NCBI GenBank assembly: GCA_017458145.1
Contig: JAFTGA010000031.1
Location: 27,086 to 91,085, forward strand
Direction: 5' to 3'
Source: Bacteroidales bacterium
GTDB taxonomy: Bacteria; Bacteroidota; Bacteroidia; Bacteroidales; UBA932
DNA length: 64,000 nucleotides
The stretch's first letter is position 1. Each line of letters starts with the position of its first letter. Of the stretch, positions 1 to 64,000 are shown in pieces. The notes beneath the pieces were generated by a model that worked only from the letters and a program-made list of their open reading frames with translations, was not told the origin of the DNA and ran no database searches. The translations under genes and the position numbers were made by a program.

Positions 1-861
1 TTCTCGCTCTGCTTCAAGAGCGGCAACGCCTGCATCCTCAAGGGCGGAAGCGACGCCGACGCCTCCAACCGGGCCGCCGTGGCGCTGATCCGTTCCGTGC
101 TTGCGCAGCGGGGCCTGCCGGAAGATGCCGTGACCCTGCTCCCGCCCACCCACGAAGCCGTGGGCGAGCTGCTTGGCGCCGTGGGCTGCGTAGATCTCGT
201 GATCCCGCGCGGCGGGCGGCGCCTGATCGACTATGTCCGGGACCACGCCCGGGTGCCCTGCATCGAGACGGGCGCAGGCGTGGTCAATACCTATTTCGAC
301 GCGGCCGGCGACCTGGACACCGGGCGCCGGATCGTGTTCAACGCCAAGACCCGCCGTGTGTCGGTGTGCAACGCGCTCGACTGCCTGATCATTCACCGCA
401 GCCGCCTGGCAGACCTGCCGGCCCTCGTGGCACCGCTCGCAGACAAGCAGGTCCTCCTCTATGCCGACGATGCCGCCCGGTCCGTTCTCCGGGAGCGCTA
501 TCCCCTGCTGGAAAGCGCCACTGCAGATTCGTTCGGCACGGAATGGATGGACTACAAGATGGCCGTGAAGACCGTGGACTCCCTTGACGAAGCCCTCGCC
601 CACATCGCCCGCTTTGGCTCCGGCCACAGCGAGAGCATCGTCACCGCCGACCCGGCCGCGGCAGCGCGTTTCCAGGCGGAAGTCGATGCCGCGTGCGTCT
701 ATGTCAACGCCCCGACCAGTTTCACGGACGGGGCGCAGTTCGGACTTGGCGCGGAGATCGGCATCAGCACCCAGAAGCTCGGCGCCCGCGGGCCGATGGG
801 CCTGGCTGAAATCACCACCTACAAGTGGCTCATTGACGGGAACGGCCAAACCAGACCTTAA
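1..861 (+). CDS. proA: Glutamate-5-semialdehyde dehydrogenase (gamma-glutamyl phosphate reductase), 3' part
   Basis: Reduces gamma-glutamyl phosphate to glutamate semialdehyde with NADPH, the second step of proline synthesis. The reading frame is open from base 1, so the gene begins left of the window; 286 codons of a protein that is usually about 415 residues are present. Visible family features are the LKGGSDA stretch near the start, the catalytic cysteine in [11 protein letters not shown], and the C-terminal [18 protein letters not shown] block of aldehyde dehydrogenases of this type. ridA follows after 14 bases on the same strand, so the two may be co-transcribed. Confidence 0.95.
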
Positions 862-875
862 TTTACAGACAGAAT

Positions 876-1286
876 ATGAAGCAGATCATCGCCACCCCGG
901 CCGCTCCGAAGGCCGTCGGACCCTACTCCCAGGCCGTCCTGCTGAACGGCACCCTCTATCTCTCCGGTCAGCTGCCGGTGAATCCCGCGACCGGCAAGAT
1001 GCCGGAGGGGATCGAAGCCCAGACACGCCAGTCCCTGGACAACCTCGGCGCCATCCTGACCGCTGCAGGACTGGGCTTCTCCGATATCGCCAAGACCACC
1101 GTGCTGCTCGCGGACATCGCCGACTTCGGTGCCATGAACGCCGTCTATGCCGAATACTTCCCCGACGACAAGCCCGCCCGCGTATGCTACCAGGTCGCGG
1201 CGCTGCCGATGGGTGCGCGCGTGGAGATCGACGCCATCGCCGGTCCCAACCACGATGCCTACACCCCCAACCTCGGCGGAGAATAA
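876..1286 (+). CDS. ridA: RidA family reactive intermediate deaminase
   Basis: A small cytosolic enzyme of the RidA/YjgF/UK114 family, which hydrolyses reactive enamine/imine intermediates released by PLP enzymes. The protein has 136 residues, the usual family length. It shows the N-terminal GPYSQAV motif and the C-terminal ARVCYQVAALPMGARVEID block with the arginine that binds the substrate carboxylate. It lies 14 bases after proA and is followed by a hairpin terminator, so the proA-ridA unit probably ends here. Confidence 0.95.
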   Translation: MKQIIATPAAPKAVGPYSQAVLLNGTLYLSGQLPVNPATGKMPEGIEAQTRQSLDNLGAILTAAGLGFSDIAKTTVLLADIADFGAMNAVYAEYFPDDKPARVCYQVAALPMGARVEIDAIAGPNHDAYTPNLGGE

Positions 1287-1296
1287 CATAGCGCAA

Positions 1297-1322
1297 CCGG
1301 AGCTCCTTCCCAGGGGCTCCGG
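1297..1322 (+). terminator. Hairpin after ridA
   Basis: Inverted repeat CCGGAGC (1297-1303) with GCTCCGG (1316-1322), extendable inwards to about 10 pairs with a short loop. There is no strong T-run after it, so termination is inferred from position just downstream of ridA. Confidence 0.5.
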
Positions 1323-1522
1323 CGCATAACCAAATCAACCAATTATCATAACCGTTTTCCCAAAAAATCTATCGTGGTGATAAACTCTTTTTGTCAACGT
1401 TTCTGATGCAAAGATAGGCACATTCATCCAATCCGACTTGTCCAAATGTTCCAGATTCTTGGCAGATTCTTCAAATCTGTATCAGATTTTGTAAATTTGC
1501 ATAGACCGCTACCCTCCCGCAT

Positions 1523-3256
1523 ATGAAAAAGACCTTTCTCCTCCTGCTGCTGATTCTGTTCTCCGCCCTGACGCTCGGCGCCTTCGAGCGCGAAGCCGTC
1601 TGGCCCAAGGGCAGGATGCCCCATGCGCAGGCCGGCCAGATCGCCGCGATGCGCAATGAGATCCAGGCTCCTGGCTTCAAGGCCGACGATCACCGGACGC
1701 CCTACCTCGAATGGTATGAAACCCCCGATGCCGCCGTGCGCAACGGTGCCTGCATGATCCTGATCTCGGGCGGCGCCTACAACGGCACCGTGGACGTGGG
1801 GTTGATCGACAAATGGCACAAAGAGCTGACGGCCGCCGGGGTGCAGTGCGTCAACCTCGTGTACCGCACGCCGCGTCCGGAGGGCCTGCCGTATTACCAG
1901 ACAGCCTGGGAAGACGCGCAGCGCGCCGTCCGGCTCGTGCGCAGCGAGGCCGGGAAGCGCGGCTTCGATCCAGAGCGCATCGGAGCGGTCGGGATGTCCG
2001 CCGGATCCCACCTTGCGCTGTTGCTCGCCACCAGTTCGCTGACAGCCGCCTATGAGCCGGTCGACCGGCTGGACGACACTCCCTGCCACATTAATTTCGC
2101 GATTGTCAACGCCCCTGCCTACGTGACTTCCGACGCCGATGCCGAGGGGATTCCCGCCCCGCGCGAAGGCTACGGTGCGGACGTGCGGCTGAGCAGCTTG
2201 TTCCGCTTCGACGCGAAGACCTGCCCGATGAGCCTGCACCACGGCGGGGCCGATCCCTATTCGCCCAACGGCTCCACGCTCGTTTACCGCCAGTTGCGCA
2301 GGATGGGCATTCCGGCCGAACTGCACCTCTATCCCGGGAAGGGGCATGGCGCCTACGGCTTCGGGCGCGGCATCGAGTTCCTGCGCCAGATGGGATTCCT
2401 CGGTCCCGTGCTGCCCGAGGTGGCCCTGACGGACCGGTTCAGCTCCGATGCCGACCGCGCGGAACTGATCCGGGAAGCGGTCTGGCCGGAAGGCAAGATG
2501 CCTGATGCCCAGGTGCAGCAGTGCATGCCCTACATCGAATGGCATATTCCGGCAGTCCGCAAGACCCGCGCCATCCAGATCATCTTTTCCGGCGGCGCCT
2601 ACAACGGCAATGATCCTGACGGATTCGAAGTGGCCCCGGCCCGGCGCTACCTCAACGCAATGGGCGTGACCGTCGTGACCATGAAATACCGCACCCCGCG
2701 TCCGGAGGGGCTTGCCAAGCATACCACCGCCTGGCAGGATCTCCAGCGCGCCATCCGCATCGTGCGCAGCGAAGCCGCCGCGCGCGGACTCGACCCCGAC
2801 CGCATCGGCATCATGGGCTCCTCGGCGGGCGGGCACCTCACCCTGATGGGGACGACCTCCGCACGGCACCGCGCCTACCTGCCGGTCGACGAGATCGACC
2901 GGCTCTCCTGCAAGGTCCAATGGGGGATCGGCATCTACCCGGCCTATGCCCTGACGGACGGGCTGGAAAGAGGCAACAGCGCCGGCGGCAATGAGGACGA
3001 CGCCGTGCCCGCGCCGGAGTTCAGCTTCGATCTGGACACGGCGCCGATGCTCTTCATCCACGGCGACGCCGACACGTATGCTTCGATGAACTCCGTCAAA
3101 ATCTGGGAGAGAATGCGCGCGATGGGTATCCAGAGCGAACTCCACACCCTGGCCCTGCGCCCGCACTGCTTCCAGCGCACGGCGTCGCCCGGCACAGGCA
3201 GCTACACCTGGCTGGACCGCATCGGCGAGTATCTGGAGCCTTTCCTGAAAGATTAA
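1523..3256 (+). CDS. Secreted tandem alpha/beta-hydrolase (two esterase domains)
   Basis: The protein has 577 residues. An N-terminal signal peptide (MKKTFLLLLLILFSALTLGA) points to export. Two homologous alpha/beta-hydrolase units follow. Unit 1 (about 40-300) has SGGAYNG (oxyanion region), GMSAGSH (nucleophile serine), HHGGADPY (acid region) and GKGHGAY (histidine). Unit 2 (about 310-575) has SGGAYNG, GSSAGGH, IHGDADTY and RPHCF. This is the BD-FAE/acetyl-xylan-esterase-like class, so carbohydrate ester hydrolysis in the periplasm or outside is likely; the substrate is not known. A TAAATTTG -7 element lies at 1492-1499. Its end overlaps the end of the convergent preA-like gene by 4 bases. 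Confidence 0.8.
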   Translation: MKKTFLLLLLILFSALTLGAFEREAVWPKGRMPHAQAGQIAAMRNEIQAPGFKADDHRTPYLEWYETPDAAVRNGACMILISGGAYNGTVDVGLIDKWHKELTAAGVQCVNLVYRTPRPEGLPYYQTAWEDAQRAVRLVRSEAGKRGFDPERIGAVGMSAGSHLALLLATSSLTAAYEPVDRLDDTPCHINFAIVNAPAYVTSDADAEGIPAPREGYGADVRLSSLFRFDAKTCPMSLHHGGADPYSPNGSTLVYRQLRRMGIPAELHLYPGKGHGAYGFGRGIEFLRQMGFLGPVLPEVALTDRFSSDADRAELIREAVWPEGKMPDAQVQQCMPYIEWHIPAVRKTRAIQIIFSGGAYNGNDPDGFEVAPARRYLNAMGVTVVTMKYRTPRPEGLAKHTTAWQDLQRAIRIVRSEAAARGLDPDRIGIMGSSAGGHLTLMGTTSARHRAYLPVDEIDRLSCKVQWGIGIYPAYALTDGLERGNSAGGNEDDAVPAPEFSFDLDTAPMLFIHGDADTYASMNSVKIWERMRAMGIQSELHTLALRPHCFQRTASPGTGSYTWLDRIGEYLEPFLKD

Positions 3257-4686
3257 TTCCGCTTGGGGATGCGCCGGGCCTCCCCCATCGCTCCGGTCGG
3301 ACAGACCAGGCGGCAGAGATGGCAGCCCACGCAGCGGGTGCCGATGATGTGCGGCACACGGTCATCTCCGAAAGAGATGGCCTGGTGGCCGCCGTCGCGG
3401 CAGGAGACATAGCAGCGGCCGCAGCCGATACAGCGTGCACGGTCTATGGTGGGGAACACCATCGTGTCGCGGTCCAGGTCGGCCGGACGGACAATATTGT
3501 CCAGGTCCTCCCCGACCAGTTCCACGACGGATGCGAGGCCACGTTCCGTCAGATAGGCCTGCAGGCCGCTGACCAGATCATCCACGATTCGGTAGCCGTA
3601 TTCCATCACGGCCGTACATACCTGCACGTTGCGGCAACCGAGCCGGATAAAGTCCAGCCCGTCCCGCCAGGTCTCGATGCCGCCGATGCCGCTCAACTGC
3701 AAGTTCTTCATCACCGGGTTCTTGGCCATCTCAGCGATGAAACGCAGGGCAATGGGCTTGACGGCCCGGCCGGAAAAACCGGAAATGGCCCGCTTGCCGG
3801 ACACGACCCCGCCCGGCGTAAGGGACTTGACCGTATTGATGGCCGAGATGCCGTCCGCACCCGCAAAATACGCGGCCATCGCCACCTGGGTCATGCTGGC
3901 CAGGTTCGGCGTCATCTTGGGGATCACGGGGATCTTGACGTTCTGTTTCACGAACGCCGTGAGGAAGGTCACGAGTTCCGGGCTTTGCCCCACATCGCTG
4001 CCCATCCCGGCCAAACGCATCTGCGGACAGGAGAAGTTCAGCTCGACAGCATCCACGCCCGCCGCTTCCGCCCGCCGGGCCAGGGTGATCCAGTCCTCCT
4101 CGCTCTGACCCATAATCGAAGCCACAACCACCTTCGTGGGATAGTTCTCTTTCAGGCGGTGCAGGATATCGAAATCCGTCTCCGGCGGGTTCTCAGACAG
4201 CTGTTCCATATTGCGAAAGCCGGAGAATGCCCCTCCGGTGCGCTTCAAGGCATCAAAACGGGGAGAGACCTCCCGGATCTCCTGCAGGCAGATGGTCTTG
4301 TAGAACACCCCGGCCCAGCCGGACTCGAAAGCCGCCGAGACCATTTCATAATTGGTACAGACCGCCGATGAGGCCAGGAAGAAAGGATGTTCGCACGGGA
4401 TGCCGCAGAAGTCGATGGCGAGCGAAGGCGACGACGCCGGAGAAGGCACAGGAAGCACCGCGGCGATCTCGCGCAGACGGATCGGGCGGTCATAATGGAG
4501 GCAGGCCTGCTCGGCGCGCTCCAGATCTTCCGGTGTGCAACCGGCAAACCAGCGTCCGGCGATCGCAAGGTTGTCAAAACGAATGGCCCGGACGGCGCGG
4601 GCCGGATCCCCGTGGGGGCAGGCGGCGCTGCAAGGTGCGTTCTCACACAGCAGGCAGCGTACGGCTTCTTCCTGGATATTCAACAT
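3253..4686 (-). CDS. Dihydropyrimidine dehydrogenase-like protein (PreA type) with an extra N-terminal Fe-S segment
   Basis: The protein has 477 residues. The central part (about 90-390) is the FMN-binding TIM barrel of dihydroorotate/dihydropyrimidine dehydrogenases, with ELNFSCPQM carrying the active-site cysteine. The C-terminus has two [4Fe-4S] motifs (CIGCGRCYVSC and CVGCHLCRLVCP). The N-terminus has four closely spaced cysteines (11, 14, 19, 23) like the Fe-S domain that starts PreT, GltD and mammalian DPD. The FAD and NADPH domains that normally lie between are absent, and no preT gene is adjacent. Reduction of uracil/thymine is the family role; the electron donor here is unknown. There is no catabolic operon around it. 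Confidence 0.8.
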   Translation of the reverse strand: MLNIQEEAVRCLLCENAPCSAACPHGDPARAVRAIRFDNLAIAGRWFAGCTPEDLERAEQACLHYDRPIRLREIAAVLPVPSPASSPSLAIDFCGIPCEHPFFLASSAVCTNYEMVSAAFESGWAGVFYKTICLQEIREVSPRFDALKRTGGAFSGFRNMEQLSENPPETDFDILHRLKENYPTKVVVASIMGQSEEDWITLARRAEAAGVDAVELNFSCPQMRLAGMGSDVGQSPELVTFLTAFVKQNVKIPVIPKMTPNLASMTQVAMAAYFAGADGISAINTVKSLTPGGVVSGKRAISGFSGRAVKPIALRFIAEMAKNPVMKNLQLSGIGGIETWRDGLDFIRLGCRNVQVCTAVMEYGYRIVDDLVSGLQAYLTERGLASVVELVGEDLDNIVRPADLDRDTMVFPTIDRARCIGCGRCYVSCRDGGHQAISFGDDRVPHIIGTRCVGCHLCRLVCPTGAMGEARRIPKRN

Positions 4687-4706
4687 AATAATTGGTTTTG
4701 GTGTTC

Positions 4707-6209
4707 TCAGTCGTCAGTTTCGCCCATCATGATGAGCAGGTGGTCTCCTTCGATCAGCTTCATGCTGCCGTGCGGAACCAGGAATTTGTCGTCCCGCTTC
4801 ACCATCACGACCCGGATGCCGTGCGGCAGGCTGAGGTCGCGCAGGGTGGCCCCGGCCGCAAGTTCTTCCCCGGACACGGTGTGGTCGCGCAGCAGGCCCA
4901 TCTCTTCGGGGATCTCCATCCCGTAGGTCTCCACCTCCGGATCCGATTCAAAGCTCAGGTTCAGCAGCTTGGCCACAGGCAGCAACGTCATGCCCTGGGC
5001 CAGCAGCGAAAGCAGCGAGATGCCGAAGACAATATTGAAGATATCCGCCGAACCCTCCAGGCCCGCCACGACCGGGCAGAGGGCGAAGAGGATGGGGCCG
5101 GAGCCTTTGAGTCCGACCCAGGAGACCAGCAGCCGCGCCTTGAAAGACAAGCCGCGGAAAGGAAGCAGGGTCAGGAAGACGCTGGCGGGACGGGCGATCA
5201 GAATCATGAATGCACCGATCATCAGCGCGGGCAGCAGCGTCGAGGCCATCTGAGAAGGACGCGCAAGCAAGCCCAGGACCAGGAACATCAGCAGCTGCAT
5301 CAGCCAGGTCATTCCGTCGAAAAATTTCAGTACATCCTTGCGACAGGGCAGATCCTTCATATTGCCGATCCGGATGGCCGTGACGTACAGCGCAAGCAGG
5401 CCGTTGCCACCCAGCAGCGAGGCGATGCCGTTGGAGAAGAAGGCGATGCTCATGATCAGGATCGCGTACAGGGCGCTGCCTGGCAGGTGGATGCGGGAGA
5501 GCAGCCATCTGGATCCGGCACCGACGAGCCATCCGACCCCGAAACCGATGGCCACCTGCACCACAAACAGCAGGAGCACCGTCAGGGCGGTCAGACTGGG
5601 ATGCGCGGTGACCACTTCCCCACCGCCGGAAAGCACCTTGACCAACAGGATGGTCAGCAGATAGGCCATCGGATCGTTGCTTCCGGATTCGAGCTCCAGC
5701 AGCGGACCCAGATTCTCACGGAGCTGCATCCGCTTGCCGTGGAGCACCGAGAAGACGGAGATGGAATCCGTCGAGGCCATCACGGCCGCGAGCAGGAGAC
5801 AGCCCAGCAGCGTAGCGCCCAGCGCTCCGATGAACGGCCGGGCCACCCACCAGATGAATCCGCCGGTAATGAGCACCATCAGGAAAACGCCCAGCGTGGA
5901 GAGCATAATGCCCTGCTTCATCACCGGACGCGTCTCCTTGAGCGAGGTCTGCAGGCCGCCCGAGAAGAGGATGATGGTCATTGCGAAATGGCCGATGGAC
6001 TCGGCCGATTCGTAATCCGTAAACTCCACCCCCAGGCCGTCCTTGCCCACCACCATACCCAGGATCAGGAACAGCAGCAGGGCGGGGGCGCCGAAACGGG
6101 CACCGACTTTCGTGACGATAATGGCCACGAAAACCAGCACGGAGGCCAGCAGGAGGAAATTCTCGGAATGGATCCCGCCGGAGAAGATGGACAGCGGCAG
6201 CAACATCAA
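4707..6209 (-). CDS. Potassium/proton antiporter (NhaP2/CvrA type) with RCK_C domain
   Basis: The protein has 500 residues and about 12 hydrophobic segments in its first 390 residues, forming a CPA1-type cation/proton antiporter. Residues such as ESGSNDPMAY match the ion-path motif of this family. The last 95 residues form a TrkA-C/RCK_C ligand-binding domain (HGIRVVMVKRDDKFLVPHG). The family expels K+ or Na+ in exchange for protons at the inner membrane. The start codon overlaps the stop of the STAS gene by 4 bases, so transport and partner-switching signalling are translationally coupled here. Confidence 0.88.
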   Translation of the reverse strand: MMLLPLSIFSGGIHSENFLLLASVLVFVAIIVTKVGARFGAPALLLFLILGMVVGKDGLGVEFTDYESAESIGHFAMTIILFSGGLQTSLKETRPVMKQGIMLSTLGVFLMVLITGGFIWWVARPFIGALGATLLGCLLLAAVMASTDSISVFSVLHGKRMQLRENLGPLLELESGSNDPMAYLLTILLVKVLSGGGEVVTAHPSLTALTVLLLFVVQVAIGFGVGWLVGAGSRWLLSRIHLPGSALYAILIMSIAFFSNGIASLLGGNGLLALYVTAIRIGNMKDLPCRKDVLKFFDGMTWLMQLLMFLVLGLLARPSQMASTLLPALMIGAFMILIARPASVFLTLLPFRGLSFKARLLVSWVGLKGSGPILFALCPVVAGLEGSADIFNIVFGISLLSLLAQGMTLLPVAKLLNLSFESDPEVETYGMEIPEEMGLLRDHTVSGEELAAGATLRDLSLPHGIRVVMVKRDDKFLVPHGSMKLIEGDHLLIMMGETDD

Positions 6210-6511
6210 GGCTCGATCTGGAAGAGGTTCAGGAAGCCAGTCATCATGAAGACATTGCGGATGTCGTTGCTGATGCCGCGCACGATGACCTTGCCGCCCT
6301 TGACGGCAGTCGCCTTGCGCAGCATCAGGAAAATCCGCAAACCGGAACTGGAGATGTAACTCATCTGGCGGCAGTCCAGCACGATGGTGCCGTCCGCCTT
6401 GTCCTGGAGCGGGGCGAGTGCCTCGCTGACCTCCTGGGAGGCCGGGGTGTCGAGACGGCCGATCAACTGGGCCACGGTCTCGGAACCTTCTGTAGTAATA
6501 ATTACTTCCAT
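6206..6511 (-). CDS. STAS-domain anti-anti-sigma factor
   Basis: A 101-residue single STAS domain. It contains LDCRQMSYISSSGLRIFLML, in which the serine after YIS is the residue phosphorylated in SpoIIAA/RsbV-type proteins. The known role is to bind an anti-sigma kinase when dephosphorylated. The upstream neighbour, 4 bases away, is a SpoIIE phosphatase fused to a kinase-like domain, the expected partner. No sigma factor is encoded next to it, so the final target is open. Confidence 0.9.
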   Translation of the reverse strand: MEVIITTEGSETVAQLIGRLDTPASQEVSEALAPLQDKADGTIVLDCRQMSYISSSGLRIFLMLRKATAVKGGKVIVRGISNDIRNVFMMTGFLNLFQIEP

Positions 6512-6515
6512 ATTC

Positions 6516-8579
6516 TTAAATAAATTTTGTCATTGTCAATACATTCTTGCCATTGATGCGGGCATAGTCCACCTTATCCATGATATGGCGCACCAGGAAG
6601 ATGCCCAATCCACCGATCGGGCGGTCTTCGGCCTGCAGGGTCACATCCGCTTCCGGACGTGCGGTCGGATCGAAGGGGCGTCCGCTGTCTGAGACGACGA
6701 ACTCCAGGGAGCCTTCCCGGAGGATGGCCTCGATGTCAACCAGCCCGTCAGCCCCATCCGGATAAGCGTACATGATCACATTGGTCACAGCCTCCTCCAG
6801 AGCCAGGTTCAGGTTCATCGCCAGGGCCTGGTCCAGGTTCTTCTCCACCGCGATGGTCTCGATGAAATCGGCCAGCTGCGGTATCTGCTGGATGTTGTTG
6901 TGCAACACCAGATGCCGGTCAGTAGAAGGGTTCTCGTTCATAAAATGGATAAATAACATGGTCAGGTCGTCGCTCTGGGGAGCATCGCCCACGAATTCAT
7001 GCACCGACTGCTTGATGGCCTGCATATGATCCGCCGCACTCTTGCGCCCGGACAGGGCGGCCTTCATCCGCTCTTCCCCGAAGAGTTCCTTGGCGGAATT
7101 CTCCGCTTCGGTGAGGCCGTCGGTGTACAGGAAGATGGCATCGTCGTAGGACAGGTCCGTCTCCTGTTCGGAGAACGTGAATCCCGCCATGACGCCCAAG
7201 GGCAGGTTCGACTCCACCGGCAGCATCCGCTTGGCGTCGGTCAGCATGACCGGGGCGTTGTGGCCGGCATTGCAATAACGCATATGGCCGGAAGCCATGT
7301 CCAGGACACCGCAGAAGAAGGTCACGAACATGCTGCTTTCGTTGATCTCCGCCATCGCGTCGTTCATGGAGGTGACGATGCGCGAAGGGCTGGTCTCATG
7401 GCCGGCCACCGTGCGGAAAAGGCTCCGGCTCACGGCCATCACCAGCGAAGCGGGCACCCCCTTGCCGCTCACGTCGCCGATACAGAAGAAAAGCTGCTCG
7501 TCCCGGATGAAGAAGTCGTAGAGATCTCCGCCCACCTCCTTGGCCGGGACGATAACCGCGTTCAGATCCAGGTCATGCCGTTCCGGAAAAGGCGGGAAGA
7601 TCTTGGGGATCATCGACATCTGGATCTCCCGGGCAATATGCAGCTCGTTCTCCATCTTCTCCTTGCCGGCCTGAGCTTCCTCGAGTTTCATCTGCTCCCT
7701 GGCGGAGCGCCAGATGATCAGGATCAGCAGCAGCAGGCCCAGGAGCTGGAGCAAGGTCACGATAAGTCCGACCCGCTTGATGCCGCCATAAATTTCGTCT
7801 TCGGGAATGACGACCGACATCTTCCAGCCCGTGCGGCCGATGAGGGTCTCATAGCGCAGGGTCCGGTCTACAGTCAGGGTCTCCGCCGGAGCCCCGAGCA
7901 GCATGCCGCCCCGGCTGACCAGGGTGCCGTAGGCATCCTGATAAGGCTGCACGGACTCGATAAGTTTGTCCAGCCAGGTGAGTTCGACATCCACGCCGAA
8001 CACACCGACTTTCCGCCCCTGGGTATCCTTGACAGGCACGGAGAAAGTGACCACCATGTCCTGAGTCACGTCCGCATCGAAATAGGGCTCGCTCCAGTAG
8101 CCGTCCTCGTTGTCCATCGCGAAACGGTACCAGTCCGTGTTGAAATAGTCATGCTCGGCAGAGCCGAGACGAATCGTCTCGAAGCCGTTGTCGCGGCGGG
8201 ACACCACCGGCTCGAACCAGCGGCCCTCCCAGCGGTAGTAATCCGGCTCCATCGCAATAAAGCCGTTGACCAGGACCTCGTTATTCTCCATCAGGCGCTG
8301 GATGAGCGGAGCGAATTGTTCCGGGGTATAAAGCTTCTCGGACAGGGCCCTGGACAGGCTGCGTGCATCATTCTCCACCGACAGCGTCGTGTTTTCGATC
8401 CGGAGCCGTGCCACCGTCATCTCGCTCTGCGCCCGCCGGTCCGCTTCATCCCGCAGGCCCTGCTTGGAGAAGTGATACTGGATCAGGGCCGTGGCTTCCA
8501 GCAGAAGCCCGGCCGTCAGGAGCATCGCCAGCCCCTGGCGGGCGTACAGGCGTTTGAATGTATCGGTAATTGCCATCAT
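6516..8579 (-). CDS. Membrane sensor SpoIIE-type phosphatase fused to an RsbW-like histidine-kinase-fold domain
   Basis: The protein has 687 residues. A transmembrane segment lies at about 15-35 and an extracytoplasmic Cache-like sensor at about 40-275 (GYWSEPYFDADVTQDMVVTF). A second membrane segment (LLQLLGLLLLILIIW) and a short coiled coil follow. The PP2C/SpoIIE phosphatase domain (about 330-540) shows KEVGGDLYDFF, GDVSGKGVPASLVMA and YTDGLTEAEN. The C-terminal HATPase domain (about 550-687) has the N-box LNLALEEAVTNVIMYAY and GGLGIFLVRH. Kinase and phosphatase for the neighbouring STAS protein thus sit in one polypeptide, set by an external ligand that cannot be identified from sequence. 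Confidence 0.9.
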   Translation of the reverse strand: MMAITDTFKRLYARQGLAMLLTAGLLLEATALIQYHFSKQGLRDEADRRAQSEMTVARLRIENTTLSVENDARSLSRALSEKLYTPEQFAPLIQRLMENNEVLVNGFIAMEPDYYRWEGRWFEPVVSRRDNGFETIRLGSAEHDYFNTDWYRFAMDNEDGYWSEPYFDADVTQDMVVTFSVPVKDTQGRKVGVFGVDVELTWLDKLIESVQPYQDAYGTLVSRGGMLLGAPAETLTVDRTLRYETLIGRTGWKMSVVIPEDEIYGGIKRVGLIVTLLQLLGLLLLILIIWRSAREQMKLEEAQAGKEKMENELHIAREIQMSMIPKIFPPFPERHDLDLNAVIVPAKEVGGDLYDFFIRDEQLFFCIGDVSGKGVPASLVMAVSRSLFRTVAGHETSPSRIVTSMNDAMAEINESSMFVTFFCGVLDMASGHMRYCNAGHNAPVMLTDAKRMLPVESNLPLGVMAGFTFSEQETDLSYDDAIFLYTDGLTEAENSAKELFGEERMKAALSGRKSAADHMQAIKQSVHEFVGDAPQSDDLTMLFIHFMNENPSTDRHLVLHNNIQQIPQLADFIETIAVEKNLDQALAMNLNLALEEAVTNVIMYAYPDGADGLVDIEAILREGSLEFVVSDSGRPFDPTARPEADVTLQAEDRPIGGLGIFLVRHIMDKVDYARINGKNVLTMTKFI

Positions 8580-8580
8580 G

Positions 8581-9420
8581 CTATGCCAGTATATTCTTCA
8601 GGGCTGCGCGGAATTCCGGCATCGGGCAGCGGGTGTCCCGCTCCACGATCAAGGTCTTCAGGCCCGCAAAAGGCATAATTTGCTCTTCAATATCCTTGAG
8701 CGGACGGTCGGTGCCGAAATAGACCGGCGCAAAGGCCTGCCAGAAACGGATGGCCAGGGATTTGGGCATATGGAAGGTCTCCTGGATAAACTCCGGGCTG
8801 CTGAGATAGCAGCACAGGTAAACCATGCCGATGTCGAAAAGCGGATTCCCGTAGCAGAAGTCGCCCAGGTCGATGAAGTAGCGCTGGTCCCCGACGAAAA
8901 TCGCATTGCTGTACTGCAGGTCGCCGTGCAGGGCCGTGTCCGTCTCGGGCACATCCGTAATGAAACGGCCGAGCCTGTCCTTTTCCCGCACAGTGAAAAA
9001 CGGATTCTCCTCCAGCAGGCGGAAATACAGTTCCTTAACGTTACGGAACTGCGTTGTGTCCACGTGGATGGCGTGCAGGTCCCGGCACATCCGGGCAAAC
9101 TGTGCCGCATACTCCCCCGCCTTCTCCGGATTGTCTCCGGTCGCCCGGGAGAACGACTTCTTGCCGGCGATACGGCGGAACCGGATGCCGTAGCGTCCGT
9201 CTTCCGTGACCACATAATCGCCCGGCTCGGGAGAAGGCACGCCCAGATCATAGACCTTCCGGGCCATCTCCAGTTCGTCCAGCGGCTGCTGGATCTTGCC
9301 CGGGAAGTAGAGTTTGAGCATCACCTGCGGATCGCTCTTGAGGTCGTAGCTTTCGCCGTTGGCGCCGCCACCGGACAGGACGTAGTCGTCCAGGGAGATC
9401 TTAACAGCTTCCATTTCCAA
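8581..9420 (-). CDS. Aminoglycoside phosphotransferase-fold protein
   Basis: The protein has 279 residues. It carries the APH/choline-kinase-type catalytic loop LHGDLQYSNAIF and the metal-binding FIDLGDF motif, with a shortened N-lobe (ESYDLKSDPQVMLKLYF). Proteins of this kind in Bacteroidetes and Fibrobacteres are usually small-molecule kinases of unknown substrate, and resistance should not be assumed. The gene sits in a minus-strand row with the SpoIIE gene (1 base away) and overlaps the upstream HD gene by 20 bases, which suggests joint expression. Confidence 0.75.
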   Translation of the reverse strand: MEMEAVKISLDDYVLSGGGANGESYDLKSDPQVMLKLYFPGKIQQPLDELEMARKVYDLGVPSPEPGDYVVTEDGRYGIRFRRIAGKKSFSRATGDNPEKAGEYAAQFARMCRDLHAIHVDTTQFRNVKELYFRLLEENPFFTVREKDRLGRFITDVPETDTALHGDLQYSNAIFVGDQRYFIDLGDFCYGNPLFDIGMVYLCCYLSSPEFIQETFHMPKSLAIRFWQAFAPVYFGTDRPLKDIEEQIMPFAGLKTLIVERDTRCPMPEFRAALKNILA

Positions 9421-10009
9421 ATACCTGGTTGATCAGTTGTTCGAATTCGCGGAATGCGAAAGTGTCATCCAGCTCGCGCAGGGCGTCCGCAAGCCCGCGG
9501 TAGTGCCACGCGTGGTCGGACGGATCCTTGGCATGGAACAGCCCCCACAGGGCCTCACCCTGCACGGCGTAGTCCCGCGCAATCGCCCGCATATTGGACA
9601 GTTTGTCCCCGAGGGCCACGATCTTGGCGTCCCGGCTGGCCGCGGCCAGCCGGTCAATCGCGGCCTGTTTGCGCGCGCGCCAGCTGTCCTGTTCGGACAC
9701 ACCCTCCACGACGATGTCGCTCTCCGAAGCCACCAGCCCAGCCACCCGGTCGCCGAATTCGGCGCGGAGCTCCTCAACGGTCACATCCGTGTCCTCCACG
9801 GTGTCGTGCAGGGCGGCAGCGGCGAGCATCTCCTGGTCCGGCGTGATCGTGGACACAATGGCGACGGCCTCCATCGGATGCACAATATAAGGGAATCCCT
9901 TGCCACGGCGCTCCGTCCCGGCGTGGGCGCGGACCGCAAAGACGATGGCACGGTCCAGCAATTCAGTATTCAACGGTTTATTGCCCATATTTGCTTGATT
10001 GGTCTTCAT
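9401..10009 (-). CDS. HD-domain phosphohydrolase (SpoT/MESH1-like)
   Basis: The protein has 202 residues. It shows the HD hydrolase signature of (p)ppGpp hydrolases: FAVRAHAGTERRGKGFPYIVHP, LHDTVEDTD and GDKLSNMRAIA. The length fits a single-domain hydrolase of the MESH1/small-alarmone-hydrolase type. The stop of the RelA/SpoT-type synthetase gene is only one base upstream, so making and breaking an alarmone-like nucleotide may be split over two proteins. Activity on (p)ppGpp is inferred from the family. Confidence 0.82.
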   Translation of the reverse strand: MKTNQANMGNKPLNTELLDRAIVFAVRAHAGTERRGKGFPYIVHPMEAVAIVSTITPDQEMLAAAALHDTVEDTDVTVEELRAEFGDRVAGLVASESDIVVEGVSEQDSWRARKQAAIDRLAAASRDAKIVALGDKLSNMRAIARDYAVQGEALWGLFHAKDPSDHAWHYRGLADALRELDDTFAFREFEQLINQVFGNGSC

Positions 10010-10010
10010 G

Positions 10011-11120
10011 TCATTGGTTCATAAACGCCAGGTCCTTGGTCTGCTCAAGCAGGAACTGTGCCATCATGTCGTTTCCCTCCGAGGGACCGTTGAGCGTGTC
10101 GAGCATACTCCGAAGCCCGGCACGACCTCCGCCGTTCTTGAGGATGTAGGCGATGCAGAGGTCCTGCGGGCCGATGGTGGACGAGACAATGTCGATGTCC
10201 GTCAGGCCGATCTGGAAGCAGGCGATCTGATAGGCGGCGTCGGAGTAGCTGCGGATCAGGGAATCGATGTCCCCGAGGGTCCGGAAACCCATCTGCCTGA
10301 ACAGGGACAGGAAATCCGGCAGCGGATCTTTCTGGATCTCCGCCTGGTTGACGGCGGCAATCCGGCGGTTGAGCGCATCGAAGGGGCCGAGCTCGAGGTA
10401 GCTCTTGAACGAGTCGCCGTCCAGCGCGACTTCGGACAGATTGCCGGATGCCACGAGGTTGCGCACCTGGCGACGGTAGTCGGACAGTTCGGTGCGGATG
10501 CGGCTGAACTCGTCGTCGATCAGTTCCAGCATGCCGGCCAGGCGGCTGAGGTTGCGCAGATACACCCGCGGAATCTCCACGCCGCTCTTGTAACCGGTGT
10601 CGTGGTTCATGTTGGCCCAGGCATGCTGCAGGACCGTACGCATCTGCACCTCGAAGCGGATCCTGTTGATCTCGGGATGCACAGGGTCGCTGTAAGCCGA
10701 TTCCGGGATGCGGCAGATGTAGTGCAGGGACAGATAGCCGAAACTGTCGATCTCATGGAGCTTGCGCTTGTCCACGGAGTTCTCCCAGTCAATCTCGAAC
10801 AGGCGCTCCATCACCGAGGCCACCTTGTCCACGTCGTCGATGTAGAAGGTGATCACCCGCAGGCCCACGATGTCCGTCAGGTCAAAAATACTGCCGTACT
10901 TGCCACCCTTGAGCGCAAGTTTCCCGGCCAGGGAGGACTCCTCCTTGACACGGTGCTCGATTGCTGCCACGATGATGCCGGCTTCGCTGAAAAAACTGCG
11001 GAGCTTCCCCGGAAGGACCTCGTCCAACTTGTTGTAGACAGGCTGGAGGTCACGGTACTGCTGCAGGATTTCGCTTGCGTGCGCGTCCAGGCGGGGCAGC
11101 GTGGGAGTGGTCGTGCTCAT
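10011..11120 (-). CDS. RelA/SpoT-domain nucleotide synthetase-like protein
   Basis: The protein has 369 residues. The N-terminal 200 residues form a RelA/SpoT synthetase domain: RVKEESSLAGKLALKGGKYG, DIVGLRVITFY, GYLSLHYICR and EVQMRTVLQHAWANMNHD. No TGS, ACT or N-terminal HD domain is present, so it is not the long ribosome-associated Rel. The C-terminal 170 residues are mostly helical and unassigned. It is longer than RelQ/RelP small synthetases. Product could be (p)ppGpp or another pyrophosphorylated nucleotide; the adjacent HD gene is the natural antagonist. Confidence 0.8.
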   Translation of the reverse strand: MSTTTPTLPRLDAHASEILQQYRDLQPVYNKLDEVLPGKLRSFFSEAGIIVAAIEHRVKEESSLAGKLALKGGKYGSIFDLTDIVGLRVITFYIDDVDKVASVMERLFEIDWENSVDKRKLHEIDSFGYLSLHYICRIPESAYSDPVHPEINRIRFEVQMRTVLQHAWANMNHDTGYKSGVEIPRVYLRNLSRLAGMLELIDDEFSRIRTELSDYRRQVRNLVASGNLSEVALDGDSFKSYLELGPFDALNRRIAAVNQAEIQKDPLPDFLSLFRQMGFRTLGDIDSLIRSYSDAAYQIACFQIGLTDIDIVSSTIGPQDLCIAYILKNGGGRAGLRSMLDTLNGPSEGNDMMAQFLLEQTKDLAFMNQ

Positions 11121-11126
11121 ACGCGC

Positions 11127-11681
11127 CTACTTGATTTTGGATTTGTATGCCGTGCCCACCTTCCCGTGCGAGATGCCCGTCAGTTTCTTGGAGAGCATCT
11201 TGCGGCGGATGGGAGCGACCAGATCCGTGAAGAGCTCGCCGTCCAGATGGGAGAACTCGTGCTGGATCATCCGGGCGGCGAACTTGTCGAAAGTCTCCGC
11301 CTTCTTCTCCAGGTTCTCGTCGTAGTATTCGACCGTGATGGTCTCAGGGCGGCGGACGTCGGCATAGATGCCCGGGATGCTCAGGCATCCTTCATTGTAT
11401 TCGCACATCTGCTCGCTCGACGCCGCGACAACCGGGTTGATGAAGGTGCGGCGGAATCCCTTCAGGTAGGGATAGACATCCTGCATGATGTCGCCGTTGA
11501 CCACGGCCACCCGCAGGCTCACCCCGATCTGGGGAGCCGCCAGGCCGCAGCCCTCGGAATTGTCAAGGGTGTCCCACAGGTCCTTCACCAGGTTCTGCAG
11601 GGACTCTTTGTCTTTGATATCGGCCGGAGCCGCCACCTTCCGCAGCACTTCCGAGCCGTACAGATAAATCGGTTGTATCAT
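11127..11681 (-). CDS. def: Peptide deformylase
   Basis: Removes the formyl group from the N-terminal methionine of new proteins. The protein has 184 residues, with the three family motifs: GCGLAAPQIGV, EGCLSIPGI and the metal-binding QHEFSHLDG. The start overlaps the ruvX stop by 4 bases, forming a two-gene unit. Confidence 0.97.
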   Translation of the reverse strand: MIQPIYLYGSEVLRKVAAPADIKDKESLQNLVKDLWDTLDNSEGCGLAAPQIGVSLRVAVVNGDIMQDVYPYLKGFRRTFINPVVAASSEQMCEYNEGCLSIPGIYADVRRPETITVEYYDENLEKKAETFDKFAARMIQHEFSHLDGELFTDLVAPIRRKMLSKKLTGISHGKVGTAYKSKIK

Positions 11682-12094
11682 TTCTTCTTGTCAAGATAGC
11701 TTTGCAGGATGATCGCCGCGCTGATCCTGTCCACGGACGCCTTGTCGCGACGGTCGCTCTTTTTCATTCCGCCGTCGATCATCGCCCGGTGCGCCAGCAC
11801 GGAGGTGAAGCGTTCGTCCTCCAGCTCCACCGGCACGCCCGGGAAGGCCTTGCGCAGACGTTTCAGGAACACCTCCACGTCCGCGGCGGCTGCGGCCGGC
11901 CGGCCGTCGAGATTCAGCGGCCAGCCGACAACAAATCGTTCGACCGTCTCGGCAGCAGCGTATTTTTGGAGATATTCTATTATCTTTGCAGCAGGAACGG
12001 TCTCGAGAGGAGACGCGAAGATACCCAGCGGGTCGCTCGCCGCGACACCCACCCGGGCCCGCCCGTAGTCTATTCCGATCGTCCTGTTCATCAC
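11678..12094 (-). CDS. ruvX: Holliday junction resolvase-like protein (pre-16S rRNA nuclease)
   Basis: A YqgF/RuvX family RNase H-fold protein of 138 residues. It begins with IGIDYGRARVGVAASDP, which holds the first catalytic aspartate, and has LEDERFTSVLA and the late DKASVDRISA block with the last acidic residue. The family matures the 5' end of 16S rRNA and is essential in many bacteria. It is divergent from the M23 peptidase gene with only 20 bases between start codons. Confidence 0.95.
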   Translation of the reverse strand: MMNRTIGIDYGRARVGVAASDPLGIFASPLETVPAAKIIEYLQKYAAAETVERFVVGWPLNLDGRPAAAAADVEVFLKRLRKAFPGVPVELEDERFTSVLAHRAMIDGGMKKSDRRDKASVDRISAAIILQSYLDKKK

Positions 12095-12114
12095 TGCAAA
12101 TTTAATTCAAAAGT

Positions 12115-12966
12115 ATGGGAAGACAAAATCCCGACCCGATAAAAAAAACATACCGTCTCTCGCTGGTTGACAACGAGACCCACGACATGATCCGGTCGCT
12201 GCGTTTCAACCGGGCACAGCTCATCTACGGGGCCGTTACCGCCATGATCGTGCTCCTGCTTGTCTTCTACCTGCTTTTCGCCTTCACGCCGCTTCGGACC
12301 ATCATCCCCGGCTACCCGGACGCCCATTCCCGCAAGGAAGCCGTGGCCAGCGCCATCAAGATCGACTCCCTGGAGAGCATTGTCACCCGCTGGAGCCTGT
12401 ACGCCGAGAATCTCAGCCGCGTTCTGACGGGCGGCGCCACGGTGGATTTCGACAGTCTCGTACAAGCCACCTCCACCCGCTACCTCTCCGACAAGGATCC
12501 GGCAGAACTGGCCCGCCGCGACTCCCTGCTCCAGGAAGTGGTCCAGCAGGAGGAGCAGTTCGGCGTCAGCGAGAGCAAGGAGCGGGACCTCCCCATCGAG
12601 GGCATGCATTTCTTCACGCCGCTCAAGGGTGTGGTTGCCACGCCTTATGACCGGGTGATGCATCCCGCCATCGACATCGCGGCCCCGACAGGCAGCGTGG
12701 TCAGCGCCGTGCTGGACGGCACGGTCGTCTTCACTTCCTGGGACGCCGAAACCGGCTATATCATCATCCTGCAACACCGCGACAACCTCATCAGCCTATA
12801 CACCAATAACCAGAAACTCCTCCGTTCGGGCGGTGAAACCGTCAAGGCCGGCACGCCGCTGGCCCTGGTCGGCGGCACGTCCCGCACCGAAGGCGCGGAG
12901 CACCTCCACTTCGAACTCTGGCACAACGGCGAGAGCCTCGATCCTACCCGATACATCAGCTTCTAG
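12115..12966 (+). CDS. Membrane-anchored M23 metallopeptidase
   Basis: The protein has 283 residues. A single N-terminal membrane segment (LIYGAVTAMIVLLLVFYLLF) is followed by a periplasmic linker and a C-terminal LytM/M23 domain. Zinc-ligand motifs are HPAIDIAAP and HLHFELW. The family either cuts peptidoglycan cross-bridges or activates amidases. The stop overlaps the dxr start by one base, so the two are coupled. Confidence 0.9.
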   Translation: MGRQNPDPIKKTYRLSLVDNETHDMIRSLRFNRAQLIYGAVTAMIVLLLVFYLLFAFTPLRTIIPGYPDAHSRKEAVASAIKIDSLESIVTRWSLYAENLSRVLTGGATVDFDSLVQATSTRYLSDKDPAELARRDSLLQEVVQQEEQFGVSESKERDLPIEGMHFFTPLKGVVATPYDRVMHPAIDIAAPTGSVVSAVLDGTVVFTSWDAETGYIIILQHRDNLISLYTNNQKLLRSGGETVKAGTPLALVGGTSRTEGAEHLHFELWHNGESLDPTRYISF

Positions 12967-14117
12967 TGAAAAGAAAAATCGCCATTCTCGGATCCACCGG
13001 GTCCATAGGAACCCAGACACTGGACGTCATCCGCCAGCACCGCGACCTGTTTGAAGTCGAACTGATCTCCGCCCGGCGCAGCGTGGACCTGCTGATCAGC
13101 CAGGCCATCGAGTTCGACGCCGCGCACGTCGTAATCTGTGACGAATCCCGTTACCGGGAAGTTGCCGACGCGCTGCAGCCGCGAGGCACCCAGGTCTGGG
13201 CCGGCGTGGACAGCCTGTGCGACCTGGCGGGCATGGACTCCGTCGACATTGTCGTGGGAGCGATGGTCGGATTCAGCGGGCTGCGCCCCGCGCTGGCCGC
13301 CCTGCGCGCCGGCAAAGCCGTCGCCCTGGCCAACAAGGAGACCCTCGTGGCGGCAGGCGCCATCGTGACACGCACCGCCCGCGAACACCAGGGCGTGATC
13401 CTGCCCGTAGATTCGGAGCACTCCGCCATCTTCCAGTGCCTGCTCGCCGCCGGGGACAATCCGGTCGAGAAAGTCCATCTGACAGCCTCCGGCGGCCCGT
13501 TCCGGACCTGGGAGCGCCAGCGCATCGCCGGAGCCACGGCCGCCCAGGCACTCAAGCACCCCAACTGGGACATGGGCGCCAAGGTCACCATCGACTCCGC
13601 CACGATGATGAACAAGGGTTTCGAGGTGATCGAAGCCAAATGGCTTTTCGACCTGGACCCGGCGCAGATCGAGGTGGTCGTCCATCCCGAATCCGTCATT
13701 CACTCCATGGTCGAGTTCGCCGACGGTGCCGTGATCGCGCAGCTGGGCTGCCCGGATATGCGCGAGCCCATCGGTTTTGCGCTGAGTTTCCCCCGGCGCC
13801 TGACCGTCGGCAACAAGAGACTCAACTTCGCCGCCCTCGGATCGCTGAGCTTCGAAGCGCCTGACCTGGAGCGGTTCCCCTGCCTGGGCCTTGCCTTTGA
13901 AGCCCTCCGGCGCGGCGGGAACGCCCCCTGCGCGCTCAATGCCGCCAACGAGGTGGCCGTGGCCGCTTACCTCAAGGACTTGATCTCCTTCTATGATATT
14001 GCAAAAATCTGCGAGCGGGCGCTCTCGGGCCTGAATTTTGTAGCGGATCCTTCGCTCGAAGACATTTTCGAGACCAACCGGGAAATCGCCGCCATTGCCG
14101 ATGGTTATATTCATTAA
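12966..14117 (+). CDS. dxr: 1-deoxy-D-xylulose 5-phosphate reductoisomerase
   Basis: Converts DXP to MEP in the non-mevalonate isoprenoid pathway, using NADPH. The protein has 383 residues and starts at GTG. It shows ILGSTGSIGTQTLDVI (nucleotide binding), LANKETLVAAG, LPVDSEHSAIFQ and TASGGPF. The end overlaps rseP, as is common in Bacteroidetes where dxr and rseP are neighbours. Confidence 0.97.
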   Translation: MKRKIAILGSTGSIGTQTLDVIRQHRDLFEVELISARRSVDLLISQAIEFDAAHVVICDESRYREVADALQPRGTQVWAGVDSLCDLAGMDSVDIVVGAMVGFSGLRPALAALRAGKAVALANKETLVAAGAIVTRTAREHQGVILPVDSEHSAIFQCLLAAGDNPVEKVHLTASGGPFRTWERQRIAGATAAQALKHPNWDMGAKVTIDSATMMNKGFEVIEAKWLFDLDPAQIEVVVHPESVIHSMVEFADGAVIAQLGCPDMREPIGFALSFPRRLTVGNKRLNFAALGSLSFEAPDLERFPCLGLAFEALRRGGNAPCALNAANEVAVAAYLKDLISFYDIAKICERALSGLNFVADPSLEDIFETNREIAAIADGYIH

Positions 14118-15402
14118 GATTCTTCAAGTCATCCTGGCCCTGTCCGTGCTCATCATCATCCATGAGTTCGGACACTATCTCTGGGCCCGCCTGTTCAAAA
14201 TCCGCGTAGAGAAATTCTACCTCTTCTTCGACCTGGGCGGCAAGGCCCTTGCGCGCTGGCACTGGGGCGGGACGGAGTTCGGCATCGGGTGGCTGCCCTT
14301 CGGAGGATACTGCAAGATCGCCGGGATGATCGACGAATCGATGGACCTGGAGCAGATGAAGCAGGAGCCGAAGCCCTGGGAGTTCCGATCCCACCCGGCC
14401 TGGCAGCGGCTGCTGGTGATGGCCGGCGGCGTGATCAACAATTTCATTTTCGCCATTCTGGCCTATATCGCCATCATGGCCATCTGGGGCCAGTCCTACA
14501 TCGCCAACCAGGGCAGCCGGATCTACGTGGACGAACTCGCCTACGAAATGGGCTTCCGCTCCGGCGACGAGATCCTGCGGCTGGACGACTACGTGCCGGA
14601 GAATTTCGGGATGCTGCAGGCCGACCTGGCGCGCCGCAGCGTACACAAGGCGACCGTGCGGCGCGGGTCAGATACCCTTGATATCTACATTGACCAGGCC
14701 CGTATCGGGGAAATCATCAACGACCCGATGATGTTCGACCTGGCCATCCCCTTCGTCGTAGACTCCGTGATGGCCGGCGGGCTCAATGCCGGCTCCGGCC
14801 TGCGCCGGGGCGACCGGATCGCCGCCATCGACGGACAATCCGTGGAGTTCGTGCAGGACTCCCGCGCCCTGCTCGCCGCCCGATCCTCGCAGGAAGTGGC
14901 GACGGAAGTGGTGCGCGGCGCCGACACCCTCGGCCTGCCCGTCCAGGTGGACAGTCTCGGCCGCATCGGCGTGTTCATGCAGATGCCCAACGTCCACACC
15001 CGGCGCTACAACCTGCTGGAAGCCATCCCGGCCGGCTGGCAGATGGCCGGACAGAGCATCGGCGGCTATCTGGACGACCTGCGCCTGCTCGCCCGCCCGT
15101 CTACCGGCGCCTACAAGTCCGTGGGCAGTTTCATCGCCATCGGCCAGGTCTTTCCGGACACCTGGGACTGGTACCGCTTCCTCAACATCCTCGCCCTGCT
15201 GTCCATCATGCTCGGCGTAATGAACCTGCTTCCCATCCCGGGCCTGGACGGCGGCCACATCCTCTTCACCCTCTATGAGATCATCTCCGGCCGCAAGCCC
15301 GGCGAGAAGTTCCTCGTCGCCGCACAGATGATCGGCATGGCGCTCATTTTCGGCCTGATGTTCCTGGCATTCGGCAACGACATTTCCCGACTCATCCATT
15401 AA
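14101..15402 (+). CDS. rseP: RIP metalloprotease RseP (site-2 protease)
   Basis: An intramembrane zinc protease. The first membrane helix carries HEFGH, and a late helix holds the NLLPIPGLDGGH motif with the third metal ligand. Two PDZ-like segments lie between (about 140-205 and 215-300). The length (433 residues from this start) is normal. ATG at 14101 is preferred over the upstream TTG at 14095. The start lies inside the end of dxr. Confidence 0.93.
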   Translation: MVIFIKILQVILALSVLIIIHEFGHYLWARLFKIRVEKFYLFFDLGGKALARWHWGGTEFGIGWLPFGGYCKIAGMIDESMDLEQMKQEPKPWEFRSHPAWQRLLVMAGGVINNFIFAILAYIAIMAIWGQSYIANQGSRIYVDELAYEMGFRSGDEILRLDDYVPENFGMLQADLARRSVHKATVRRGSDTLDIYIDQARIGEIINDPMMFDLAIPFVVDSVMAGGLNAGSGLRRGDRIAAIDGQSVEFVQDSRALLAARSSQEVATEVVRGADTLGLPVQVDSLGRIGVFMQMPNVHTRRYNLLEAIPAGWQMAGQSIGGYLDDLRLLARPSTGAYKSVGSFIAIGQVFPDTWDWYRFLNILALLSIMLGVMNLLPIPGLDGGHILFTLYEIISGRKPGEKFLVAAQMIGMALIFGLMFLAFGNDISRLIH

Positions 15403-15414
15403 AGATCAAAAGAT

Positions 15415-16431
15415 ATGAAAAGACATCCGTCCCTCCTCCTGACCGCACTGGCCGCGCTGCTGGCCTTGAGCGGATGCAAGAACACGGGAAGCCTGCTGCC
15501 CGCCGTCAGCGGCAAGGCAGGCGAAATCATCGTCGTGATGGAGAAGCCCGACTGGGAAAACTCCCTGGGCAACGACGTGCGCGGCCTGCTGGCCCAGGAC
15601 TGCGCCTGGCTGGCCCAGAAAGAGCCCCTTTACAACCTCGTCAACGTGGTCCCGTCCGCGTTCGCGGACCTGTTCAAGGTGCACCGCAACATCCTCCTCT
15701 TCCAGGTGAATCCGCAGATCGACTCCGTCGGCATCATCTTCAAGCACGACGTGTGGGCCGCGCCCCAGTGCGTCATCCAGCTCAGCGCCCCGACCTCCGC
15801 ACAGGCTTCCGAACTGCTCAGCCAGAAAGGTGCCATGATCATCGGCTCCTTCGAGCAGGCTGAGCGCGACCGCGTGATCCGCAACACCCTCCGCTATGAA
15901 GAGCTCTCCCTCTACCCGAAGGTCGCGGAGATTTTCGGCGGCTCTCCCCACTTTCCTTCCGGCTACAAGCTCCGCAAGGCTACCGGGGACTTCGTCTGGA
16001 TCGCCGATGACAAGGAAGGCGTTTATCAAGATGTCTTCGTGTACCGTTATCCCGCTGAAAGTGATCCCTTCACGCTGGACAAGATCATCGCGCACCGCAA
16101 CGCCATGATGCAGGACAACGTCCCGGGGATGTTCGACGGCACCTACATGACTACCAGCGAATTCTTCCCGCCGACCGTGGAATACCTCAAATACCGCGGA
16201 CGCGATCTCGCCCAGACCCGAGGCATGTGGGAAGTGCAGAACGACTTCATGGGAGGTCCGTTCGTCTCGCACTCCTTCTACAGCCCGGACGGCAGCGAAA
16301 TCATCGTGGCCGAAGCTTTTGTCTATGCCCCCCGCTTCGACAAGCGGCAGTATCTCCGCCAGGTTGAGTCCCTTCTCTATTCCTGGGAATGGAAGAAGCC
16401 GGAAACGATGGAAGAAAAAGCTGAAAATTAG
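15415..16431 (+). CDS. DUF4837 family lipoprotein
   Basis: The protein has 338 residues and a lipoprotein signal peptide ending in LALSGC. The body matches the DUF4837 family, which is nearly confined to Bacteroidetes and has no assigned function; the segment ending the protein (YLRQVESLLYSWEW) is typical. It follows rseP after 12 bases and is followed by the tRNA-Glu promoter, so it probably ends the M23-dxr-rseP operon. Confidence 0.85.
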   Translation: MKRHPSLLLTALAALLALSGCKNTGSLLPAVSGKAGEIIVVMEKPDWENSLGNDVRGLLAQDCAWLAQKEPLYNLVNVVPSAFADLFKVHRNILLFQVNPQIDSVGIIFKHDVWAAPQCVIQLSAPTSAQASELLSQKGAMIIGSFEQAERDRVIRNTLRYEELSLYPKVAEIFGGSPHFPSGYKLRKATGDFVWIADDKEGVYQDVFVYRYPAESDPFTLDKIIAHRNAMMQDNVPGMFDGTYMTTSEFFPPTVEYLKYRGRDLAQTRGMWEVQNDFMGGPFVSHSFYSPDGSEIIVAEAFVYAPRFDKRQYLRQVESLLYSWEWKKPETMEEKAEN

Positions 16432-16462
16432 TTTGTCATATCCAAAAATCTTTCTATCTTTG
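16432..16462 (+). promoter_or_regulatory. Bacteroidetes-type promoter of tRNA-Glu
   Basis: TTTG at 16432-16435 and TATCTTTG at 16455-16462 with a 19-base spacer, an exact match to the primary sigma consensus of Bacteroidetes. The tRNA starts 38 bases further on. Confidence 0.85.
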
Positions 16463-16500
16463 CAATCCCAAATTGGCAGAGAAAGCCAAGGGATGAGTTT

Positions 16501-16575
16501 GGTGGGTTCGTATAACGGCTAGTACTCAAGATTTTCATTCTTGCAATAGGAGTTCGATTCTCCTACCCACTACCA
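16501..16575 (+). tRNA. tRNA-Glu (anticodon TTC)
   Basis: A full cloverleaf can be drawn. The acceptor stem pairs GGTGGGT with ACCCACT, the anticodon stem CAAGA/TCTTG encloses TTTTCAT, and the T arm GGAG-TTCGATT-CTCC is intact. The CCA end is encoded at 16573-16575. Confidence 0.95.
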
Positions 16576-16594
16576 AATATTAAAAAAAGAAACA

Positions 16595-16849
16595 ATGGCA
16601 AATACAGCATCCGCTAAGAAAGCCGATCGCCAGAGCGAAAGGCACAGACTGCATAATCGCTATTATGCAAAGACCACCCGCAACGCTATCCGTGACATCC
16701 GCAACACCACCGACAAGGCCACGGCCCAGGCCAACGCCCCGAAGGTGTACGCGATGATCGACAAGCTCGCCAAGATTGGCCTCATCCACAAGAACAAGGC
16801 TTCCAATCTCAAGAGCGGCATTGCGGTTTACATCAACAAACTTGCTTAA
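16595..16849 (+). CDS. rpsT: 30S ribosomal protein S20
   Basis: A basic 84-residue protein with the S20 pattern [18 protein letters not shown] at the start and [15 protein letters not shown] at the end. It binds 16S rRNA early in small-subunit assembly. The gene lies between two tRNA genes, 19 bases after tRNA-Glu, and is probably read from the same promoter. Confidence 0.96.
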
Positions 16850-16872
16850 TCGCGGTTTTTGACGTATATTTG
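16841..16872 (+). promoter_or_regulatory. Promoter of tRNA-Pro
   Basis: CTTG at 16841-16844 and TATATTTG at 16865-16872 with a 20-base spacer, close to the Bacteroidetes consensus. The element overlaps the 3' end of rpsT. The tRNA begins 10 bases after the -7 element. Confidence 0.7.
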
Positions 16873-16881
16873 TAATCGCAT

Positions 16882-16955
16882 CGGGATGTAGCGCAGTTGG
16901 CTAGCGCACTACGTTCGGGACGTAGGGGTCGTCTGTTCGAGTCAGATCATCCCGA
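16882..16955 (+). tRNA. tRNA-Pro (anticodon CGG), prophage insertion site
   Basis: The acceptor stem pairs CGGGATG with CATCCCG. The anticodon stem CTACG/CGTAG encloses TTCGGGA, giving anticodon CGG. The bases after the discriminator read CCC rather than CCA, so the tail is probably added by enzyme. From 16940 to the end the sequence is identical to the right attachment site, so the phage restores the tRNA on insertion. Confidence 0.95.
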
Positions 16956-16974
16956 CCCAAATCCGGCAACGACT
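16940..16974 (+). repeat. attL: 35-bp direct repeat in tRNA-Pro
   Basis: Perfect copy of 60436-60470. It runs from the T arm of tRNA-Pro through the tail and the first arm of the terminator hairpin. Confidence 0.95.
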
Positions 16975-17003
16975 TGAAAAACAGTTCGTTACCGGAATTT
17001 TTA
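16963..17003 (+). terminator. Terminator of tRNA-Pro, hybrid host/phage copy
   Basis: CCGGCAACGA (16963-16972) pairs with TCGTTACCGG (16986-16995) with one mismatch, then a T-rich run follows. The left arm is in the attachment repeat; the right arm is phage DNA. The same hairpin, with a perfect stem, is rebuilt at attR. Confidence 0.8.
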
Positions 17004-17011
17004 TTACAAAC

Positions 17012-17031
17012 CGGGTCAAATACGGGTCAAA
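17012..17031 (+). repeat. Two direct repeats CGGGTCAAA near attL
   Basis: CGGGTCAAA at 17012-17020 and 17023-17031, 11 bp apart (one helical turn). CGGGTCA also occurs at 60269-60275 and 60347-60353 near attR. Placement on both sides of the core suggests arm-type binding sites for the integrase. Confidence 0.5.
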
Positions 17032-17090
17032 TATTTTCTTTGGATGACATCCTGGAGGCAGCCTTCGGGGAGTCGGCCAAAGAAAAAAAA

Positions 17091-18257
17091 ATGTTTCTTT
17101 TCAAACCGCTCCCGGGGGTAGATTACAGACCTCCGAAACTGACACGGGGCAATCCCGATTGGGTCATCCGCTATTACGTGAAAGACCCGGCGACAGGCCG
17201 CCTGCGCCGGATCCGGATCAAGGTCAACCACATCAATCCGTTGAAAGAACGCGTGCGCGTCGCGCGTGAGATGATGGCCGCCATCAGCGAACGCCTCGCC
17301 CTGGGATGGAACCCCCTTCGCGACGCATCCGCCCCGAAGTCGTCCGTCTCTGCATTTGATGCCTACGACGCTTTCCTGAAGGTCAAGGCCAAGGAAGCCG
17401 AAGCGCAGTCGCTCGCCTCCTACAAGTCCTACATCAAGATCTTCACCGGGTGGCTGAAGGAGAACGGCTTCGACCAGCCGCGCCCGATCGGCTGCGTGAC
17501 CAGGGAGACGGCACTGGCATTCATGGACCATCTCGATGAGAATGCCGGCATCTCGGCGCGAACCTGGAACAACTATCTCTCCTTCCTGCAGACGCTCCAC
17601 GCCTGGCTGCAGGAGAAGGGCTTCATTCCGTCCAACCCGTTCGACGGCATCAAGCGCAAGCCCAAGCGCCTGACGGCCAAGAAGCGCCGGACGTTCACCG
17701 ACGAAGAGCTCGCGTGTCTGTTTGCTTGGCTGGAGGCTCACAACCGGGAGTTCCTGGCCGTCTGTCTGCTCTGCTACGCCTGTTTCATCCGCCCCAAGGA
17801 AATCGCGCTGCTGCGCTGCTCGGATATTGACCTGGAAGCGCAAACCGTCCATGTGCGCAGCGAGATCGCCAAGAACGACAACGACTCTTTCCGGACCATC
17901 CCGGATGCCGTACTCCCCTACCTGCAGCGCCTGGATCTCTCGCATCCGGACTGGGCGCTGTTCGGCAAAAACTATGGGGACGGAGAAGATTTCAGACCGG
18001 GGCCGACACCGGCCGACCAACGGAAATTCGCCGGATACTGGTCCGGCTGGATCCGCCCGGCCCTCGGCTTCCCTACGGAGCTGCAGCTCTACAGTCTGAA
18101 GGATACCGGCATCACCAACATGGCCACCGCCGGCGTGGCCATCAACCTGGTGCAGCAGCAGGCCGACCACTCCAACGTGGCCATCACCTCCATCTACCTG
18201 GGAAAGAAGCCGGAGGCCAACGCCCGCATCAAGGGCGCGGCCATCCTGCCGAAATAA
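17091..18257 (+). CDS. int: Phage tyrosine integrase
   Basis: Site-specific recombinase for insertion in tRNA-Pro. From ATG 17091 the protein has 388 residues: an N-terminal arm-binding part, a SAM-like core-binding domain (about 80-195) and a catalytic domain. The frame is open back to TTG 16974, but that start would lie in the tRNA terminator, so 17091 (or ATG 17044) is preferred. Catalytic residues seen are the first arginine in FIRPKEIALLR, the histidine in ADHSN and the tyrosine in SIYLG. The usual HxxR box is replaced by SLKDTG, as in several Bacteroidetes integrases. It is the only plus-strand gene at the left end. Confidence 0.9.
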   Translation: MFLFKPLPGVDYRPPKLTRGNPDWVIRYYVKDPATGRLRRIRIKVNHINPLKERVRVAREMMAAISERLALGWNPLRDASAPKSSVSAFDAYDAFLKVKAKEAEAQSLASYKSYIKIFTGWLKENGFDQPRPIGCVTRETALAFMDHLDENAGISARTWNNYLSFLQTLHAWLQEKGFIPSNPFDGIKRKPKRLTAKKRRTFTDEELACLFAWLEAHNREFLAVCLLCYACFIRPKEIALLRCSDIDLEAQTVHVRSEIAKNDNDSFRTIPDAVLPYLQRLDLSHPDWALFGKNYGDGEDFRPGPTPADQRKFAGYWSGWIRPALGFPTELQLYSLKDTGITNMATAGVAINLVQQQADHSNVAITSIYLGKKPEANARIKGAAILPK

Positions 18258-18260
18258 AAA

Positions 18261-18278
18261 GCCCGAACTGCTCCGGGC
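18261..18278 (-). terminator. Terminator of the minus-strand late operon
   Basis: On the minus strand GCCCG and CGGGC pair across a short loop and are followed by TTTTTATTT. It sits between the converging ends of the lysis operon and the integrase gene and could serve both directions. Confidence 0.75.
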
Positions 18279-18281
18279 CCA

Positions 18282-18809
18282 TCAAAAAGTCAGCGTTACA
18301 CCAGCGGTGGCGCCGAGGCCGGGCCGGATGGCGGTGCCGTCCCAGAATATGCCGGGCCCGGCCGTCAGGCCGAAGCTGATGCGAGGCTTCCGGACATCAC
18401 GCGCCACAACCGTTTTCGATTCTGAGGTCGCATAGATGGTTTTCGGCCACACGTCCAGGGAGACCAGCCGCGGCCGGATACCGGCTACGACGGCCCGGTA
18501 GTCCTCGTTCTCATAGGAAACCATTTCCTCCATCACCGGCACGGCGAGCGTGTCGCCCGGATGGACGTCCGCGGAATCCGGCGGCACCACGACCGGGAGC
18601 AGGATAAAGTGGAGATCCAGCCGGGAGGCAGGCTCCGGAGCGGCGACGTGGATCGGCCGGCGGATGATGGTTGTGTCATGCCGCTCGATGATCTCGGGCC
18701 GCACGCTCTTCCGGCCGACGACCCAGCCGATCCCATAAAAGCTGATGCAGCAGGTAGCGAGCAGCAGCGCGGCGAAGACGGCCTGGACGAGTTTCTCACA
18801 TCCAGTCAT
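18282..18809 (-). CDS. Membrane-anchored lysis-module protein (spanin-like candidate)
   Basis: A protein of 175 residues from ATG 18809, which overlaps the endolysin stop as ATGA. An N-terminal membrane segment (VFAALLLATCCISFYGIGW) is followed by a soluble region of about 140 residues that ends in a beta-rich GLTAGPGIFWDGTAIRPG stretch. No catalytic motif is seen. Position directly after the endolysin suggests a spanin or other lysis accessory, but this rests on context alone. Confidence 0.6.
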   Translation of the reverse strand: MTGCEKLVQAVFAALLLATCCISFYGIGWVVGRKSVRPEIIERHDTTIIRRPIHVAAPEPASRLDLHFILLPVVVPPDSADVHPGDTLAVPVMEEMVSYENEDYRAVVAGIRPRLVSLDVWPKTIYATSESKTVVARDVRKPRISFGLTAGPGIFWDGTAIRPGLGATAGVTLTF

Positions 18810-19249
18810 TTGTCCACCTCCTTCACCATGATCAGGCCGCGCTGCTGCCCGGCATTGTTGAACCTTCCGATGTGGAGCCACTTAGCCCCGGTCTTCTTGT
18901 TGCTCTCGATCAGGAGCTGGTCGAACCGGGTGCCGGTCTTGCGGAGCCAGGCCACCGTGAAGTCCCGGAACTTGCTGAAGCTGCCGGACACCTGCAGATC
19001 TGCCGCATCTCCTTTCTGGTGGACCGAGGTGGGCACTCCTCCGACGGCCTTGTTGAGCGCCGGGCATCGGTAGCCGGACGAAACATGGATCGGCATGCCA
19101 TATGCCGCCCGGAGCGGATCCAGGATCTCCTCGACCATGCCTTCCAGGTGTTCCACAACCTCGAAGCTCGGCGTGTTGTCAATCCCTTTCTTTTTGGCGG
19201 TGTCGGAGCGGATGAATTCCGACAGCTCGAAATACTTATGCTTCTTCAT
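18806..19249 (-). CDS. M15-family peptidase endolysin
   Basis: A protein of 147 residues from ATG 19249. It shows VSSGYRCPALNKAVGG, SVHQKGDAADL (zinc-binding histidine and aspartate) and the late WLHIG histidine of D-Ala-D-Ala carboxypeptidase-type M15 enzymes. It would cut peptide stems in peptidoglycan at lysis. There is no signal peptide, so release depends on a holin; the upstream gene encodes a two-helix membrane protein and overlaps by 14 bases. Confidence 0.88.
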   Translation of the reverse strand: MKKHKYFELSEFIRSDTAKKKGIDNTPSFEVVEHLEGMVEEILDPLRAAYGMPIHVSSGYRCPALNKAVGGVPTSVHQKGDAADLQVSGSFSKFRDFTVAWLRKTGTRFDQLLIESNKKTGAKWLHIGRFNNAGQQRGLIMVKEVDK

Positions 19250-19568
19250 TGTCTTCGGTAGTTTCGTTGTTTTCAGAGGATCCCTTCCCATCCAGGTCCT
19301 TCACCTCGACGGTAGTTTTGCCGTGGGTCAGCTTGAAGCCCAGGCCCTCCCGGATTGCCTCTCGGAGCTCGAACAAGCCCGCAAAGGCAAAGATCCATCC
19401 GACTGCCTGCAGGACCGTCGGATGAATCTCACCTTGAGGCGGGATGAACAGCGAGGCGATGAACATGCCGATGCTCACAATCATGCACAGCCACAGCCCA
19501 ACGGTCGTGGATGTGCTCACATTTCGGGTCAGCGCCCGGAAGCGGGCGAGGCGTCTTTTTTGTGTCAT
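19236..19568 (-). CDS. Putative holin (two membrane helices)
   Basis: A 110-residue protein with two hydrophobic segments, VGLWLCMIVSIGMFIASLF and VLQAVGWIFAFAGLFEL, and a charged, acidic C-terminal tail. Length, topology and place directly before the endolysin are those of a class II holin. No sequence family is recognised with certainty. Confidence 0.65.
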   Translation of the reverse strand: MTQKRRLARFRALTRNVSTSTTVGLWLCMIVSIGMFIASLFIPPQGEIHPTVLQAVGWIFAFAGLFELREAIREGLGFKLTHGKTTVEVKDLDGKGSSENNETTEDNEEA

Positions 19569-19585
19569 GTCCGCCCCCTTGATTG

Positions 19586-19837
19586 TTACAGTTTCGCCAC
19601 CACCGCAGCGACGACGGCAGCGACCGCCTCGGCGAGCTGCGCGCCCTTGTCGATGGAGGTCGGATGCAGGTTGTACTGGAGGTCTTCGCCGGAGCGGTAA
19701 GCGTCGAATGAGCCGAGCCCTTCGACCTGACCGTTGATGTTGTTGATGGTCTTGCCGTCCACGGAGAGGTCGCCGTTGGACTTGACCGCACCTTCCTCAT
19801 ACTGGAAGGAACCGGAATTGAGAGTTACTTTCGTCAT
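19586..19837 (-). CDS. Small phage protein, unknown
   Basis: An 83-residue protein beginning MTKVTLNSGSFQYEEGAV and ending in an alanine/valine-rich helix (AEAVAAVVAAVVAKL). The first part is beta-rich. It is co-directional with, and close to, the lysis genes. No function can be assigned. Confidence 0.6.
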   Translation of the reverse strand: MTKVTLNSGSFQYEEGAVKSNGDLSVDGKTINNINGQVEGLGSFDAYRSGEDLQYNLHPTSIDKGAQLAEAVAAVVAAVVAKL

Positions 19838-19849
19838 GATAAAAAGGGA

Positions 19850-20296
19850 TTAAAGGTTGAACAGCGGATAGAGGGCTTCCACCCAGGAGAGCTTGAGGTC
19901 CTGCTTCTTGAGTTCGTCCATCAGCTTCTCGCGGTCGATTTTCTTGACCTCCACTTCCTCGGAGTAGAGCTTCGTCACTTGGTCGTTGAAGTCCTTGACG
20001 GCATCGAGATAGTCCTTGTGCTCGGTGCGGAGCTGCTTGGAGAGTTCGATCTGCTCCTCGCGGACGGTGGTTTCGTTGATTTTGGTCTGGAGGTCCTGCA
20101 CGGCCTGCTCCTCGTCCTTGTAGGATTCGATGAAGACCTTGCGCATATCCTCAATCTTGGCGTCCAGCTTCTTCCCGGCATCGAGCAGGGCGAAGTGGTC
20201 GTCGATGAGGGTGTTGCGGACATCCTTGTCCTCGAATTTGTTGATTTTGATTTCTTTCAGCGCATCGAGCGCAGGTTTGATTTCGGATTTTTTCAT
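19850..20296 (-). CDS. Coiled-coil phage protein, unknown
   Basis: A protein of 148 residues from ATG 20296. It is almost wholly alpha-helical, with heptad patterns in the middle and many charged residues (KKLDAKIEDMRKVFIES). The longer frame to 20551 is rejected because its extra residues overlap two other genes out of frame. It may be a tail or lysis accessory. Confidence 0.65.
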   Translation of the reverse strand: MKKSEIKPALDALKEIKINKFEDKDVRNTLIDDHFALLDAGKKLDAKIEDMRKVFIESYKDEEQAVQDLQTKINETTVREEQIELSKQLRTEHKDYLDAVKDFNDQVTKLYSEEVEVKKIDREKLMDELKKQDLKLSWVEALYPLFNL

Positions 20297-20298
20297 GA

Positions 20299-20496
20299 TT
20301 AGATTGTTCCGTTTTTGATGAGGTTTCTGATGAGTTTGTAGAGGGCAAAAGCCCAGCAAGCAAGGTTGGCAATGCCAGCCCACAGATAGATGCCGCCGTA
20401 GTTCATCGCTCCGGCGGAGGAAATGATACCGATGCCCAGCATGGCCAGCAGCACCAGCAGCCAGCCGAGGGTCTTGATTGAAGGTTTGAAATCCAT
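20299..20496 (-). CDS. Small membrane protein (second holin candidate)
   Basis: A 65-residue protein with two hydrophobic helices (GWLLVLLAMLGIGIISSAG and YLWAGIANLACWAFALYKL) and a basic C-terminus (IRNLIKNGTI). It lies between the tail fibre genes and the lysis genes. It could be a holin or antiholin acting with the 19236-19568 product. Confidence 0.6.
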   Translation of the reverse strand: MDFKPSIKTLGWLLVLLAMLGIGIISSAGAMNYGGIYLWAGIANLACWAFALYKLIRNLIKNGTI

Positions 20497-20511
20497 AATG
20501 CAGATATTTAA

Positions 20512-21819
20512 TTATTCGTAAACTTTTCGAGAGGAACCCTGCTGGACGCACAGGTAAACGTGTGCGCGGTCATCATACTCGTTCCCGTCTGCATCCGTTG
20601 TCGAAGTCGCAAGAGTGAATGTGTATTCATGGGGTTGGGAATCTGCCGGAACGGTGATTGCGTTCTGCGCCCGATACGCGGCCACGACCCTTCCTCCCTG
20701 CGAGATGCCGGAAGCGTACACTGTCCCGGAGTTGACCCAAGCATCAACGCCATTTACGATAGCCGTATGCTCTGCGTCCGTGTCGAACATCGCGTCACTC
20801 TCAATATAGGTAAATACCGTAGAGAGAGTAACGCTTGCGGCGGTGGCGTTGATGAACTTGACCTTGCATATAGCGTTGCTTCCAGATGTATCGACGCTCC
20901 CGATGATTGCTGAGAAGCCGGAAGCGGAAGCACTCTTAACGAAGCCGGCCATCGCATACCCGTCGAGGGAGATAACCCGCTCAAGCGCTGTGCCGGAGCC
21001 ATTCAGAGCATTGTAGTCTGCCCACCCGTCACTTGTGTGGCCATAGGCGAGAATGGGGACCACGGTATAATTCCCATTCGGGAGATTGTTCGTTATGCTT
21101 ATCGTCGCCTCCACCTCGGAGGTAAGTTCCGTGGCGAGAGACGCAGAAGAAACCCAGTACCGGTCATTCGTGTAGTTCGATTCATGAATAAACGCCAAGC
21201 CGAAATGCCATTGAGAATACTTGTTCCCGTAGCCGCTGTTCCGAAAATCATCGGCATAGAGCAACCCGGTTCCTTCATCGAATCCGGAACGCGTCCCGCT
21301 GATGTCCGGGTCTGCCCCGATGATGGAAATAATAATCACATCCCCATTCCCGAGGGTCTTGCTTCGCATCCGCATAAAGAATCCAAAAGGAGCGCCAAAG
21401 GTCACGGCGTTGGTTGTAACCGTTTCTCCGAGTCCCCACTCGCGCTGCACCTCCGAAGCCAGGGTGTACCCCTTGAAATCCAGCTTCCGATACCATTCAT
21501 TGTTAGGAGAAATGCCGCGCGGGAAAGCGTATGTCCACTTCATAGTAGTATTGTAGTTCTGCCGGAAATTGCTGTAGTTGGCAGAATCTGGAATAGTCAA
21601 CCCAAAATAAGCCGACTGGAGCGCACTTTCGTATTGAGCAAAAGTTGACAACCCGGAAGCCGCGTTGCAGAATGGCTTATATCTTGCGTATTTGTTAATC
21701 AATCCCTGTTCGCCACCGGTCTTTATGAGAGTTCCGATGTCAAGACTCGAAAGCCCAAGCGCCGAGGCTATGTCTCCCATGCCTACGGCTCCGGTTATTT
21801 TCCCATTTGTTATCGGCAT
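20512..21819 (-). CDS. Tail-associated structural protein, unknown
   Basis: The protein has 435 residues, rich in Ser, Thr, Asn, Gly and aromatic residues, with predicted beta structure throughout and no signal peptide. It follows the S74 tail fibre gene after one base. That place and composition suggest a receptor-binding or tail-tip decoration protein. Its GC content is lower than that of the head genes, as often seen for host-range genes. Confidence 0.6.
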   Translation of the reverse strand: MPITNGKITGAVGMGDIASALGLSSLDIGTLIKTGGEQGLINKYARYKPFCNAASGLSTFAQYESALQSAYFGLTIPDSANYSNFRQNYNTTMKWTYAFPRGISPNNEWYRKLDFKGYTLASEVQREWGLGETVTTNAVTFGAPFGFFMRMRSKTLGNGDVIIISIIGADPDISGTRSGFDEGTGLLYADDFRNSGYGNKYSQWHFGLAFIHESNYTNDRYWVSSASLATELTSEVEATISITNNLPNGNYTVVPILAYGHTSDGWADYNALNGSGTALERVISLDGYAMAGFVKSASASGFSAIIGSVDTSGSNAICKVKFINATAASVTLSTVFTYIESDAMFDTDAEHTAIVNGVDAWVNSGTVYASGISQGGRVVAAYRAQNAITVPADSQPHEYTFTLATSTTDADGNEYDDRAHVYLCVQQGSSRKVYE

Positions 21820-21820
21820 A

Positions 21821-24800
21821 TCAGTTCATATTTAATCTTCGTTTCAATTCAGCATTTTCCCGCTCCAGCTGGCGGATGCGCGTTTCGTGATCCTGCGCAA
21901 CGGCAACCAGCGGGGCGATGACCTTCGTCTGGTCCAGCCGCATGTATTTCTCGAAAATCGTCCCGATGGCTTGCGGCAGGTACGGCTCCACCTCCTGCGC
22001 GATGAAGCCGAGGTCGTTGCCCTTGTACTGGTCATAGAACTCTGTGGCCGTGCTATTCCAGGTAAACGTGACCGGGTTGAGAGCCATGACGATGCGCTTG
22101 GCAGATTCTGCCGAGAGGGGCTGGATGTTGGTCTTGAGCCTGGCATCCGAGGCAGACCCAGCCGTGATTGCTCCAGTGGCGACGATGTTGCCTACAACGT
22201 GAAGCTTCTGGGATGGTGATTCAGTACCAATCCCGACATTGCCATCTGCTCTAACATAGAATGCCGAAGTGCCTCCAGTACCAAGAGTCGTTTGCCCATA
22301 ATTAAGTGAGAACAGATAATAAGAAGATGAATTTTGTTTGGAGCCCAAATAGAAACCATATCCGGCGCTATGAGCAGTATGAACTATAGAATTGGTTGTC
22401 AGGAACCTAGTCGCCCAACTGTTCGTGTCATTTACATCCAACTTGTATGATGGAGTGGTTGTTCCGATGCCGAACTTTCCGTCGGTTGTCCATATTAGTT
22501 GCTGAAAACTTCCATTGTAAGCATTAAAATATATGTTCTTTCCATAGATACTGGTGTTAGCATTACGGAACGTGCCAGGTCCGACCTGCAATTCGTGCGT
22601 AGAATCTGACTGGCTAATAACTCCCCTGTTACCTATGAAATAACTGACACTTGTAGATATATCTCCGCTCGCTGTCAGCGTAGAGCAGGCCCAGGGGACT
22701 GTCGAGAGATTGGAGTTGCCGGAGTGCCAGATAGTATTTGTTCCCCAGGTTAGCGTGGAATCGGAGCCGAAACGAAGGTTCGTACCATTGTAGTTGTTTA
22801 CACCGATGTATGCATAGCCGATTCCATTACTTGAATCACCTGCTGTATAATAGCCGTATGCCCCGATAACGAACTTGGATACGCCGTCAACCGTAAGGCT
22901 GACAATATCACGCGCCCAGCCTGTTGTCGCGTGATATTTGAAGTTCTTTACAAAACACCCGTCGATATTGTCAATGATCAGGCTCCCGGTAAGCGTACCA
23001 CCGTTCAAAGGCAAATACCCAGCACTATTATACGGAGCATAGGTAGTAGATAAATTACAAGCAGCCAACGCAGAACCATTATAATATACGGGTTGAGTAG
23101 ATGAACCAATTTGCGTACTACCAGCAAGGGTGGCAAGAGAGAGGTTTCCAGAATAGTAATACGAAGTGCTATCAACACTACCATCAGCTTTCAGGAATTG
23201 GGACGATGTGCCACCATTTTTAATGAATCCACCAGAAGTCCAAACATTATTTCCAAGCGCAACCGTGGGGGAACCGCCTTGTGCCCATACAAAAGAATGG
23301 CCCCCGGACTTTCCAGCACCATAGGTATATCCGCTGCCGTAATAAACGTAACAAGCGCCGTAAAGATTTCCCATCGACATGCCGTCAGCATCAATCTGAT
23401 AGGATGCCCCAATTGACCATATATCTGCCGCACGGTTTGGATCATAAGTACCTATAATTCCGTTTCTTCTTGAGGAACTTGGTTGATTGAAAGTTAGTGA
23501 ACCATTCATCGTATCACCAGCTTTCAGCACATAGTTTCCTAATGAATTGTATGCACTCTCTCCGTGAGATATATACCCCTGATAGGTACTATTGATAGAG
23601 ACAGTACCAGTGCTTGTGATAGTACCCCCAGTAAGACCAGTCCCGGTGGCAATCGAGGTAACGGTGCCGGTCTTGTTCAGGCCTGGGAAGTTGGTCGTGT
23701 TGACGTAGGACGTGTAGTTGCCGTCCGTGATGAAAGTAGTCCATGCTCCCCAGCTATTAAGGGTATGGGTATACTTGCGTATTTTTACTCCGACATTAGA
23801 TGCAGCATTGTACTGCGTGACCAGCTCTGTGCCTCCGAATTTATTATAGCCGGACCAGTAGAGCGTATCGGAGAAACTATATACTCCCGCCGCATTTCTG
23901 TGGAACACCGGGAATAGAGTGCCGTTGTTCTCCTTGAAAAGCTCGGCCGATGTCGTTTCGTCGGTTATAACATCATCCGGATAGCCTTCAAATGGCGATG
24001 TGATATAAGTTGATTTTACTGCATAGGGTATCGTCAAATCGGCGTTCGTCCCATTTGTGTTGACACGCAGGTAATTGCCGTTGATAGTCGTACTGCGGAC
24101 GCCGGAATTGGAGAACGTCGTTCCGCTCAATGAAAGACCCGCCCCAGGAGAATACGTGGTATCCACCGCCGTGAGGTTCAGCGTCAAGGTAGAAGCTGAT
24201 CCGCCCGTCCCGGAGTACGTTCCCGTGCCGGAGATGTTCGTTCCTGTGATTGAGACTGTCGGAAGATGCGCGGTATGGATTTTCTTGTTCAGTCCCTCGC
24301 CCGTGTTGTCGATGAGGTTGTTCCAGACAGCGGCCAAATCAACCCCGGCAGAGCCCCCGCCGTCGCTCAATCCACCAGCAGAGATAAAGGAGTCAGAGTA
24401 AAACCCCCGGTTGCCCTTGACGTGGATATTCCCGTCAACAATCTCAAACCAGTCATTGAGGTTAGTGTAGGCGCTTTCTCCGTGGTCAATCTTCGTGCTT
24501 AACGCGCTTGCCAGGTCGGTCTGCGGAATACCCGTGGAAGGCTTTTGATACGCAGAATCTGCAAGATCGAGGGATGCGATGGAAGCGGCAGAGAGCGAGA
24601 TGGTTCTGTTGGAAGCCAGCGTGCCGCCACCCTCCAAACCCGTCCCGGCAGAGATGGTCGTAGTCTTGAGCGCCCAAGACGCCTCGTCTCCGAGCTGCTC
24701 CCAAGCGCTGCCCGCCCAGAGATACTCCTTTCCGTCGTAGAGAACGACATCGCCTTTCTTTGCGGTATAGGAGGAGCCGTCAATGACAACCGGGTTTGTG

Positions 24801-26905
24801 GTGCTTCCGTCCGAGAGAGGCGTAGTGGTCGTTCCCTGCATCTTCATTACGGAACTGACCGCTTCGTTGATGGCGGAATAGACACTTCCGCCCGTCACCA
24901 GCCCGGTGTTCCCGGAAGCGACGGAGCCGATTCCATACTCAGCTGCAGCACCAAGACCGAGAGCGGACTTCAAACTCGCCACCGGTATGTCACCACTCGT
25001 CGGAGAAACCCCCGCTACCGTCTGGACCGTCCCGGCGGTGGCAAGCAACTGGTCAACCCTTTCCTTGGAGTAGAAGTTAATCGGGTCGATCCCAGTCGCA
25101 GACAGGGTTCCTCCGTAGGTCTGGGCGACAAGAGTGGCATTGCCTGCAGAGGCTCCGCCACCGGGAGAGATGCCTCCGGCAGAAATCCAGGAGTCGGAGA
25201 AAAAAGGGAGTTTGGAGTGCAGCGCAGTGACGGTCTGCCCGTCGATAGTAATTTGCACCTTCTCAAAATCCGCATTTGTATCCGTTTCCGCGTTGGCCTC
25301 GAAGATGAGACCTTTTCTCGTACCGAGGTATGCGTAGTCAGGCTTGAGTTCTATGAGCGTGGTCAGGTCGGCACTTTTTTGGAAAAATCCTGGATTCTCA
25401 ACGGAGAGTACACCATTGCCGTCGATGGACAGTCCCTCGCCAACCTTGATACCGCCGAGTACCGTGGCTGTGGCTACCGGAAGCACGAACGGCGACCGCT
25501 CGATAGCGCGGATCCGGTCATCGAGATTCTTCCCCAAGGCGGCCGCGAGCGCAAAACCGGCCACACCGGCCCGATAATCCTCCCACGGGCCGGACCACAC
25601 CGGCGTCCGCTCGGCATGGATGGCCTGCTGCAGCCAATCCTTGACACCGCTCAGCGCGACATTGCCCCACGCCCGCGTCAGCGGGTTCTGGACCAGGAAA
25701 AGAAGTTCTTCAGTAAGATCTACGGCCGGGAATTCATCCAGCCTGGTTTTCAAAAAAAAAAGATCCTCGACCGGCAGGTCTTCGCTCGCAGGATCATCGC
25801 CCACATAGAGCGCGCCGTATTGCTGATTCGGGTCGAAATCCCCGAGGCCCTCGGCATCCTGGAAGTAACGGCCGGCATCCAGATAGGCCAGGTGGTAGGT
25901 GAACTTCACGCTGCCGATGGCATTGTCCTGCAGGTCCGTCTCCTGCGAATCCACCACGATCTTCTCCGGAATACCATTCAGAAGGATCCGCCGGTCATAC
26001 GCCTTCAGGAAATCCAACCAGAGGGCCGACTCGCGCGCAGAGCCAAGGTAGCCGGAATACACCTCCCGGCCCTCTTCGGCATCGTTCCGGAGCTCACTCT
26101 CCTCGCTGCCGTTCAGGAAGGCGACCGAAGATCCCTCCAGCTTCGGATTGCTCCGACCGGAAGAGAACACCCGGTCTTCGACGCCGAAGCCGTTGCAGAA
26201 CACGAATTCTTTCACCCGCACGTCCGCCCTGGCGACCACCAGACGCAGCGGATATCCCTCGATGGAAGCGGCTGCGCCGTCCGAATCCGTCCCGGAGAAC
26301 GCGTAGCTGATATCCCATGCCGCCGGGATCCCGGACACCCGTGCCGCAATGGCGGCGAAAGAGGCATCCACCGTGACGAACTGGCACCCGGCCTGTAGCG
26401 TGCCGCTAGCCAAGGACAGCGTGACGGGATCCGCGTCCAGAAAATAGACCTTGGCGCTCACGGAATAGCTCCCGCTCCGCCAGCCGAGAAGGTCCAACCC
26501 AGCAAGGAAGGTCAACCGTTCCCTGCCCCAGGTGTATGTCTTGCTGACCTGGTCACGCCAACTGAGCCAATGGCCAACGAGCTGTGCGGGAGTCTTGCCG
26601 GCAGCCCCGCCGTAAACGGCGCGGAATGCCATCGAAGTGTCCCCGGCCGACAGCGTCACCAGCGGTACCTCCCGGACGCCGGCGTCCGCCAGGCCCGGCT
26701 GCTCCACCACGGACGCCAGGATCTCCCGCATCCGGAGCGGCGCGACATAGCGCCCGCCTTCCAGTACCGGCGTCACCGGGATCGTCCAGCTGGAGCCGCC
26801 GGCGGCCACCGTCACATCGACGGTATCCTCGCCTGCGGCGACCAGGTTGACATCCTGCGCGTCGCGGACAAACAGAGGTCCATATAGTATCGGCTCGAAA
26901 CTCAT
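21821..26905 (-). CDS. Large tail fibre protein with C-terminal S74 chaperone domain
   Basis: A protein of 1694 residues from ATG 26905. The N-terminal third is a tail-attachment region (beta-rich, SFEPILYGPLFVRDAQDV at the start). The middle is a long Ser/Thr/Gly/Asn-rich fibre with repeated GTGLTGG-like motifs. The last 110 residues form the intramolecular chaperone (Peptidase S74): SDARLKTNIQPLSAE with the self-cleaving serine, LGFIAQEVEPYLPQAIG, and a coiled coil. These domains trimerise the fibre and are then cut off. The protein is the likely main receptor-binding fibre. Confidence 0.85.
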   Translation of the reverse strand: MSFEPILYGPLFVRDAQDVNLVAAGEDTVDVTVAAGGSSWTIPVTPVLEGGRYVAPLRMREILASVVEQPGLADAGVREVPLVTLSAGDTSMAFRAVYGGAAGKTPAQLVGHWLSWRDQVSKTYTWGRERLTFLAGLDLLGWRSGSYSVSAKVYFLDADPVTLSLASGTLQAGCQFVTVDASFAAIAARVSGIPAAWDISYAFSGTDSDGAAASIEGYPLRLVVARADVRVKEFVFCNGFGVEDRVFSSGRSNPKLEGSSVAFLNGSEESELRNDAEEGREVYSGYLGSARESALWLDFLKAYDRRILLNGIPEKIVVDSQETDLQDNAIGSVKFTYHLAYLDAGRYFQDAEGLGDFDPNQQYGALYVGDDPASEDLPVEDLFFLKTRLDEFPAVDLTEELLFLVQNPLTRAWGNVALSGVKDWLQQAIHAERTPVWSGPWEDYRAGVAGFALAAALGKNLDDRIRAIERSPFVLPVATATVLGGIKVGEGLSIDGNGVLSVENPGFFQKSADLTTLIELKPDYAYLGTRKGLIFEANAETDTNADFEKVQITIDGQTVTALHSKLPFFSDSWISAGGISPGGGASAGNATLVAQTYGGTLSATGIDPINFYSKERVDQLLATAGTVQTVAGVSPTSGDIPVASLKSALGLGAAAEYGIGSVASGNTGLVTGGSVYSAINEAVSSVMKMQGTTTTPLSDGSTTNPVVIDGSSYTAKKGDVVLYDGKEYLWAGSAWEQLGDEASWALKTTTISAGTGLEGGGTLASNRTISLSAASIASLDLADSAYQKPSTGIPQTDLASALSTKIDHGESAYTNLNDWFEIVDGNIHVKGNRGFYSDSFISAGGLSDGGGSAGVDLAAVWNNLIDNTGEGLNKKIHTAHLPTVSITGTNISGTGTYSGTGGSASTLTLNLTAVDTTYSPGAGLSLSGTTFSNSGVRSTTINGNYLRVNTNGTNADLTIPYAVKSTYITSPFEGYPDDVITDETTSAELFKENNGTLFPVFHRNAAGVYSFSDTLYWSGYNKFGGTELVTQYNAASNVGVKIRKYTHTLNSWGAWTTFITDGNYTSYVNTTNFPGLNKTGTVTSIATGTGLTGGTITSTGTVSINSTYQGYISHGESAYNSLGNYVLKAGDTMNGSLTFNQPSSSRRNGIIGTYDPNRAADIWSIGASYQIDADGMSMGNLYGACYVYYGSGYTYGAGKSGGHSFVWAQGGSPTVALGNNVWTSGGFIKNGGTSSQFLKADGSVDSTSYYYSGNLSLATLAGSTQIGSSTQPVYYNGSALAACNLSTTYAPYNSAGYLPLNGGTLTGSLIIDNIDGCFVKNFKYHATTGWARDIVSLTVDGVSKFVIGAYGYYTAGDSSNGIGYAYIGVNNYNGTNLRFGSDSTLTWGTNTIWHSGNSNLSTVPWACSTLTASGDISTSVSYFIGNRGVISQSDSTHELQVGPGTFRNANTSIYGKNIYFNAYNGSFQQLIWTTDGKFGIGTTTPSYKLDVNDTNSWATRFLTTNSIVHTAHSAGYGFYLGSKQNSSSYYLFSLNYGQTTLGTGGTSAFYVRADGNVGIGTESPSQKLHVVGNIVATGAITAGSASDARLKTNIQPLSAESAKRIVMALNPVTFTWNSTATEFYDQYKGNDLGFIAQEVEPYLPQAIGTIFEKYMRLDQTKVIAPLVAVAQDHETRIRQLERENAELKRRLNMN

Positions 26906-26949
26906 CACAACGCAAAAATACCCGTTTTCGCCCCGGCAGAAAGGACACC

Positions 26950-28638
26950 CTATAGCGAGATCAGATCCGCGCTCACGTCCACCCCCTCGGAACTCGCATT
27001 CACCCGGACGGACAGCTTGGAAACAAGGAAATTGCGGCTCCGCACCCGCACTGCCTGCCACATCCGGAAGGAAGCAAGCTCGAACGGAGTCAGGTCCAAG
27101 TCCACCGACAGCAGCTGCCGGTCCTTGGCCAGCCAGGCGGCATACGCCTGGTGATACTGGGCGAACAGCGCATCGGGCGACAGGGAGACACCGAGATCCT
27201 GATCCGCGCTCCCGGCGCTGTCCGGATCCGCAATGATGACGCCTTTATCACTCGCCTGGTTGCCGGAGCACAAGGCGATATACGCTTCCTTCGGGCGCTC
27301 GCCCCCGTAGGCCGGGAGCGACAGGATGGCAGCCATCCGGATATCGGACACCAGCGTAAAGGTGGTAGTGAATACCTTCCAGTACCGGCGAACCGGGGCG
27401 CACTTCGCCAGACGGAGGCCGACAGATACGGAATGCATTTCGTCGGTTCCCTCGGCCTCCTGCTTCGCCGACACGCGATCGATCCGGTCAATCAGTATCT
27501 CGTGCGTGATTCCGATCGTCTCCACCGTCCTGGTGCCATCGTACTGGATGCTCACCTGGTCAGCGGCCTTCAGGGAATACAGATCGGCCAGCCCGCTATG
27601 CTCGATGGCCAAATACTCCTCCTTGGCACTGCCCAGCACGCCGGACAACGTGTCTTTCTTCTCGTCCACGGCCCCCTGTGCAGCGTTCTCGGATTCATCA
27701 CCGCCGAAGCCCAACTCGTACCCGGACCTTTCTTCCCGCGAACTCCGGAATCGGTCCGAAACCCTCTGATCCCAATCCAGCGGCGCGGATCCGGCCAGGA
27801 CCTCCGATGCGGAGATTAGCCGCAAACGATTGCCGTCCTGGAAGACGGCGGCGCAGAAGATCAGGCAGACATCCAGCAGCAGGTCGGCCAAGGTGATGTC
27901 CGGAAGCGTCTCGGCGACATTGTAATAGGCGCGGCCGTTCTTGGTCATCGGCTTCCCGGAAGTCCACCAGGTGCCGAATACGACCGCCCGCTGGAGGAAC
28001 TCGGACGCATCCGGGACATCCGACAATGAAACGGCGGCCCCCAGGAGACGCCCGATCTCCACGGCGGGGACGAGGTCCTGGAAGTCAGTGGCGTCCGGCT
28101 GATTGCGGTATTTCCGGTTGTAGTTCATCTGCGACCTGCCCGGGCGGTAGTCGGTAGGCGTGGGACGGAAACCCGGCTCGCCCGTCAGCGCAGCGTCCAC
28201 GACGGGCGGGAGATGGATGCCGGGCACCGTGTCCGCTTTCAGGGCATTCAGAATTGCAGTATAGTCATTCCCCTCCAATTCGAGGCCGGATATCTCCCAG
28301 ATCTTCGCGCCCCATTCCGTCTGGAGATCCTTGCCGGAGAAGGTGTAGCTGATCCGCCCGTCCTCGTCGATGCTGTCATAGATCAGGGATCCCGCGTACA
28401 ACTGCACGCCACCCACCAGAATCGCTGCCCCCAGCTGCTTCACCCGCGGCTCCAGCATCATCGTATCCAGGTATCCGAACACGGCCTTGTTGGCCGACGT
28501 CGGCAGGAACGAGATCGCCGTGCTGAAGGGCACCGGGATCCGGTCTTCCTGCAGCAACGGATTCTCGATGGTCAGTTCAAACTCGGCGTCCGGATCCAGA
28601 TCCAGGAACACGCCTGTATCGGTCAGAATGTCAACCAT
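26950..28638 (-). CDS. Tail tip/baseplate protein
   Basis: The protein has 562 residues and begins MVDILTDTGVFLDLDPDAE. It is mixed alpha/beta, and no enzyme motif is seen. It starts inside the end of the tape measure gene (8-base overlap) and is followed by the tail fibre gene, which is the standard place of distal tail and tail-hub proteins in siphophages. The assignment is from gene order. Confidence 0.65.
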   Translation of the reverse strand: MVDILTDTGVFLDLDPDAEFELTIENPLLQEDRIPVPFSTAISFLPTSANKAVFGYLDTMMLEPRVKQLGAAILVGGVQLYAGSLIYDSIDEDGRISYTFSGKDLQTEWGAKIWEISGLELEGNDYTAILNALKADTVPGIHLPPVVDAALTGEPGFRPTPTDYRPGRSQMNYNRKYRNQPDATDFQDLVPAVEIGRLLGAAVSLSDVPDASEFLQRAVVFGTWWTSGKPMTKNGRAYYNVAETLPDITLADLLLDVCLIFCAAVFQDGNRLRLISASEVLAGSAPLDWDQRVSDRFRSSREERSGYELGFGGDESENAAQGAVDEKKDTLSGVLGSAKEEYLAIEHSGLADLYSLKAADQVSIQYDGTRTVETIGITHEILIDRIDRVSAKQEAEGTDEMHSVSVGLRLAKCAPVRRYWKVFTTTFTLVSDIRMAAILSLPAYGGERPKEAYIALCSGNQASDKGVIIADPDSAGSADQDLGVSLSPDALFAQYHQAYAAWLAKDRQLLSVDLDLTPFELASFRMWQAVRVRSRNFLVSKLSVRVNASSEGVDVSADLISL

Positions 28639-31600
28639 TGAGCTGTCCTCCCCTCCTTGCGCGGTTGTACTCTTCTGTCTTCTCGATGATGCCCTTGCGA
28701 CCGAGCATCGACACCTCGGCCTTGATGGGCTTGGAGAAGACGGCGTTCATCCGGCGGAGCAGCTGCAGGAGTTCCTGGTAGTTCGCCGCCGACAGGCGCG
28801 TGCCGTCCGGCATCGACACGCTGCCGCCCAGGGCTCCAGCTGCCACATCATCGTCGAAGAATCCGCCGGCGGCCCGCCCGGCGACGGCCAGGCGCGGCTG
28901 CACCGCCTCCAGCCGGAGGTCGCGCAGGCGACCGTGGCGACGTGCCGTCTCGATGGCATCCACGAACGGCGCCACGGACGGGTTCTGCAGAGCCTCTGCC
29001 GGGATTACGTACTCCGTGCCGTTCTCCCCCACCAGCACCGTCGGCCGGTCAATGAAGCCCCGGCGGTCCGGAGAGAGCCGGGCCGGGAAAGTCCGGCCAT
29101 CCTGCCTGCGGCGCACGCGGACCGGGCGGCCGTCCTGATCAAAGGCGCCGCCCTGCTCACGGCCGGTGACGGGAGTCGCCGCCATCATGGCCACTTGCGC
29201 TGCGCCCATGGCGCCGACAATCGCGGCAGGCACAGCACCGGCAGGCCAGCCCCATTGGGCGAGTGTCTTGGTCACGGAGAGTGCCGTGTTGATGATGGCC
29301 TGGACAATGTTCATCCGTTTCTCCCGCTCCGCCTGCCGGAGCGCCATCTCTTCCTCGCGTGCCTCCTGCTCCGCCTCCATCTTCTCAATCTCGGCGTCAT
29401 ACTGCGCCTGGGTCATCAGCCCGGCGTCCAGCCGCTTCTGCAGATCCTTGCGCTTGGTCTCGTTCGCCTTCTGGTAGGCTTTCAGTTCCTCCTGCTCCTT
29501 GGCGTTCGTCATCGCAATGGCCTGGCTGGCCAGCTGGAAACCTTCTTGGGCGATGCTGCCCATCGCCCTGATGGCGGAGCCCAGATCTTCCACGCCAAGC
29601 TTGCCCTTGGACAGATTGTCAAACAGCTGTTCCCACTGCGACTGCCGGACACCGAAGAGCTCGCCGTCTCCCGTACCGGACCACAACCCGCCGTCCGCTT
29701 CTCCGGCGAGCGCGGACGTGGTCTCCGTGATCTGCTTGATCACCTCCTGCAGCTTTTTCTTGAAGGCGTCCAGCTGCTCTTCCGGAATGGCAATCCCTTC
29801 GAATTCACCGGTATCAACGATGTGCTCAAGAAGTGTATGCAGGGCATTCAGGTACTGGAGATCCAGAGCCCCGAGTTCCTGGTTCATCTGCCTGCGCAGC
29901 TCTTTCTCCTCGGCGGAGCCCTTCTTCGCCTGGGCAATGCGGTCCAGCCAGTGGTTCTCCAGCTCCGCACGCTCGATTTCGTGGGCGCGTTGCATCCGGG
30001 ACATCGCCTGGTTCTGCGCATCCAGCTCGATCTTGGACAGGTTCTGCCGGTGCTTCTTCTCGATCAGCTCCAGCATCTCGGCATTGTCCTGGTACTTCTT
30101 CTGCTCCTCTGCGTAGCGGGCATCCTCCTGAGCGCGGGCCTTCTTAGCGGCGTCGGTCTCGATCTCCGCGAGGACCTGCGCCTTTTCCTTGGCCAGCTGC
30201 TCTTCCTTCTTCCTGGCGTTCTCCTGCTGCTGATGCGTCTTATCCAGCAGCTGCTGCTCCAGCTGGAGACGGTCGGCGCCGGACTCCCTGCGCAGCGCCA
30301 GCCGGGCGGTCAGCGTGGCGATCTCCAGCTCCAGCAGCTTCGCGTTGTAGGCCTCCTGGTCCTGGATCTCACCCTCGTTGTACTGCCGCGTCAGCTCCAC
30401 CTTCGCTTCCAGGAAGGCTCGATCATTCTGGAGTGACCAGGACTTTTTCGATTTGTCGCCATCACCGCCTCCAGTAGTTGTGACCACCGGATCCAAAGCA
30501 CCACTGGCGGCATCGGAGATCGCCCGCTCCATAGCCTCAGCGATGCCGATCCGCTTCTGCATGGCCTCTTCGTACTCCAGCGTGTACTTCTGCCTGCGCT
30601 TCTTTCGGGCTCTTTCTTCCGCAGCCTGCTCTTCGGCGAGGGCGGCATCGAGCATTTTCTGGAGTTTGGCGCGGTACACGCCTTCATCCATTCCTTTCTC
30701 GTACATGCCGGTCATCTGCTTGTAGAAATCATCCTGCTGGCGCCGGTACACCCCGGCCGGGTCCAGCGCATCATTGATCTTGTTGACCAGCTTCGTCAGC
30801 CAGTCAACCACGCTCTTCAGCGGGCCGGTGGAATTCCGGAACGACAGGATCAACCCTTCCCACGCCGACTTGAACAGCTTCGTGGATCCTTCCAACGTAT
30901 TCATCCGGTCGTCCGCAATCCGCTCCAGCTCGCCGTCAACATCCTCCAGTGCCTCACGCAGTTCACCCGCACTTTCTGCACCGTTCAGGAACCGATTGAA
31001 CGCGGACACGGACCTTTTATCCGTGAGGTCCAGCGTCTTGGCCAGATCCAGCCCCTTGGCGTCGAGGTCCTTCATGGCCTGGATGAGTTCCGGGAAGGTT
31101 CGGACCGGCTTGCCGATCTCCTTGGCCAGCTTACCGTTGGCGTTTGCGAGGTTCAGCAGGATGTTGCGCGTGGCCGTAGCGGCCGACGATGCGTCAAAGC
31201 CTGCATCCGCCAAAGATCCCAGAAGCGCGGTCGTGTCCTTCACGTCGATGCCGAAAGTGTTGGCCACCGGCCCGACGATACTCATCGCTGTCTGCAGGTA
31301 GGAGAAATTGAGGGCGCTCTTGTTGGTGGCCACCGCCAGGGCGCCGAGTACGTCCTCGGAGTCCTGGGCTTGCAGATCGAAGATCCTGAGCGTCGCGCCG
31401 GCCAGCGCGGCCGCCTCCGGAAGATCGGCTCCGACCGCCGTCGCGAAATGCAGCACCGGCTCCTCCATCGCACGGATCTGACCCTCGCTGAAGCCCAGCT
31501 TCGCCAGCTCCGTCTGCAGGAGCGTCACCTGCGATGCGGTGTATTCCGTCGTGCGCCCGAGATCCAGTGCGGAATTCGTCAGCGCCCCGATTTCCTTCAC

Positions 31601-32185
31601 GTTCTTCCCGAGGATGGTGGCCAGGTTGGCATTCGCCTGCTCGAAGTCGGACATCGAGCTGACCGCCCGGGCGATCCCCCGCACCAGCCTCTGGCCAACG
31701 TGAATGATGCCAGTCACCACGGCGACGGCGCCTGCTGCTGAGTTCCACGCCCGCTGGACCAGCCCTGCGCCACCCGCCAGTTCTTTGAAGCGTTTGCGGG
31801 AATCATTGAGCTCCTTGTTCAGATCCTGCCATAGCTTCGTCTTCGGATCCGTCTCCCGAAGCAGCGCGTTTACGGCCTTGATATGACGCTGAAGCTCCGA
31901 CATCGTCATCGTGTTAACCTTGAGTTGGCGCTCTTGGGAGGCAAGGTTCTCCTTCTCTTTCGAAAGAGACCTTGAAAGCCGCTCCACCTCTTTTTGATGC
32001 CTTTTGCATTGAGCCGTCTCTTCCTTTCCTGCTTTTGTCAGTTTTTCGACCTGCTCTTTCTCGGCATTCAGTTTTTTGGTAAGATCATCCACCGATGCCT
32101 TCAAATCCAAAACGCGCTTTCTCCCATCGTCACCGTTCACGATGAGATTCAGCCGAAGATCCTCTTCGCGTATTGCCTTTGCCAT
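28631..32185 (-). CDS. Tail tape measure protein
   Basis: The protein has 1184 residues. It has an N-terminal coiled coil (about 20-120), then a TP901-type tape measure domain (about 190-420) with TASQVTLLQTELAKLGFSEG and a glycine/alanine-rich hydrophobic stretch, then very long charged coiled coils (about 560-800). The short hydrophobic patch near 1030 (WPAGAVPAAIVGAMGAAQVA) may insert in the membrane. By the usual 1.5 angstrom per residue rule the tail would be near 180 nm. The start codon lies inside a perfect hairpin (32181-32204). Confidence 0.9.
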   Translation of the reverse strand: MAKAIREEDLRLNLIVNGDDGRKRVLDLKASVDDLTKKLNAEKEQVEKLTKAGKEETAQCKRHQKEVERLSRSLSKEKENLASQERQLKVNTMTMSELQRHIKAVNALLRETDPKTKLWQDLNKELNDSRKRFKELAGGAGLVQRAWNSAAGAVAVVTGIIHVGQRLVRGIARAVSSMSDFEQANANLATILGKNVKEIGALTNSALDLGRTTEYTASQVTLLQTELAKLGFSEGQIRAMEEPVLHFATAVGADLPEAAALAGATLRIFDLQAQDSEDVLGALAVATNKSALNFSYLQTAMSIVGPVANTFGIDVKDTTALLGSLADAGFDASSAATATRNILLNLANANGKLAKEIGKPVRTFPELIQAMKDLDAKGLDLAKTLDLTDKRSVSAFNRFLNGAESAGELREALEDVDGELERIADDRMNTLEGSTKLFKSAWEGLILSFRNSTGPLKSVVDWLTKLVNKINDALDPAGVYRRQQDDFYKQMTGMYEKGMDEGVYRAKLQKMLDAALAEEQAAEERARKKRRQKYTLEYEEAMQKRIGIAEAMERAISDAASGALDPVVTTTGGGDGDKSKKSWSLQNDRAFLEAKVELTRQYNEGEIQDQEAYNAKLLELEIATLTARLALRRESGADRLQLEQQLLDKTHQQQENARKKEEQLAKEKAQVLAEIETDAAKKARAQEDARYAEEQKKYQDNAEMLELIEKKHRQNLSKIELDAQNQAMSRMQRAHEIERAELENHWLDRIAQAKKGSAEEKELRRQMNQELGALDLQYLNALHTLLEHIVDTGEFEGIAIPEEQLDAFKKKLQEVIKQITETTSALAGEADGGLWSGTGDGELFGVRQSQWEQLFDNLSKGKLGVEDLGSAIRAMGSIAQEGFQLASQAIAMTNAKEQEELKAYQKANETKRKDLQKRLDAGLMTQAQYDAEIEKMEAEQEAREEEMALRQAEREKRMNIVQAIINTALSVTKTLAQWGWPAGAVPAAIVGAMGAAQVAMMAATPVTGREQGGAFDQDGRPVRVRRRQDGRTFPARLSPDRRGFIDRPTVLVGENGTEYVIPAEALQNPSVAPFVDAIETARRHGRLRDLRLEAVQPRLAVAGRAAGGFFDDDVAAGALGGSVSMPDGTRLSAANYQELLQLLRRMNAVFSKPIKAEVSMLGRKGIIEKTEEYNRARRGGQLNG

Positions 32186-32204
32186 AAATTCTCGAATTTA
32201 TGGC
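32181..32204 (-). promoter_or_regulatory. Hairpin that holds the tape measure start codon
   Basis: Perfect 10-bp arms GCCATAAATT (32181-32190) and AATTTATGGC (32195-32204) with loop CTCG. In the mRNA the AUG of the tape measure gene is inside the stem, which could delay or limit translation. Confidence 0.55.
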
Positions 32205-32211
32205 ACAAAAA

Positions 32212-32231
32212 TAGCCGCCCACAGGCGGCTA
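32212..32231 (-). terminator. Terminator before the tape measure gene
   Basis: TAGCCGCC/GGCGGCTA stem (8 bp) with a 4-base loop, followed on the minus strand by TTTTTG. It lies just after the 32246-32527 gene and would reduce read-through into the tape measure gene. Confidence 0.75.
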
Positions 32232-32245
32232 CAAAGGACGGGCTC

Positions 32246-32527
32246 TCATTCGGAATAAATCTGTTCGCAGGCAGTTCGGTAATCACCCAAATGGAAACCC
32301 TGACTCTGGCGGAATTGCCGGTCCACCCGTTTCAACCTCTTTATCTGATCATCCCTCAGGTTCATTTTCTCGCGAGAAGCGAGCTGACTGGAGATCTCTT
32401 CTTCCCGCCAACGGCGGTAAGCGTCATCAAATATCTTTTCATGCCGAGCGGATCGAATCTTCTCCTTGATTTTCAGGAAAGCCCCTACAATCAGCAGGGC
32501 AATCCCGGCACTTACCAAAATATCCAT
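32246..32527 (-). CDS. Small membrane-anchored phage protein
   Basis: The protein has 93 residues. One N-terminal hydrophobic segment (ILVSAGIALLIVGAFL) is followed by a basic, helical, charged region. It lies before the tape measure gene. No family is recognised; the gene is supported by its position and codon pattern. Confidence 0.6.
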   Translation of the reverse strand: MDILVSAGIALLIVGAFLKIKEKIRSARHEKIFDDAYRRWREEEISSQLASREKMNLRDDQIKRLKRVDRQFRQSQGFHLGDYRTACEQIYSE

Positions 32528-32556
32528 AGTGTCATTCCTCCTTTTCTGTCCGCAAG

Positions 32557-32937
32557 TTACGAATCATTCTCCGGAATCGCAAGCTGTCCCGTCACCCGGA
32601 GCGCCACCTTCCAGGGCTCCTCGATCCGCAGCCAGTCCGGATCGAACGAACGCAGCAGGTGCGGAGCGAACCGCTCCGTGATCCACATCACGCTCTCGAA
32701 GAATCCCTTGTCAAGCCGCCGGGACACCAGCGCGAACATGTCCAGGTCTTCCTCCCCGGGCCGCCGCAGGTCGTCCACCGCCCACGCGCCCGATTTGCCC
32801 AGGGCCACGGCGCAGTCGTACAGGTACTCCGGATGGCCGGTGAACCCGGCAGCCGCCTGCGGATAGAAATGCAGGATCACGTACTTCCCGCCTTCCGTCG
32901 CGGCGAGCAACTCCTCGATGTAGTCTTCCAGTCTCAT
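32557..32937 (-). CDS. Tail-module protein, unknown (tail chaperone position)
   Basis: The 126-residue protein starts MRLEDYIEELLAATEGGKYV. It overlaps the upstream gene by 4 bases. The pair upstream of a tape measure gene is where siphophages encode tail assembly chaperones, often joined by a frameshift; no slippery heptamer was noticed in the overlap. Confidence 0.6.
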   Translation of the reverse strand: MRLEDYIEELLAATEGGKYVILHFYPQAAAGFTGHPEYLYDCAVALGKSGAWAVDDLRRPGEEDLDMFALVSRRLDKGFFESVMWITERFAPHLLRSFDPDWLRIEEPWKVALRVTGQLAIPENDS

Positions 32938-33227
32938 GCCTGCTCCTCCTCCTTCAAAGGTTCAACAGCACCGGCGCCGGTGCCGCGCAGGACCTCATAC
33001 AAGGCCTCGCAGCACTCCCGGCGCTGGTCACAGAGATCGTCCAGCACGTCCTCCAGGATGTCGGAGGTGCGCACCCGGGCCTCATCCGGGAGCACGTGCA
33101 GCTCCGTGCGGAGCGTGTCGATAAGGCGGGCTGCCATCCAAAGATGATCGATGGCGGAAACAAGTTGTCCGGGGTTCAGGCCCGGGGCCGGCACCGAGGC
33201 GCCGGAGGTTGCATTAGCGGTAGACAT
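32934..33227 (-). CDS. Small phage protein, unknown
   Basis: The 97-residue protein is mostly helical after a flexible N-terminus (MSTANATSGASVPAPGL) and has a cysteine-containing block LCDQRRECCEALYEV. It starts about 10 bases downstream of the T-run that ends the candidate structured RNA. Confidence 0.6.
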   Translation of the reverse strand: MSTANATSGASVPAPGLNPGQLVSAIDHLWMAARLIDTLRTELHVLPDEARVRTSDILEDVLDDLCDQRRECCEALYEVLRGTGAGAVEPLKEEEQA

Positions 33228-33234
33228 AACTAAT

Positions 33235-33395
33235 GTAAAATAAAAAAGCCAAGGCTCTGTCTACCACATACGCCCTGGGGCAATGCTGCCGCACCTTACG
33301 GATACGACGAACCTTGGCTAATCTCTTTCTGCCTGCATCTGATAGGAAAATCCCGGAGAACTGCCCCGTCAGACTCGGTGTATGTAGTAGACAGG
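33235..33395 (-). ncRNA. Candidate structured RNA with nested and interleaved stems
   Basis: Read on the minus strand, a 15-bp stem (33380-33394 with 33257-33271, one G-T pair) encloses the whole element. Inside it TGCCCC/GGGGCA (33362-33367 with 33277-33282) can form a second stem. A loop segment AGCCAAGG (33312-33319) can pair with CCTTGGCT (33247-33254) just outside the first stem, followed by a T-run. This interleaving makes a pseudoknot or switch possible. A weak -7 (GATATTTG) ends 3 bases before the first stem. It could be a small RNA, an attenuator for the tail genes, or a miniature element with terminal repeats. Confidence 0.45.
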
Positions 33396-33468
33396 AACAA
33401 ATATCGGCATTATTTCCGAAAATCCAATAGCCCGATGCAAAAAAATCGCTCCCCCCGGGAGCGATCAG

Positions 33469-34425
33469 TCAAGGCATCTGCGGTTCTCCTATTTGAAATT
33501 GCATCAAAGGACCAGGAACTTGAGGTTGCTGTGGAGGAAGATGGAGAGAATACTCTCCACCAATGTTGTTTTCAACAATTTTCACCAGATTGCTTGCTTC
33601 TCCAAGAATCATACAACAATGGTGGATACTGAGCACTAGATCCTGAACGACCGAATCCGATTCGAGGCTTTCGATATTCAACCCGGTATCCTTGCACCGC
33701 TGGACATCAATATGACGGCTGTGCACTTTACTATCGCCATTGTCCACAAACACTCTCTTTATCTCTGCCCGGACTTCATCCGAATATTGGGAATATTTCA
33801 AGATGTCATCCGCCAGTTCCCTCGACAATTCGTCGGCCTGTTGGCAAATAGTTAGAAACGTCGGGTGCAGTTTCGAGATAATGGCTTGCCAAAGACCTAG
33901 ACTGGAGGGGTTACTGCTTACGTCACGGACAGCCCGGTCAAACTCTTTCAAGACAGACTGACACGGCAAGCCGTTGATTTGAGGATCGAAAGGGCCAAGA
34001 CATGACTGCTTACCCATCATAATTGAACGAGAAGACACAGCGATCATCGAGCCAGCCGACATTGCCATCTGGGGAATAATAGCCCTAATGTCCCCATCAA
34101 ACATCGACCTGAGATACTTAATAATCTGTTCTGTAGCCGAGATATCTCCGCCAGGCGTATGGAGAATCAGATCAAGGCCTTTCTTCCGGTCCAATTTGTG
34201 GACAGTCTCCATAAAAGCGTTGATGTCCCGGTCATTGATCAAAGCATCAGCTCGCTGTTTATTAAGAAAAGCCGAAAAGTACAGGATAGTATTTCTTCCG
34301 GTATGTTCGGACAACTCGCGGAGATACCGCTTCTTCTGCTCTACAAGAAAGAAAACGCCGCCATTTGGATTCTGCGGTGTGACTCGAACTTGTGATTCGT
34401 TCTTTATTTCACTCCAGCCAGGCAT
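33469..34425 (-). CDS. ClpP-fold serine protease (SDH_sah/SppA-like), prophage cargo
   Basis: A protein of 318 residues from ATG 34425. The core shows LDLILHTPGGDISATEQ, the nucleophile in PQMAMSAGSMIAVSS, and SCLGPFDPQINGLP, the pattern of the serine dehydrogenase proteinase/ClpP-like class. There is no signal peptide, so it acts in the cytoplasm, or at the membrane through partners. Its GC content is clearly lower than that of the head and tail genes on both sides, and with the small gene before it it breaks the structural operon. It is not the prohead protease, which is at 45578-46438. Confidence 0.75.
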   Translation of the reverse strand: MPGWSEIKNESQVRVTPQNPNGGVFFLVEQKKRYLRELSEHTGRNTILYFSAFLNKQRADALINDRDINAFMETVHKLDRKKGLDLILHTPGGDISATEQIIKYLRSMFDGDIRAIIPQMAMSAGSMIAVSSRSIMMGKQSCLGPFDPQINGLPCQSVLKEFDRAVRDVSSNPSSLGLWQAIISKLHPTFLTICQQADELSRELADDILKYSQYSDEVRAEIKRVFVDNGDSKVHSRHIDVQRCKDTGLNIESLESDSVVQDLVLSIHHCCMILGEASNLVKIVENNIGGEYSLHLPPQQPQVPGPLMQFQIGEPQMP

Positions 34426-34427
34426 AA

Positions 34428-34625
34428 CTACAACATTACGATAGACGTGCTGGTGCCGGATGTGCATTGCACATCGTTCTCAAAAGCAGAATTCTGCCGA
34501 TACATCCCATCCTTCATAGGCCATGGCTGATTCACATAAGGAGAGGGAACGTATCCTTTCATGAACTGCGCATACTGGTCTTCGCGTGACTGTTTCTGAT
34601 CGCCCATAGGTAAGAGTTGTTTCAT
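34428..34625 (-). CDS. Small protein paired with the ClpP-fold protease
   Basis: A 65-residue polar protein beginning MKQLLPMGDQKQSREDQYAQ and containing YVPSPYVNQPWPMKDGMY. It is 2 bases from the protease start. It has no known family and no membrane segment. Tight coupling suggests a partner, inhibitor or adaptor of the protease. Confidence 0.5.
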   Translation of the reverse strand: MKQLLPMGDQKQSREDQYAQFMKGYVPSPYVNQPWPMKDGMYRQNSAFENDVQCTSGTSTSIVML

Positions 34626-34656
34626 TTTACTCTACAAAATAACAAAATTCGTTCCT

Positions 34657-34686
34657 GAATTGCAAGTGAATTGCACGAGTATTGCA
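34657..34686 (-). promoter_or_regulatory. Three 11-bp-phased repeats before the protease operon
   Basis: GAATTGCA at 34657 and 34668 and GTATTGCA at 34679, spaced exactly 11 bp, so all on one face of the helix. They sit upstream of the 65-residue gene and end at the stop of the previous structural gene, as expected for a regulator site of an independently controlled cargo operon. Confidence 0.5.
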
Positions 34687-35031
34687 TCATGCAGACTTCC
34701 CGATATCCCGGAAAGTAGCCGCGACATCCTCCGTAAAGCCATACATCAGCCGTCGGGCGATGGCGGCATATGCACCGAAGATGAAGCGGTTGTGGATGCG
34801 CAGGGACTTCTTGCGGCGGTTCTTGATATCCAGGAATCGTTCATAGACGGGATGCTCCAATGTCAGTTTGCCGTCCGCCTCGGCACCGCCGGACACGGAT
34901 ATCGAGCGGCCGGACTCCAGGCGTCCGGTGCCGCGACGGTAGCCGGAAGCGATCGCGGCGCCCTGGCCAGCCAGCATCCGCCGCCCTTCGCTCTCCAGCG
35001 TCTCCTGGATGAACCGTTCCCGCGCGCCCAT
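34687..35031 (-). CDS. Head-tail connector/minor tail protein candidate
   Basis: A protein of 114 residues from ATG 35031, which overlaps the previous stop by one base (TGATG). The start MGARERFIQETLESEGRRM and the basic, helical middle (RFLDIKNRRKKSLRIHNRF) resemble HK97 gp10-like tail completion proteins. Length and gene order agree; similarity is weak. Confidence 0.55.
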   Translation of the reverse strand: MGARERFIQETLESEGRRMLAGQGAAIASGYRRGTGRLESGRSISVSGGAEADGKLTLEHPVYERFLDIKNRRKKSLRIHNRFIFGAYAAIARRLMYGFTEDVAATFRDIGKSA

Positions 35032-35492
35032 CAGCCGAGGGTAATTTCGATGCTCCAGCCGGACCATCCGCCGAAGACGGAGTACTCCGGTACCACGTTG
35101 ACATCCGTCAGGGACAGCCCCGCGAGCTGCGGGCACGGCATCCCCGTCTCGCCGCCGGTCAGGTCTTCGTCCAGTTTGTCCAGGATTGCCTGCGAAACTT
35201 CCAGCAGACGAAGGTAAGTTTCATCCGCGAGTTTCACGGTCCGGGAAGCCCCGTTGATCTTGGCGAGCACGAAAAAAGCCGTTGAGACGCTCTCCGCGAA
35301 CGTGTCGGTATTCTGGCCGTAGTCCCGCGCCTCTGGCAACGCGACCAGTACCTGGTCGCCGGTAGCCTTGCTGAGCTGGCTCGCGGCGTTCTCGCCGTCC
35401 ACCACGCGGACGGGCGTGATATCCGGCCACCCCGGGATCCGGAAGGTAGAAAGGTACTCAGTGACCTTTCTGAGTTTTGACAGACGCTTCAT
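35031..35492 (-). CDS. Head-tail connector protein candidate
   Basis: A protein of 153 residues from ATG 35492. It is mixed alpha/beta (FRIPGWPDITPVRVVDGEN, VPEYSVFGGWSGWSIEITLG). It overlaps the upstream gene by 35 bases. Its place between portal-side genes and tail genes fits a tail terminator or completion protein. Confidence 0.55.
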   Translation of the reverse strand: MKRLSKLRKVTEYLSTFRIPGWPDITPVRVVDGENAASQLSKATGDQVLVALPEARDYGQNTDTFAESVSTAFFVLAKINGASRTVKLADETYLRLLEVSQAILDKLDEDLTGGETGMPCPQLAGLSLTDVNVVPEYSVFGGWSGWSIEITLG

Positions 35493-36297
35493 ATCGCTTG
35501 GCTTCCTTATAATTGGACCACAGGATCTGCAGCACGCTGAAAAGCGGCTCCCCGTCCACACGGTCGATGTTTCCGATGGTCTGGTCCTTCGCGAGCTGGA
35601 CCAGCAGGTCGTTCCAGGTTACGGCGGGTCCCTTGGATCCGGAACCTTCCGGCGCGAAGAGCTGCGCGAGGTCCACCTCTTCGCCGTTCAGCAGCAGCCG
35701 CTCCGACTGCAGGTACTGGAGGCAATGGCAGAACCAGGCCAGCACCAGGCTCTTCTGCCAGGGTCGCATCCGGGAGGCGGCACGGCGGTCCCGGTCAAAC
35801 CTGCGCCCGGACATCGGCCCGGCACGGCGCCCGGCCCGGTTGGGCCGCCGGGAACGGCTCCGGTAGAGAATCCCGAGGCAGTCATCCAGGTCCGACGGAT
35901 CCTGAGACCGGCCGAAGGCCTGCACGGCCATCGCCGCGGCACGGAACTCCCCGAAAGTCAGGTCCTGCAGCAGATCTGCCGGACCACGCAGACGGCCGAC
36001 ACGCGGCAGCGGGTTGGCAATCGTGTCCATTGCCAGCCGCGGCATCCCGTCATCCTCCGCAAAAAGGAAGCCCAGGCACTGCTCGCAGAGCAGATATACA
36101 TTCTCGGCCGCATTTCCCCGGGGGCGGCGCATCCGGAGCCCCAGGAACTTGTGCAGCATCCGGATATGGAACTCCAGCGGCGAAGCGCAGCGCCCGAATA
36201 TCCGGAACGCATAGCGGATCTGCACCGGGCTCATCTCCGCCCAGCTGGACGGGATCTCGCTCACGCGTCCGCTCCCGTATGCCTCGATGCGAGTCAC
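35458..36297 (-). CDS. Phage structural-module protein, unknown
   Basis: The protein has 279 residues, largely helical and basic in the middle (GRRAGPMSGRRFDRDRRAAS). It has overlapping starts and stops with both neighbours, so it belongs to the connector block after the portal gene. No motif is recognised. Confidence 0.6.
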   Translation of the reverse strand: MTRIEAYGSGRVSEIPSSWAEMSPVQIRYAFRIFGRCASPLEFHIRMLHKFLGLRMRRPRGNAAENVYLLCEQCLGFLFAEDDGMPRLAMDTIANPLPRVGRLRGPADLLQDLTFGEFRAAAMAVQAFGRSQDPSDLDDCLGILYRSRSRRPNRAGRRAGPMSGRRFDRDRRAASRMRPWQKSLVLAWFCHCLQYLQSERLLLNGEEVDLAQLFAPEGSGSKGPAVTWNDLLVQLAKDQTIGNIDRVDGEPLFSVLQILWSNYKEAKRYEASVKTQKGH

Positions 36298-37220
36298 TGT
36301 GCCGTGAAGTATTTGTTGGCGGGGTCGTTCTCCGGCAGCGGATTGAAGGCCTGCCAGGGATTGCCGTCGAGCAGCAGCTCCGCAATCTCCGTCCGGGTGT
36401 CGGCGATCTGCTTTTCAAGATCGCCCACATACGCGTCCATTTCCGCCATCGTGGCCGCCGCTTTCGACCGGCCGCCCTGGTAGGAAGGGCAGAACCGGCG
36501 CACAATCGAGAGCGGGAACACCTCCAGAGACCAGCGGCGCACGGCGGTCACGAGGGCGCTCAGCACGGCCCAGCGCTGGCAGGCGCGCAGCAGATCCCGG
36601 TCGGCCTCGGCGACCGAAGCCCCCGAGATGCGGGACCAGGCGTCATCGTTCATCATCCGGCGCAGCTTCCCCTGGCACTCGACAACCAGGTTCTGCAGCA
36701 GATAGAAAACGTAGAAGGATCCGTCCAGCGGATACACTGCCTCCATTTCGTCCATGGTGCGGACGATGGAGCGCGCCCGCCGCTTATAGGCGTCGGATTC
36801 CTGCCACTGGGTGATGCTGTTTTCGTCCAGATATGCGTACAGCGCGTCAAGCGCCCGGTACCACCGGTCCTGCTGCGCCCGCTCGTCTCGGTCGATCATC
36901 CATTCCCAGGGCATCTTCTCGTTGCCGTCTGCCACAACCTTGCTGCCGTTGTCGGTGTGCGTCACCAGGTTCGCCCGAGAGTACCGGGCGACGGCAAGGA
37001 TTGCGATCGGGGTCCGCACGGCAGCCACCAGCCCGTCCGTGGTACCGGCGTCATACTGTGTCTGGGCGAGGTTCACGACGGCGGAGCCGACCAGGCCCGC
37101 CACGGTCCGGGTTGCGTCCTCGATTTCCGTGGAGATTGCGTCGAAGACATTCGCGGCAAAGGCGTATCCCGTCACCTGCAGCAGCTCCTCGCTGCCCTTG
37201 TTGTCCCTATTAAAAAGCAT
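36294..37220 (-). CDS. Phage structural-module protein (DUF6712-like)
   Basis: The protein has 308 residues, mainly alpha-helical. It begins MLFNRDNKGSEELLQVTGY. Proteins of this shape follow the portal gene in Bacteroides siphophages and are thought to be adaptor (connector) proteins. The stop overlaps the next start by 4 bases. Confidence 0.55.
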   Translation of the reverse strand: MLFNRDNKGSEELLQVTGYAFAANVFDAISTEIEDATRTVAGLVGSAVVNLAQTQYDAGTTDGLVAAVRTPIAILAVARYSRANLVTHTDNGSKVVADGNEKMPWEWMIDRDERAQQDRWYRALDALYAYLDENSITQWQESDAYKRRARSIVRTMDEMEAVYPLDGSFYVFYLLQNLVVECQGKLRRMMNDDAWSRISGASVAEADRDLLRACQRWAVLSALVTAVRRWSLEVFPLSIVRRFCPSYQGGRSKAAATMAEMDAYVGDLEKQIADTRTEIAELLLDGNPWQAFNPLPENDPANKYFTAQ

Positions 37221-37223
37221 ACC

Positions 37224-38585
37224 CTATTCGTTTTTGATGCGATCCTTGGCCGAAGTAGCCTCTTCGGTATGGACGGCCCGGTGGTAGAATCCCACGCGCA
37301 GATCCTTGCCGGGGAAATTGAATGCAATAGCCTGGTTGACCGGCTCCAGGACCGTCGATTCCGGGATCTCTGTGTCGCTGGCAAGGAACAGCTTGAAGGC
37401 GTATAGCAGCTCGGACCCGGACGCCAGCTTACCGTTGATAATCAGGTTGCTGAGCGCCGGATGCAGGCCCATGCCGGACGTGATGGCGCCGGAGGACGCT
37501 TCGGATATCTTCAACTGGCTTTCCACGAAGTCCTTGATCTTCTGGTCGATCGGATCGATGCTCCAGGTCACAGGCTTACCCGTGTCCGGATCGATCACAT
37601 CAACAGTGTGGAAAAACTTGCCGGCGTTTTCCTTGCCAGAGAGGACGGATGTGAGGCTCTTGAGGAACTCCCCGGTCATCCGGGCAATCTCCTTCTCGAT
37701 CTTGGCATCGTCGGCCGCCCAGTCCGGATGGATCCGGCGCAGCATCTCCCGCTTCGCATCCCAGTATGCCTGCGGCGAATGAACGTGGTAAGCGAGGTTC
37801 AGCCCATTGTCGGTGACGTACTTGAAGATGGTCGGAATCTCGCTCCCCCGGATGATCCAGCGGAGCGTCCCCCAGAACTGCGGCACGCTGTAGAAGTCGC
37901 GGCCGAAGGAGTAGGTGCGGTTGTAAGCCGCGCTGGCGGCATAGCGGCCGGGGTCGCGTCGGTCATAGACCGGGTATTTCCGGATGCCGGTGCCCACACA
38001 GGCCCGCTCGAAGTCGCCGACCAGGATATGCCGGACATCCCGGATATCATGACTGTCCACCCATTCCAGGCGCGCATTCTTGGCCGGAATATGCTCCAGG
38101 CGCGCAATGCGGGGCCGGAGACCGATGCGGCTCCCCCGCTCCAGGTAGCAGCCGTTGAAGAAGCCCTTCAGGTGCAGATAGTCTGACAGTGCCCCTTTGG
38201 CGTAGGAGACGGCGTCCCAGCTCCAGAACCAGTTCTCGACCTCGCGGTCCTGCACCCACTCGCGGACGATCTCGCCGTCCTGGTAGTTCAGTTGGTAGAG
38301 ATACAAGCCCTGGCCATAGATCAGCCCCAGCTGACGCTCCAGCACGCCTGGAGCCAGGTTGTTGTCGTCCATGATATCGCGGAGTTTCGAGGGCAGCAGA
38401 TTGTCGTGGCCGAACGGCACGACGCGTTCGCCGCGCACGGCAAACGGCAACGTCTCCCAGTTATGCTCCGTGTAGCGCCACGGCATGAAGTCCATCCCGT
38501 CGTCCCCCCGTGTGGCCAGGGTGAACACCCGGCCGTCTTCGAGGTGTGCGGCATAGGAATGGTCGCTTATCTTCTTGACTTCCAT
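37224..38585 (-). CDS. Portal protein
   Basis: The protein has 453 residues. It begins MEVKKISDHSYAAHLEDGRV. The body has the mixed wing and long stem helix (DAKIEKEIARMTGEFLKSLT) and the late AITSGMGLHPALSNLIINGK segment found in portals of Bacteroidetes phages. Placement after the terminase and before connectors agrees. It would form the dodecameric DNA channel at one capsid vertex. Confidence 0.75.
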   Translation of the reverse strand: MEVKKISDHSYAAHLEDGRVFTLATRGDDGMDFMPWRYTEHNWETLPFAVRGERVVPFGHDNLLPSKLRDIMDDNNLAPGVLERQLGLIYGQGLYLYQLNYQDGEIVREWVQDREVENWFWSWDAVSYAKGALSDYLHLKGFFNGCYLERGSRIGLRPRIARLEHIPAKNARLEWVDSHDIRDVRHILVGDFERACVGTGIRKYPVYDRRDPGRYAASAAYNRTYSFGRDFYSVPQFWGTLRWIIRGSEIPTIFKYVTDNGLNLAYHVHSPQAYWDAKREMLRRIHPDWAADDAKIEKEIARMTGEFLKSLTSVLSGKENAGKFFHTVDVIDPDTGKPVTWSIDPIDQKIKDFVESQLKISEASSGAITSGMGLHPALSNLIINGKLASGSELLYAFKLFLASDTEIPESTVLEPVNQAIAFNFPGKDLRVGFYHRAVHTEEATSAKDRIKNE

Positions 38586-38586
38586 A

Positions 38587-38856
38587 TCAGACAGTTACTT
38601 TCTCGCCATTCAGCGTCATTAGGAGCGGATGCCAGAAGCGCCGGGGCTGCATCGTGTCCAGGTCCATGTAGCGCTCCTGCATCTCCGCATTTTGGTTGAA
38701 TTCCAGGGATTCCCGCGACATCGTGCGCGCACGGCGGACATACACGACACCATCGGAGGTCCCCTGGCTGGAGTTGTACGACATGAACGAGAAAGAGAAC
38801 GGCACGCCCTCGCGGGAGAGCCGTCTCATCTCGTTTATGGCATCATACAATCTCAC
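38587..38856 (-). CDS. Small protein between terminase and portal
   Basis: A protein of 89 residues from GTG 38856; ATG 38829 is the alternative. The conserved-looking part is VPFSFSFMSYNSSQGTSDG followed by YVRRARTMSRESLEF. The longer frame to 38997 is rejected because its first 47 residues are arginine-rich, out-of-frame-like sequence. A TAAATTTG -7 element lies at 38862-38869 on this strand. Function unknown. Confidence 0.55.
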   Translation of the reverse strand: MRLYDAINEMRRLSREGVPFSFSFMSYNSSQGTSDGVVYVRRARTMSRESLEFNQNAEMQERYMDLDTMQPRRFWHPLLMTLNGEKVTV

Positions 38857-39187
38857 GGATACAAATTTAGCCCCGTATCTCCAGAGGAAAAGGACAAAGA
38901 CCGGTCGGGCAGACCGGGAAGACCGGAAATCCGGCCCGGAACGCCGAAACGGCCGTCGAATGGTGCAAAAACGGCCGTCCCGGAAGGCGTTTCGCATAGT
39001 TTCATTCTCGTTTCCCGCTCATTTCCAGATTATTGGGCTGTTCCAACCGAAAAAACCGCATTTTTGCGTGACGGAAGAGCCCGGCCGCCCTCTTCTTCGG
39101 GTGTGATCACACTGCGCCGAAAAGGTGATATATGACGAAGCGCCCCCGCCGGAGCACGGCAGGGGCGCAATTCCGGACCGCGAGGCC
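38857..39187. other. Intergenic region between terminase and portal genes
   Basis: No gene of convincing quality is seen. It contains a hairpin just past the terminase stop (39140-39168: GCGCCCC/GGGGCGC plus an inner GCCG/CGGC), a perfect 12-bp palindrome GTGTGATCACAC at 39101-39112, several GGCCG/CGGCC inverted repeats at 38910-38985, and a minus-strand TAAATTTG at 38862-38869 that may start the portal transcript. Confidence 0.6.
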
Positions 39188-40966
39188 CTAGCCGACAACA
39201 GGATCCAGGTTGCCGGCCGGCGCGGCCGTCCTCTCCCGGGCAGCGGCCATGAGGTCCTTGCTCATCAGGAAGTACTTGAACGCGTCGGAAGGATTGGTGG
39301 ACTTGAGCGGCAGCTCCTCGGCGGGCAGGCGCTCCGAACTCTTGTCCTTGAACACGACCTGGTCCTTGACCTTGGTACGCGCCAGCTGCAGAGAGCAGCG
39401 CAGCGGCTTGCAGGCATACCAGTCAATCAGGATCAGCGGCAGCCGCGGCGATTCCCCGGCAAGGATCTTCAGCATGAAACGATACTCTTCAGACTGGGAG
39501 ATGGTGCCCTGGTTACTGCTCATCAGCACGACGTTCCAGCCCGTGCGGCGTCCGGTCTCCCCGTCGATCTCAATGGCCCGCTTCAGCTCGCCGATAGCAT
39601 CCTTCCCGACGGACTTGTACTGGTTGCCGGCGCGGTCGTAGTAGAGATAGACCAGCCGGTTGCGCATGGGCGCGAAGTACTCCCGGAACTTCCGCCCGAG
39701 CGCCTGCGTATGCTCAGGCGGAAGCGTATAGAGGAACTTGAGCGCCCGGATGCAGCGCCTCCCCTTCCACGTGCCCTCTTGCCCGATTACCATGGAGCAC
39801 ATGTTGCCGAAATCGACCCCCAGACGAAGCGGAGCATCAGGATTGAGATGCCTGAGCACGGAGCAGTCCTCCCGGTCCTGCAGGGCAAGACGGTCGTATG
39901 CCTTCTCATCAATGCCGTCGTAGTAGAAATTATCCTCCGAGAGCGAAGCGTAGAACCGGTCGCCGCTGGAGAGCGTGGCCCGCATCGACAGGATGGCCGT
40001 CTTGAGATCCGGCACGTCGCCGTCGATGGCGTCCGTGAACCACGCAGGTGTGAGGATATCGGCATTGACGAAACTGCTTGCGCGCATGTAGAACACATGG
40101 TTTTCCTCCCGCAGCCGCAGCTGCGTCCACCGGCGCCCCCAGTCATTGGCGATGTCCAGCTTCCGCTTCACCTCCAGCAGGTCGGCATCCCGCTGCGTCT
40201 GCAGCCAGCGGTCCTTGGCCGCCAGGTACTCCCGCAGGCATTCATGGTACACCAGGCCAGCCTTGATCACCAGCAGGATGGACGGCACATCCATCCGGGC
40301 CGCGTGCTTGGCCATCCAGTCATACTCGCCCAGGTGTGACGGATCCGCCACGTCGGAAGTGAAGGTAACGCCCCGGTAGAACACGGAACCGGCGTACTCC
40401 GGATATCCACGCACCGCCTTGAGCAGGTTGGAGATCTTCTCTTCCTTGAAGTACTTGGCCTCGTCCCCGAACACGTGAACGTAGCTGCGCCCGGCCAGCG
40501 TGGACGGCCGGTCCAGCGACCCGAACGTCAGGTTCATCCCTGTGTAGAAGATCATCGTGCGGTTGTAAGAGAGGATCCTGTTGCGCGGGCGCCAGAAATG
40601 GTCGCGCAGCCAGGGCTGGAGATCGGCGGTCTCCGCTGCGCGGAACTGCGGCGGCTCCTGCTCGATGATATAGTGCACGCCCTCGCGGTAGCCCTTCCGC
40701 TCCAGCGACTCCAGGACCGTGGGAATCACGTTGGCCGTGAGGTTGGTGAAGGTGTCGGACACCCAAGCACACGGCGCGCCCGGCATGTCCTGCATCACAT
40801 CCAGCATCCGCTCCGTCAGGCAGTCGGTAGTCTTGGCGGATCCGCGCCCCAGTTCGCCGTAGAAATTCTTTGCGGACACCAGTTTCTGGATCTGCAGGAA
40901 CTTGTTCATATACAGAACGCGCGCCGCCTGCGTGGTCTCAGTGTTTACCTGCTTCCTGTGACTCAT
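39188..40966 (-). CDS. Terminase large subunit
   Basis: The packaging motor, 592 residues. The ATPase domain has a Walker A-like GRGSAKTTD (about 40-48) and Walker B VHVFGDEAK (about 165). The nuclease domain has LGVDFGN and the late acidic residues near YYDRAGNQ and NPSDAF. It overlaps the small-subunit candidate by 29 bases. It would cut concatemers and pump DNA through the portal. Confidence 0.9.
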   Translation of the reverse strand: MSHRKQVNTETTQAARVLYMNKFLQIQKLVSAKNFYGELGRGSAKTTDCLTERMLDVMQDMPGAPCAWVSDTFTNLTANVIPTVLESLERKGYREGVHYIIEQEPPQFRAAETADLQPWLRDHFWRPRNRILSYNRTMIFYTGMNLTFGSLDRPSTLAGRSYVHVFGDEAKYFKEEKISNLLKAVRGYPEYAGSVFYRGVTFTSDVADPSHLGEYDWMAKHAARMDVPSILLVIKAGLVYHECLREYLAAKDRWLQTQRDADLLEVKRKLDIANDWGRRWTQLRLREENHVFYMRASSFVNADILTPAWFTDAIDGDVPDLKTAILSMRATLSSGDRFYASLSEDNFYYDGIDEKAYDRLALQDREDCSVLRHLNPDAPLRLGVDFGNMCSMVIGQEGTWKGRRCIRALKFLYTLPPEHTQALGRKFREYFAPMRNRLVYLYYDRAGNQYKSVGKDAIGELKRAIEIDGETGRRTGWNVVLMSSNQGTISQSEEYRFMLKILAGESPRLPLILIDWYACKPLRCSLQLARTKVKDQVVFKDKSSERLPAEELPLKSTNPSDAFKYFLMSKDLMAAARERTAAPAGNLDPVVG

Positions 40967-41921
40967 GCTGCAGCATTTTTTCGATATCCATGTCTATCAC
41001 GCCCGCATCCATGGCCAGGCGCTTCTTTTCAGTCTCCGGTACCGGCAGCTTCTTGATAATCTCCGCGAGCACGCGCCGGTCTGCCCTGGGCAGGCCGATC
41101 GATTCCGGACTAGCATCAACGATGGTCGGGAACCGCTGATACACGGCCGGATCCAGCTTCTGCACCTCTTCCTGATCGAGGCGCAGAAGCTTCGATTTCT
41201 TGGCGAGGATGTCCGCCGCCATCGTGTAGTCAGCTGTGGACTTGGCCGCCGCCACAGCGGCATGGTAGAGCGTGTCGAACATGTCGGCCGTCTTGTCCCG
41301 GAGTGCTTCCCGGGAGACCTTGCGGTTGGCGTGGAAAAGCTCCACCGCCTCGGCGTACAGGTTCGCCGCCTGAGCGTGGGAGAATCCGAACGGTTCCTTG
41401 GTCAGGAACTGGACCACCCTGCGCTTGCCGAACTGTCCGTCCAGGCTGAAAATCAGGTTCAGCAGATCCAGGTAGTTCTGCTCCTTAGCGGAAAGCGTCC
41501 CGGGACTCCCGTTCGCAATGTAGTCCTGGATCTTCTGCCAAAGCGACTCATCTTCCGCTCCGCCGAAAAGATCCTGCTTGCTCAGGGCGAATGACTTATC
41601 CCGCATCATCGAGCGGTAGGTGGACACATCTTCCTCGCAGCCGTTCTCGGCGCCCTGGAGGATCTTCAGTTCCACTTTGGCGCGGTGCTGCAGCTCGCCC
41701 TGCCGGATGGCCCGGGAGATCCAGGACATCCGGTTGGCCACTTCGCCCTGCCACCAGGCCAGGTCTGTGATGCCGAACCAGGCGGCGATATCATCCGTGC
41801 TCCAGTACAGGGCACCGAAGGCATGCAGCGCAAGCAGCGTGTCGCGGTCCGGCTGGATCCTCCCGGAGGCGTCCTTCCACTCCCGGTCCCGGGAGGCCAG
41901 GTCAATCAGTTCTTCCGTCAT
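40938..41921 (-). CDS. Terminase small subunit candidate
   Basis: The protein has 327 residues. An N-terminal helix-turn-helix (WSTDDIAAWFGITDLAWWQG) fits DNA recognition, and the rest is helical, fitting an oligomer-forming small terminase, though longer than most. It sits directly before, and overlaps, the large subunit. Confidence 0.7.
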   Translation of the reverse strand: MTEELIDLASRDREWKDASGRIQPDRDTLLALHAFGALYWSTDDIAAWFGITDLAWWQGEVANRMSWISRAIRQGELQHRAKVELKILQGAENGCEEDVSTYRSMMRDKSFALSKQDLFGGAEDESLWQKIQDYIANGSPGTLSAKEQNYLDLLNLIFSLDGQFGKRRVVQFLTKEPFGFSHAQAANLYAEAVELFHANRKVSREALRDKTADMFDTLYHAAVAAAKSTADYTMAADILAKKSKLLRLDQEEVQKLDPAVYQRFPTIVDASPESIGLPRADRRVLAEIIKKLPVPETEKKRLAMDAGVIDMDIEKMLQHESQEAGKH

Positions 41922-42585
41922 AGGCTCGTTCGTAGTTTGTCAGGATCTTCTCCACCTCTGCCAGCTCGCGTTCCTTGGAGGCCAGCAGCTCCCGGCGTCC
42001 TGCCTCCAGATCCGGACGGTCCCCGGAGGCTAGCTGGACACGGAGACGGGAGATGGCGGAGAGAAGGTTGTGCCGACGCCGCATCAAATCGAAGGGACCG
42101 GCGGAGAGCATCTCCCGGTACCGGAGCGTCTCCGCAAAAACGGGATGCTTACCCAGCACTCGGCCCGTCTCCCGGTAATGTGCAAATTCGGAGAAGATTT
42201 TCCGATTTTGTCGATAAAAAAATACGCACTTTTTTGCAGTCTCCAGGCATTGCTCCGGAGAGACGCAAGAGAAGAGCCGTTCGTGTTCGGCGGCGAAGTT
42301 GGTCCACGCGGTGATCTTGTCGGCCGCCAGGATCTTCAGCTCCTGCGGGCAGTCCGGTTTCGAGAGGAACGGCCAGTCCTCCCGGAAAGAGCGGTCGGAC
42401 GCGGCCGTCTCCGCCACCGCCTTGCGGTCCGTGCCGGCAAGTGCGCGGATCAGCAGGTCGCGGTACTTCTCCGGATGGCGCTCCACCATCCGGGCCAGGT
42501 ACGGATTGGGCCGGTAAACCGAAAGGAGCCGGAGCCCCTCGCGGACTCCGGCTCCCTCTCTCAACCACTGGTCGATCTCCGTCAT
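41902..42585 (-). CDS. Phage helical protein, unknown
   Basis: A protein of 227 residues from ATG 42585, which overlaps the previous stop by one base. It is helical, with a C-terminal coiled coil (LLASKERELAEVEKILTNYE). It overlaps the terminase small-subunit gene by 20 bases, so packaging or head maturation is likely. No family recognised. Confidence 0.55.
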   Translation of the reverse strand: MTEIDQWLREGAGVREGLRLLSVYRPNPYLARMVERHPEKYRDLLIRALAGTDRKAVAETAASDRSFREDWPFLSKPDCPQELKILAADKITAWTNFAAEHERLFSCVSPEQCLETAKKCVFFYRQNRKIFSEFAHYRETGRVLGKHPVFAETLRYREMLSAGPFDLMRRRHNLLSAISRLRVQLASGDRPDLEAGRRELLASKERELAEVEKILTNYERAYDGRTD

Positions 42586-43277
42586 CACAGCAATGCCTGA
42601 ATGAGCAGATCCCGGATGGCGTCCCAGCCTGCGGCGTTTGCATAGATGAAACGCCTGCGCATCAGGCCCTCGATCACCACGGACTCGCACGGGTTGGCGC
42701 GCAGTACCTTGGTGTAGAAGTTCCCGTAGAGATGGCTCACCAGCTCCGGGCGCGCCCGTTCCGTGACGTAGAACTTCACGAATTCCTCGTCGGAGTTCGT
42801 CCCGTAGTACGGAAGGAAATCCACCAGGACCTCCTTGTCGAAGCGCACCGGCACGCGCCCCCAGAAAACGATCTTCTCGTGCCCAAGATCATCGGCACGC
42901 GGCACCTGGAGTTCGCTCCAGCGCACAGGTGCGCAAGGCACCAGGTTGGCGGGGATCACGGCGAAGTACCGGTCCACATCCTCCATCGCCATCACGCTCT
43001 CCAGCAGGGACACGAGCGTATCAGTCTTCTGGAAGGGGATGATCTTGAAGGGCAGATCATAGAATTTCTCCCAAATCTGCTTAACGAGATCTTCGGTGCC
43101 CGGATGGGCCAGTACGATCAGGTGCAGCGGTTCCCGCTCCGTCTCTTGTTCCGGCTCTTCGGATTCGGTTTTCTGTTCCTTGGCCGCTTCCGTTTCAGTC
43201 GCCGCCATTTCCTGCACCTCGGCAGGAGCGGCGCCCTGCAGGGCCTTTTCCTGCAGGGCAACTTCCTTCTTGCTCAT
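42585..43277 (-). CDS. Phage head/tail module protein, unknown
   Basis: The protein has 230 residues. The first 50 are charged and alanine/glutamate-rich (EAAKEQKTESEEPEQETERE), the rest is globular alpha/beta (LHLIVLAHPGTEDLVKQIW). It lies 3 bases after the putative tail tube gene. The function is not known. Confidence 0.55.
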   Translation of the reverse strand: MSKKEVALQEKALQGAAPAEVQEMAATETEAAKEQKTESEEPEQETEREPLHLIVLAHPGTEDLVKQIWEKFYDLPFKIIPFQKTDTLVSLLESVMAMEDVDRYFAVIPANLVPCAPVRWSELQVPRADDLGHEKIVFWGRVPVRFDKEVLVDFLPYYGTNSDEEFVKFYVTERARPELVSHLYGNFYTKVLRANPCESVVIEGLMRRRFIYANAAGWDAIRDLLIQALL

Positions 43278-43280
43278 AGA

Positions 43281-43835
43281 CTATGCTCCGGATTCAGCGG
43301 CGGGAGCATCGGCCAGTGTCGGCATCGCACCGGCGTAGGTCCCGATGACGAACTTGTCACCCTGCTCCTGCTTCGCCACGAAATGGCGGCGGGTCGCCTC
43401 GTTGGTATTGGTGTACTCCGGCTGCAGATACAGCGGATTGCACTTGGACCCGATCAGGCGGGCACGGCCGTCAGCGCTGCCGTCGCACTCACGCACGATG
43501 ACCACGATGCCCTTGTTCATGAAGGCCTCGGCGAAATTGGCGATGGCCACGCTGTCGCCGGGGTGATCGAACTCGACACCCTTGACGCAGCTGCGGGCGT
43601 CCACTTCGCCCTGGGACTCTTCGGTCGGATGGATCGAAGACGGAGTGGCGTAGATGCCTACGGCCTTGGCGCCCGTCTTCAGGGCGATGTCGCCGACCAG
43701 CTCGGTATTCCCCACGGACCTCGTAGGTTCGGTCTCGATATCCTCGACATCGATCACGATGACGGTCGGATTCTTGATCGTCGCAGCGCCAGCGCCGTCG
43801 CCGCTCTTCGGAATAGATACTTTAATGTAAGCCAT
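43281..43835 (-). CDS. Putative major tail tube protein
   Basis: The protein has 184 residues, beta-rich, beginning MAYIKVSIPKSGDGAGA and ending in an Ala/Pro-rich tail. Size, single copy, beta content and place directly after the major capsid gene and its terminator fit a tail tube protein, but a minor capsid or decoration protein is possible. Confidence 0.5.
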   Translation of the reverse strand: MAYIKVSIPKSGDGAGAATIKNPTVIVIDVEDIETEPTRSVGNTELVGDIALKTGAKAVGIYATPSSIHPTEESQGEVDARSCVKGVEFDHPGDSVAIANFAEAFMNKGIVVIVRECDGSADGRARLIGSKCNPLYLQPEYTNTNEATRRHFVAKQEQGDKFVIGTYAGAMPTLADAPAAESGA

Positions 43836-43872
43836 TGTGGTACTGATTTAGAATGATTCTATATATAGAAGA

Positions 43873-43901
43873 ATGGGAGCCGCCGCGCGGGCGGCTCCCA
43901 T
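43873..43901 (-). terminator. Strong hairpin after the major capsid gene
   Basis: Perfect 12-bp stem ATGGGAGCCGCC (43873-43884) with its complement at 43890-43901 and a 5-base loop. There is only a weak T-run. Such structures after capsid genes stabilise or end a highly expressed transcript. Confidence 0.7.
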
Positions 43902-43908
43902 TGTCGAT

Positions 43909-45552
43909 CTACGCACCCTGCTCGTCGTCAGCATTCGGGTCCGGATCAGGATCGCCGCCCTGGCTGCCCTCGGAGCCGCCCTCGGTGGAGCCGGAGGTGG
44001 AGCTGGACGAAGTGGCTGCACCGGTGGCCCAGTCGTCGTCATCGCTGGCCGGGCTGTTGCCGATGATGCCGTCCTGCGGATCGTAGGAGCCGGGGACCGC
44101 AGCATACACCGCCTCGCCGATCTTGAAGCCGACGGACAGGGAGTACTCGCCCATCACGTCCACGTCGTAGTGGTGCTCCTCGATCTTGTTGATGCAGTTG
44201 GAGGCCTTGGCGTAGTCCACCAGCATCACCATATTCGCCTTCGGGGTGCAGAAGAGGATCGGGGATCCGTACATCGCCTTCATCGGCTGGAAGGTGAATC
44301 CGGTGAAGCGGATCCGGTTGCCGATGGTCTGGCCGGTATACTTGCCGTTGACGGCGAAATCCTGCGCCTGGTAATACTCCAGGAACTCCTCGGAGCAATA
44401 CACGAGCGGCTTATCCACGAAGAACTTGGCCACGGCACGCACGAAGCCGCCCACGTAGTCCAGCAGCTGCTGGCCGGTGAGTGCGAACGGGTTGGTCGCG
44501 CTCCTGTAGTGGTTGAACTTCTTCACATCGGCGGCGGCGTCATCCACGAGGATGGTCTCGATACCGTCCATGGAGTCCTTGGCGGCGGAACCGGCACCGC
44601 CCTCGGTCTGCTCAGAAGCCTCGACTTCCACATAGCGGCCCTTGCCGAGCATCACGCGGGTCACGTCGTCCTGCACCTTCGGCAGCACCAGCTGCTCGAC
44701 GATATAGCGGGACACGGGCATTTCCGCCTGGGTCTTGCCCTGCTCATAGAGGAACACCAGCCAGGACTTGATGATCTCGGCCGGCTTGAACGTCAGGTTG
44801 ATCTTGTGGCGGCGATACGGGATCACGATTGGCGTGAACTTCACGCTGCCCTTGGGCGTCCACTTAGAGGTGAACTGCTGGGACACCTCGGTGATCAGGC
44901 TGGCCGCAGCCTTATAGTCCGTATTGGACTGCTCGCGCGTGAACAGACCGGCATCCGGGATGCCGAGATAGATGTTCTTGTTGAACAGGTCCAGCCGCGT
45001 GCGCGGAGGAAGCACTTCGCCGAACTCCTTGTTCAGGTCGGACACATCGAGGGAGCCGCCTTCCAGACGGGAGAGGTCCATCGGATTCGGGGAGGCGAGA
45101 GCGGAAGCCACCAGGGCGTTGTGCGAAGCCGCCATGTTGATGGCGTACTGGCGCATGGCGGCACGGACACCGGGAGCGAGAGGCCCGGCGCCCTGGGCGG
45201 CCGGAGCAGGCTCCGGCTCCTCAGACAGGCGGGTGATGTCGGCGCGGAGCTGCTCGATGAGCGTATCCTTCTCGGACGTCATCTTCTCGGCCTCGGCCCG
45301 CACAGCCTCATCGAAGAGGTCGGAGGCCTCCTGGACGGAAGCTTCGGAAAAGTTCAGCGCCTTGAGTTTGGAGAGGAAGCTGTCGCCGTACGCGGCGGCA
45401 ATCTGGTGCTCCTCGTCTTCGGAGAGCTCCAGCGCGCCCTCCTCGGAGACGGAGAAATCCTCCTTCTTGACGAGGCGGGCCACCAGCTGGACCATCTTGT
45501 TGTTCGCAAGCTTGGAGCCAAGCTTGGAAGCAGGGGTAGTGGTTTTCTTCAT
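43909..45552 (-). CDS. Major capsid protein with N-terminal scaffold-like coiled coil
   Basis: A protein of 547 residues from ATG 45552. The first 120 residues are helical with heptads (KMTSEKDTLIEQLRADITRL), like the delta/scaffold domain of HK97-type capsids that the prohead protease removes. The main domain (about 130-500) is beta-rich with conserved-looking stretches such as NKNIYLGIPDAGLF. The C-terminal 35 residues are low-complexity Ser/Gly then acidic. The protease gene is immediately upstream. Confidence 0.8.
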   Translation of the reverse strand: MKKTTTPASKLGSKLANNKMVQLVARLVKKEDFSVSEEGALELSEDEEHQIAAAYGDSFLSKLKALNFSEASVQEASDLFDEAVRAEAEKMTSEKDTLIEQLRADITRLSEEPEPAPAAQGAGPLAPGVRAAMRQYAINMAASHNALVASALASPNPMDLSRLEGGSLDVSDLNKEFGEVLPPRTRLDLFNKNIYLGIPDAGLFTREQSNTDYKAAASLITEVSQQFTSKWTPKGSVKFTPIVIPYRRHKINLTFKPAEIIKSWLVFLYEQGKTQAEMPVSRYIVEQLVLPKVQDDVTRVMLGKGRYVEVEASEQTEGGAGSAAKDSMDGIETILVDDAAADVKKFNHYRSATNPFALTGQQLLDYVGGFVRAVAKFFVDKPLVYCSEEFLEYYQAQDFAVNGKYTGQTIGNRIRFTGFTFQPMKAMYGSPILFCTPKANMVMLVDYAKASNCINKIEEHHYDVDVMGEYSLSVGFKIGEAVYAAVPGSYDPQDGIIGNSPASDDDDWATGAATSSSSTSGSTEGGSEGSQGGDPDPDPNADDEQGA

Positions 45553-45577
45553 ATACGCAAGAAATTTGAAAGAATTG

Positions 45578-46438
45578 TCAGTTATACTCCGCGCGGACAA
45601 ACACGTTCTCCACGCATTCCTCCAGGGATGCCATCCCGTCAGCCAGACCGACGGAGATCGCCTTCTTGGGGGCGAAGGTTGCACCGGTCAGGACCCCGTC
45701 CTTCTCGGCCTGCAGGCGCGGACGCCCGGCGCGGACCGCAGCGTGGAAGATCTCCACCAGGTCCGACAGCTCCTTCTGCAGGCGCTCGGGCTTGCCGTCC
45801 AGCGCCTCCCGGTAGGCTGCATTCTTGTCGCCGGACTGCGGCGCGTAGACCGTGATCACCTTGAAGCCGGTCTGCTTGTCTTCCCGGTTGTCCAGGATCT
45901 GTGCAAAGGCGCCGATCGATCCGACGCCGGACAGCTCGCTGTTCATAAAGATGGCGTCGCACTGCGAGGCCACCCAGTACGCAGCGCTGTAGCAGGCATC
46001 CACGTGGGCGATGACGGGCTTTCCCGCCGCCTTGGCCCGCGCGATAGCGGCCACGAGAGGCGGGACGGAATTGGCGGCGCCACCGCCCGAATCGATGTCC
46101 AGGACAAAACCCAGCACGGACGGATCGTCCACCAGGGCAGACATCTTCGAGGCGATATCCTCGGTGCCATAGGTCTCGCAGGTTTCGTATTTGGTCATGG
46201 AGCCGCGCAGGGGGACCACAATCACGCGGGGCTCCTTGGATCCCGCGCCGCTTTTCTTGGCGTTGCCGCCCGAGAGCTGATATCCGGACACCTGGTATTC
46301 GTCGAGTTCAACCCGGGGCATCGGCTGCCTGAGCAGAAATGCGTTGACCACCGGCAGCAGCACGTCGGGGTCGTGGATGAGCCAGCCGCCGTGACGCAGG
46401 TCAAGGGCGAGCTGGAGATAGTTGGTGCGTTTGGCCAT
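45578..46438 (-). CDS. S49/SppA-type prohead protease
   Basis: A protein of 286 residues from ATG 46438. It has VLDIDSGGGAANSVPP (oxyanion glycines), ACYSAAYWVAS (nucleophile serine region), and GVGSIGAF, as in S49-family capsid proteases of lambdoid and Mu-like phages. It should process the capsid scaffold domain encoded 25 bases downstream. Confidence 0.88.
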   Translation of the reverse strand: MAKRTNYLQLALDLRHGGWLIHDPDVLLPVVNAFLLRQPMPRVELDEYQVSGYQLSGGNAKKSGAGSKEPRVIVVPLRGSMTKYETCETYGTEDIASKMSALVDDPSVLGFVLDIDSGGGAANSVPPLVAAIARAKAAGKPVIAHVDACYSAAYWVASQCDAIFMNSELSGVGSIGAFAQILDNREDKQTGFKVITVYAPQSGDKNAAYREALDGKPERLQKELSDLVEIFHAAVRAGRPRLQAEKDGVLTGATFAPKKAISVGLADGMASLEECVENVFVRAEYN

Positions 46439-46506
46439 CCGTGTGAAAGTTTTCACAAAGATGGCCTCGCGCGCATATTTTTGAAAGGACACGCCCCAGA
46501 GTGCGC

Positions 46507-46836
46507 TCAGAGCACGGTCTGCCAGGTGCAGGAGACTTTGAGCGTGTCCTGGACGTCCAGCTTCAGCCGGGCCGGACGCTCCGCCGTGCCGATCCGGGCC
46601 TGCAGGCCGTTGTCGTAAGTGACGATCAGGAAGAGGTCTCCTTCCAGGGCTGCGTCCCCGACACGACGGATGGTCCGGACGGCGGTGGCCTCCAGCTCAT
46701 AGGTGATCAGGCGTCCGTTGTCGGAGTCCTCGGTCCGGATCCTGAGCGTCCCGGATGCCGGGATCATCCCGAGATTGTAGAAACTGCCGTCGCTGAAGAC
46801 GCTGCGGTAGAGGATTTTGGTGATGATGTGTTTCAT
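46507..46836 (-). CDS. Phage protein, unknown
   Basis: The 109-residue protein is beta-rich (SFYNLGMIPASGTLRIRTED). It overlaps the upstream gene by 4 bases. It is the second gene of the late operon, before the prohead protease. Could be a tail terminator or head decoration protein; no motif seen. Confidence 0.55.
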   Translation of the reverse strand: MKHIITKILYRSVFSDGSFYNLGMIPASGTLRIRTEDSDNGRLITYELEATAVRTIRRVGDAALEGDLFLIVTYDNGLQARIGTAERPARLKLDVQDTLKVSCTWQTVL

Positions 46837-47363
46837 TTCTCGAAGAGCCCTGTATAGTTGATGGATTCGTTGATATAGTACGCCCGGCGCAGCAGGCGCT
46901 GCCGGATTTTCTCCTGGTTGCGCTGCTCGCGGCGGTAGACGCGCTTGCTCAGGGCGTCGAAAGTCTCGGCCACCAGGCCCCGCGTCAGGATGAAGGCATC
47001 GATGATATCCATCTTGCGCATCCCCAGCTGCTCGCCACGCCGGTAGTAGCCGGCGAACTCCAGGTCAAATTCCGCCCCGAGAACCATGTTGATCTTGGCT
47101 GTGGCGGATTTGTCGTAGTACAGCCAGCGATTCTCCTGATCGGAGTTGATCCGCCGGTGCAGCTGCGGCAGATCCAGCTGCACGACATGATCGCCGGACA
47201 CCTGGGCGCGCATCAGCGCCGGAGACGCCAGGGCGACCATCAACGCGCCGACCGGCCGTGTGATGGACACGCGACACAGTGCGCTCCCCTCCCCGGGCGG
47301 GAAGATCCAGCGGAGATAATCTGCGAGCATCTGGGACTCGACGGCAAGTTCAACTTCGTACAT
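46833..47363 (-). CDS. First gene of the late operon, unknown structural protein
   Basis: A protein of 176 residues from ATG 47363. The start MYEVELAVESQMLADYLRW and the basic C-terminus (RRAYYINESINYTGLFEK) are distinctive, but no family is recognised. A TACCTTTG -7 element lies about 37 bases upstream of the start, supporting this as the first cistron. Confidence 0.6.
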   Translation of the reverse strand: MYEVELAVESQMLADYLRWIFPPGEGSALCRVSITRPVGALMVALASPALMRAQVSGDHVVQLDLPQLHRRINSDQENRWLYYDKSATAKINMVLGAEFDLEFAGYYRRGEQLGMRKMDIIDAFILTRGLVAETFDALSKRVYRREQRNQEKIRQRLLRRAYYINESINYTGLFEK

Positions 47364-47917
47364 GGGCACTAGATACTGTGCGCCATCCCTCAAGACACAC
47401 AAAGGTAGCAAAAATCTGCGATTTCCGTATGTCCATACCTTTTTAGCGTGCTACTAACGACTACCATGCTACCGCGCTTATAATCAATGCGTTGAAAAAC
47501 TACCTCCGGTAGCGCGGTAGCATTTTCGGTAGTTTTTCGGGAAGCGGTAGTTTTTTGGTAGTTTTTTGTAGCTTTTTTCTACCGAAAAACTACCGCCTAA
47601 TTCGCTGATACATCGGCTGGTAGTTCGCGGTAGCATGGGTAGCGAGGGTTTTCGCTTCCGAAATAAGAAAAACTTATGTCAGGCACCAAAATCGCGCAAA
47701 TCGGCGCCCCTCTGCCCTTATTCGGCCTCCGAAAATCCACCGGATTTTCTTTGATTAGGGGGTCCGGGGGATTCCCGTCGGCTGGTCCGGGATCCGGATG
47801 GATAAAAGGAAAGCCCAAGCCGGGGCGCTATTCCGGCCTGACGTCCGGGCACCCCGGCGGGCATGAAAATGGCCAGCGATAACTCGCCGGCCATTTAAAT
47901 CAAGTTCACCGTTCTCG
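47364..47917. promoter_or_regulatory. Late-operon control region with 14 GGTAG/CTACC motifs
   Basis: No protein gene is convincing here. On the minus strand a perfect -7 element TACCTTTG (47400-47407) precedes the late operon, but no -33 TTTG is at the right distance. GGTAG occurs at 47404, 47508, 47516, 47528, 47546, 47557, 47619, 47629, 47638 and CTACC at 47461, 47469, 47500, 47579, 47590. CGGTAGTTTTTCGG (47527-47540) and its exact complement (47582-47595) can form a 14-bp stem. The motifs may bind an activator of late genes, or form a replication origin. Confidence 0.6.
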
Positions 47918-48355
47918 TTACTTCTCCTTGACAACCATATCTTTAGTGATAATAGCCGTCAGGTCAAAAAGAGGTAGCGTAAAGTTATTTAGGTTGGTGT
48001 TCTTGGTGTACGCATATAATGCGCCTCGCGCAGCTCCTATGACCAGCGTACCAAGGTGCCATAGAAAATCTTTAGGGATAACAATACTCCCGTCTTCCTT
48101 CTTTAAGCTGTTCCAGCTATCTTCCGACAACTCGAAAACCAACTCCGTAATCATCTTCATGACAATGTCTTCCCCGTCCTTATAGGTCGTCTGGAAAGCG
48201 GCCTTCAATGTCTTGGCTGGGTTTGATGCGGCGAAATTGATATTGTTTTCTATTTGAAGCGGATGATCAAAGGGCTCATCCTTCAAAATAGCAAACTGGG
48301 GCGTGTCGATCCCTAACAGCTTGTACTCAAGCTTGACATTATGAACCATAGGCAT
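47918..48355 (-). CDS. SecB-like chaperone of a toxin-antitoxin-chaperone (TAC) system
   Basis: A protein of 145 residues. It starts MPMVHNVKLEYKLLGI and ends in the SecB-like pattern of Bacteroidetes: IPKDFLWHLGTLVIGAARG, then LYAYTKNTNLNNFTLPLFD. In TAC systems such a chaperone folds and protects an unstable antitoxin. The start overlaps the antitoxin gene by 17 bases, so the two are translated together. It is not the general SecB of the cell, because it is phage-encoded and coupled to a TA pair. GC content is lower than in flanking phage genes, which suggests separate acquisition. Confidence 0.7.
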   Translation of the reverse strand: MPMVHNVKLEYKLLGIDTPQFAILKDEPFDHPLQIENNINFAASNPAKTLKAAFQTTYKDGEDIVMKMITELVFELSEDSWNSLKKEDGSIVIPKDFLWHLGTLVIGAARGALYAYTKNTNLNNFTLPLFDLTAIITKDMVVKEK

Positions 48356-48908
48356 AGTTATCAAAAGTGATGTTATTCTGTGGCGCGACGAGATAGTTCG
48401 CGAAACCGGAAAGAAGCCCTGTCTGCAGGTCGCCATTCCAGTCTTTCTCGATGGACTTCGAGTTTCCGCGATCAATCTTGATCATCAACGCGCGATACTC
48501 TTTTTCAGTATATTGATTCCTAGAGTGTTTAATAATGGACTTGAAGACCTTTGGATCAGCTATTAGGGCAAGCATTTTTCCTGTGGACTGAGAAGGCATT
48601 TCCCCTTTCTCGTAAAGACGGTACTGGTTAACACCTAACCCAAGGATCTCTGACATCTTAGTCGCAGAAAGACCGTATTTTTCCCGAATAGCAGTAATCT
48701 CGGCAGGAGAAGGGATACCGTATTTCTCCCGATACCGTTCATAAACCTGGGCGATATTTGCATCGTCCAACTCCGTAGTCGTAAAATCGAGGCCCGTTAT
48801 ATTACAACGGTAAAAACTTTCAATGTACGAAAAGGTCTCCTTTCTAAACTCCACTTTTTTCTCTTCGTGCATCAGGGTTGCCTCGCAATCAGCAAATGGG
48901 CTTCTCAT
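48339..48908 (-). CDS. MqsA-like HTH antitoxin with C-terminal extension
   Basis: The protein has 189 residues. The N-terminal 60 residues correspond to the metal-binding part of MqsA, but the CxxC pairs are lost (single cysteines in ADCEATL and YRCNITG). A helix-turn-helix follows (about 70-120: IREKYGLSATKMSEILGLG, then NQYRLYEKGEMPSQS). The 70 residues after that, ending in hydrophobic LLSGFANYLVAPQNNITF, go beyond the usual length of about 130 and match the idea of a chaperone-addiction tail. It would neutralise the toxin and repress the operon. Confidence 0.75.
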   Translation of the reverse strand: MRSPFADCEATLMHEEKKVEFRKETFSYIESFYRCNITGLDFTTTELDDANIAQVYERYREKYGIPSPAEITAIREKYGLSATKMSEILGLGVNQYRLYEKGEMPSQSTGKMLALIADPKVFKSIIKHSRNQYTEKEYRALMIKIDRGNSKSIEKDWNGDLQTGLLSGFANYLVAPQNNITFDNYAYGS

Positions 48909-48920
48909 AAAAAGAACTCT

Positions 48921-49271
48921 CTAATCTTTAAGCGGATAACTCATGGGAAACTCCGCAATGTGAAAAGAAATACATACGGTCGTACTACTGGTCTTACATA
49001 GAGCAATTTTAATGTAGACCTCTCGACCTTTAACATCTTTCCCGAATACCCACATCGGGCCGTAGAAAGCTAAAGCATCAACGAGAAGGGGTCCTTCGGA
49101 ATAATCTTCGGGCTTTATTTCCTTGAGAACCTCCTCGCGGTCTGAAGCGGTAATTTCTAGTTCCGCCAATGTTTTTGCATTTGTCTCCCTATCCAGAAAG
49201 ACAACATTGAAAACCCGCATCTTAGTGTGGAATTCGGAGAGGAAACGTTCTACTTCGTCGCGGGTATTCAT
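48921..49271 (-). CDS. MqsR-like toxin candidate of the TAC cassette
   Basis: A protein of 116 residues from ATG 49271 (the TTG at 49289 lies in the promoter and is rejected). It carries a pattern seen in small Bacteroidetes toxins next to MqsA-like antitoxins: MWVFGKDVKGREVYIKIAL, then VCISFHIAEFPMSYPLK. An RNase of the MqsR/RelE-like type is inferred; the active site cannot be proven by eye. The toxin gene is first, the antitoxin 12 bases later, then the chaperone. Confidence 0.62.
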   Translation of the reverse strand: MNTRDEVERFLSEFHTKMRVFNVVFLDRETNAKTLAELEITASDREEVLKEIKPEDYSEGPLLVDALAFYGPMWVFGKDVKGREVYIKIALCKTSSTTVCISFHIAEFPMSYPLKD

Positions 49272-49286
49272 TCGCTTAATTTTGCG

Positions 49287-49317
49287 CAAATATAATGCCC
49301 TGTTTGCAAAAATCCAA
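49287..49317 (-). promoter_or_regulatory. Promoter of the TAC cassette
   Basis: On the minus strand TTGG (49317-49314), 19 bases, TATATTTG (49294-49287). The toxin ATG lies 16 bases further, giving a very short leader. Confidence 0.65.
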
Positions 49318-49339
49318 CTTTTTCGTTGATTTTTATTTA

Positions 49340-49591
49340 TTATTCCTTCACATACAATGGAACGCCCTCCTGCAGCAGCTGCAGGAATACCGGCCGTGTG
49401 GACGTCCGGACGAAATCCGTATAGTAGTCGCCGGCGTCCGGCCCGATGCGTACCTGGTAGAGGACCGGTGTGCCGTAGCGCTGCAGGTCAGCAGGAACGG
49501 CGGGCCGCACGCCCTCCGGCAGCTCGCGATAGTGCCAGACTGGCCACGACCGGCCGTTCATCCAGATTCCTGCAGCCAACTTATTCGCCAT
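49340..49591 (-). CDS. Small phage protein, unknown
   Basis: A protein of 83 residues from ATG 49591. It starts MANKLAAGIWMNGRSWPVWH and contains YRELPEGVRPAVPADLQRYG. The overlap of 11 bases with the primase gene suggests translational coupling. No family recognised. Confidence 0.55.
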   Translation of the reverse strand: MANKLAAGIWMNGRSWPVWHYRELPEGVRPAVPADLQRYGTPVLYQVRIGPDAGDYYTDFVRTSTRPVFLQLLQEGVPLYVKE

Positions 49592-52500
49592 CGCCGAAGA
49601 GAGGCATGTCGGACGAAGCCTCCAGCGACACGCCACCCTCGTCTTCGTCCGAGTATCCGGTCATCACATCGAGACTGATGCCGTACGTCGCCTGGACAGC
49701 GTCATAGTCGAACACCATGGCCGTGGTCACCTTCGCCTTGGCGGCGCCGTCATCCTGAGGCGTCCAGCCCTGTTGGTTCTCCGCCATCTTAAACTTGACC
49801 TTCTCGCAGGTGCCCATGAACTCCGGAGAATGCTCCAGGTAATAGCGCAGCGTCTCTGAGGGGATCGTCTTGCCCCGCGTGTCGCGCCCTTCCTTCTGAT
49901 AGAGCGAGGATATCCGCTTGAAATTGATCAGCAGGTACCGGCGGTCCGGATTCGGGATGAACTCTCCCCCGCTGCGCCTCGACTCCTTCGTCCGGATCGG
50001 CTTCGAGCCGTCACGGATCTTGTAGTCGATATTGATCCAGATCCTGGAACTCGACACCAGCGTCTCCAGGATCTCCCAGAATCCGGACAGCTCGTTGCTC
50101 TGACGGGTCTTGTTGTTCTGATCGACACAAAGTGAGGCGCACAGATCCAGCATCTCCTGGTAGTTGAACGGGAAATCCAGCGCGCTCTCCAGCGTCCGAT
50201 AGGCGGCCAGGACCGTACACCAGTTCTTCAGCGTCCGGTCCTCGACGCCGAAGGTCCGCACGCGGCGGCTCATGTCGGACACCGTGTCATCCCATGCCAG
50301 GCGGAATCCGCCCACAAACTTCTTCCGGAGCTGCAGCATCTGTCCGGTCAGGTGCGTGAGCCCCCGCTTCTCGATGCGCTTCAGATCCTCGTAGGCCTGC
50401 TTCTCGGCATCGGAGAAGGTAGTCTTCGCAAAAGTCAGGAACACCAGGCGGTTGAACAGGGCGATATCAGCCGTCGGCATCTCCTGCCCGGACATCACGA
50501 CGCCACAGTCCACCGCGGTCGTTTCCCGCTTCTTATCATTATCCATATTCATCCTGGACCGGCCGGTGCCGTCCCAGAGGCCCTTCAGGAACTCACGTTT
50601 GTCCAGGTCGATGTCGTTCTTGTACTCATCGAGGTGAACGATGGCGTTGGATACCTCGGCCACGGCCTCCGCGAGCGCCGCCTTGGTGGTGTTGGAGATG
50701 TTCGGCGCGGCGTTGCCGGTGATGAAGAAGGCCGTCAGTGAATGCCCCAGCTCCGACTTGCCCGTGCCCTTCGGACCGAAAAGGTTCAGGATCGGGAAAG
50801 ACGTCGTGACACTCGTGACTACATCCTTGAAGAGCGTGGCCACCAAGAAGCACAGCGCCACCTTGGCATTGTCCCCGAACACCTGAATCAGGCGTGTCGA
50901 GAAGTCGCGCAAGGTGACGTCATTTGTCACGGAATAGGTGAATTTCCGGTCCAGCTGGTATCCGGACGTATTCGCAATCGTATCGGCCGCGCAGCCAGGA
51001 AGGTAGAAGCGGGATCCGCGCATCTCCACGATGCCGAATTTGTCCGCCTTCTCGAAGTGGCCGTCATCCAGGCCGCCGTTGCCCCAGGCGTAGAAGCCCC
51101 AGCGTTTCTGCCAGCCCAGCTGCCGGATTTCGTCAGCCGACGGCGTGTCGTCATAGAGATACTTCTTCAGCTGCGTCAGTTCCGCGGCCGAGACCTCCCA
51201 GATGTAGTTGCCGGCCGTCTCGATGCGGGTCTTGAAATCCGCGAAGGAGACCAACTCACTCTGGGCGAACTTGATCACGGACTCCTGGTGCTTGCTGTTG
51301 ACGATCCGGAAGATGCGCCGGGCATTCTTCTCGTCCCGGATATGCAGGATCGGCACCAGGATGAAGTTGCTCCAGCGTCGGTCGTTCGACGAAGAGGCCG
51401 CTCCGTAGTAGCAGTTGTCCTTGACATAGAACCCGTATTCCTTGATCATTTCCCGGGACTTCTCGTCCTTGGAGACCTCGCGGCGCTCGATGGCATTCTT
51501 GGCCTTGTAGTATTCGGTGTTCCAGACCTTCTGGTTCTTCCACTCCTTCACGAAAGCGGCCAGATACATCTCCACGGCATTCTCGTCGCGCACCATGGCC
51601 AGCAGGCGGCACACCTCCGTGATGGCGGCAGCCACCTCGGTCTGCGTGGCCTTCCCCTCCATGATGGACTTGGCCATCCAGGGCAGGAAATCCTCCGTAT
51701 TCCTGGACAGGGCGTCCGCCCAACCTTTCGGATGCTTGAGGAAATACTCGTCCGGATCCTTCGGGTCCGGCGGATTGGCGCCCTTCTGATACTCCCAGGT
51801 CATCACCCGGACACGCAGGCCTGCCTGCAGCAGCGCCTCGCCGTGTTCCTGCGTCGCCTTGATGCCGGAAGCATCCATGTCGCCGGCTATGATCACGCTC
51901 TTCGCCTTTTTCTTCAGGAACTCGACGTTCTCCTTCGTGAGGGCTGTCCCCATCGGCGCCACGGCGTAGCCGATACCGATCTGATGGAGGCGGATCACGT
52001 CCGGGTTGCCCTCGCAGATTACTACGGTCTCCCCCGTCGAGACCTGGCGCGCCGCCTGGAACCACCCGAAGAGCATATTCCGTTTTTGGAACAGGTCGTT
52101 CTCCTTGGTGTTGACGTACTTCATCCGCTTGGCCACATCTTCGTTGTCGCCGACGTAGCGGCCGGTGAAGCCGGCGATGTAGCCGGTCTTGCTCCAGACC
52201 GGGAACACGATCCGCTCCCGGAAAGCATCGTACAGCTCGCCGGTCTCATCGTTGATGCCAGCGAGGCCCGCCTCCAGGATCAAGTCCTTCTTCCACCCTT
52301 TGCCTAACAGGAAGCGGCACAGGCCGCCGCCCCGGGGAGCGAAGCCGATGCCGAACAACTGGACGGTCTCGTCGCTCCAGCCGCGCCCCTTGCAGTACTC
52401 GATGGCGGCCGGCGACCGGCGGAAGGATTCCTGGAAATACTCCTGCGCCGCCGCATTGACGGCCATCAGCCGGTCGCGGTGGTACTGGGCCTCCCGCTCC

Positions 52501-52805
52501 TCGGGCGTCGGTTCCCGCTTCTCGTACTGGATGTGCAGCTTGCCTGCCAGGTACTCGACGGCCTCATAGAACGTCATCGCGTGCTTGCGGCGGACGAACC
52601 CGATGGCATCCCAGGTCTCGTTGCAGCCGAAGCAGTGCGCGATGTTCCGGGACGGAGACACCACAAAGGACGGGGTCTTCTCATTATGGAACGGGCAGCA
52701 GCACTTATAGTTCGCACCCTCACGCTTCAACGTGAGGCCTTCATCCTGGAGGATGGCGACCAGGTCATGATCGCGGATCTGGTCTATGACTTCGTTGGGA
52801 ATCAT
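49581..52805 (-). CDS. Phage primase-ATPase (DnaG-type primase fused to a helicase-like ATPase)
   Basis: The protein has 1074 residues. Zinc finger CHC2 at about 35-70 (YKCCCPFHNEKTPSF, HCFGCNETWDA). Primase core with RGWSDETVQLFGIGFAPRG. Toprim region with VVICEGNPDVI and IAGDMDASG. The C-terminal half (about 600-900) has a Walker A LFGPKGTGKSELGHS and Walker B NAIVHLDEYKND, then MSGQEMPTADIALFNRLVFL, as in DUF927/SF3-like ATPases. It is the main replication protein of the phage, joining primer synthesis and unwinding. Confidence 0.88.
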   Translation of the reverse strand: MIPNEVIDQIRDHDLVAILQDEGLTLKREGANYKCCCPFHNEKTPSFVVSPSRNIAHCFGCNETWDAIGFVRRKHAMTFYEAVEYLAGKLHIQYEKREPTPEEREAQYHRDRLMAVNAAAQEYFQESFRRSPAAIEYCKGRGWSDETVQLFGIGFAPRGGGLCRFLLGKGWKKDLILEAGLAGINDETGELYDAFRERIVFPVWSKTGYIAGFTGRYVGDNEDVAKRMKYVNTKENDLFQKRNMLFGWFQAARQVSTGETVVICEGNPDVIRLHQIGIGYAVAPMGTALTKENVEFLKKKAKSVIIAGDMDASGIKATQEHGEALLQAGLRVRVMTWEYQKGANPPDPKDPDEYFLKHPKGWADALSRNTEDFLPWMAKSIMEGKATQTEVAAAITEVCRLLAMVRDENAVEMYLAAFVKEWKNQKVWNTEYYKAKNAIERREVSKDEKSREMIKEYGFYVKDNCYYGAASSSNDRRWSNFILVPILHIRDEKNARRIFRIVNSKHQESVIKFAQSELVSFADFKTRIETAGNYIWEVSAAELTQLKKYLYDDTPSADEIRQLGWQKRWGFYAWGNGGLDDGHFEKADKFGIVEMRGSRFYLPGCAADTIANTSGYQLDRKFTYSVTNDVTLRDFSTRLIQVFGDNAKVALCFLVATLFKDVVTSVTTSFPILNLFGPKGTGKSELGHSLTAFFITGNAAPNISNTTKAALAEAVAEVSNAIVHLDEYKNDIDLDKREFLKGLWDGTGRSRMNMDNDKKRETTAVDCGVVMSGQEMPTADIALFNRLVFLTFAKTTFSDAEKQAYEDLKRIEKRGLTHLTGQMLQLRKKFVGGFRLAWDDTVSDMSRRVRTFGVEDRTLKNWCTVLAAYRTLESALDFPFNYQEMLDLCASLCVDQNNKTRQSNELSGFWEILETLVSSSRIWINIDYKIRDGSKPIRTKESRRSGGEFIPNPDRRYLLINFKRISSLYQKEGRDTRGKTIPSETLRYYLEHSPEFMGTCEKVKFKMAENQQGWTPQDDGAAKAKVTTAMVFDYDAVQATYGISLDVMTGYSDEDEGGVSLEASSDMPLFGDGE

Positions 52806-53020
52806 CGGTCTTCAGTTTTATATGGGGGGGTCGGCAACTCGATGTCTTCATAGCCCACCGCGGCAAAATTACGATCCCTGCGTGCCCCGCCGAAGGACAC
52901 GATCAGGCGGTTCCAGCTGCAGGGGCGTTGGAGGGTGGCCACTACCGTGGCGGGCTCTCCCCGGAAAAGCACCGTCTCGCCCTTGGCGAACGTGTGCTGC
53001 ATATATTTCTCCTTGGTCAT
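52802..53020 (-). CDS. Small phage protein, unknown
   Basis: A protein of 72 residues from ATG 53020 (or 66 from 53002). It is beta-rich, with FAKGETVLFRGEPATVVAT, a KOW/SH3-like beginning. The end overlaps the primase start by 4 bases. Confidence 0.55.
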   Translation of the reverse strand: MTKEKYMQHTFAKGETVLFRGEPATVVATLQRPCSWNRLIVSFGGARRDRNFAAVGYEDIELPTPPYKTEDR

Positions 53021-53024
53021 CCTG

Positions 53025-53246
53025 TTATACTTCAACACTCCAAACGTCGCTCCTTAGCGTCGCCTCCAACATATAGTCCCGCTCCTGCGCGGTATCGTAG
53101 GATGCGAGTGTCCGCCAGCGGTCGTTGCCGTACGCCTCGAAGATTTCCCGATCGCGATACCGGATCAGGAAGCGGCCACCCGCCGACTCCTTCCGGAGCA
53201 GCCGGAACCCGGCCAGCATCAGGCGTTCTTGAGTTAGTTCGGTCAT
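53025..53246 (-). CDS. Small phage protein, unknown
   Basis: A protein of 73 residues from ATG 53246, coupled by an ATGA overlap to the zinc-binding gene before it. The sequence MTELTQERLMLAGFRLLRKE leads into a beta-rich part that resembles small Bacteroides phage early proteins. No function assigned. Confidence 0.55.
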   Translation of the reverse strand: MTELTQERLMLAGFRLLRKESAGGRFLIRYRDREIFEAYGNDRWRTLASYDTAQERDYMLEATLRSDVWSVEV

Positions 53247-53437
53247 TTTTCGGTTGTTTTTGAGTTCACGCAATGGATGGTCCGGGGATCGGAGGCGATC
53301 TGCGGATCTGCGCAGTGGCTGCAAATCGTCTGAGCCGCATCGGCCCACCAGCAGTATCCGTGTACAGGATGGTAGCACGGGTCGCGGTGTGTGCATCCGC
53401 ACACACGGCAAACACTTATGAAAGACAGTCCCGTCAT
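53243..53437 (-). CDS. Small cysteine-rich zinc-binding protein
   Basis: The protein has 64 residues. It has eight cysteines, most in CRVCGCTHRDPC, CWWAD and ICSHC, typical of a small zinc-knuckle protein found near replication genes in Bacteroidales phages. The function is unknown; a zinc-mediated nucleic-acid or protein contact is likely. Confidence 0.65.
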   Translation of the reverse strand: MTGLSFISVCRVCGCTHRDPCYHPVHGYCWWADAAQTICSHCADPQIASDPRTIHCVNSKTTEK

Positions 53438-53455
53438 ATTGATGATCTTGGCCGT

Positions 53456-54562
53456 TTACCAATCGACAACCCTATTAACCTCCCGTTTTTGTTCCGCGAA
53501 GCTCTTCTGAAGGTAAATGCGGGTGGTATCTACGCTTCCATGGCCAAGGAGGTCGGCAAGTTGTACCACGTCTTTGGTTTTCTTCAGGAACATTTTAGCG
53601 AAGAAGTGGCGAAATGCGTGGCAGTGAGCCTTCTTCTTGTCTATCCCGCATTTATCGGCTGCGGCTTTTATGGCGAAATCAATCCCTCTGGGATTCATTA
53701 CGTTTCCGTACTTGTTGATGGCGATATGTCCAGTCTTGCCTTTGGCGATTTCCTGCAGTTCTTTAGTGAAGAAGAACTGACGGTACTTTGAGCCCTTCCC
53801 CTTTATCGAGCAGCTTCCTTGCTGAATCATTTCATAGGTAAACTGGACCAATTCAGACACACGGCAGCCAGTGGAACCCATAACCCGGACAAGAAAATAC
53901 ACATCCGGTTTTTCTTCCTTGAGATAGTCGCAGAGTTTCTTGTATTCCGCCGCTGTGGGCACGTTTTCCGTATGGAGGGTCCGGTGGTATACCGGGCGCT
54001 TGAGCTTGATAGGCTTCTTGAGGTATTCGCCAAGCCTCTCAAGGGCGGTTATGCGCAGCCTGACGGTCTGAGGCTTGAAGCCCTGCTGCTCCAGTGTCGC
54101 AACAAAACGCCTGCAGTTATCCTGCGAAAACTCCTCGCAGTATTCGTAGAACCTCTTTATCCCTTCATAGTAGGTTCTCAGTGTTGATGCAGAGTAGTCC
54201 TTTTCGCCCTGGAGCCAGAACAAATAGCCTTCCAGTGTTTCTTTATTCTTGTCGCTGATGATGCTTGGCTTTTCCTCCAGTGTTTCCTCTTTCCGGTTCT
54301 GCTTCTTGGAGTATCCGACGCCGCGAAAGTTCAGGAAGCCGCAAATAGCATCTGTCGCCCAGGGATTGAGGGTAAGGTAAGATGCGTTTGCCCGGCGGAA
54401 TTCCCTGTATCCTCTGCGGCTGATATCTGAAGCATGAGTCAGGAAATACGATACGGCCGACACACACTTCCCGACCTGGTCAAAAGACTTCTGGCCGAGC
54501 CCTTTTTGGATGTAATCAGCAAGAATTTCCTTGCGCTCGCTATTTGAGTAGTTTCTCTTCAT
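53456..54562 (-). CDS. Second tyrosine recombinase (XerD-like)
   Basis: The protein has 368 residues. A SAM-like core-binding domain (about 100-190) and a catalytic domain with all five key residues: arginine in TGCRVSELVQF, lysine in KGKGSKYRQ, HAFRHFFAKM (HxxR), LGHGSVDTTRIYL (histidine and tyrosine). It lies in the replication block, far from the attachment sites, and has lower GC content than the head genes. It may resolve multimers, invert DNA or act on a second site. Confidence 0.9.
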   Translation of the reverse strand: MKRNYSNSERKEILADYIQKGLGQKSFDQVGKCVSAVSYFLTHASDISRRGYREFRRANASYLTLNPWATDAICGFLNFRGVGYSKKQNRKEETLEEKPSIISDKNKETLEGYLFWLQGEKDYSASTLRTYYEGIKRFYEYCEEFSQDNCRRFVATLEQQGFKPQTVRLRITALERLGEYLKKPIKLKRPVYHRTLHTENVPTAAEYKKLCDYLKEEKPDVYFLVRVMGSTGCRVSELVQFTYEMIQQGSCSIKGKGSKYRQFFFTKELQEIAKGKTGHIAINKYGNVMNPRGIDFAIKAAADKCGIDKKKAHCHAFRHFFAKMFLKKTKDVVQLADLLGHGSVDTTRIYLQKSFAEQKREVNRVVDW

Positions 54563-55463
54563 CTTTCAGGTGTTGCCTTAGATACTGTATCCTGCGTGTT
54601 ATATTGCTTGCGACGGTGCCTTTTTTGGAACCTGTTATCTCTGCAATCTCTGTGGGGGTGCATCCGTGCGCCCATAAGTAGAGTTCATATCCGGCTTTGT
54701 TTCCTCTTCTGCCTCGCCGGTGCCACTGAGAGGGTTGCATATCGAACAGGTCTACCTCGCAACGTGTCTCCATCCCACCTCCGAATACATCCTCGATAAA
54801 CTCGCCGTGAGTGAAGCGGAGATACCTGAGATTCAGGTAGTCGAGGGCCCTCCTTTTACACCAGAAGAACCAGAGTTTCCCATTAAAGTCGATGGAATAG
54901 GACTCGGTGGTGTGTGCTATAAAAACCGACTGAACGATATCCTTTGCGTCTTCCTCTGGAAGGCCGGACCACTGCGCCGTCATCCGGACTATAGTGCTGA
55001 ATTCGGACTTGTAAAGCGCCTGGTGTCTATCCATGTGCTCGGACCATTCAGGAGGAATACGCTTACTGGGAAGCCGTAAATTGTCTGGTCTGACATTCCG
55101 GGCATTGCCGTCCAGGAAGACAAGCTGCTGCTGTCTTTCCTGCCATCGCTTTAGGATGAACGTGCAGTACATCAGCCATTCCAGGTGAAAAGAGCGCTCT
55201 GTTTTCGGGGTGGATTTAAGTCGAACTATGAGGCCTCCGTTTTTTCTTTTGCTATGGCTTCCGTTTTCGACAGATTTGGTCCGTGTAAGGAATTTACCTT
55301 GGACCGGCTGAACGGAATAGATATCCCCTTTCTCGCTCAGGTAATAAACGATCTTGCTTTCGGTAGGGAAGACGCAGGGCAAAACACGACATCCTGCAGC
55401 TTTTGTCATTTCCTCCAGAGCTTCATTCTCGGTGTATGTGAAGAACCCGTTCCCGAAAACCAT
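54540..55463 (-). CDS. Sigma-70-like factor with an N-terminal HNH-like region
   Basis: The protein has 307 residues. The N-terminal 135 residues resemble an HNH-type segment: HLEWLMYCTFI, then VFLDGNARNVRPDNLRLPSK, the N-x-x-NLxL pattern of HNH proteins, but without an obvious complete catalytic triad. The C-terminal part has sigma region 2 (EEDAKDIVQSVFIAHTTES, CKRRALDYLNLRYL) and region 4 helix-turn-helix (CTPTEIAEITGSKKGTVASN). It could redirect RNA polymerase to phage promoters. It overlaps the recombinase gene by 23 bases. Confidence 0.75.
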   Translation of the reverse strand: MVFGNGFFTYTENEALEEMTKAAGCRVLPCVFPTESKIVYYLSEKGDIYSVQPVQGKFLTRTKSVENGSHSKRKNGGLIVRLKSTPKTERSFHLEWLMYCTFILKRWQERQQQLVFLDGNARNVRPDNLRLPSKRIPPEWSEHMDRHQALYKSEFSTIVRMTAQWSGLPEEDAKDIVQSVFIAHTTESYSIDFNGKLWFFWCKRRALDYLNLRYLRFTHGEFIEDVFGGGMETRCEVDLFDMQPSQWHRRGRRGNKAGYELYLWAHGCTPTEIAEITGSKKGTVASNITRRIQYLRQHLKDEEKLLK

Positions 55464-55468
55464 GGCGC

Positions 55469-55789
55469 TTACATCTGAATTTCTTCTACCTTAAAACCTA
55501 CATTCTGTGCGTATAGAAGGGCGTCCTGATAGGCTTCAAGCGCCCTGTAATAGCGATGCTTTGAGTAATCAGCGGGCTCTTTGCCGGCGACCAGTACTTC
55601 TATAAGGTCTTTGGGGATGCCGGTGGTCTCCGTCACAATCAGGTTCTTTCGGCACGTGACGAACCACCTGTCGGCATACCTAAATACCTTGTATTCTCCG
55701 TTCTCGTAGACGGGCTTGGTTTTGAGCTCATAAAATCGGCTTTCGCGGCGATCCAGGCTAAAAGCGAATGGGTTTAATACTCTGACCAT
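55469..55789 (-). CDS. Small phage early protein, unknown
   Basis: A protein of 106 residues from ATG 55789. It is alpha/beta: RESRFYELKTKPVYENGEYK, then a helical C-terminus (RYYRALEAYQDALLYAQNVG). The upstream member of the sigma/recombinase group. No family recognised. Confidence 0.6.
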   Translation of the reverse strand: MVRVLNPFAFSLDRRESRFYELKTKPVYENGEYKVFRYADRWFVTCRKNLIVTETTGIPKDLIEVLVAGKEPADYSKHRYYRALEAYQDALLYAQNVGFKVEEIQM

Positions 55790-55884
55790 AGTGTTTATAT
55801 TTGAAAAATGCAAATTTCATATCCATTCTCAGACCTCGACGGTCCAGACGTCAGCGTCCTAATCACTCGCTGGGCGGAGACGCT

Positions 55885-56091
55885 CTAGGGATCATAGGAA
55901 TCGAATACCACATATTGATTACGGCGAAGCTCATGAATACGTTTCTTGCGAGCGGATTTGGTCTCAAACTTCTCGAATGTATTCCATCCGCTGCCAGGTT
56001 TCCAGTATTTCAGACGCACGCTCGGCCAATCATCGAGGCGCAGGATAGTAAATCCCGCACGGACAAGTTTATCGTTGCTTTCTTGAGTCAT
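55885..56091 (-). CDS. Small phage early protein, unknown
   Basis: A 68-residue basic protein (WKPGSGWNTFEKFETKSARK, then KRIHELRRNQYVVFDSYDP). It is 1 base from the small membrane gene upstream. No function known. Confidence 0.55.
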   Translation of the reverse strand: MTQESNDKLVRAGFTILRLDDWPSVRLKYWKPGSGWNTFEKFETKSARKKRIHELRRNQYVVFDSYDP

Positions 56092-56092
56092 A

Positions 56093-56254
56093 TCAGATTT
56101 CCAATTCTTTTCTCAGTGTATTTTCTCCATATATCTTCACAATTTCCTCGAGGGCCTTTCGCTCCGCTTTGGCCTTTGAGACACCACCGATTGCGACAAA
56201 TATGGCTGTAAGAACATACCATAACGCGTGTATTTCTTCTCCTGTTTTAGTCAT
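56093..56254 (-). CDS. Short membrane protein, 53 residues
   Basis: The protein begins MTKTGEEIHALWYVLTAIFV, with one hydrophobic helix (LWYVLTAIFVAIGGV) and a charged amphipathic tail (KAERKALEEIVKIYGENTLR). Stop TGA at 56095-56093. Its tight spacing with the next gene supports it. It could be a holin-like or superinfection-exclusion protein; no proof. Confidence 0.5.
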   Translation of the reverse strand: MTKTGEEIHALWYVLTAIFVAIGGVSKAKAERKALEEIVKIYGENTLRKELEI

Positions 56255-56330
56255 ACTCAGTTAGTATGGAGTTAATATGAACATGAGGTAAAAAGGGGCA
56301 CGGAGCAACACCCCACCCATGGAAGATTTG

Positions 56331-56564
56331 TCACAACTTGTTTCTGTCCTTGTGCTCCGTTCTGGCCCCGCCTCCCGGCGGGTAGCGGTTTCCTACGGCC
56401 TCAGAACCGCGCCTGATGCGCGGCGTGTATTTCTTATGCGGGGGGGTCTTCAGCAGGGTGAAGTCTATGCGGACCTGGTCAATAGTGTAGCCGCCCAGTT
56501 CGGCCAGCTCCACGGCGCGGCGAAGGCACGCCAGGTACTCCCGCTGTTCATGCTTTGTCAGCAT
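56331..56564 (-). CDS. Small phage early protein, unknown
   Basis: The 77-residue protein has a helical N-terminus (MLTKHEQREYLACLRRAVEL) and a low-complexity basic end. It overlaps the upstream gene by 7 bases. No function can be given. Confidence 0.5.
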   Translation of the reverse strand: MLTKHEQREYLACLRRAVELAELGGYTIDQVRIDFTLLKTPPHKKYTPRIRRGSEAVGNRYPPGGGARTEHKDRNKL

Positions 56565-57022
56565 GGCCTAAGCCGCCCCCCCGGCCATCCGTCCGGCGGC
56601 GTCCGGACGGCTTTGCTTTTCCGGACGGCGGGTGCCGTTTCCGCCGCCTCGCTCCGCTCTTCGCCGGAGTCATCATACTTGCAGTCCGTAATCCACCAGC
56701 CGTCCTCCTGGCCGGTGATGGCGAAGCGGCCCTTCTGGAGGCGATCCAGGATCTCCCTCCCCGGTCCCGCGAAGCGACTACCGCCACCGGACTTCGGCTT
56801 GGTCAGGCGGAACGATGTCCGGGCCGCATTCTCCTTCAGCACCGTCAGGCACAGGAACCCGTCTTCATTCACCGCCAGGCCGACATAACATTCGCTGAAG
56901 GAGGGAATCTTCATCTTCGCCTGGATGGCCCTGTTGAAAACCAGTTGTTTGGCGCCCACTCCGACGGTCTCCGTCAGGCGGCTTCCCCGCTTCGGGGATG
57001 GAAGTAATACTCTGAATTTCAT
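56558..57022 (-). CDS. Phage early protein, unknown
   Basis: A protein of 154 residues from ATG 57022. It is mixed alpha/beta, with SFSECYVGLAVNEDGFLCLT and FAITGQEDGWWITDCKYDD. It overlaps the frame of the 56865-57341 gene by 158 bases, which is unusual. Confidence 0.55.
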   Translation of the reverse strand: MKFRVLLPSPKRGSRLTETVGVGAKQLVFNRAIQAKMKIPSFSECYVGLAVNEDGFLCLTVLKENAARTSFRLTKPKSGGGSRFAGPGREILDRLQKGRFAITGQEDGWWITDCKYDDSGEERSEAAETAPAVRKSKAVRTPPDGWPGGRLRPC

Positions 57023-57341
57023 AATATTGCTCTTTATTGGTATAGAACTCCGGGCGCACATATTCATGCTGGAAGTGCAGCACCAGCCAGGGGCCGGTCT
57101 CATCCGGGCGGATGGCGATAATCGGCTCGGCCAGACCGGTGCGCTCCTTCAGGAGCCGCAGGCGAATCCGCATCAATTCGCAAAACACGACAGGGGTCGT
57201 CCCGCCCGTCCGAAGGCGGATCTCCAGATTGTAATATCCCGGATATCCGGACCCGGCGTTGACGATATCGATCTCATACCCGTCCAGGTCCGCTTCCTCC
57301 TGGAGGACGCGCATGACCATATCCTTGTCAACGTACTTCAT
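56865..57341 (-). CDS. Phage early protein with long 3' overlap
   Basis: A protein of 158 residues from ATG 57341, coupled by ATGA to the membrane gene before it. The first 105 residues look coding (GYEIDIVNAGSGYPGYYNLE, HFQHEYVRPEFYTNKEQYY). The last 50 are Gly/Arg/Pro-rich and read in the shadow of the next gene. Either a true long overlap or a frameshift that moved the stop. Confidence 0.55.
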   Translation of the reverse strand: MKYVDKDMVMRVLQEEADLDGYEIDIVNAGSGYPGYYNLEIRLRTGGTTPVVFCELMRIRLRLLKERTGLAEPIIAIRPDETGPWLVLHFQHEYVRPEFYTNKEQYYEIQSITSIPEAGKPPDGDRRSGRQTTGFQQGHPGEDEDSLLQRMLCRPGGE

Positions 57342-57682
57342 GGCTCCGTCTGGATTTTGGGGTGAGATGGACGCCGGAGCAAAGGATAAAGGGCGGCCAG
57401 GCCGCGGGCCGCCCGCATCCGCACCCTCGTGCGGGTCTTGAGGAATGACGCTGCGGCCTTCATTCTCAAGAGTCTCGACAGCGCGGCCAGGTAGGCCCGG
57501 TCGGGCGCCGTCAATTCTTCCAACGTGAAATAGATGCCGGCGAAGAGCGTCGGCAGATGCCACCAGGCGAAGGGCACCAGGCCCATCAACGCCCGGACTC
57601 CCCGGACGGCCAGCACGGCCCCGAGGAACACCGAGAACGCCATCCAGGCGCCCGCGGCGAAAGAGATTGTTCTGTGCGTCAT
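57338..57682 (-). CDS. Phage early membrane protein
   Basis: A 114-residue protein with two hydrophobic segments (GAWMAFSVFLGAVLAV and MGLVPFAWWHLPTLFAGIYF) and a strongly basic C-terminus. An early membrane protein near the switch region could serve in superinfection exclusion; this is inference. Confidence 0.55.
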   Translation of the reverse strand: MTHRTISFAAGAWMAFSVFLGAVLAVRGVRALMGLVPFAWWHLPTLFAGIYFTLEELTAPDRAYLAALSRLLRMKAAASFLKTRTRVRMRAARGLAALYPLLRRPSHPKIQTEP

Positions 57683-57703
57683 TCCTCATATTGTTTGAAT
57701 GGT

Positions 57704-57955
57704 TTATTTGTCAGGGAAGAGATCCTCGGCGGTCAGCTGGCGGCCGGTGAAATCGCTCACCACCTGCGCCACGTCACGGCGCGTCGCGAAGTCGGTCGGG
57801 AAATTGAGGCCCTTGTACCAGCGGTACAGCGTATTGTCCTTGACGCGGACCGCGACCACGAGCTTGACGCGCAGGTCATCCTGCTGCGTCGCCGTCAGGC
57901 CCGCCCAGATGGCCGGAAAACTTGCTTTTTTGTTGGAATTTAAGTAGTTTCGCAT
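57704..57955 (-). CDS. Cro-like early regulator candidate
   Basis: A protein of 83 residues from ATG 57955. A helix-turn-helix-like region is seen (VKDNTLYRWYKGLNFPTDFA, then TRRDVAQVVSDFTGRQL). It is divergent from the repressor and first in the early operon, the place of Cro. The longer frame to 58213 is rejected because it crosses the repressor gene. Confidence 0.65.
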   Translation of the reverse strand: MRNYLNSNKKASFPAIWAGLTATQQDDLRVKLVVAVRVKDNTLYRWYKGLNFPTDFATRRDVAQVVSDFTGRQLTAEDLFPDK

Positions 57956-58000
57956 ATTTGAAGCGTGCAATAATTGTTCAATCCTTTTGTTTGCTCGGTG

Positions 58001-58032
58001 CAAAGTTGAGAAAAGTTTCGGAAACTTCCAAA
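58001..58032 (-). promoter_or_regulatory. Early minus-strand promoter overlapped by an operator
   Basis: On the minus strand TTTG (58032-58029), 20 bases, CAACTTTG (58008-58001). Operator 1 (58013-58027) fills the spacer, so a bound repressor would block RNA polymerase. Confidence 0.65.
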
Positions 58033-58045
58033 TGTTTCTGAAACA
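58013..58045. promoter_or_regulatory. Operators O1 and O2 of the lysogeny switch
   Basis: O1 AAGTTTCGGAAACTT (58013-58027) and O2 TGTTTCTGAAACA (58033-58045), both of the form GTTTCnGAAAC, with centres 19 bp apart. A third copy, AGTTTCGGAAACT, is inside the repressor gene (58192-58204). Confidence 0.75.
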
Positions 58046-58067
58046 ATTTTTAGAAAAAGTAAACATT

Positions 58068-59572
<1,505 letters not shown>

Positions 59573-59593
59573 TATTTACGTGAATAAGATCAA

Positions 59594-59650
59594 GACAAGG
59601 AGAAGGATGCGCAGATCAAGCAGCTCCTGGACATCCTCGCCAAACGATAG
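59594..59650 (+). pseudogene. Orphan 3' end of a repressor-type coiled-coil gene
   Basis: Eighteen codons and a stop, encoding DKEKDAQIKQLLDILAKR, matching the tail of the repressor ([17 protein letters not shown]). No start belongs to it. It lies 6 bases before the next gene. Best explained by insertion of the exonuclease gene into an ancestral repressor tail by recombination in the repeats. Confidence 0.8.
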
Positions 59651-59656
59651 CCGCCT

Positions 59657-59968
59657 ATGGAACTGAAAGAATTCGTCACCAAGACCATCCTGGACATCGT
59701 CGATGGTGTCCGGGAGGCGCAGCAAAACAATAACACGACAGCCACCATCAATGCGCATTCTGCTGGAACGGCATACCGGGGTGTCTATGAGGTCGAGTTT
59801 GACGTTGCCCTGACCGCCATAAAGAAAGATGACAAAGCACGGGGGTTGGAGATCTATGCCCTGTCCATTATGGATTTCGGTGGTTCGAGGCAAAAGGGGG
59901 CCAGTAATACTACTGAACAGAGGGTTCGTTTCAAGGTTCCGATATCATATCCGCTTGTCGAAGACTAG
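59657..59968 (+). CDS. Small trypco2-like protein
   Basis: The protein has 103 residues. A short N-terminal helix (MELKEFVTKTILDIVDGVRE) is followed by a beta sheet: VYEVEFDVALTAIKKDD, then ASNTTEQRVRFKVPISYP. This order resembles the trypsin-co-occurring domain 2 (trypco2) family, which is found next to proteases and NTPases in proposed conflict systems. The match is by pattern only. It ends 4 bases inside the converging next gene. Confidence 0.55.
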   Translation: MELKEFVTKTILDIVDGVREAQQNNNTTATINAHSAGTAYRGVYEVEFDVALTAIKKDDKARGLEIYALSIMDFGGSRQKGASNTTEQRVRFKVPISYPLVED

Positions 59969-60216
59969 TCATCGAAGAGATGGATGCGCCCGTCCCCTTT
60001 TGCCGGCAGTTGTTGGGCCTCCTCGAAGATGCAGCGACCCAACAGGAATATGCGCGTCACTTTTGAGGGAACTGCGACGGAATCCATTTCCGACCGAACG
60101 TCCTCTATCGTGTGAGTGATTCGTATCAGCCCCCAAACGGGCCTCCGCCTCGGATCCGAGAAATCTCCCGGCTCGGGAGACTTGGGATAGGGTGGTTTTG
60201 GAGATGAATTAGACAT
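59965..60216 (-). CDS. Small proline-rich protein near attR
   Basis: A protein of 83 residues from ATG 60216. It begins MSNSSPKPPYPKSPEPGDFS and contains VWGLIRITHTIEDVRSEMDS. A promoter is directly before it, so the mRNA would be nearly leaderless. No function is known. Confidence 0.5.
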   Translation of the reverse strand: MSNSSPKPPYPKSPEPGDFSDPRRRPVWGLIRITHTIEDVRSEMDSVAVPSKVTRIFLLGRCIFEEAQQLPAKGDGRIHLFDD

Positions 60217-60220
60217 GTAG

Positions 60221-60252
60221 CAAAGATATCGAAAAACGATAATAAAAACAAA
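60221..60252 (-). promoter_or_regulatory. Promoter of the small gene near attR
   Basis: On the minus strand TTTG (60252-60249), 20 bases, TATCTTTG (60228-60221). The ATG follows after 4 bases. Confidence 0.65.
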
Positions 60253-60435
60253 GGGAAATGAGCAAAAACGGGTCAGTTTTTTTGACGGTAGTTGTCGCAA
60301 CTTTCACGTTTCGAGTACTTTACTCGAAACGTACACGGGGCAAGAACGGGTCAAAAATTGTCGAAAACACCCCATTTTCCCTACAAACCACTATTGATTA
60401 TCAATGAGTTATAAGGGCAAAAAACGCGATTTTCA

Positions 60436-60470
60436 AGTCAGATCATCCCGACCCAAATCCGGCAACGACT
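60436..60470 (+). repeat. attR: 35-bp direct repeat, orphan tRNA-Pro 3' end
   Basis: Perfect copy of 16940-16974. No tRNA 5' half precedes it, so this is the host copy displaced by integration. Confidence 0.95.
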
Positions 60471-60497
60471 AATAAAGCAGTTCGTTGCCGAATTTTT
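60460..60497 (+). terminator. Original terminator of tRNA-Pro
   Basis: CGGCAACGA (60460-60468) pairs perfectly with TCGTTGCCG (60482-60490), followed by AATTTTTTAT. Confidence 0.85.
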
Positions 60498-60577
60498 TAT
60501 CACAACCCCGGGGTGAACCTCAAAATATATTTCAAAATAATTATTACTTTTGCAAAAGTATAGTTTAGGATTTTGAA

Positions 60578-61852
60578 ATGGACAAGAATATCATCAAAAC
60601 CATCATCGGAGAGAAGCATCACGAAATATCCCGGATTGACCTCACCACGCGTCCCGTCAAATACGAAGATGCCATGAGCTATGTCAACGTGGGAATCCGA
60701 CGGGCCGGAAAATCCTGGCTGCTCTATCAGGACATCCAGGAAAGGATCCGGGCCGGGGGAAACCGGCTTGAAGACATCCTTTACATCAACTTCGAGGATG
60801 AGCGCATCGCTGATATGACGTCACAGGATCTGGGATTGATTATCGACTGTCACCAAGAGATGTTCGGCCCGGGAAAGCCGATGATCTATCTGGATGAGAT
60901 ACAAAATATAGACGGCTGGGCAAAGTTTGTCCGGCGGCTGGCGGAATCCAAACATAGGATCATGGTCACCGGAAGCAACGCCAAGATGCTCAGCAAAGAG
61001 GTCGCATCCACGCTCGGGGGCAGTTTCGTAGTACGGGAAGTACTCCCCTTCTCATGGCGGGAATACCTTTCCTACCACGGGGTCATACCCGGACTAAATT
61101 GGGAATTCGAGCCGGATACCCGCCTGGCAGTAAGACGGCATTTCGACGATTTCTTCCAGAACGGAGGATTCGCCGAATCGTTCCCCCTGATCGGGAAAAG
61201 AGAATGGCTTACCAGCCTGCTGCAGAAGATCCTGCTGGGAGACATCGTCACCCGGCACAAGATCAGGAACGACCGCCAGCTCAGAATGCTGGTAAGGAAG
61301 GTGGCCGACAATGTCATGCAGCCCACGGCGATCGCACGCTTCGAACACATCATCAAATCGACCGGCGAGAAGATCAGCATGCCCACCGTCAAGGATTACC
61401 TTGAATACCTGGAGGAATGCTATCTCGTCTATTCCATCCCCAACTATGCATCTCCGGATTCCGAGCAGGAGACGCTCCGCAAGCGCTACTTCATGGACAA
61501 CGGTCTGCTGAATCTTTACCTTTACAAAGGCGAAACAAAACTGCTCGAGAACCTGGTAGCCCTGCAGCTGCGCAGACAGTGGTGGAATCCGGAAGAGCCG
61601 AAGCTCTTCTACTACAAACACGGCGGCGTGGACCTGGACTTCTATGTTCCGGAAGCCAGGATGGCCATACAGGCCTCCTACAACCTGGCTGAACAAGATA
61701 CCCGTGAAAGGGAAATAAATGCTCTTGTCGATTTTAACAAGGCCTTTCCGCTGGAACGCGCCGTCATCGTGACCTATGACCAGGAAGAAACCCTAGACAT
61801 AAACGGGCTCACCATCGAAATAATTCCTGCCTGGAAATGGTTGCTTCAATAA
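60578..61852 (+). CDS. AAA ATPase with DUF4143 domain
   Basis: The protein has 424 residues. Walker A VGIRRAGKSWLLYQ and Walker B PMIYLDEIQNI lie in the N-terminal ATPase part; arginine-containing VTGSNAKMLSKEV follows. The C-terminal part (about 200-424) is DUF4143 with a PD-(D/E)XK-like core (YYKHGGVDLDFYVPEA, RAVIVTYDQ). The family is common in Bacteroidetes and archaea, often in several copies, and its role is unsettled. The palindrome at 60546-60559 may control it. Confidence 0.88.
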   Translation: MDKNIIKTIIGEKHHEISRIDLTTRPVKYEDAMSYVNVGIRRAGKSWLLYQDIQERIRAGGNRLEDILYINFEDERIADMTSQDLGLIIDCHQEMFGPGKPMIYLDEIQNIDGWAKFVRRLAESKHRIMVTGSNAKMLSKEVASTLGGSFVVREVLPFSWREYLSYHGVIPGLNWEFEPDTRLAVRRHFDDFFQNGGFAESFPLIGKREWLTSLLQKILLGDIVTRHKIRNDRQLRMLVRKVADNVMQPTAIARFEHIIKSTGEKISMPTVKDYLEYLEECYLVYSIPNYASPDSEQETLRKRYFMDNGLLNLYLYKGETKLLENLVALQLRRQWWNPEEPKLFYYKHGGVDLDFYVPEARMAIQASYNLAEQDTREREINALVDFNKAFPLERAVIVTYDQEETLDINGLTIEIIPAWKWLLQ

Positions 61853-61949
61853 CTTTTTTATAGTTATCCGCAATCGTACCACTTCCAATGAGCATAGTGT
61901 TGTCTTTTGTTGCAGGACAAAGATAAGGTTTTTCTTTCAAGATGGCGAC

Positions 61950-61996
61950 ATAACCCGTGGAAATCTATTAAAATTCGATACATTTCCACGGGTTAT
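61950..61996 (-). terminator. Long hairpin behind a lost minus-strand gene
   Basis: Perfect arms ATAACCCGTGGAAAT (61950-61964) and its complement (61982-61996) with a 17-base loop. On the minus strand it follows 8 bases after a stop codon (62005), so it was probably that gene's terminator. Confidence 0.5.
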
Positions 61997-62004
61997 AGGC
62001 GCGT

Positions 62005-62058
62005 TTAATCAAAGTAGTCGTACTCGTCGGTACCGAAGTACCACTCCTTTGAGAATTA
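62005..62058 (-). pseudogene. Remnant 3' end of an unidentified gene
   Basis: The minus strand reads KEWYFGTDEYDYFD and then a stop; upstream the frame is closed by TAA within 20 codons. The acidic, aromatic tail looks like a real protein end, and the hairpin behind it fits. The parent gene is not identified. Confidence 0.35.
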
Positions 62059-62097
62059 GTACCTACCGAAACAAATCATTGAATATTTTCAATTAAA

Positions 62098-62128
62098 TTT
62101 GAAAATAATAGAAAATTATCTATATTTG
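62098..62128 (+). promoter_or_regulatory. Promoter of hicAB
   Basis: TTTG (62098-62101), 19 bases, TATATTTG (62121-62128), an exact consensus match. The hicA start is 28 bases further. Confidence 0.85.
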
Positions 62129-62155
62129 AAACGCCAACCGACAACAGAATAGACT

Positions 62156-62341
62156 ATGAAATCGACAGAACTACACAGGATTATCATCCGGAACGGCTGG
62201 ATCCTGCTACCCACGAAAGGGAAAGGAAGCCACACCCGGTACACCAAAGACGGAAGGATTTACAGAGTCCCTTTCCACAAAGGAAAAGAGATTGACAACG
62301 ATTTTGCAAAGAAAATTCTGAAGGACCTGGGGATTCAATAA
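62156..62341 (+). CDS. hicA: HicA toxin
   Basis: A 61-residue small dsRNA-binding-fold RNase. It shows the pattern RNGWILLPTKGKGSHTRY, with the catalytic histidine, and ends VPFHKGKEIDNDFAKKILKD. It cleaves mRNA when free. hicB follows after 26 bases. Confidence 0.92.
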   Translation: MKSTELHRIIIRNGWILLPTKGKGSHTRYTKDGRIYRVPFHKGKEIDNDFAKKILKDLGIQ

Positions 62342-62367
62342 TCCCTCCCTTCCCAAATTCATAAGAT

Positions 62368-62775
62368 ATGGAAAAGGTAGATATTACAATCAATGTAGCT
62401 CCGGACGGCTTCTATAGCGCATACTGCAACGATCATCCGGCACTTTTCGGCAGCGGGGAGACCCCGGAGGCCGCCCGCAAAGAGTTGGAAGAGACCCTTC
62501 GTCTGACCAAGGAGGACGGGCGGGATGCCGCATTCATCTATCCGGACTGGCTGGACGGGGATTACGAATTTGCCATCCACTGGGATGTCAGGACAATGCT
62601 GGAGTACTACTCGGGCATCATCACGCCGACGGCCCTCGGGAAGCTGTCCGGGATCCATCCGAAGCAACTGTGGGCCTACCAGCACGGCATGTCCAAGCCC
62701 AGGAAGGCCCAGGTGGCCAAGATTGAAGCAGCGCTTCACCGCCTCGGCCATGAACTCGCGAATACTTCTTTCTGA
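62368..62775 (+). CDS. hicB: HicB antitoxin
   Basis: The protein has 135 residues. The N-terminal partial RNase H-like domain (YSAYCNDHPALFGSGETPEA) is followed by a C-terminal helix-turn-helix (IHPKQLWAYQHGMSKPRKAQ). It binds HicA and represses the operon. Confidence 0.92.
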   Translation: MEKVDITINVAPDGFYSAYCNDHPALFGSGETPEAARKELEETLRLTKEDGRDAAFIYPDWLDGDYEFAIHWDVRTMLEYYSGIITPTALGKLSGIHPKQLWAYQHGMSKPRKAQVAKIEAALHRLGHELANTSF

Positions 62776-62821
62776 TGTTGTCTGGCGACACTTCGAAAGA
62801 GTTTGACACTAATCAACCAAG

Positions 62822-62900
62822 AAAAGAGCGAGTCCGCAGACCCGCTCTTGATGTTCTCACAACGGAATAATCCTTATTGTGAATGGCTTCGAATTTGTTT
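62822..62900 (-). ncRNA. Candidate tracrRNA of the type II CRISPR system
   Basis: On the minus strand a promoter (62903-62934) is followed by an anti-repeat-like segment (AAATTCGAAGCCATTCACAA, 62896-62877), then AAGGATTATTCC and GTTGTG, which can fold with CACAAT as a stem-loop, and then a 10-bp terminator hairpin AGAGCGGGTC/GACTCGCTCT (62848-62825) with TTTT. The order anti-repeat, nexus, terminator next to cas9 is that of type II-C tracrRNAs in Bacteroidetes. The expected crRNA repeat would begin near GTTGTGAATGGCTTCGAATT. The repeat itself is outside the window. Confidence 0.82.
62825..62848 (-). terminator. Rho-independent terminator of the tracrRNA
   Basis: A 10-bp stem with a 4-base loop (62835-62838) and a T-run ending at 62822 on the minus strand. 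Confidence 0.85.
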
Positions 62901-62902
62901 TG

Positions 62903-62934
62903 TAAAGATATACATCATTTTCGAGAATCACAAA
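62903..62934 (-). promoter_or_regulatory. Promoter of the tracrRNA
   Basis: Minus strand TTTG (62934-62931), 20 bases, TATCTTTA (62910-62903), close to consensus. Confidence 0.65.
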
Positions 62935-62943
62935 TATTCTTGT

Positions 62944-62951
62944 TATCTTTG
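62944..62951 (+). promoter_or_regulatory. -7 element of the cas9 promoter
   Basis: TATCTTTG, a perfect -7 match, 23 bases before the cas9 ATG. The -33 position reads TCGA, so it is weak. Confidence 0.6.
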
Positions 62952-62974
62952 AGGAAAGTGAAACTTACCAACAT

Positions 62975-64000
62975 ATGAAGAAGATACTTGGACTGGACCT
63001 CGGGACGACCAGCGTAGGCTGGGCCATTGTCAATCAAGCTGAGAAGGACTCGGAACATTCGGGGATTATCGCCTGTGGCTCCCGGGTCGTACCTTTAGCT
63101 GCAGACGAAGAGGACAATTTCGAGAAAGGAAAGGCTATTTCCACCAACGCTGAACGACGGCTCAAACGCAGTATGCGCCGTAATCTGCAGCGTAGAAAGC
63201 AAAGACGCGACAATCTGGTCAGTCTCTTTGCCCGAGAAGGCTGGATTCACGAAGGAGAATCGTTGTCCGAGCAAGGTAAGGACAGCACACACAGCACATT
63301 GAAGCTACGTGCCAAGGCCGCAAGCGAAGAAATATCCTTGAAGGATCTGGCCCGTGTATTTCTCAATATTAACAACAAGCGCGGCTATAAGAGTTCACGA
63401 AAGACGGATTCAATCGAAGATGGCCAGTTGATTGATGGGATGAAAGTAGCAAGGGACCTCCATCAGTCAGGCTTGACACCAGCGGCATACGCCCTGAAGA
63501 ATATGAGCAACGGCCATCTCGGGCACATCGATTTTTATCGTTCAGATCTTGTCGCCGAGTTGGAAGAAATCTGGAATTTCCAACTTCAATTTTATCCAGA
63601 ACTTCTCACGGACAATTTCAAGGAGCAGATTTCCAACCAAGGCAGGGCTGGCACCTCTCGTTTTTTTCAGAATAATTATAAGATATTTTCAGCCGACAAC
63701 AAGGGAAAAGACAGGCGTATAGTTGCGTTGCAATGGCGCGTCGACGCCCTTTCTAAAAGACTGTCCCCGGAAGTTCTCGCATATGTAATTTCGGATCTAA
63801 GAGGCAACATTCAGAACGCCAGCGGCTATCTTGCTGCGATCAGCGATCGCAGCAAAGAATTGTTCTTCTATAACGAGACCGTAGGACAGTATCTCTATCG
63901 CCAGCTGCAAACAGATTCCCTTTTCAGCACCTGCAATAAAGTTTTCTACCGACAGGATTATCGGGACGAATTTGACCGCATCTGGGACACACAAGCGCGC
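62975..64000 (+). CDS. cas9: CRISPR-associated endonuclease Cas9, N-terminal part (type II-C-like)
   Basis: Open from ATG 62975 to the window end, 342 codons with no stop. RuvC-I is at residues 3-18 (KILGLDLGTTSVGWAI) with the catalytic aspartate 7. An arginine-rich bridge helix follows at about 63-90 (AERRLKRSMRRNLQRRKQRR). The start of the recognition lobe has FLNINNKRGYKSSRKTD, as in Cas9 proteins of Bacteroidetes. The HNH, later RuvC and PAM-interacting parts lie outside the window. The tracrRNA candidate is divergent, directly upstream. The gene is probably followed by cas1, cas2 and the array. Confidence 0.93.
   Translation, partial: MKKILGLDLGTTSVGWAIVNQAEKDSEHSGIIACGSRVVPLAADEEDNFEKGKAISTNAERRLKRSMRRNLQRRKQRRDNLVSLFAREGWIHEGESLSEQGKDSTHSTLKLRAKAASEEISLKDLARVFLNINNKRGYKSSRKTDSIEDGQLIDGMKVARDLHQSGLTPAAYALKNMSNGHLGHIDFYRSDLVAELEEIWNFQLQFYPELLTDNFKEQISNQGRAGTSRFFQNNYKIFSADNKGKDRRIVALQWRVDALSKRLSPEVLAYVISDLRGNIQNASGYLAAISDRSKELFFYNETVGQYLYRQLQTDSLFSTCNKVFYRQDYRDEFDRIWDTQAR

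Follow-up and report, generated by a model that had tools for sequence, protein, structure and literature searches.

Several toxin-antitoxin-chaperone (TAC) modules are known in which a chaperone protects a tail-bearing antitoxin, among them a Vibrio cholerae module built on MqsRA (PMC5105189). In the MqsRAC system of E. coli C496_10, as described in PMC9519451, MqsR toxicity was rescued only when MqsA and MqsC were supplied together, and the system protects against phage T2, a protection that surplus MqsC is reported to abolish. The T4 capsid protein is described as displacing the CmdC chaperone (PMC11618068), and the major tail protein of lambda as activating the HigB toxin of a HigBAC module (PMC11980606). 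Bacillus fungorum has a Panacea-type MqsR system whose antitoxin neutralises the toxin through its N-terminal part, with Panacea proposed as the sensor (PMC10440598).

The cassette described here lies in a 64-kb stretch of Bacteroidales DNA (the window) and comprises a toxin candidate (T), an antitoxin (A) and a chaperone candidate (C). As in E. coli C496_10 MqsRAC (PMC9519451) and the MqsRA-SecB TAC of V. cholerae RC385 (PMC5105189), the set is one of MqsR-type toxin, MqsA-type antitoxin and chaperone. The MqsA of RC385 has a named C-terminal ChAD (PMC5105189). The chaperones of these two systems are called SecB-like in the papers, whereas C is a divergent PDC-M64C protein, a comparison made by description only. 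T and A come from a Panacea-type MqsR clade, unlike the corresponding proteins of the two systems as these are described. They are homologous to the toxin and to the N-terminal part of the antitoxin of MqsR:PanA (PMC8832971, PMC10440598; loci L004 and L005 are examples), and MqsR:PanA loci carry the same -7 promoter element and, in some cases, the operator element; unlike the MqsR:PanA antitoxin, A has no Panacea, and C comes next. The third genes of the PDC-M64 triads in PADLOC (L030, L035 and probably L050) are homologous to C, and these triads have a toxin-like gene first and an HTH protein second, as in the window, but their first two genes are not MqsR and MqsA. PDC-M64 is listed in PADLOC as a candidate defence system, and the name was found in no paper of the full-text literature searched. 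CmdTAC (PD-T4-9) and HigBAC share the TAC logic proposed for the window, with different toxins and antitoxins.

We consider the cassette to be a prophage-borne module with TAC-type action, at a probability of about 0.65. The first-pass annotation had arrived at the same reading, and it is still the best one. On sequence comparison, it looks as if a chaperone has taken the place of Panacea on a single MqsR-MqsA core. A search of full-text literature, in which most subscription papers and all preprints are missing, turned up no description of such an exchange.

Layout and regulatory elements of the cassette

The features, in the order of transcription, are as follows.

49315-49328, minus strand: operator candidate CAAC-N6-GTTG, CAACGAAAAAGTTG, at the same position as in relatives
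49287-49294, minus strand: -7 promoter element TATATTTG, with TAnnTTTG at the matching place in relatives
48921-49271, minus strand: T, MqsR-superfamily toxin candidate, 116 aa, by a family-level MqsR match
48339-48908, minus strand: A, MqsA-family antitoxin (TIGR03830), 189 aa, without Panacea and with a free tail of 20-37 residues
48342-48452, minus strand: putative chaperone-addiction tail within A, spanning at most residues 153-189 and at least residues 170-189
47918-48355, minus strand: C, SecB-like chaperone candidate of the PDC-M64C family (PADLOC PDC-M64C), 145 aa
47867-47896, minus strand: hairpin 3' of C, terminator candidate (13 pairs, -22.9 kcal/mol, z -4.1)

T, A and C are consecutive minus-strand ORFs. 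T and A are separated by 12 nt, and the start of C overlaps the stop of A by 17 nt. Spacing and regulatory elements, rather than a transcript, mark the three genes as an operon. All three have relatives elsewhere, and the GC content of the cassette is 0.42-0.46 over most of its length compared with about 0.60 in the flanks.

The element TATATTTG is one that we take to be a Bacteroidota promoter element of the -7 type. TAnnTTTG was present at the matching place before T in 15 of 19 upstream regions (mean 0.65 and maximum 3 in 200 composition shuffles), and CAAC-N6-GTTG in seven of the 19 (mean 0.01 and maximum 1 in 200 such shuffles), five relatives having it in the form AACTTTAAAGTT. These counts cover the window and 18 of the 24 T loci L004-L027, and the shuffles preserve base composition only. 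Within the 64 kb, CAAC-N6-GTTG occurs once, which equals the chance expectation (at least one copy in 46 of 100 shuffles). A sigma-70 scan gave no promoter for the cassette, and the list of the terminator scan does not contain the hairpin at 47867-47896. The -7 element, the operator candidate and the hairpin after C make the cassette an apparently self-regulated unit. The first-pass annotation had described three coupled genes with a promoter of their own and a C start overlapping the antitoxin gene, and each of these points held.

Toxin and antitoxin from the MqsR-Panacea lineage

T alone matched the Pfam model MqsR_toxin at E 0.1 and 13.5 bits, under the cut-off of 26.2. At the level of the family, 16 of 21 aligned members, T not among them, matched this model at E <=0.1 (best 2.8e-4), and the family profile scored 21.6 with E. 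coli MqsR compared with a maximum of 20.4 in 100 shuffles, at an hhalign probability of 10%. Y86 and K88 of T, invariant in the family alignment, fall on the Y-x-K of E. coli MqsR. Both the Y-x-K and the SF(K,H) stretches of T align with that protein, and the residues in them are presumably the catalytic ones of MqsR. Two of four plasmid relatives of T are named MqsR family toxin in PLSDB. MqsR was not found when the PDB sequences were searched with the T profile. On these comparisons T probably belongs to the MqsR superfamily of RNase toxins. The toxin family, which the first-pass annotation had called unusual, is thus identifiable. In the MqsR of Bacillus fungorum, which stands outside the T alignment, replacement of the predicted catalytic tyrosine Y97 is described as inactivating the toxin (PMC10440598).

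T was not listed when the own genome was searched with the Pfam MqsR model. The sole MqsR_toxin match there lies elsewhere (L001, contig C47, 9542-9811; E 6.5e-4, below the cut-off) and contains one internal stop. In the scan of viral contigs, T as a single protein gave no relative, the T alignment gave three, and A gave one distant relative.

A belongs to the MqsA family. It scored 63.3 bits with TIGR03830, above the cut-off of 61.8, and 28.5 bits with Pfam MqsA, just below the cut-off of 30, and E. coli MqsA structures were matched at E 4e-5; it had been called an MqsA-like HTH protein from the start, and rightly. The zinc-binding CxxC pairs are absent from A, as they are from the first 75 residues of 35 of 40 relatives, so their loss is not special to A and had been wrongly singled out as unusual.

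The antitoxin usually found beside T relatives is nearly twice as long as A, at about 335 residues, and has Panacea (SocA) at its end. We collected 61 loci with T or the T profile from the order, the class, the phylum, genome contigs, plasmids and phage or viral contigs; in some cases more than one row comes from a single gene, and the plasmid match H4 lies outside the fetched loci. An MqsA-type part and Panacea were joined in one ORF at 52 of the 61 (38 of 42, classed with a Panacea model that was built from eight of the same loci, and 14 of 19). The other nine were two contig ends, an orphan toxin, a broken locus, three fragments, a decayed gene and a divergent pair. A stops where Panacea would begin in these relatives, and C then follows. 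Pfam SocA_Panacea (PF13274) is absent in A and present in all six long antitoxins tested, and no Panacea remnant above noise was found in six frames of 46801-50600 (best E 7.8). None of the 61 loci has a C-family ORF; with flanks of about 1.5 kb around most of them, a C gene distant from A would have escaped notice. The combination of a short A with C on an MqsR-MqsA core was found in one copy.

In the trees, A groups with the Panacea antitoxins L004 and L005 (91/83) and T likewise with their toxins (84/73), both forks being under the tool's mark for firm support. The trees were built without L003, L028, L125, L011, L017, L130 and L137, without matches that are short or contain stops, and with the self copy L051 kept; alignment A2 is without L011, L017, L018 and L027.

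About 70 residues of A lie beyond the HTH, partly as linker common to the long antitoxins. Local alignments of A with 38 long antitoxins stop at residues 126-180, 10 of the 38 at residue 169 or later, and these late ends fall near the GY/GF pair that precedes Panacea in the long antitoxins. The HTH is therefore kept in A, probably with much of the linker, which leaves only the last 20-37 residues free; the tail occupies the position that the end of the linker and Panacea occupy in relatives. Residues 141-189 alone matched no long antitoxin below E 0.9. Residues 153-189 contain six aromatics. The GRAVY value is -0.72 for residues 119-189 and -0.38 for the last 37 residues. The first-pass annotation spoke of a hydrophobic extension of 70 residues; the length is right when counted from the end of the HTH, but the extension is not hydrophobic overall and much of it is linker.

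No motif common to this tail and the tails of other TAC antitoxins was seen by eye. A ends in YAYGS, and 13 of the 29 partner antitoxins with readable ends, three of these 29 being from PD-T4-9-type triads, end in AA. Such ends recall the LAA signal described for CmdA (PMC11618068).

The third gene and its kinship with SecB

C matched PADLOC PDC-M64C at E 5.4e-5, T and A had no PADLOC match, and C had no match in Pfam or NCBIfam. Relatives of C occur in 18 of 395 genomes of the class, the own genome included, and relatives found with the C profile in 77 of 395 genomes of the phylum, many of the 77 from one genus, and in 26 of 171 genera. At 16 of 18 other class loci C comes third, after a small toxin-like gene and then an HTH gene. 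The exceptions are L029, where no toxin-like ORF was seen, and L033, where the first gene is shortened and precedes a fusion of the HTH and C frames. The term toxin-like refers here to size and place, with PADLOC run for a few of the proteins. All three proteins of L030 matched PDC-M64 models (C at 1.4e-12), as did both tested proteins of L035, the first only at E 0.006, and the first gene of L041 had no PDC-M64 match. Other C loci had neither MqsR nor MqsA (55 loci, five of them window or own-genome copies). Relatives of C elsewhere stand behind unrelated HTH proteins or alone. Alignment A1 was made without L033 and L042, in which frames are fused or extended.

When viral contigs were scanned, C as a single protein gave no relative and the C alignment gave one. 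The viral contig L050 carries at 3074-4426 a PDC-M64-like triad that ends in a C homologue and whose HTH protein ends in HAA. In genus g389 of family f197, homologues of C of about 150 aa (L103-L115, L117-L120) are highly alike between species and have no HTH gene of the same orientation just upstream (L111, L112 and L120, with no C frame found, were not readable in this respect); they are possibly a stand-alone SecB-like chaperone of the genus. Triads occur in g389 as well, at L096 and L116.

The first-pass annotation called the third protein SecB-like, which is supported at the level of the family and not for C alone. The C-family profile aligns end to end with SecB and CmdC-type proteins, with a conserved arginine and LP-x-x-N in register. 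Its local hhalign score with SecB was 20.3, higher than all 100 column shuffles (maximum 19.3), and its global score was higher than 98 of 100 shuffles, the other two, at about 126, being taken for an artefact of the global mode. A reversed SecB control gave 16.3 locally and 3.5 globally. The local score was higher with 17 sequences (24.8) than with 45, and the hhalign probabilities were 12% and 6%, or 3-4% with the larger alignment. Among the 30 non-SecB ORFs that scored best with a SecB profile built without the C family, 17 belonged to the C family (AUC 0.97), and the cluster containing the C-family ORFs came first of 22 ORF clusters (0.92; next 0.72); in this ranking family members are non-independent and single scores are not significant.

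The SecB profile gave C itself -0.3 bits (181st of 1612), and C reached no SecB model. When the search was reversed and run with the profile of the C family, E. coli SecB (E 0.13) came below a decoy ORF (E 0.039), and a PDB search with the C profile did not find SecB. Kinship with SecB is therefore likely for the family as judged from these alignments, and unproven for C itself. The identification of C alone as a canonical SecB was rejected, there being no Pfam or NCBIfam match and no useful PDB match.

The SecB model PF02556 had no match in the own genome. Across the 18 genomes that carry C or a relative, the model matched seven places at E <=10, two of them over the cut-off and none at a C gene. 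Three of the places (L075, L076 and L082) read as TAC-like triads with a third gene that matches PD-T4-9_C. The viral contig L002 carries at 5483-6844 an MqsRAC candidate of a different type, with a first ORF of 133 aa without Pfam match, an MqsA-like protein of 193 aa with CxxC pairs, and a third gene of the CmdC type that matches PD-T4-9_C (E 2e-12).

Prophage cargo site, proposed action and alternatives

Genes for a head maturation protease, a tape measure protein, a primase, an integrase and an HNH endonuclease were recognised around the cassette by phage-family matches, which bears out its earlier placement in a prophage. A syntenic prophage is present in two genomes of the same genus (L071 and L072), with primase identities of 66% and 62%. 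The protease, the adjoining gene at 43909-45684, which has no PHROG match, and further genes were also matched in same-genus prophages. At the corresponding site L071 has the primase, a small ORF, about 530 bp without an ORF longer than 91 aa and then the homologue of the gene at 46833, and this spacer contains no piece of the cassette. L072 has other ORFs in the same place (6979-9204), one of them weakly integrase-like (20.5% identity, E 2e-4). The absence of the cassette in L071 and the other ORFs in L072 make its place a cargo site, and the ORFs of L072, the integrase-like one included, suggest that the site collects cargo. No near-identical phage record was found. A repeat region is common to the spacer of L071 and the window, as is, by eye, a 24-nt string. 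Past the cassette, at 47464-47640 of the window, and at 9683-9866 of L071, inverted and direct repeats of GGTAGTTTTT/CTACC are numerous; this stretch is perhaps a replication origin or an array for regulator binding.

Our proposal for the action of the cassette starts from the observed gene order, the family of A, the families of T and C at family level, the promoter and operator elements, the missing Panacea and the cargo site. At rest, the SecB-like C would bind the aromatic tail of newly made A, keeping A in solution and out of reach of proteases. T, an RNase of the MqsR type, would be blocked by the N-terminal part of A, and the HTH of A would repress the operon at CAAC-N6-GTTG. If C were diverted from A, the likeliest cause being a folding protein from another phage, A would be lost, and T would then cleave mRNA and stop growth, to the advantage of the resident prophage. 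As to descent, the cassette would come from a Bacteroidota MqsR:MqsA-Panacea pair in which a short tail and a chaperone of the PDC-M64C type replaced Panacea. Dependence of the tail on the chaperone, proteolysis, RNase activity, toxicity, trigger and benefit are the parts that we infer. The protection of tail-bearing antitoxins in known TAC modules, together with the division between neutralising and sensing in B. fungorum, makes it most likely that the cassette retains the neutralising and DNA-binding part of a Panacea antitoxin, with the tail and C in place of Panacea. Against TAC-type action stand the sub-threshold scores of T and C themselves, the low hhalign probabilities, the tree forks under the mark for firm support and the single copy of the architecture. 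In addition, the free tail may have about 20 residues compared with 30-41 in named ChAD regions, as given in PMC5105189, and A ends in YAYGS, unlike the antitoxins with a degron-like -AA end.

Protection of the host from other phages would be the benefit by analogy with E. coli MqsRAC and CmdTAC as described in PMC9519451 and PMC11618068. A working TAC might instead serve to maintain the prophage by addiction, an alternative that overlaps with TAC-type action and concerns the benefit only. Addiction is a classic role of toxin-antitoxin pairs and would suit a cassette in a prophage cargo site, but E. coli MqsRAC protects against T2 and CmdTAC against T4 (PMC9519451), and we regard addiction as a rather unlikely benefit.

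It is improbable, though worth weighing, that T and A are a plain two-gene MqsRA pair, in which A lost Panacea and needs no helper and C is a passenger with another client. The N-terminal ZBD and the ZBD-HTH of B. fungorum MqsR:PanA are described as neutralising without Panacea (PMC10440598), and the free tail of A may be short. At L159, the HTH protein paired with a divergent MqsR-like gene has 190 aa, and the 3-kb stretch contains no Panacea and no chaperone. However, the start of C overlaps A, a strong hairpin follows C, and many C relatives come third, after an HTH gene. Least probable is a decaying relic, a truncated Panacea antitoxin with a captured chaperone gene and lost function, since the single known copy, the shortened C relic in the same genus and several broken MqsR loci that would suit it are set against three intact frames, the kept Y86 and K88, the kept promoter and operator elements and the lack of a Panacea remnant in six frames. 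That C relic (L139, genome G690) is 49% identical to residues 74-140 of C, with neither toxin nor antitoxin in 3.2 kb around it.

If the cassette has TAC-type action, its novelty is a module with parts seemingly from two stocks; the TAC kind itself is known. We tentatively propose, at somewhat under even odds, that Panacea and a tail with a SecB-like chaperone are interchangeable sensor modules on one MqsR-MqsA core. A free tail of perhaps only about 20 residues slightly lowers our confidence in this and in TAC-type action. Were the proposal true, the swap took place in a prophage, Panacea mainly decides when the toxin is freed and not how it is blocked, and MqsR TACs have at least two origins, the one in this cassette being the Panacea lineage combined with a PDC-M64C chaperone. 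Cassettes that share toxin, neutralising part and DNA-binding part but have either Panacea or a tail and chaperone would make the Panacea-sensor idea, as put forward in PMC10440598, testable, and the cassette would be a natural experiment on the triggering of toxin-antitoxin switches. It would also tie the C family, a widespread and apparently uncharacterised group of chaperone-like proteins in Bacteroidota, to SecB and to TAC modules.

One further MqsR-Panacea pair was seen on a Fibrella plasmid (L024, 1727-5352) directly beside genes annotated as CBASS, a neighbourhood in keeping with a defence role of the MqsR-Panacea family.
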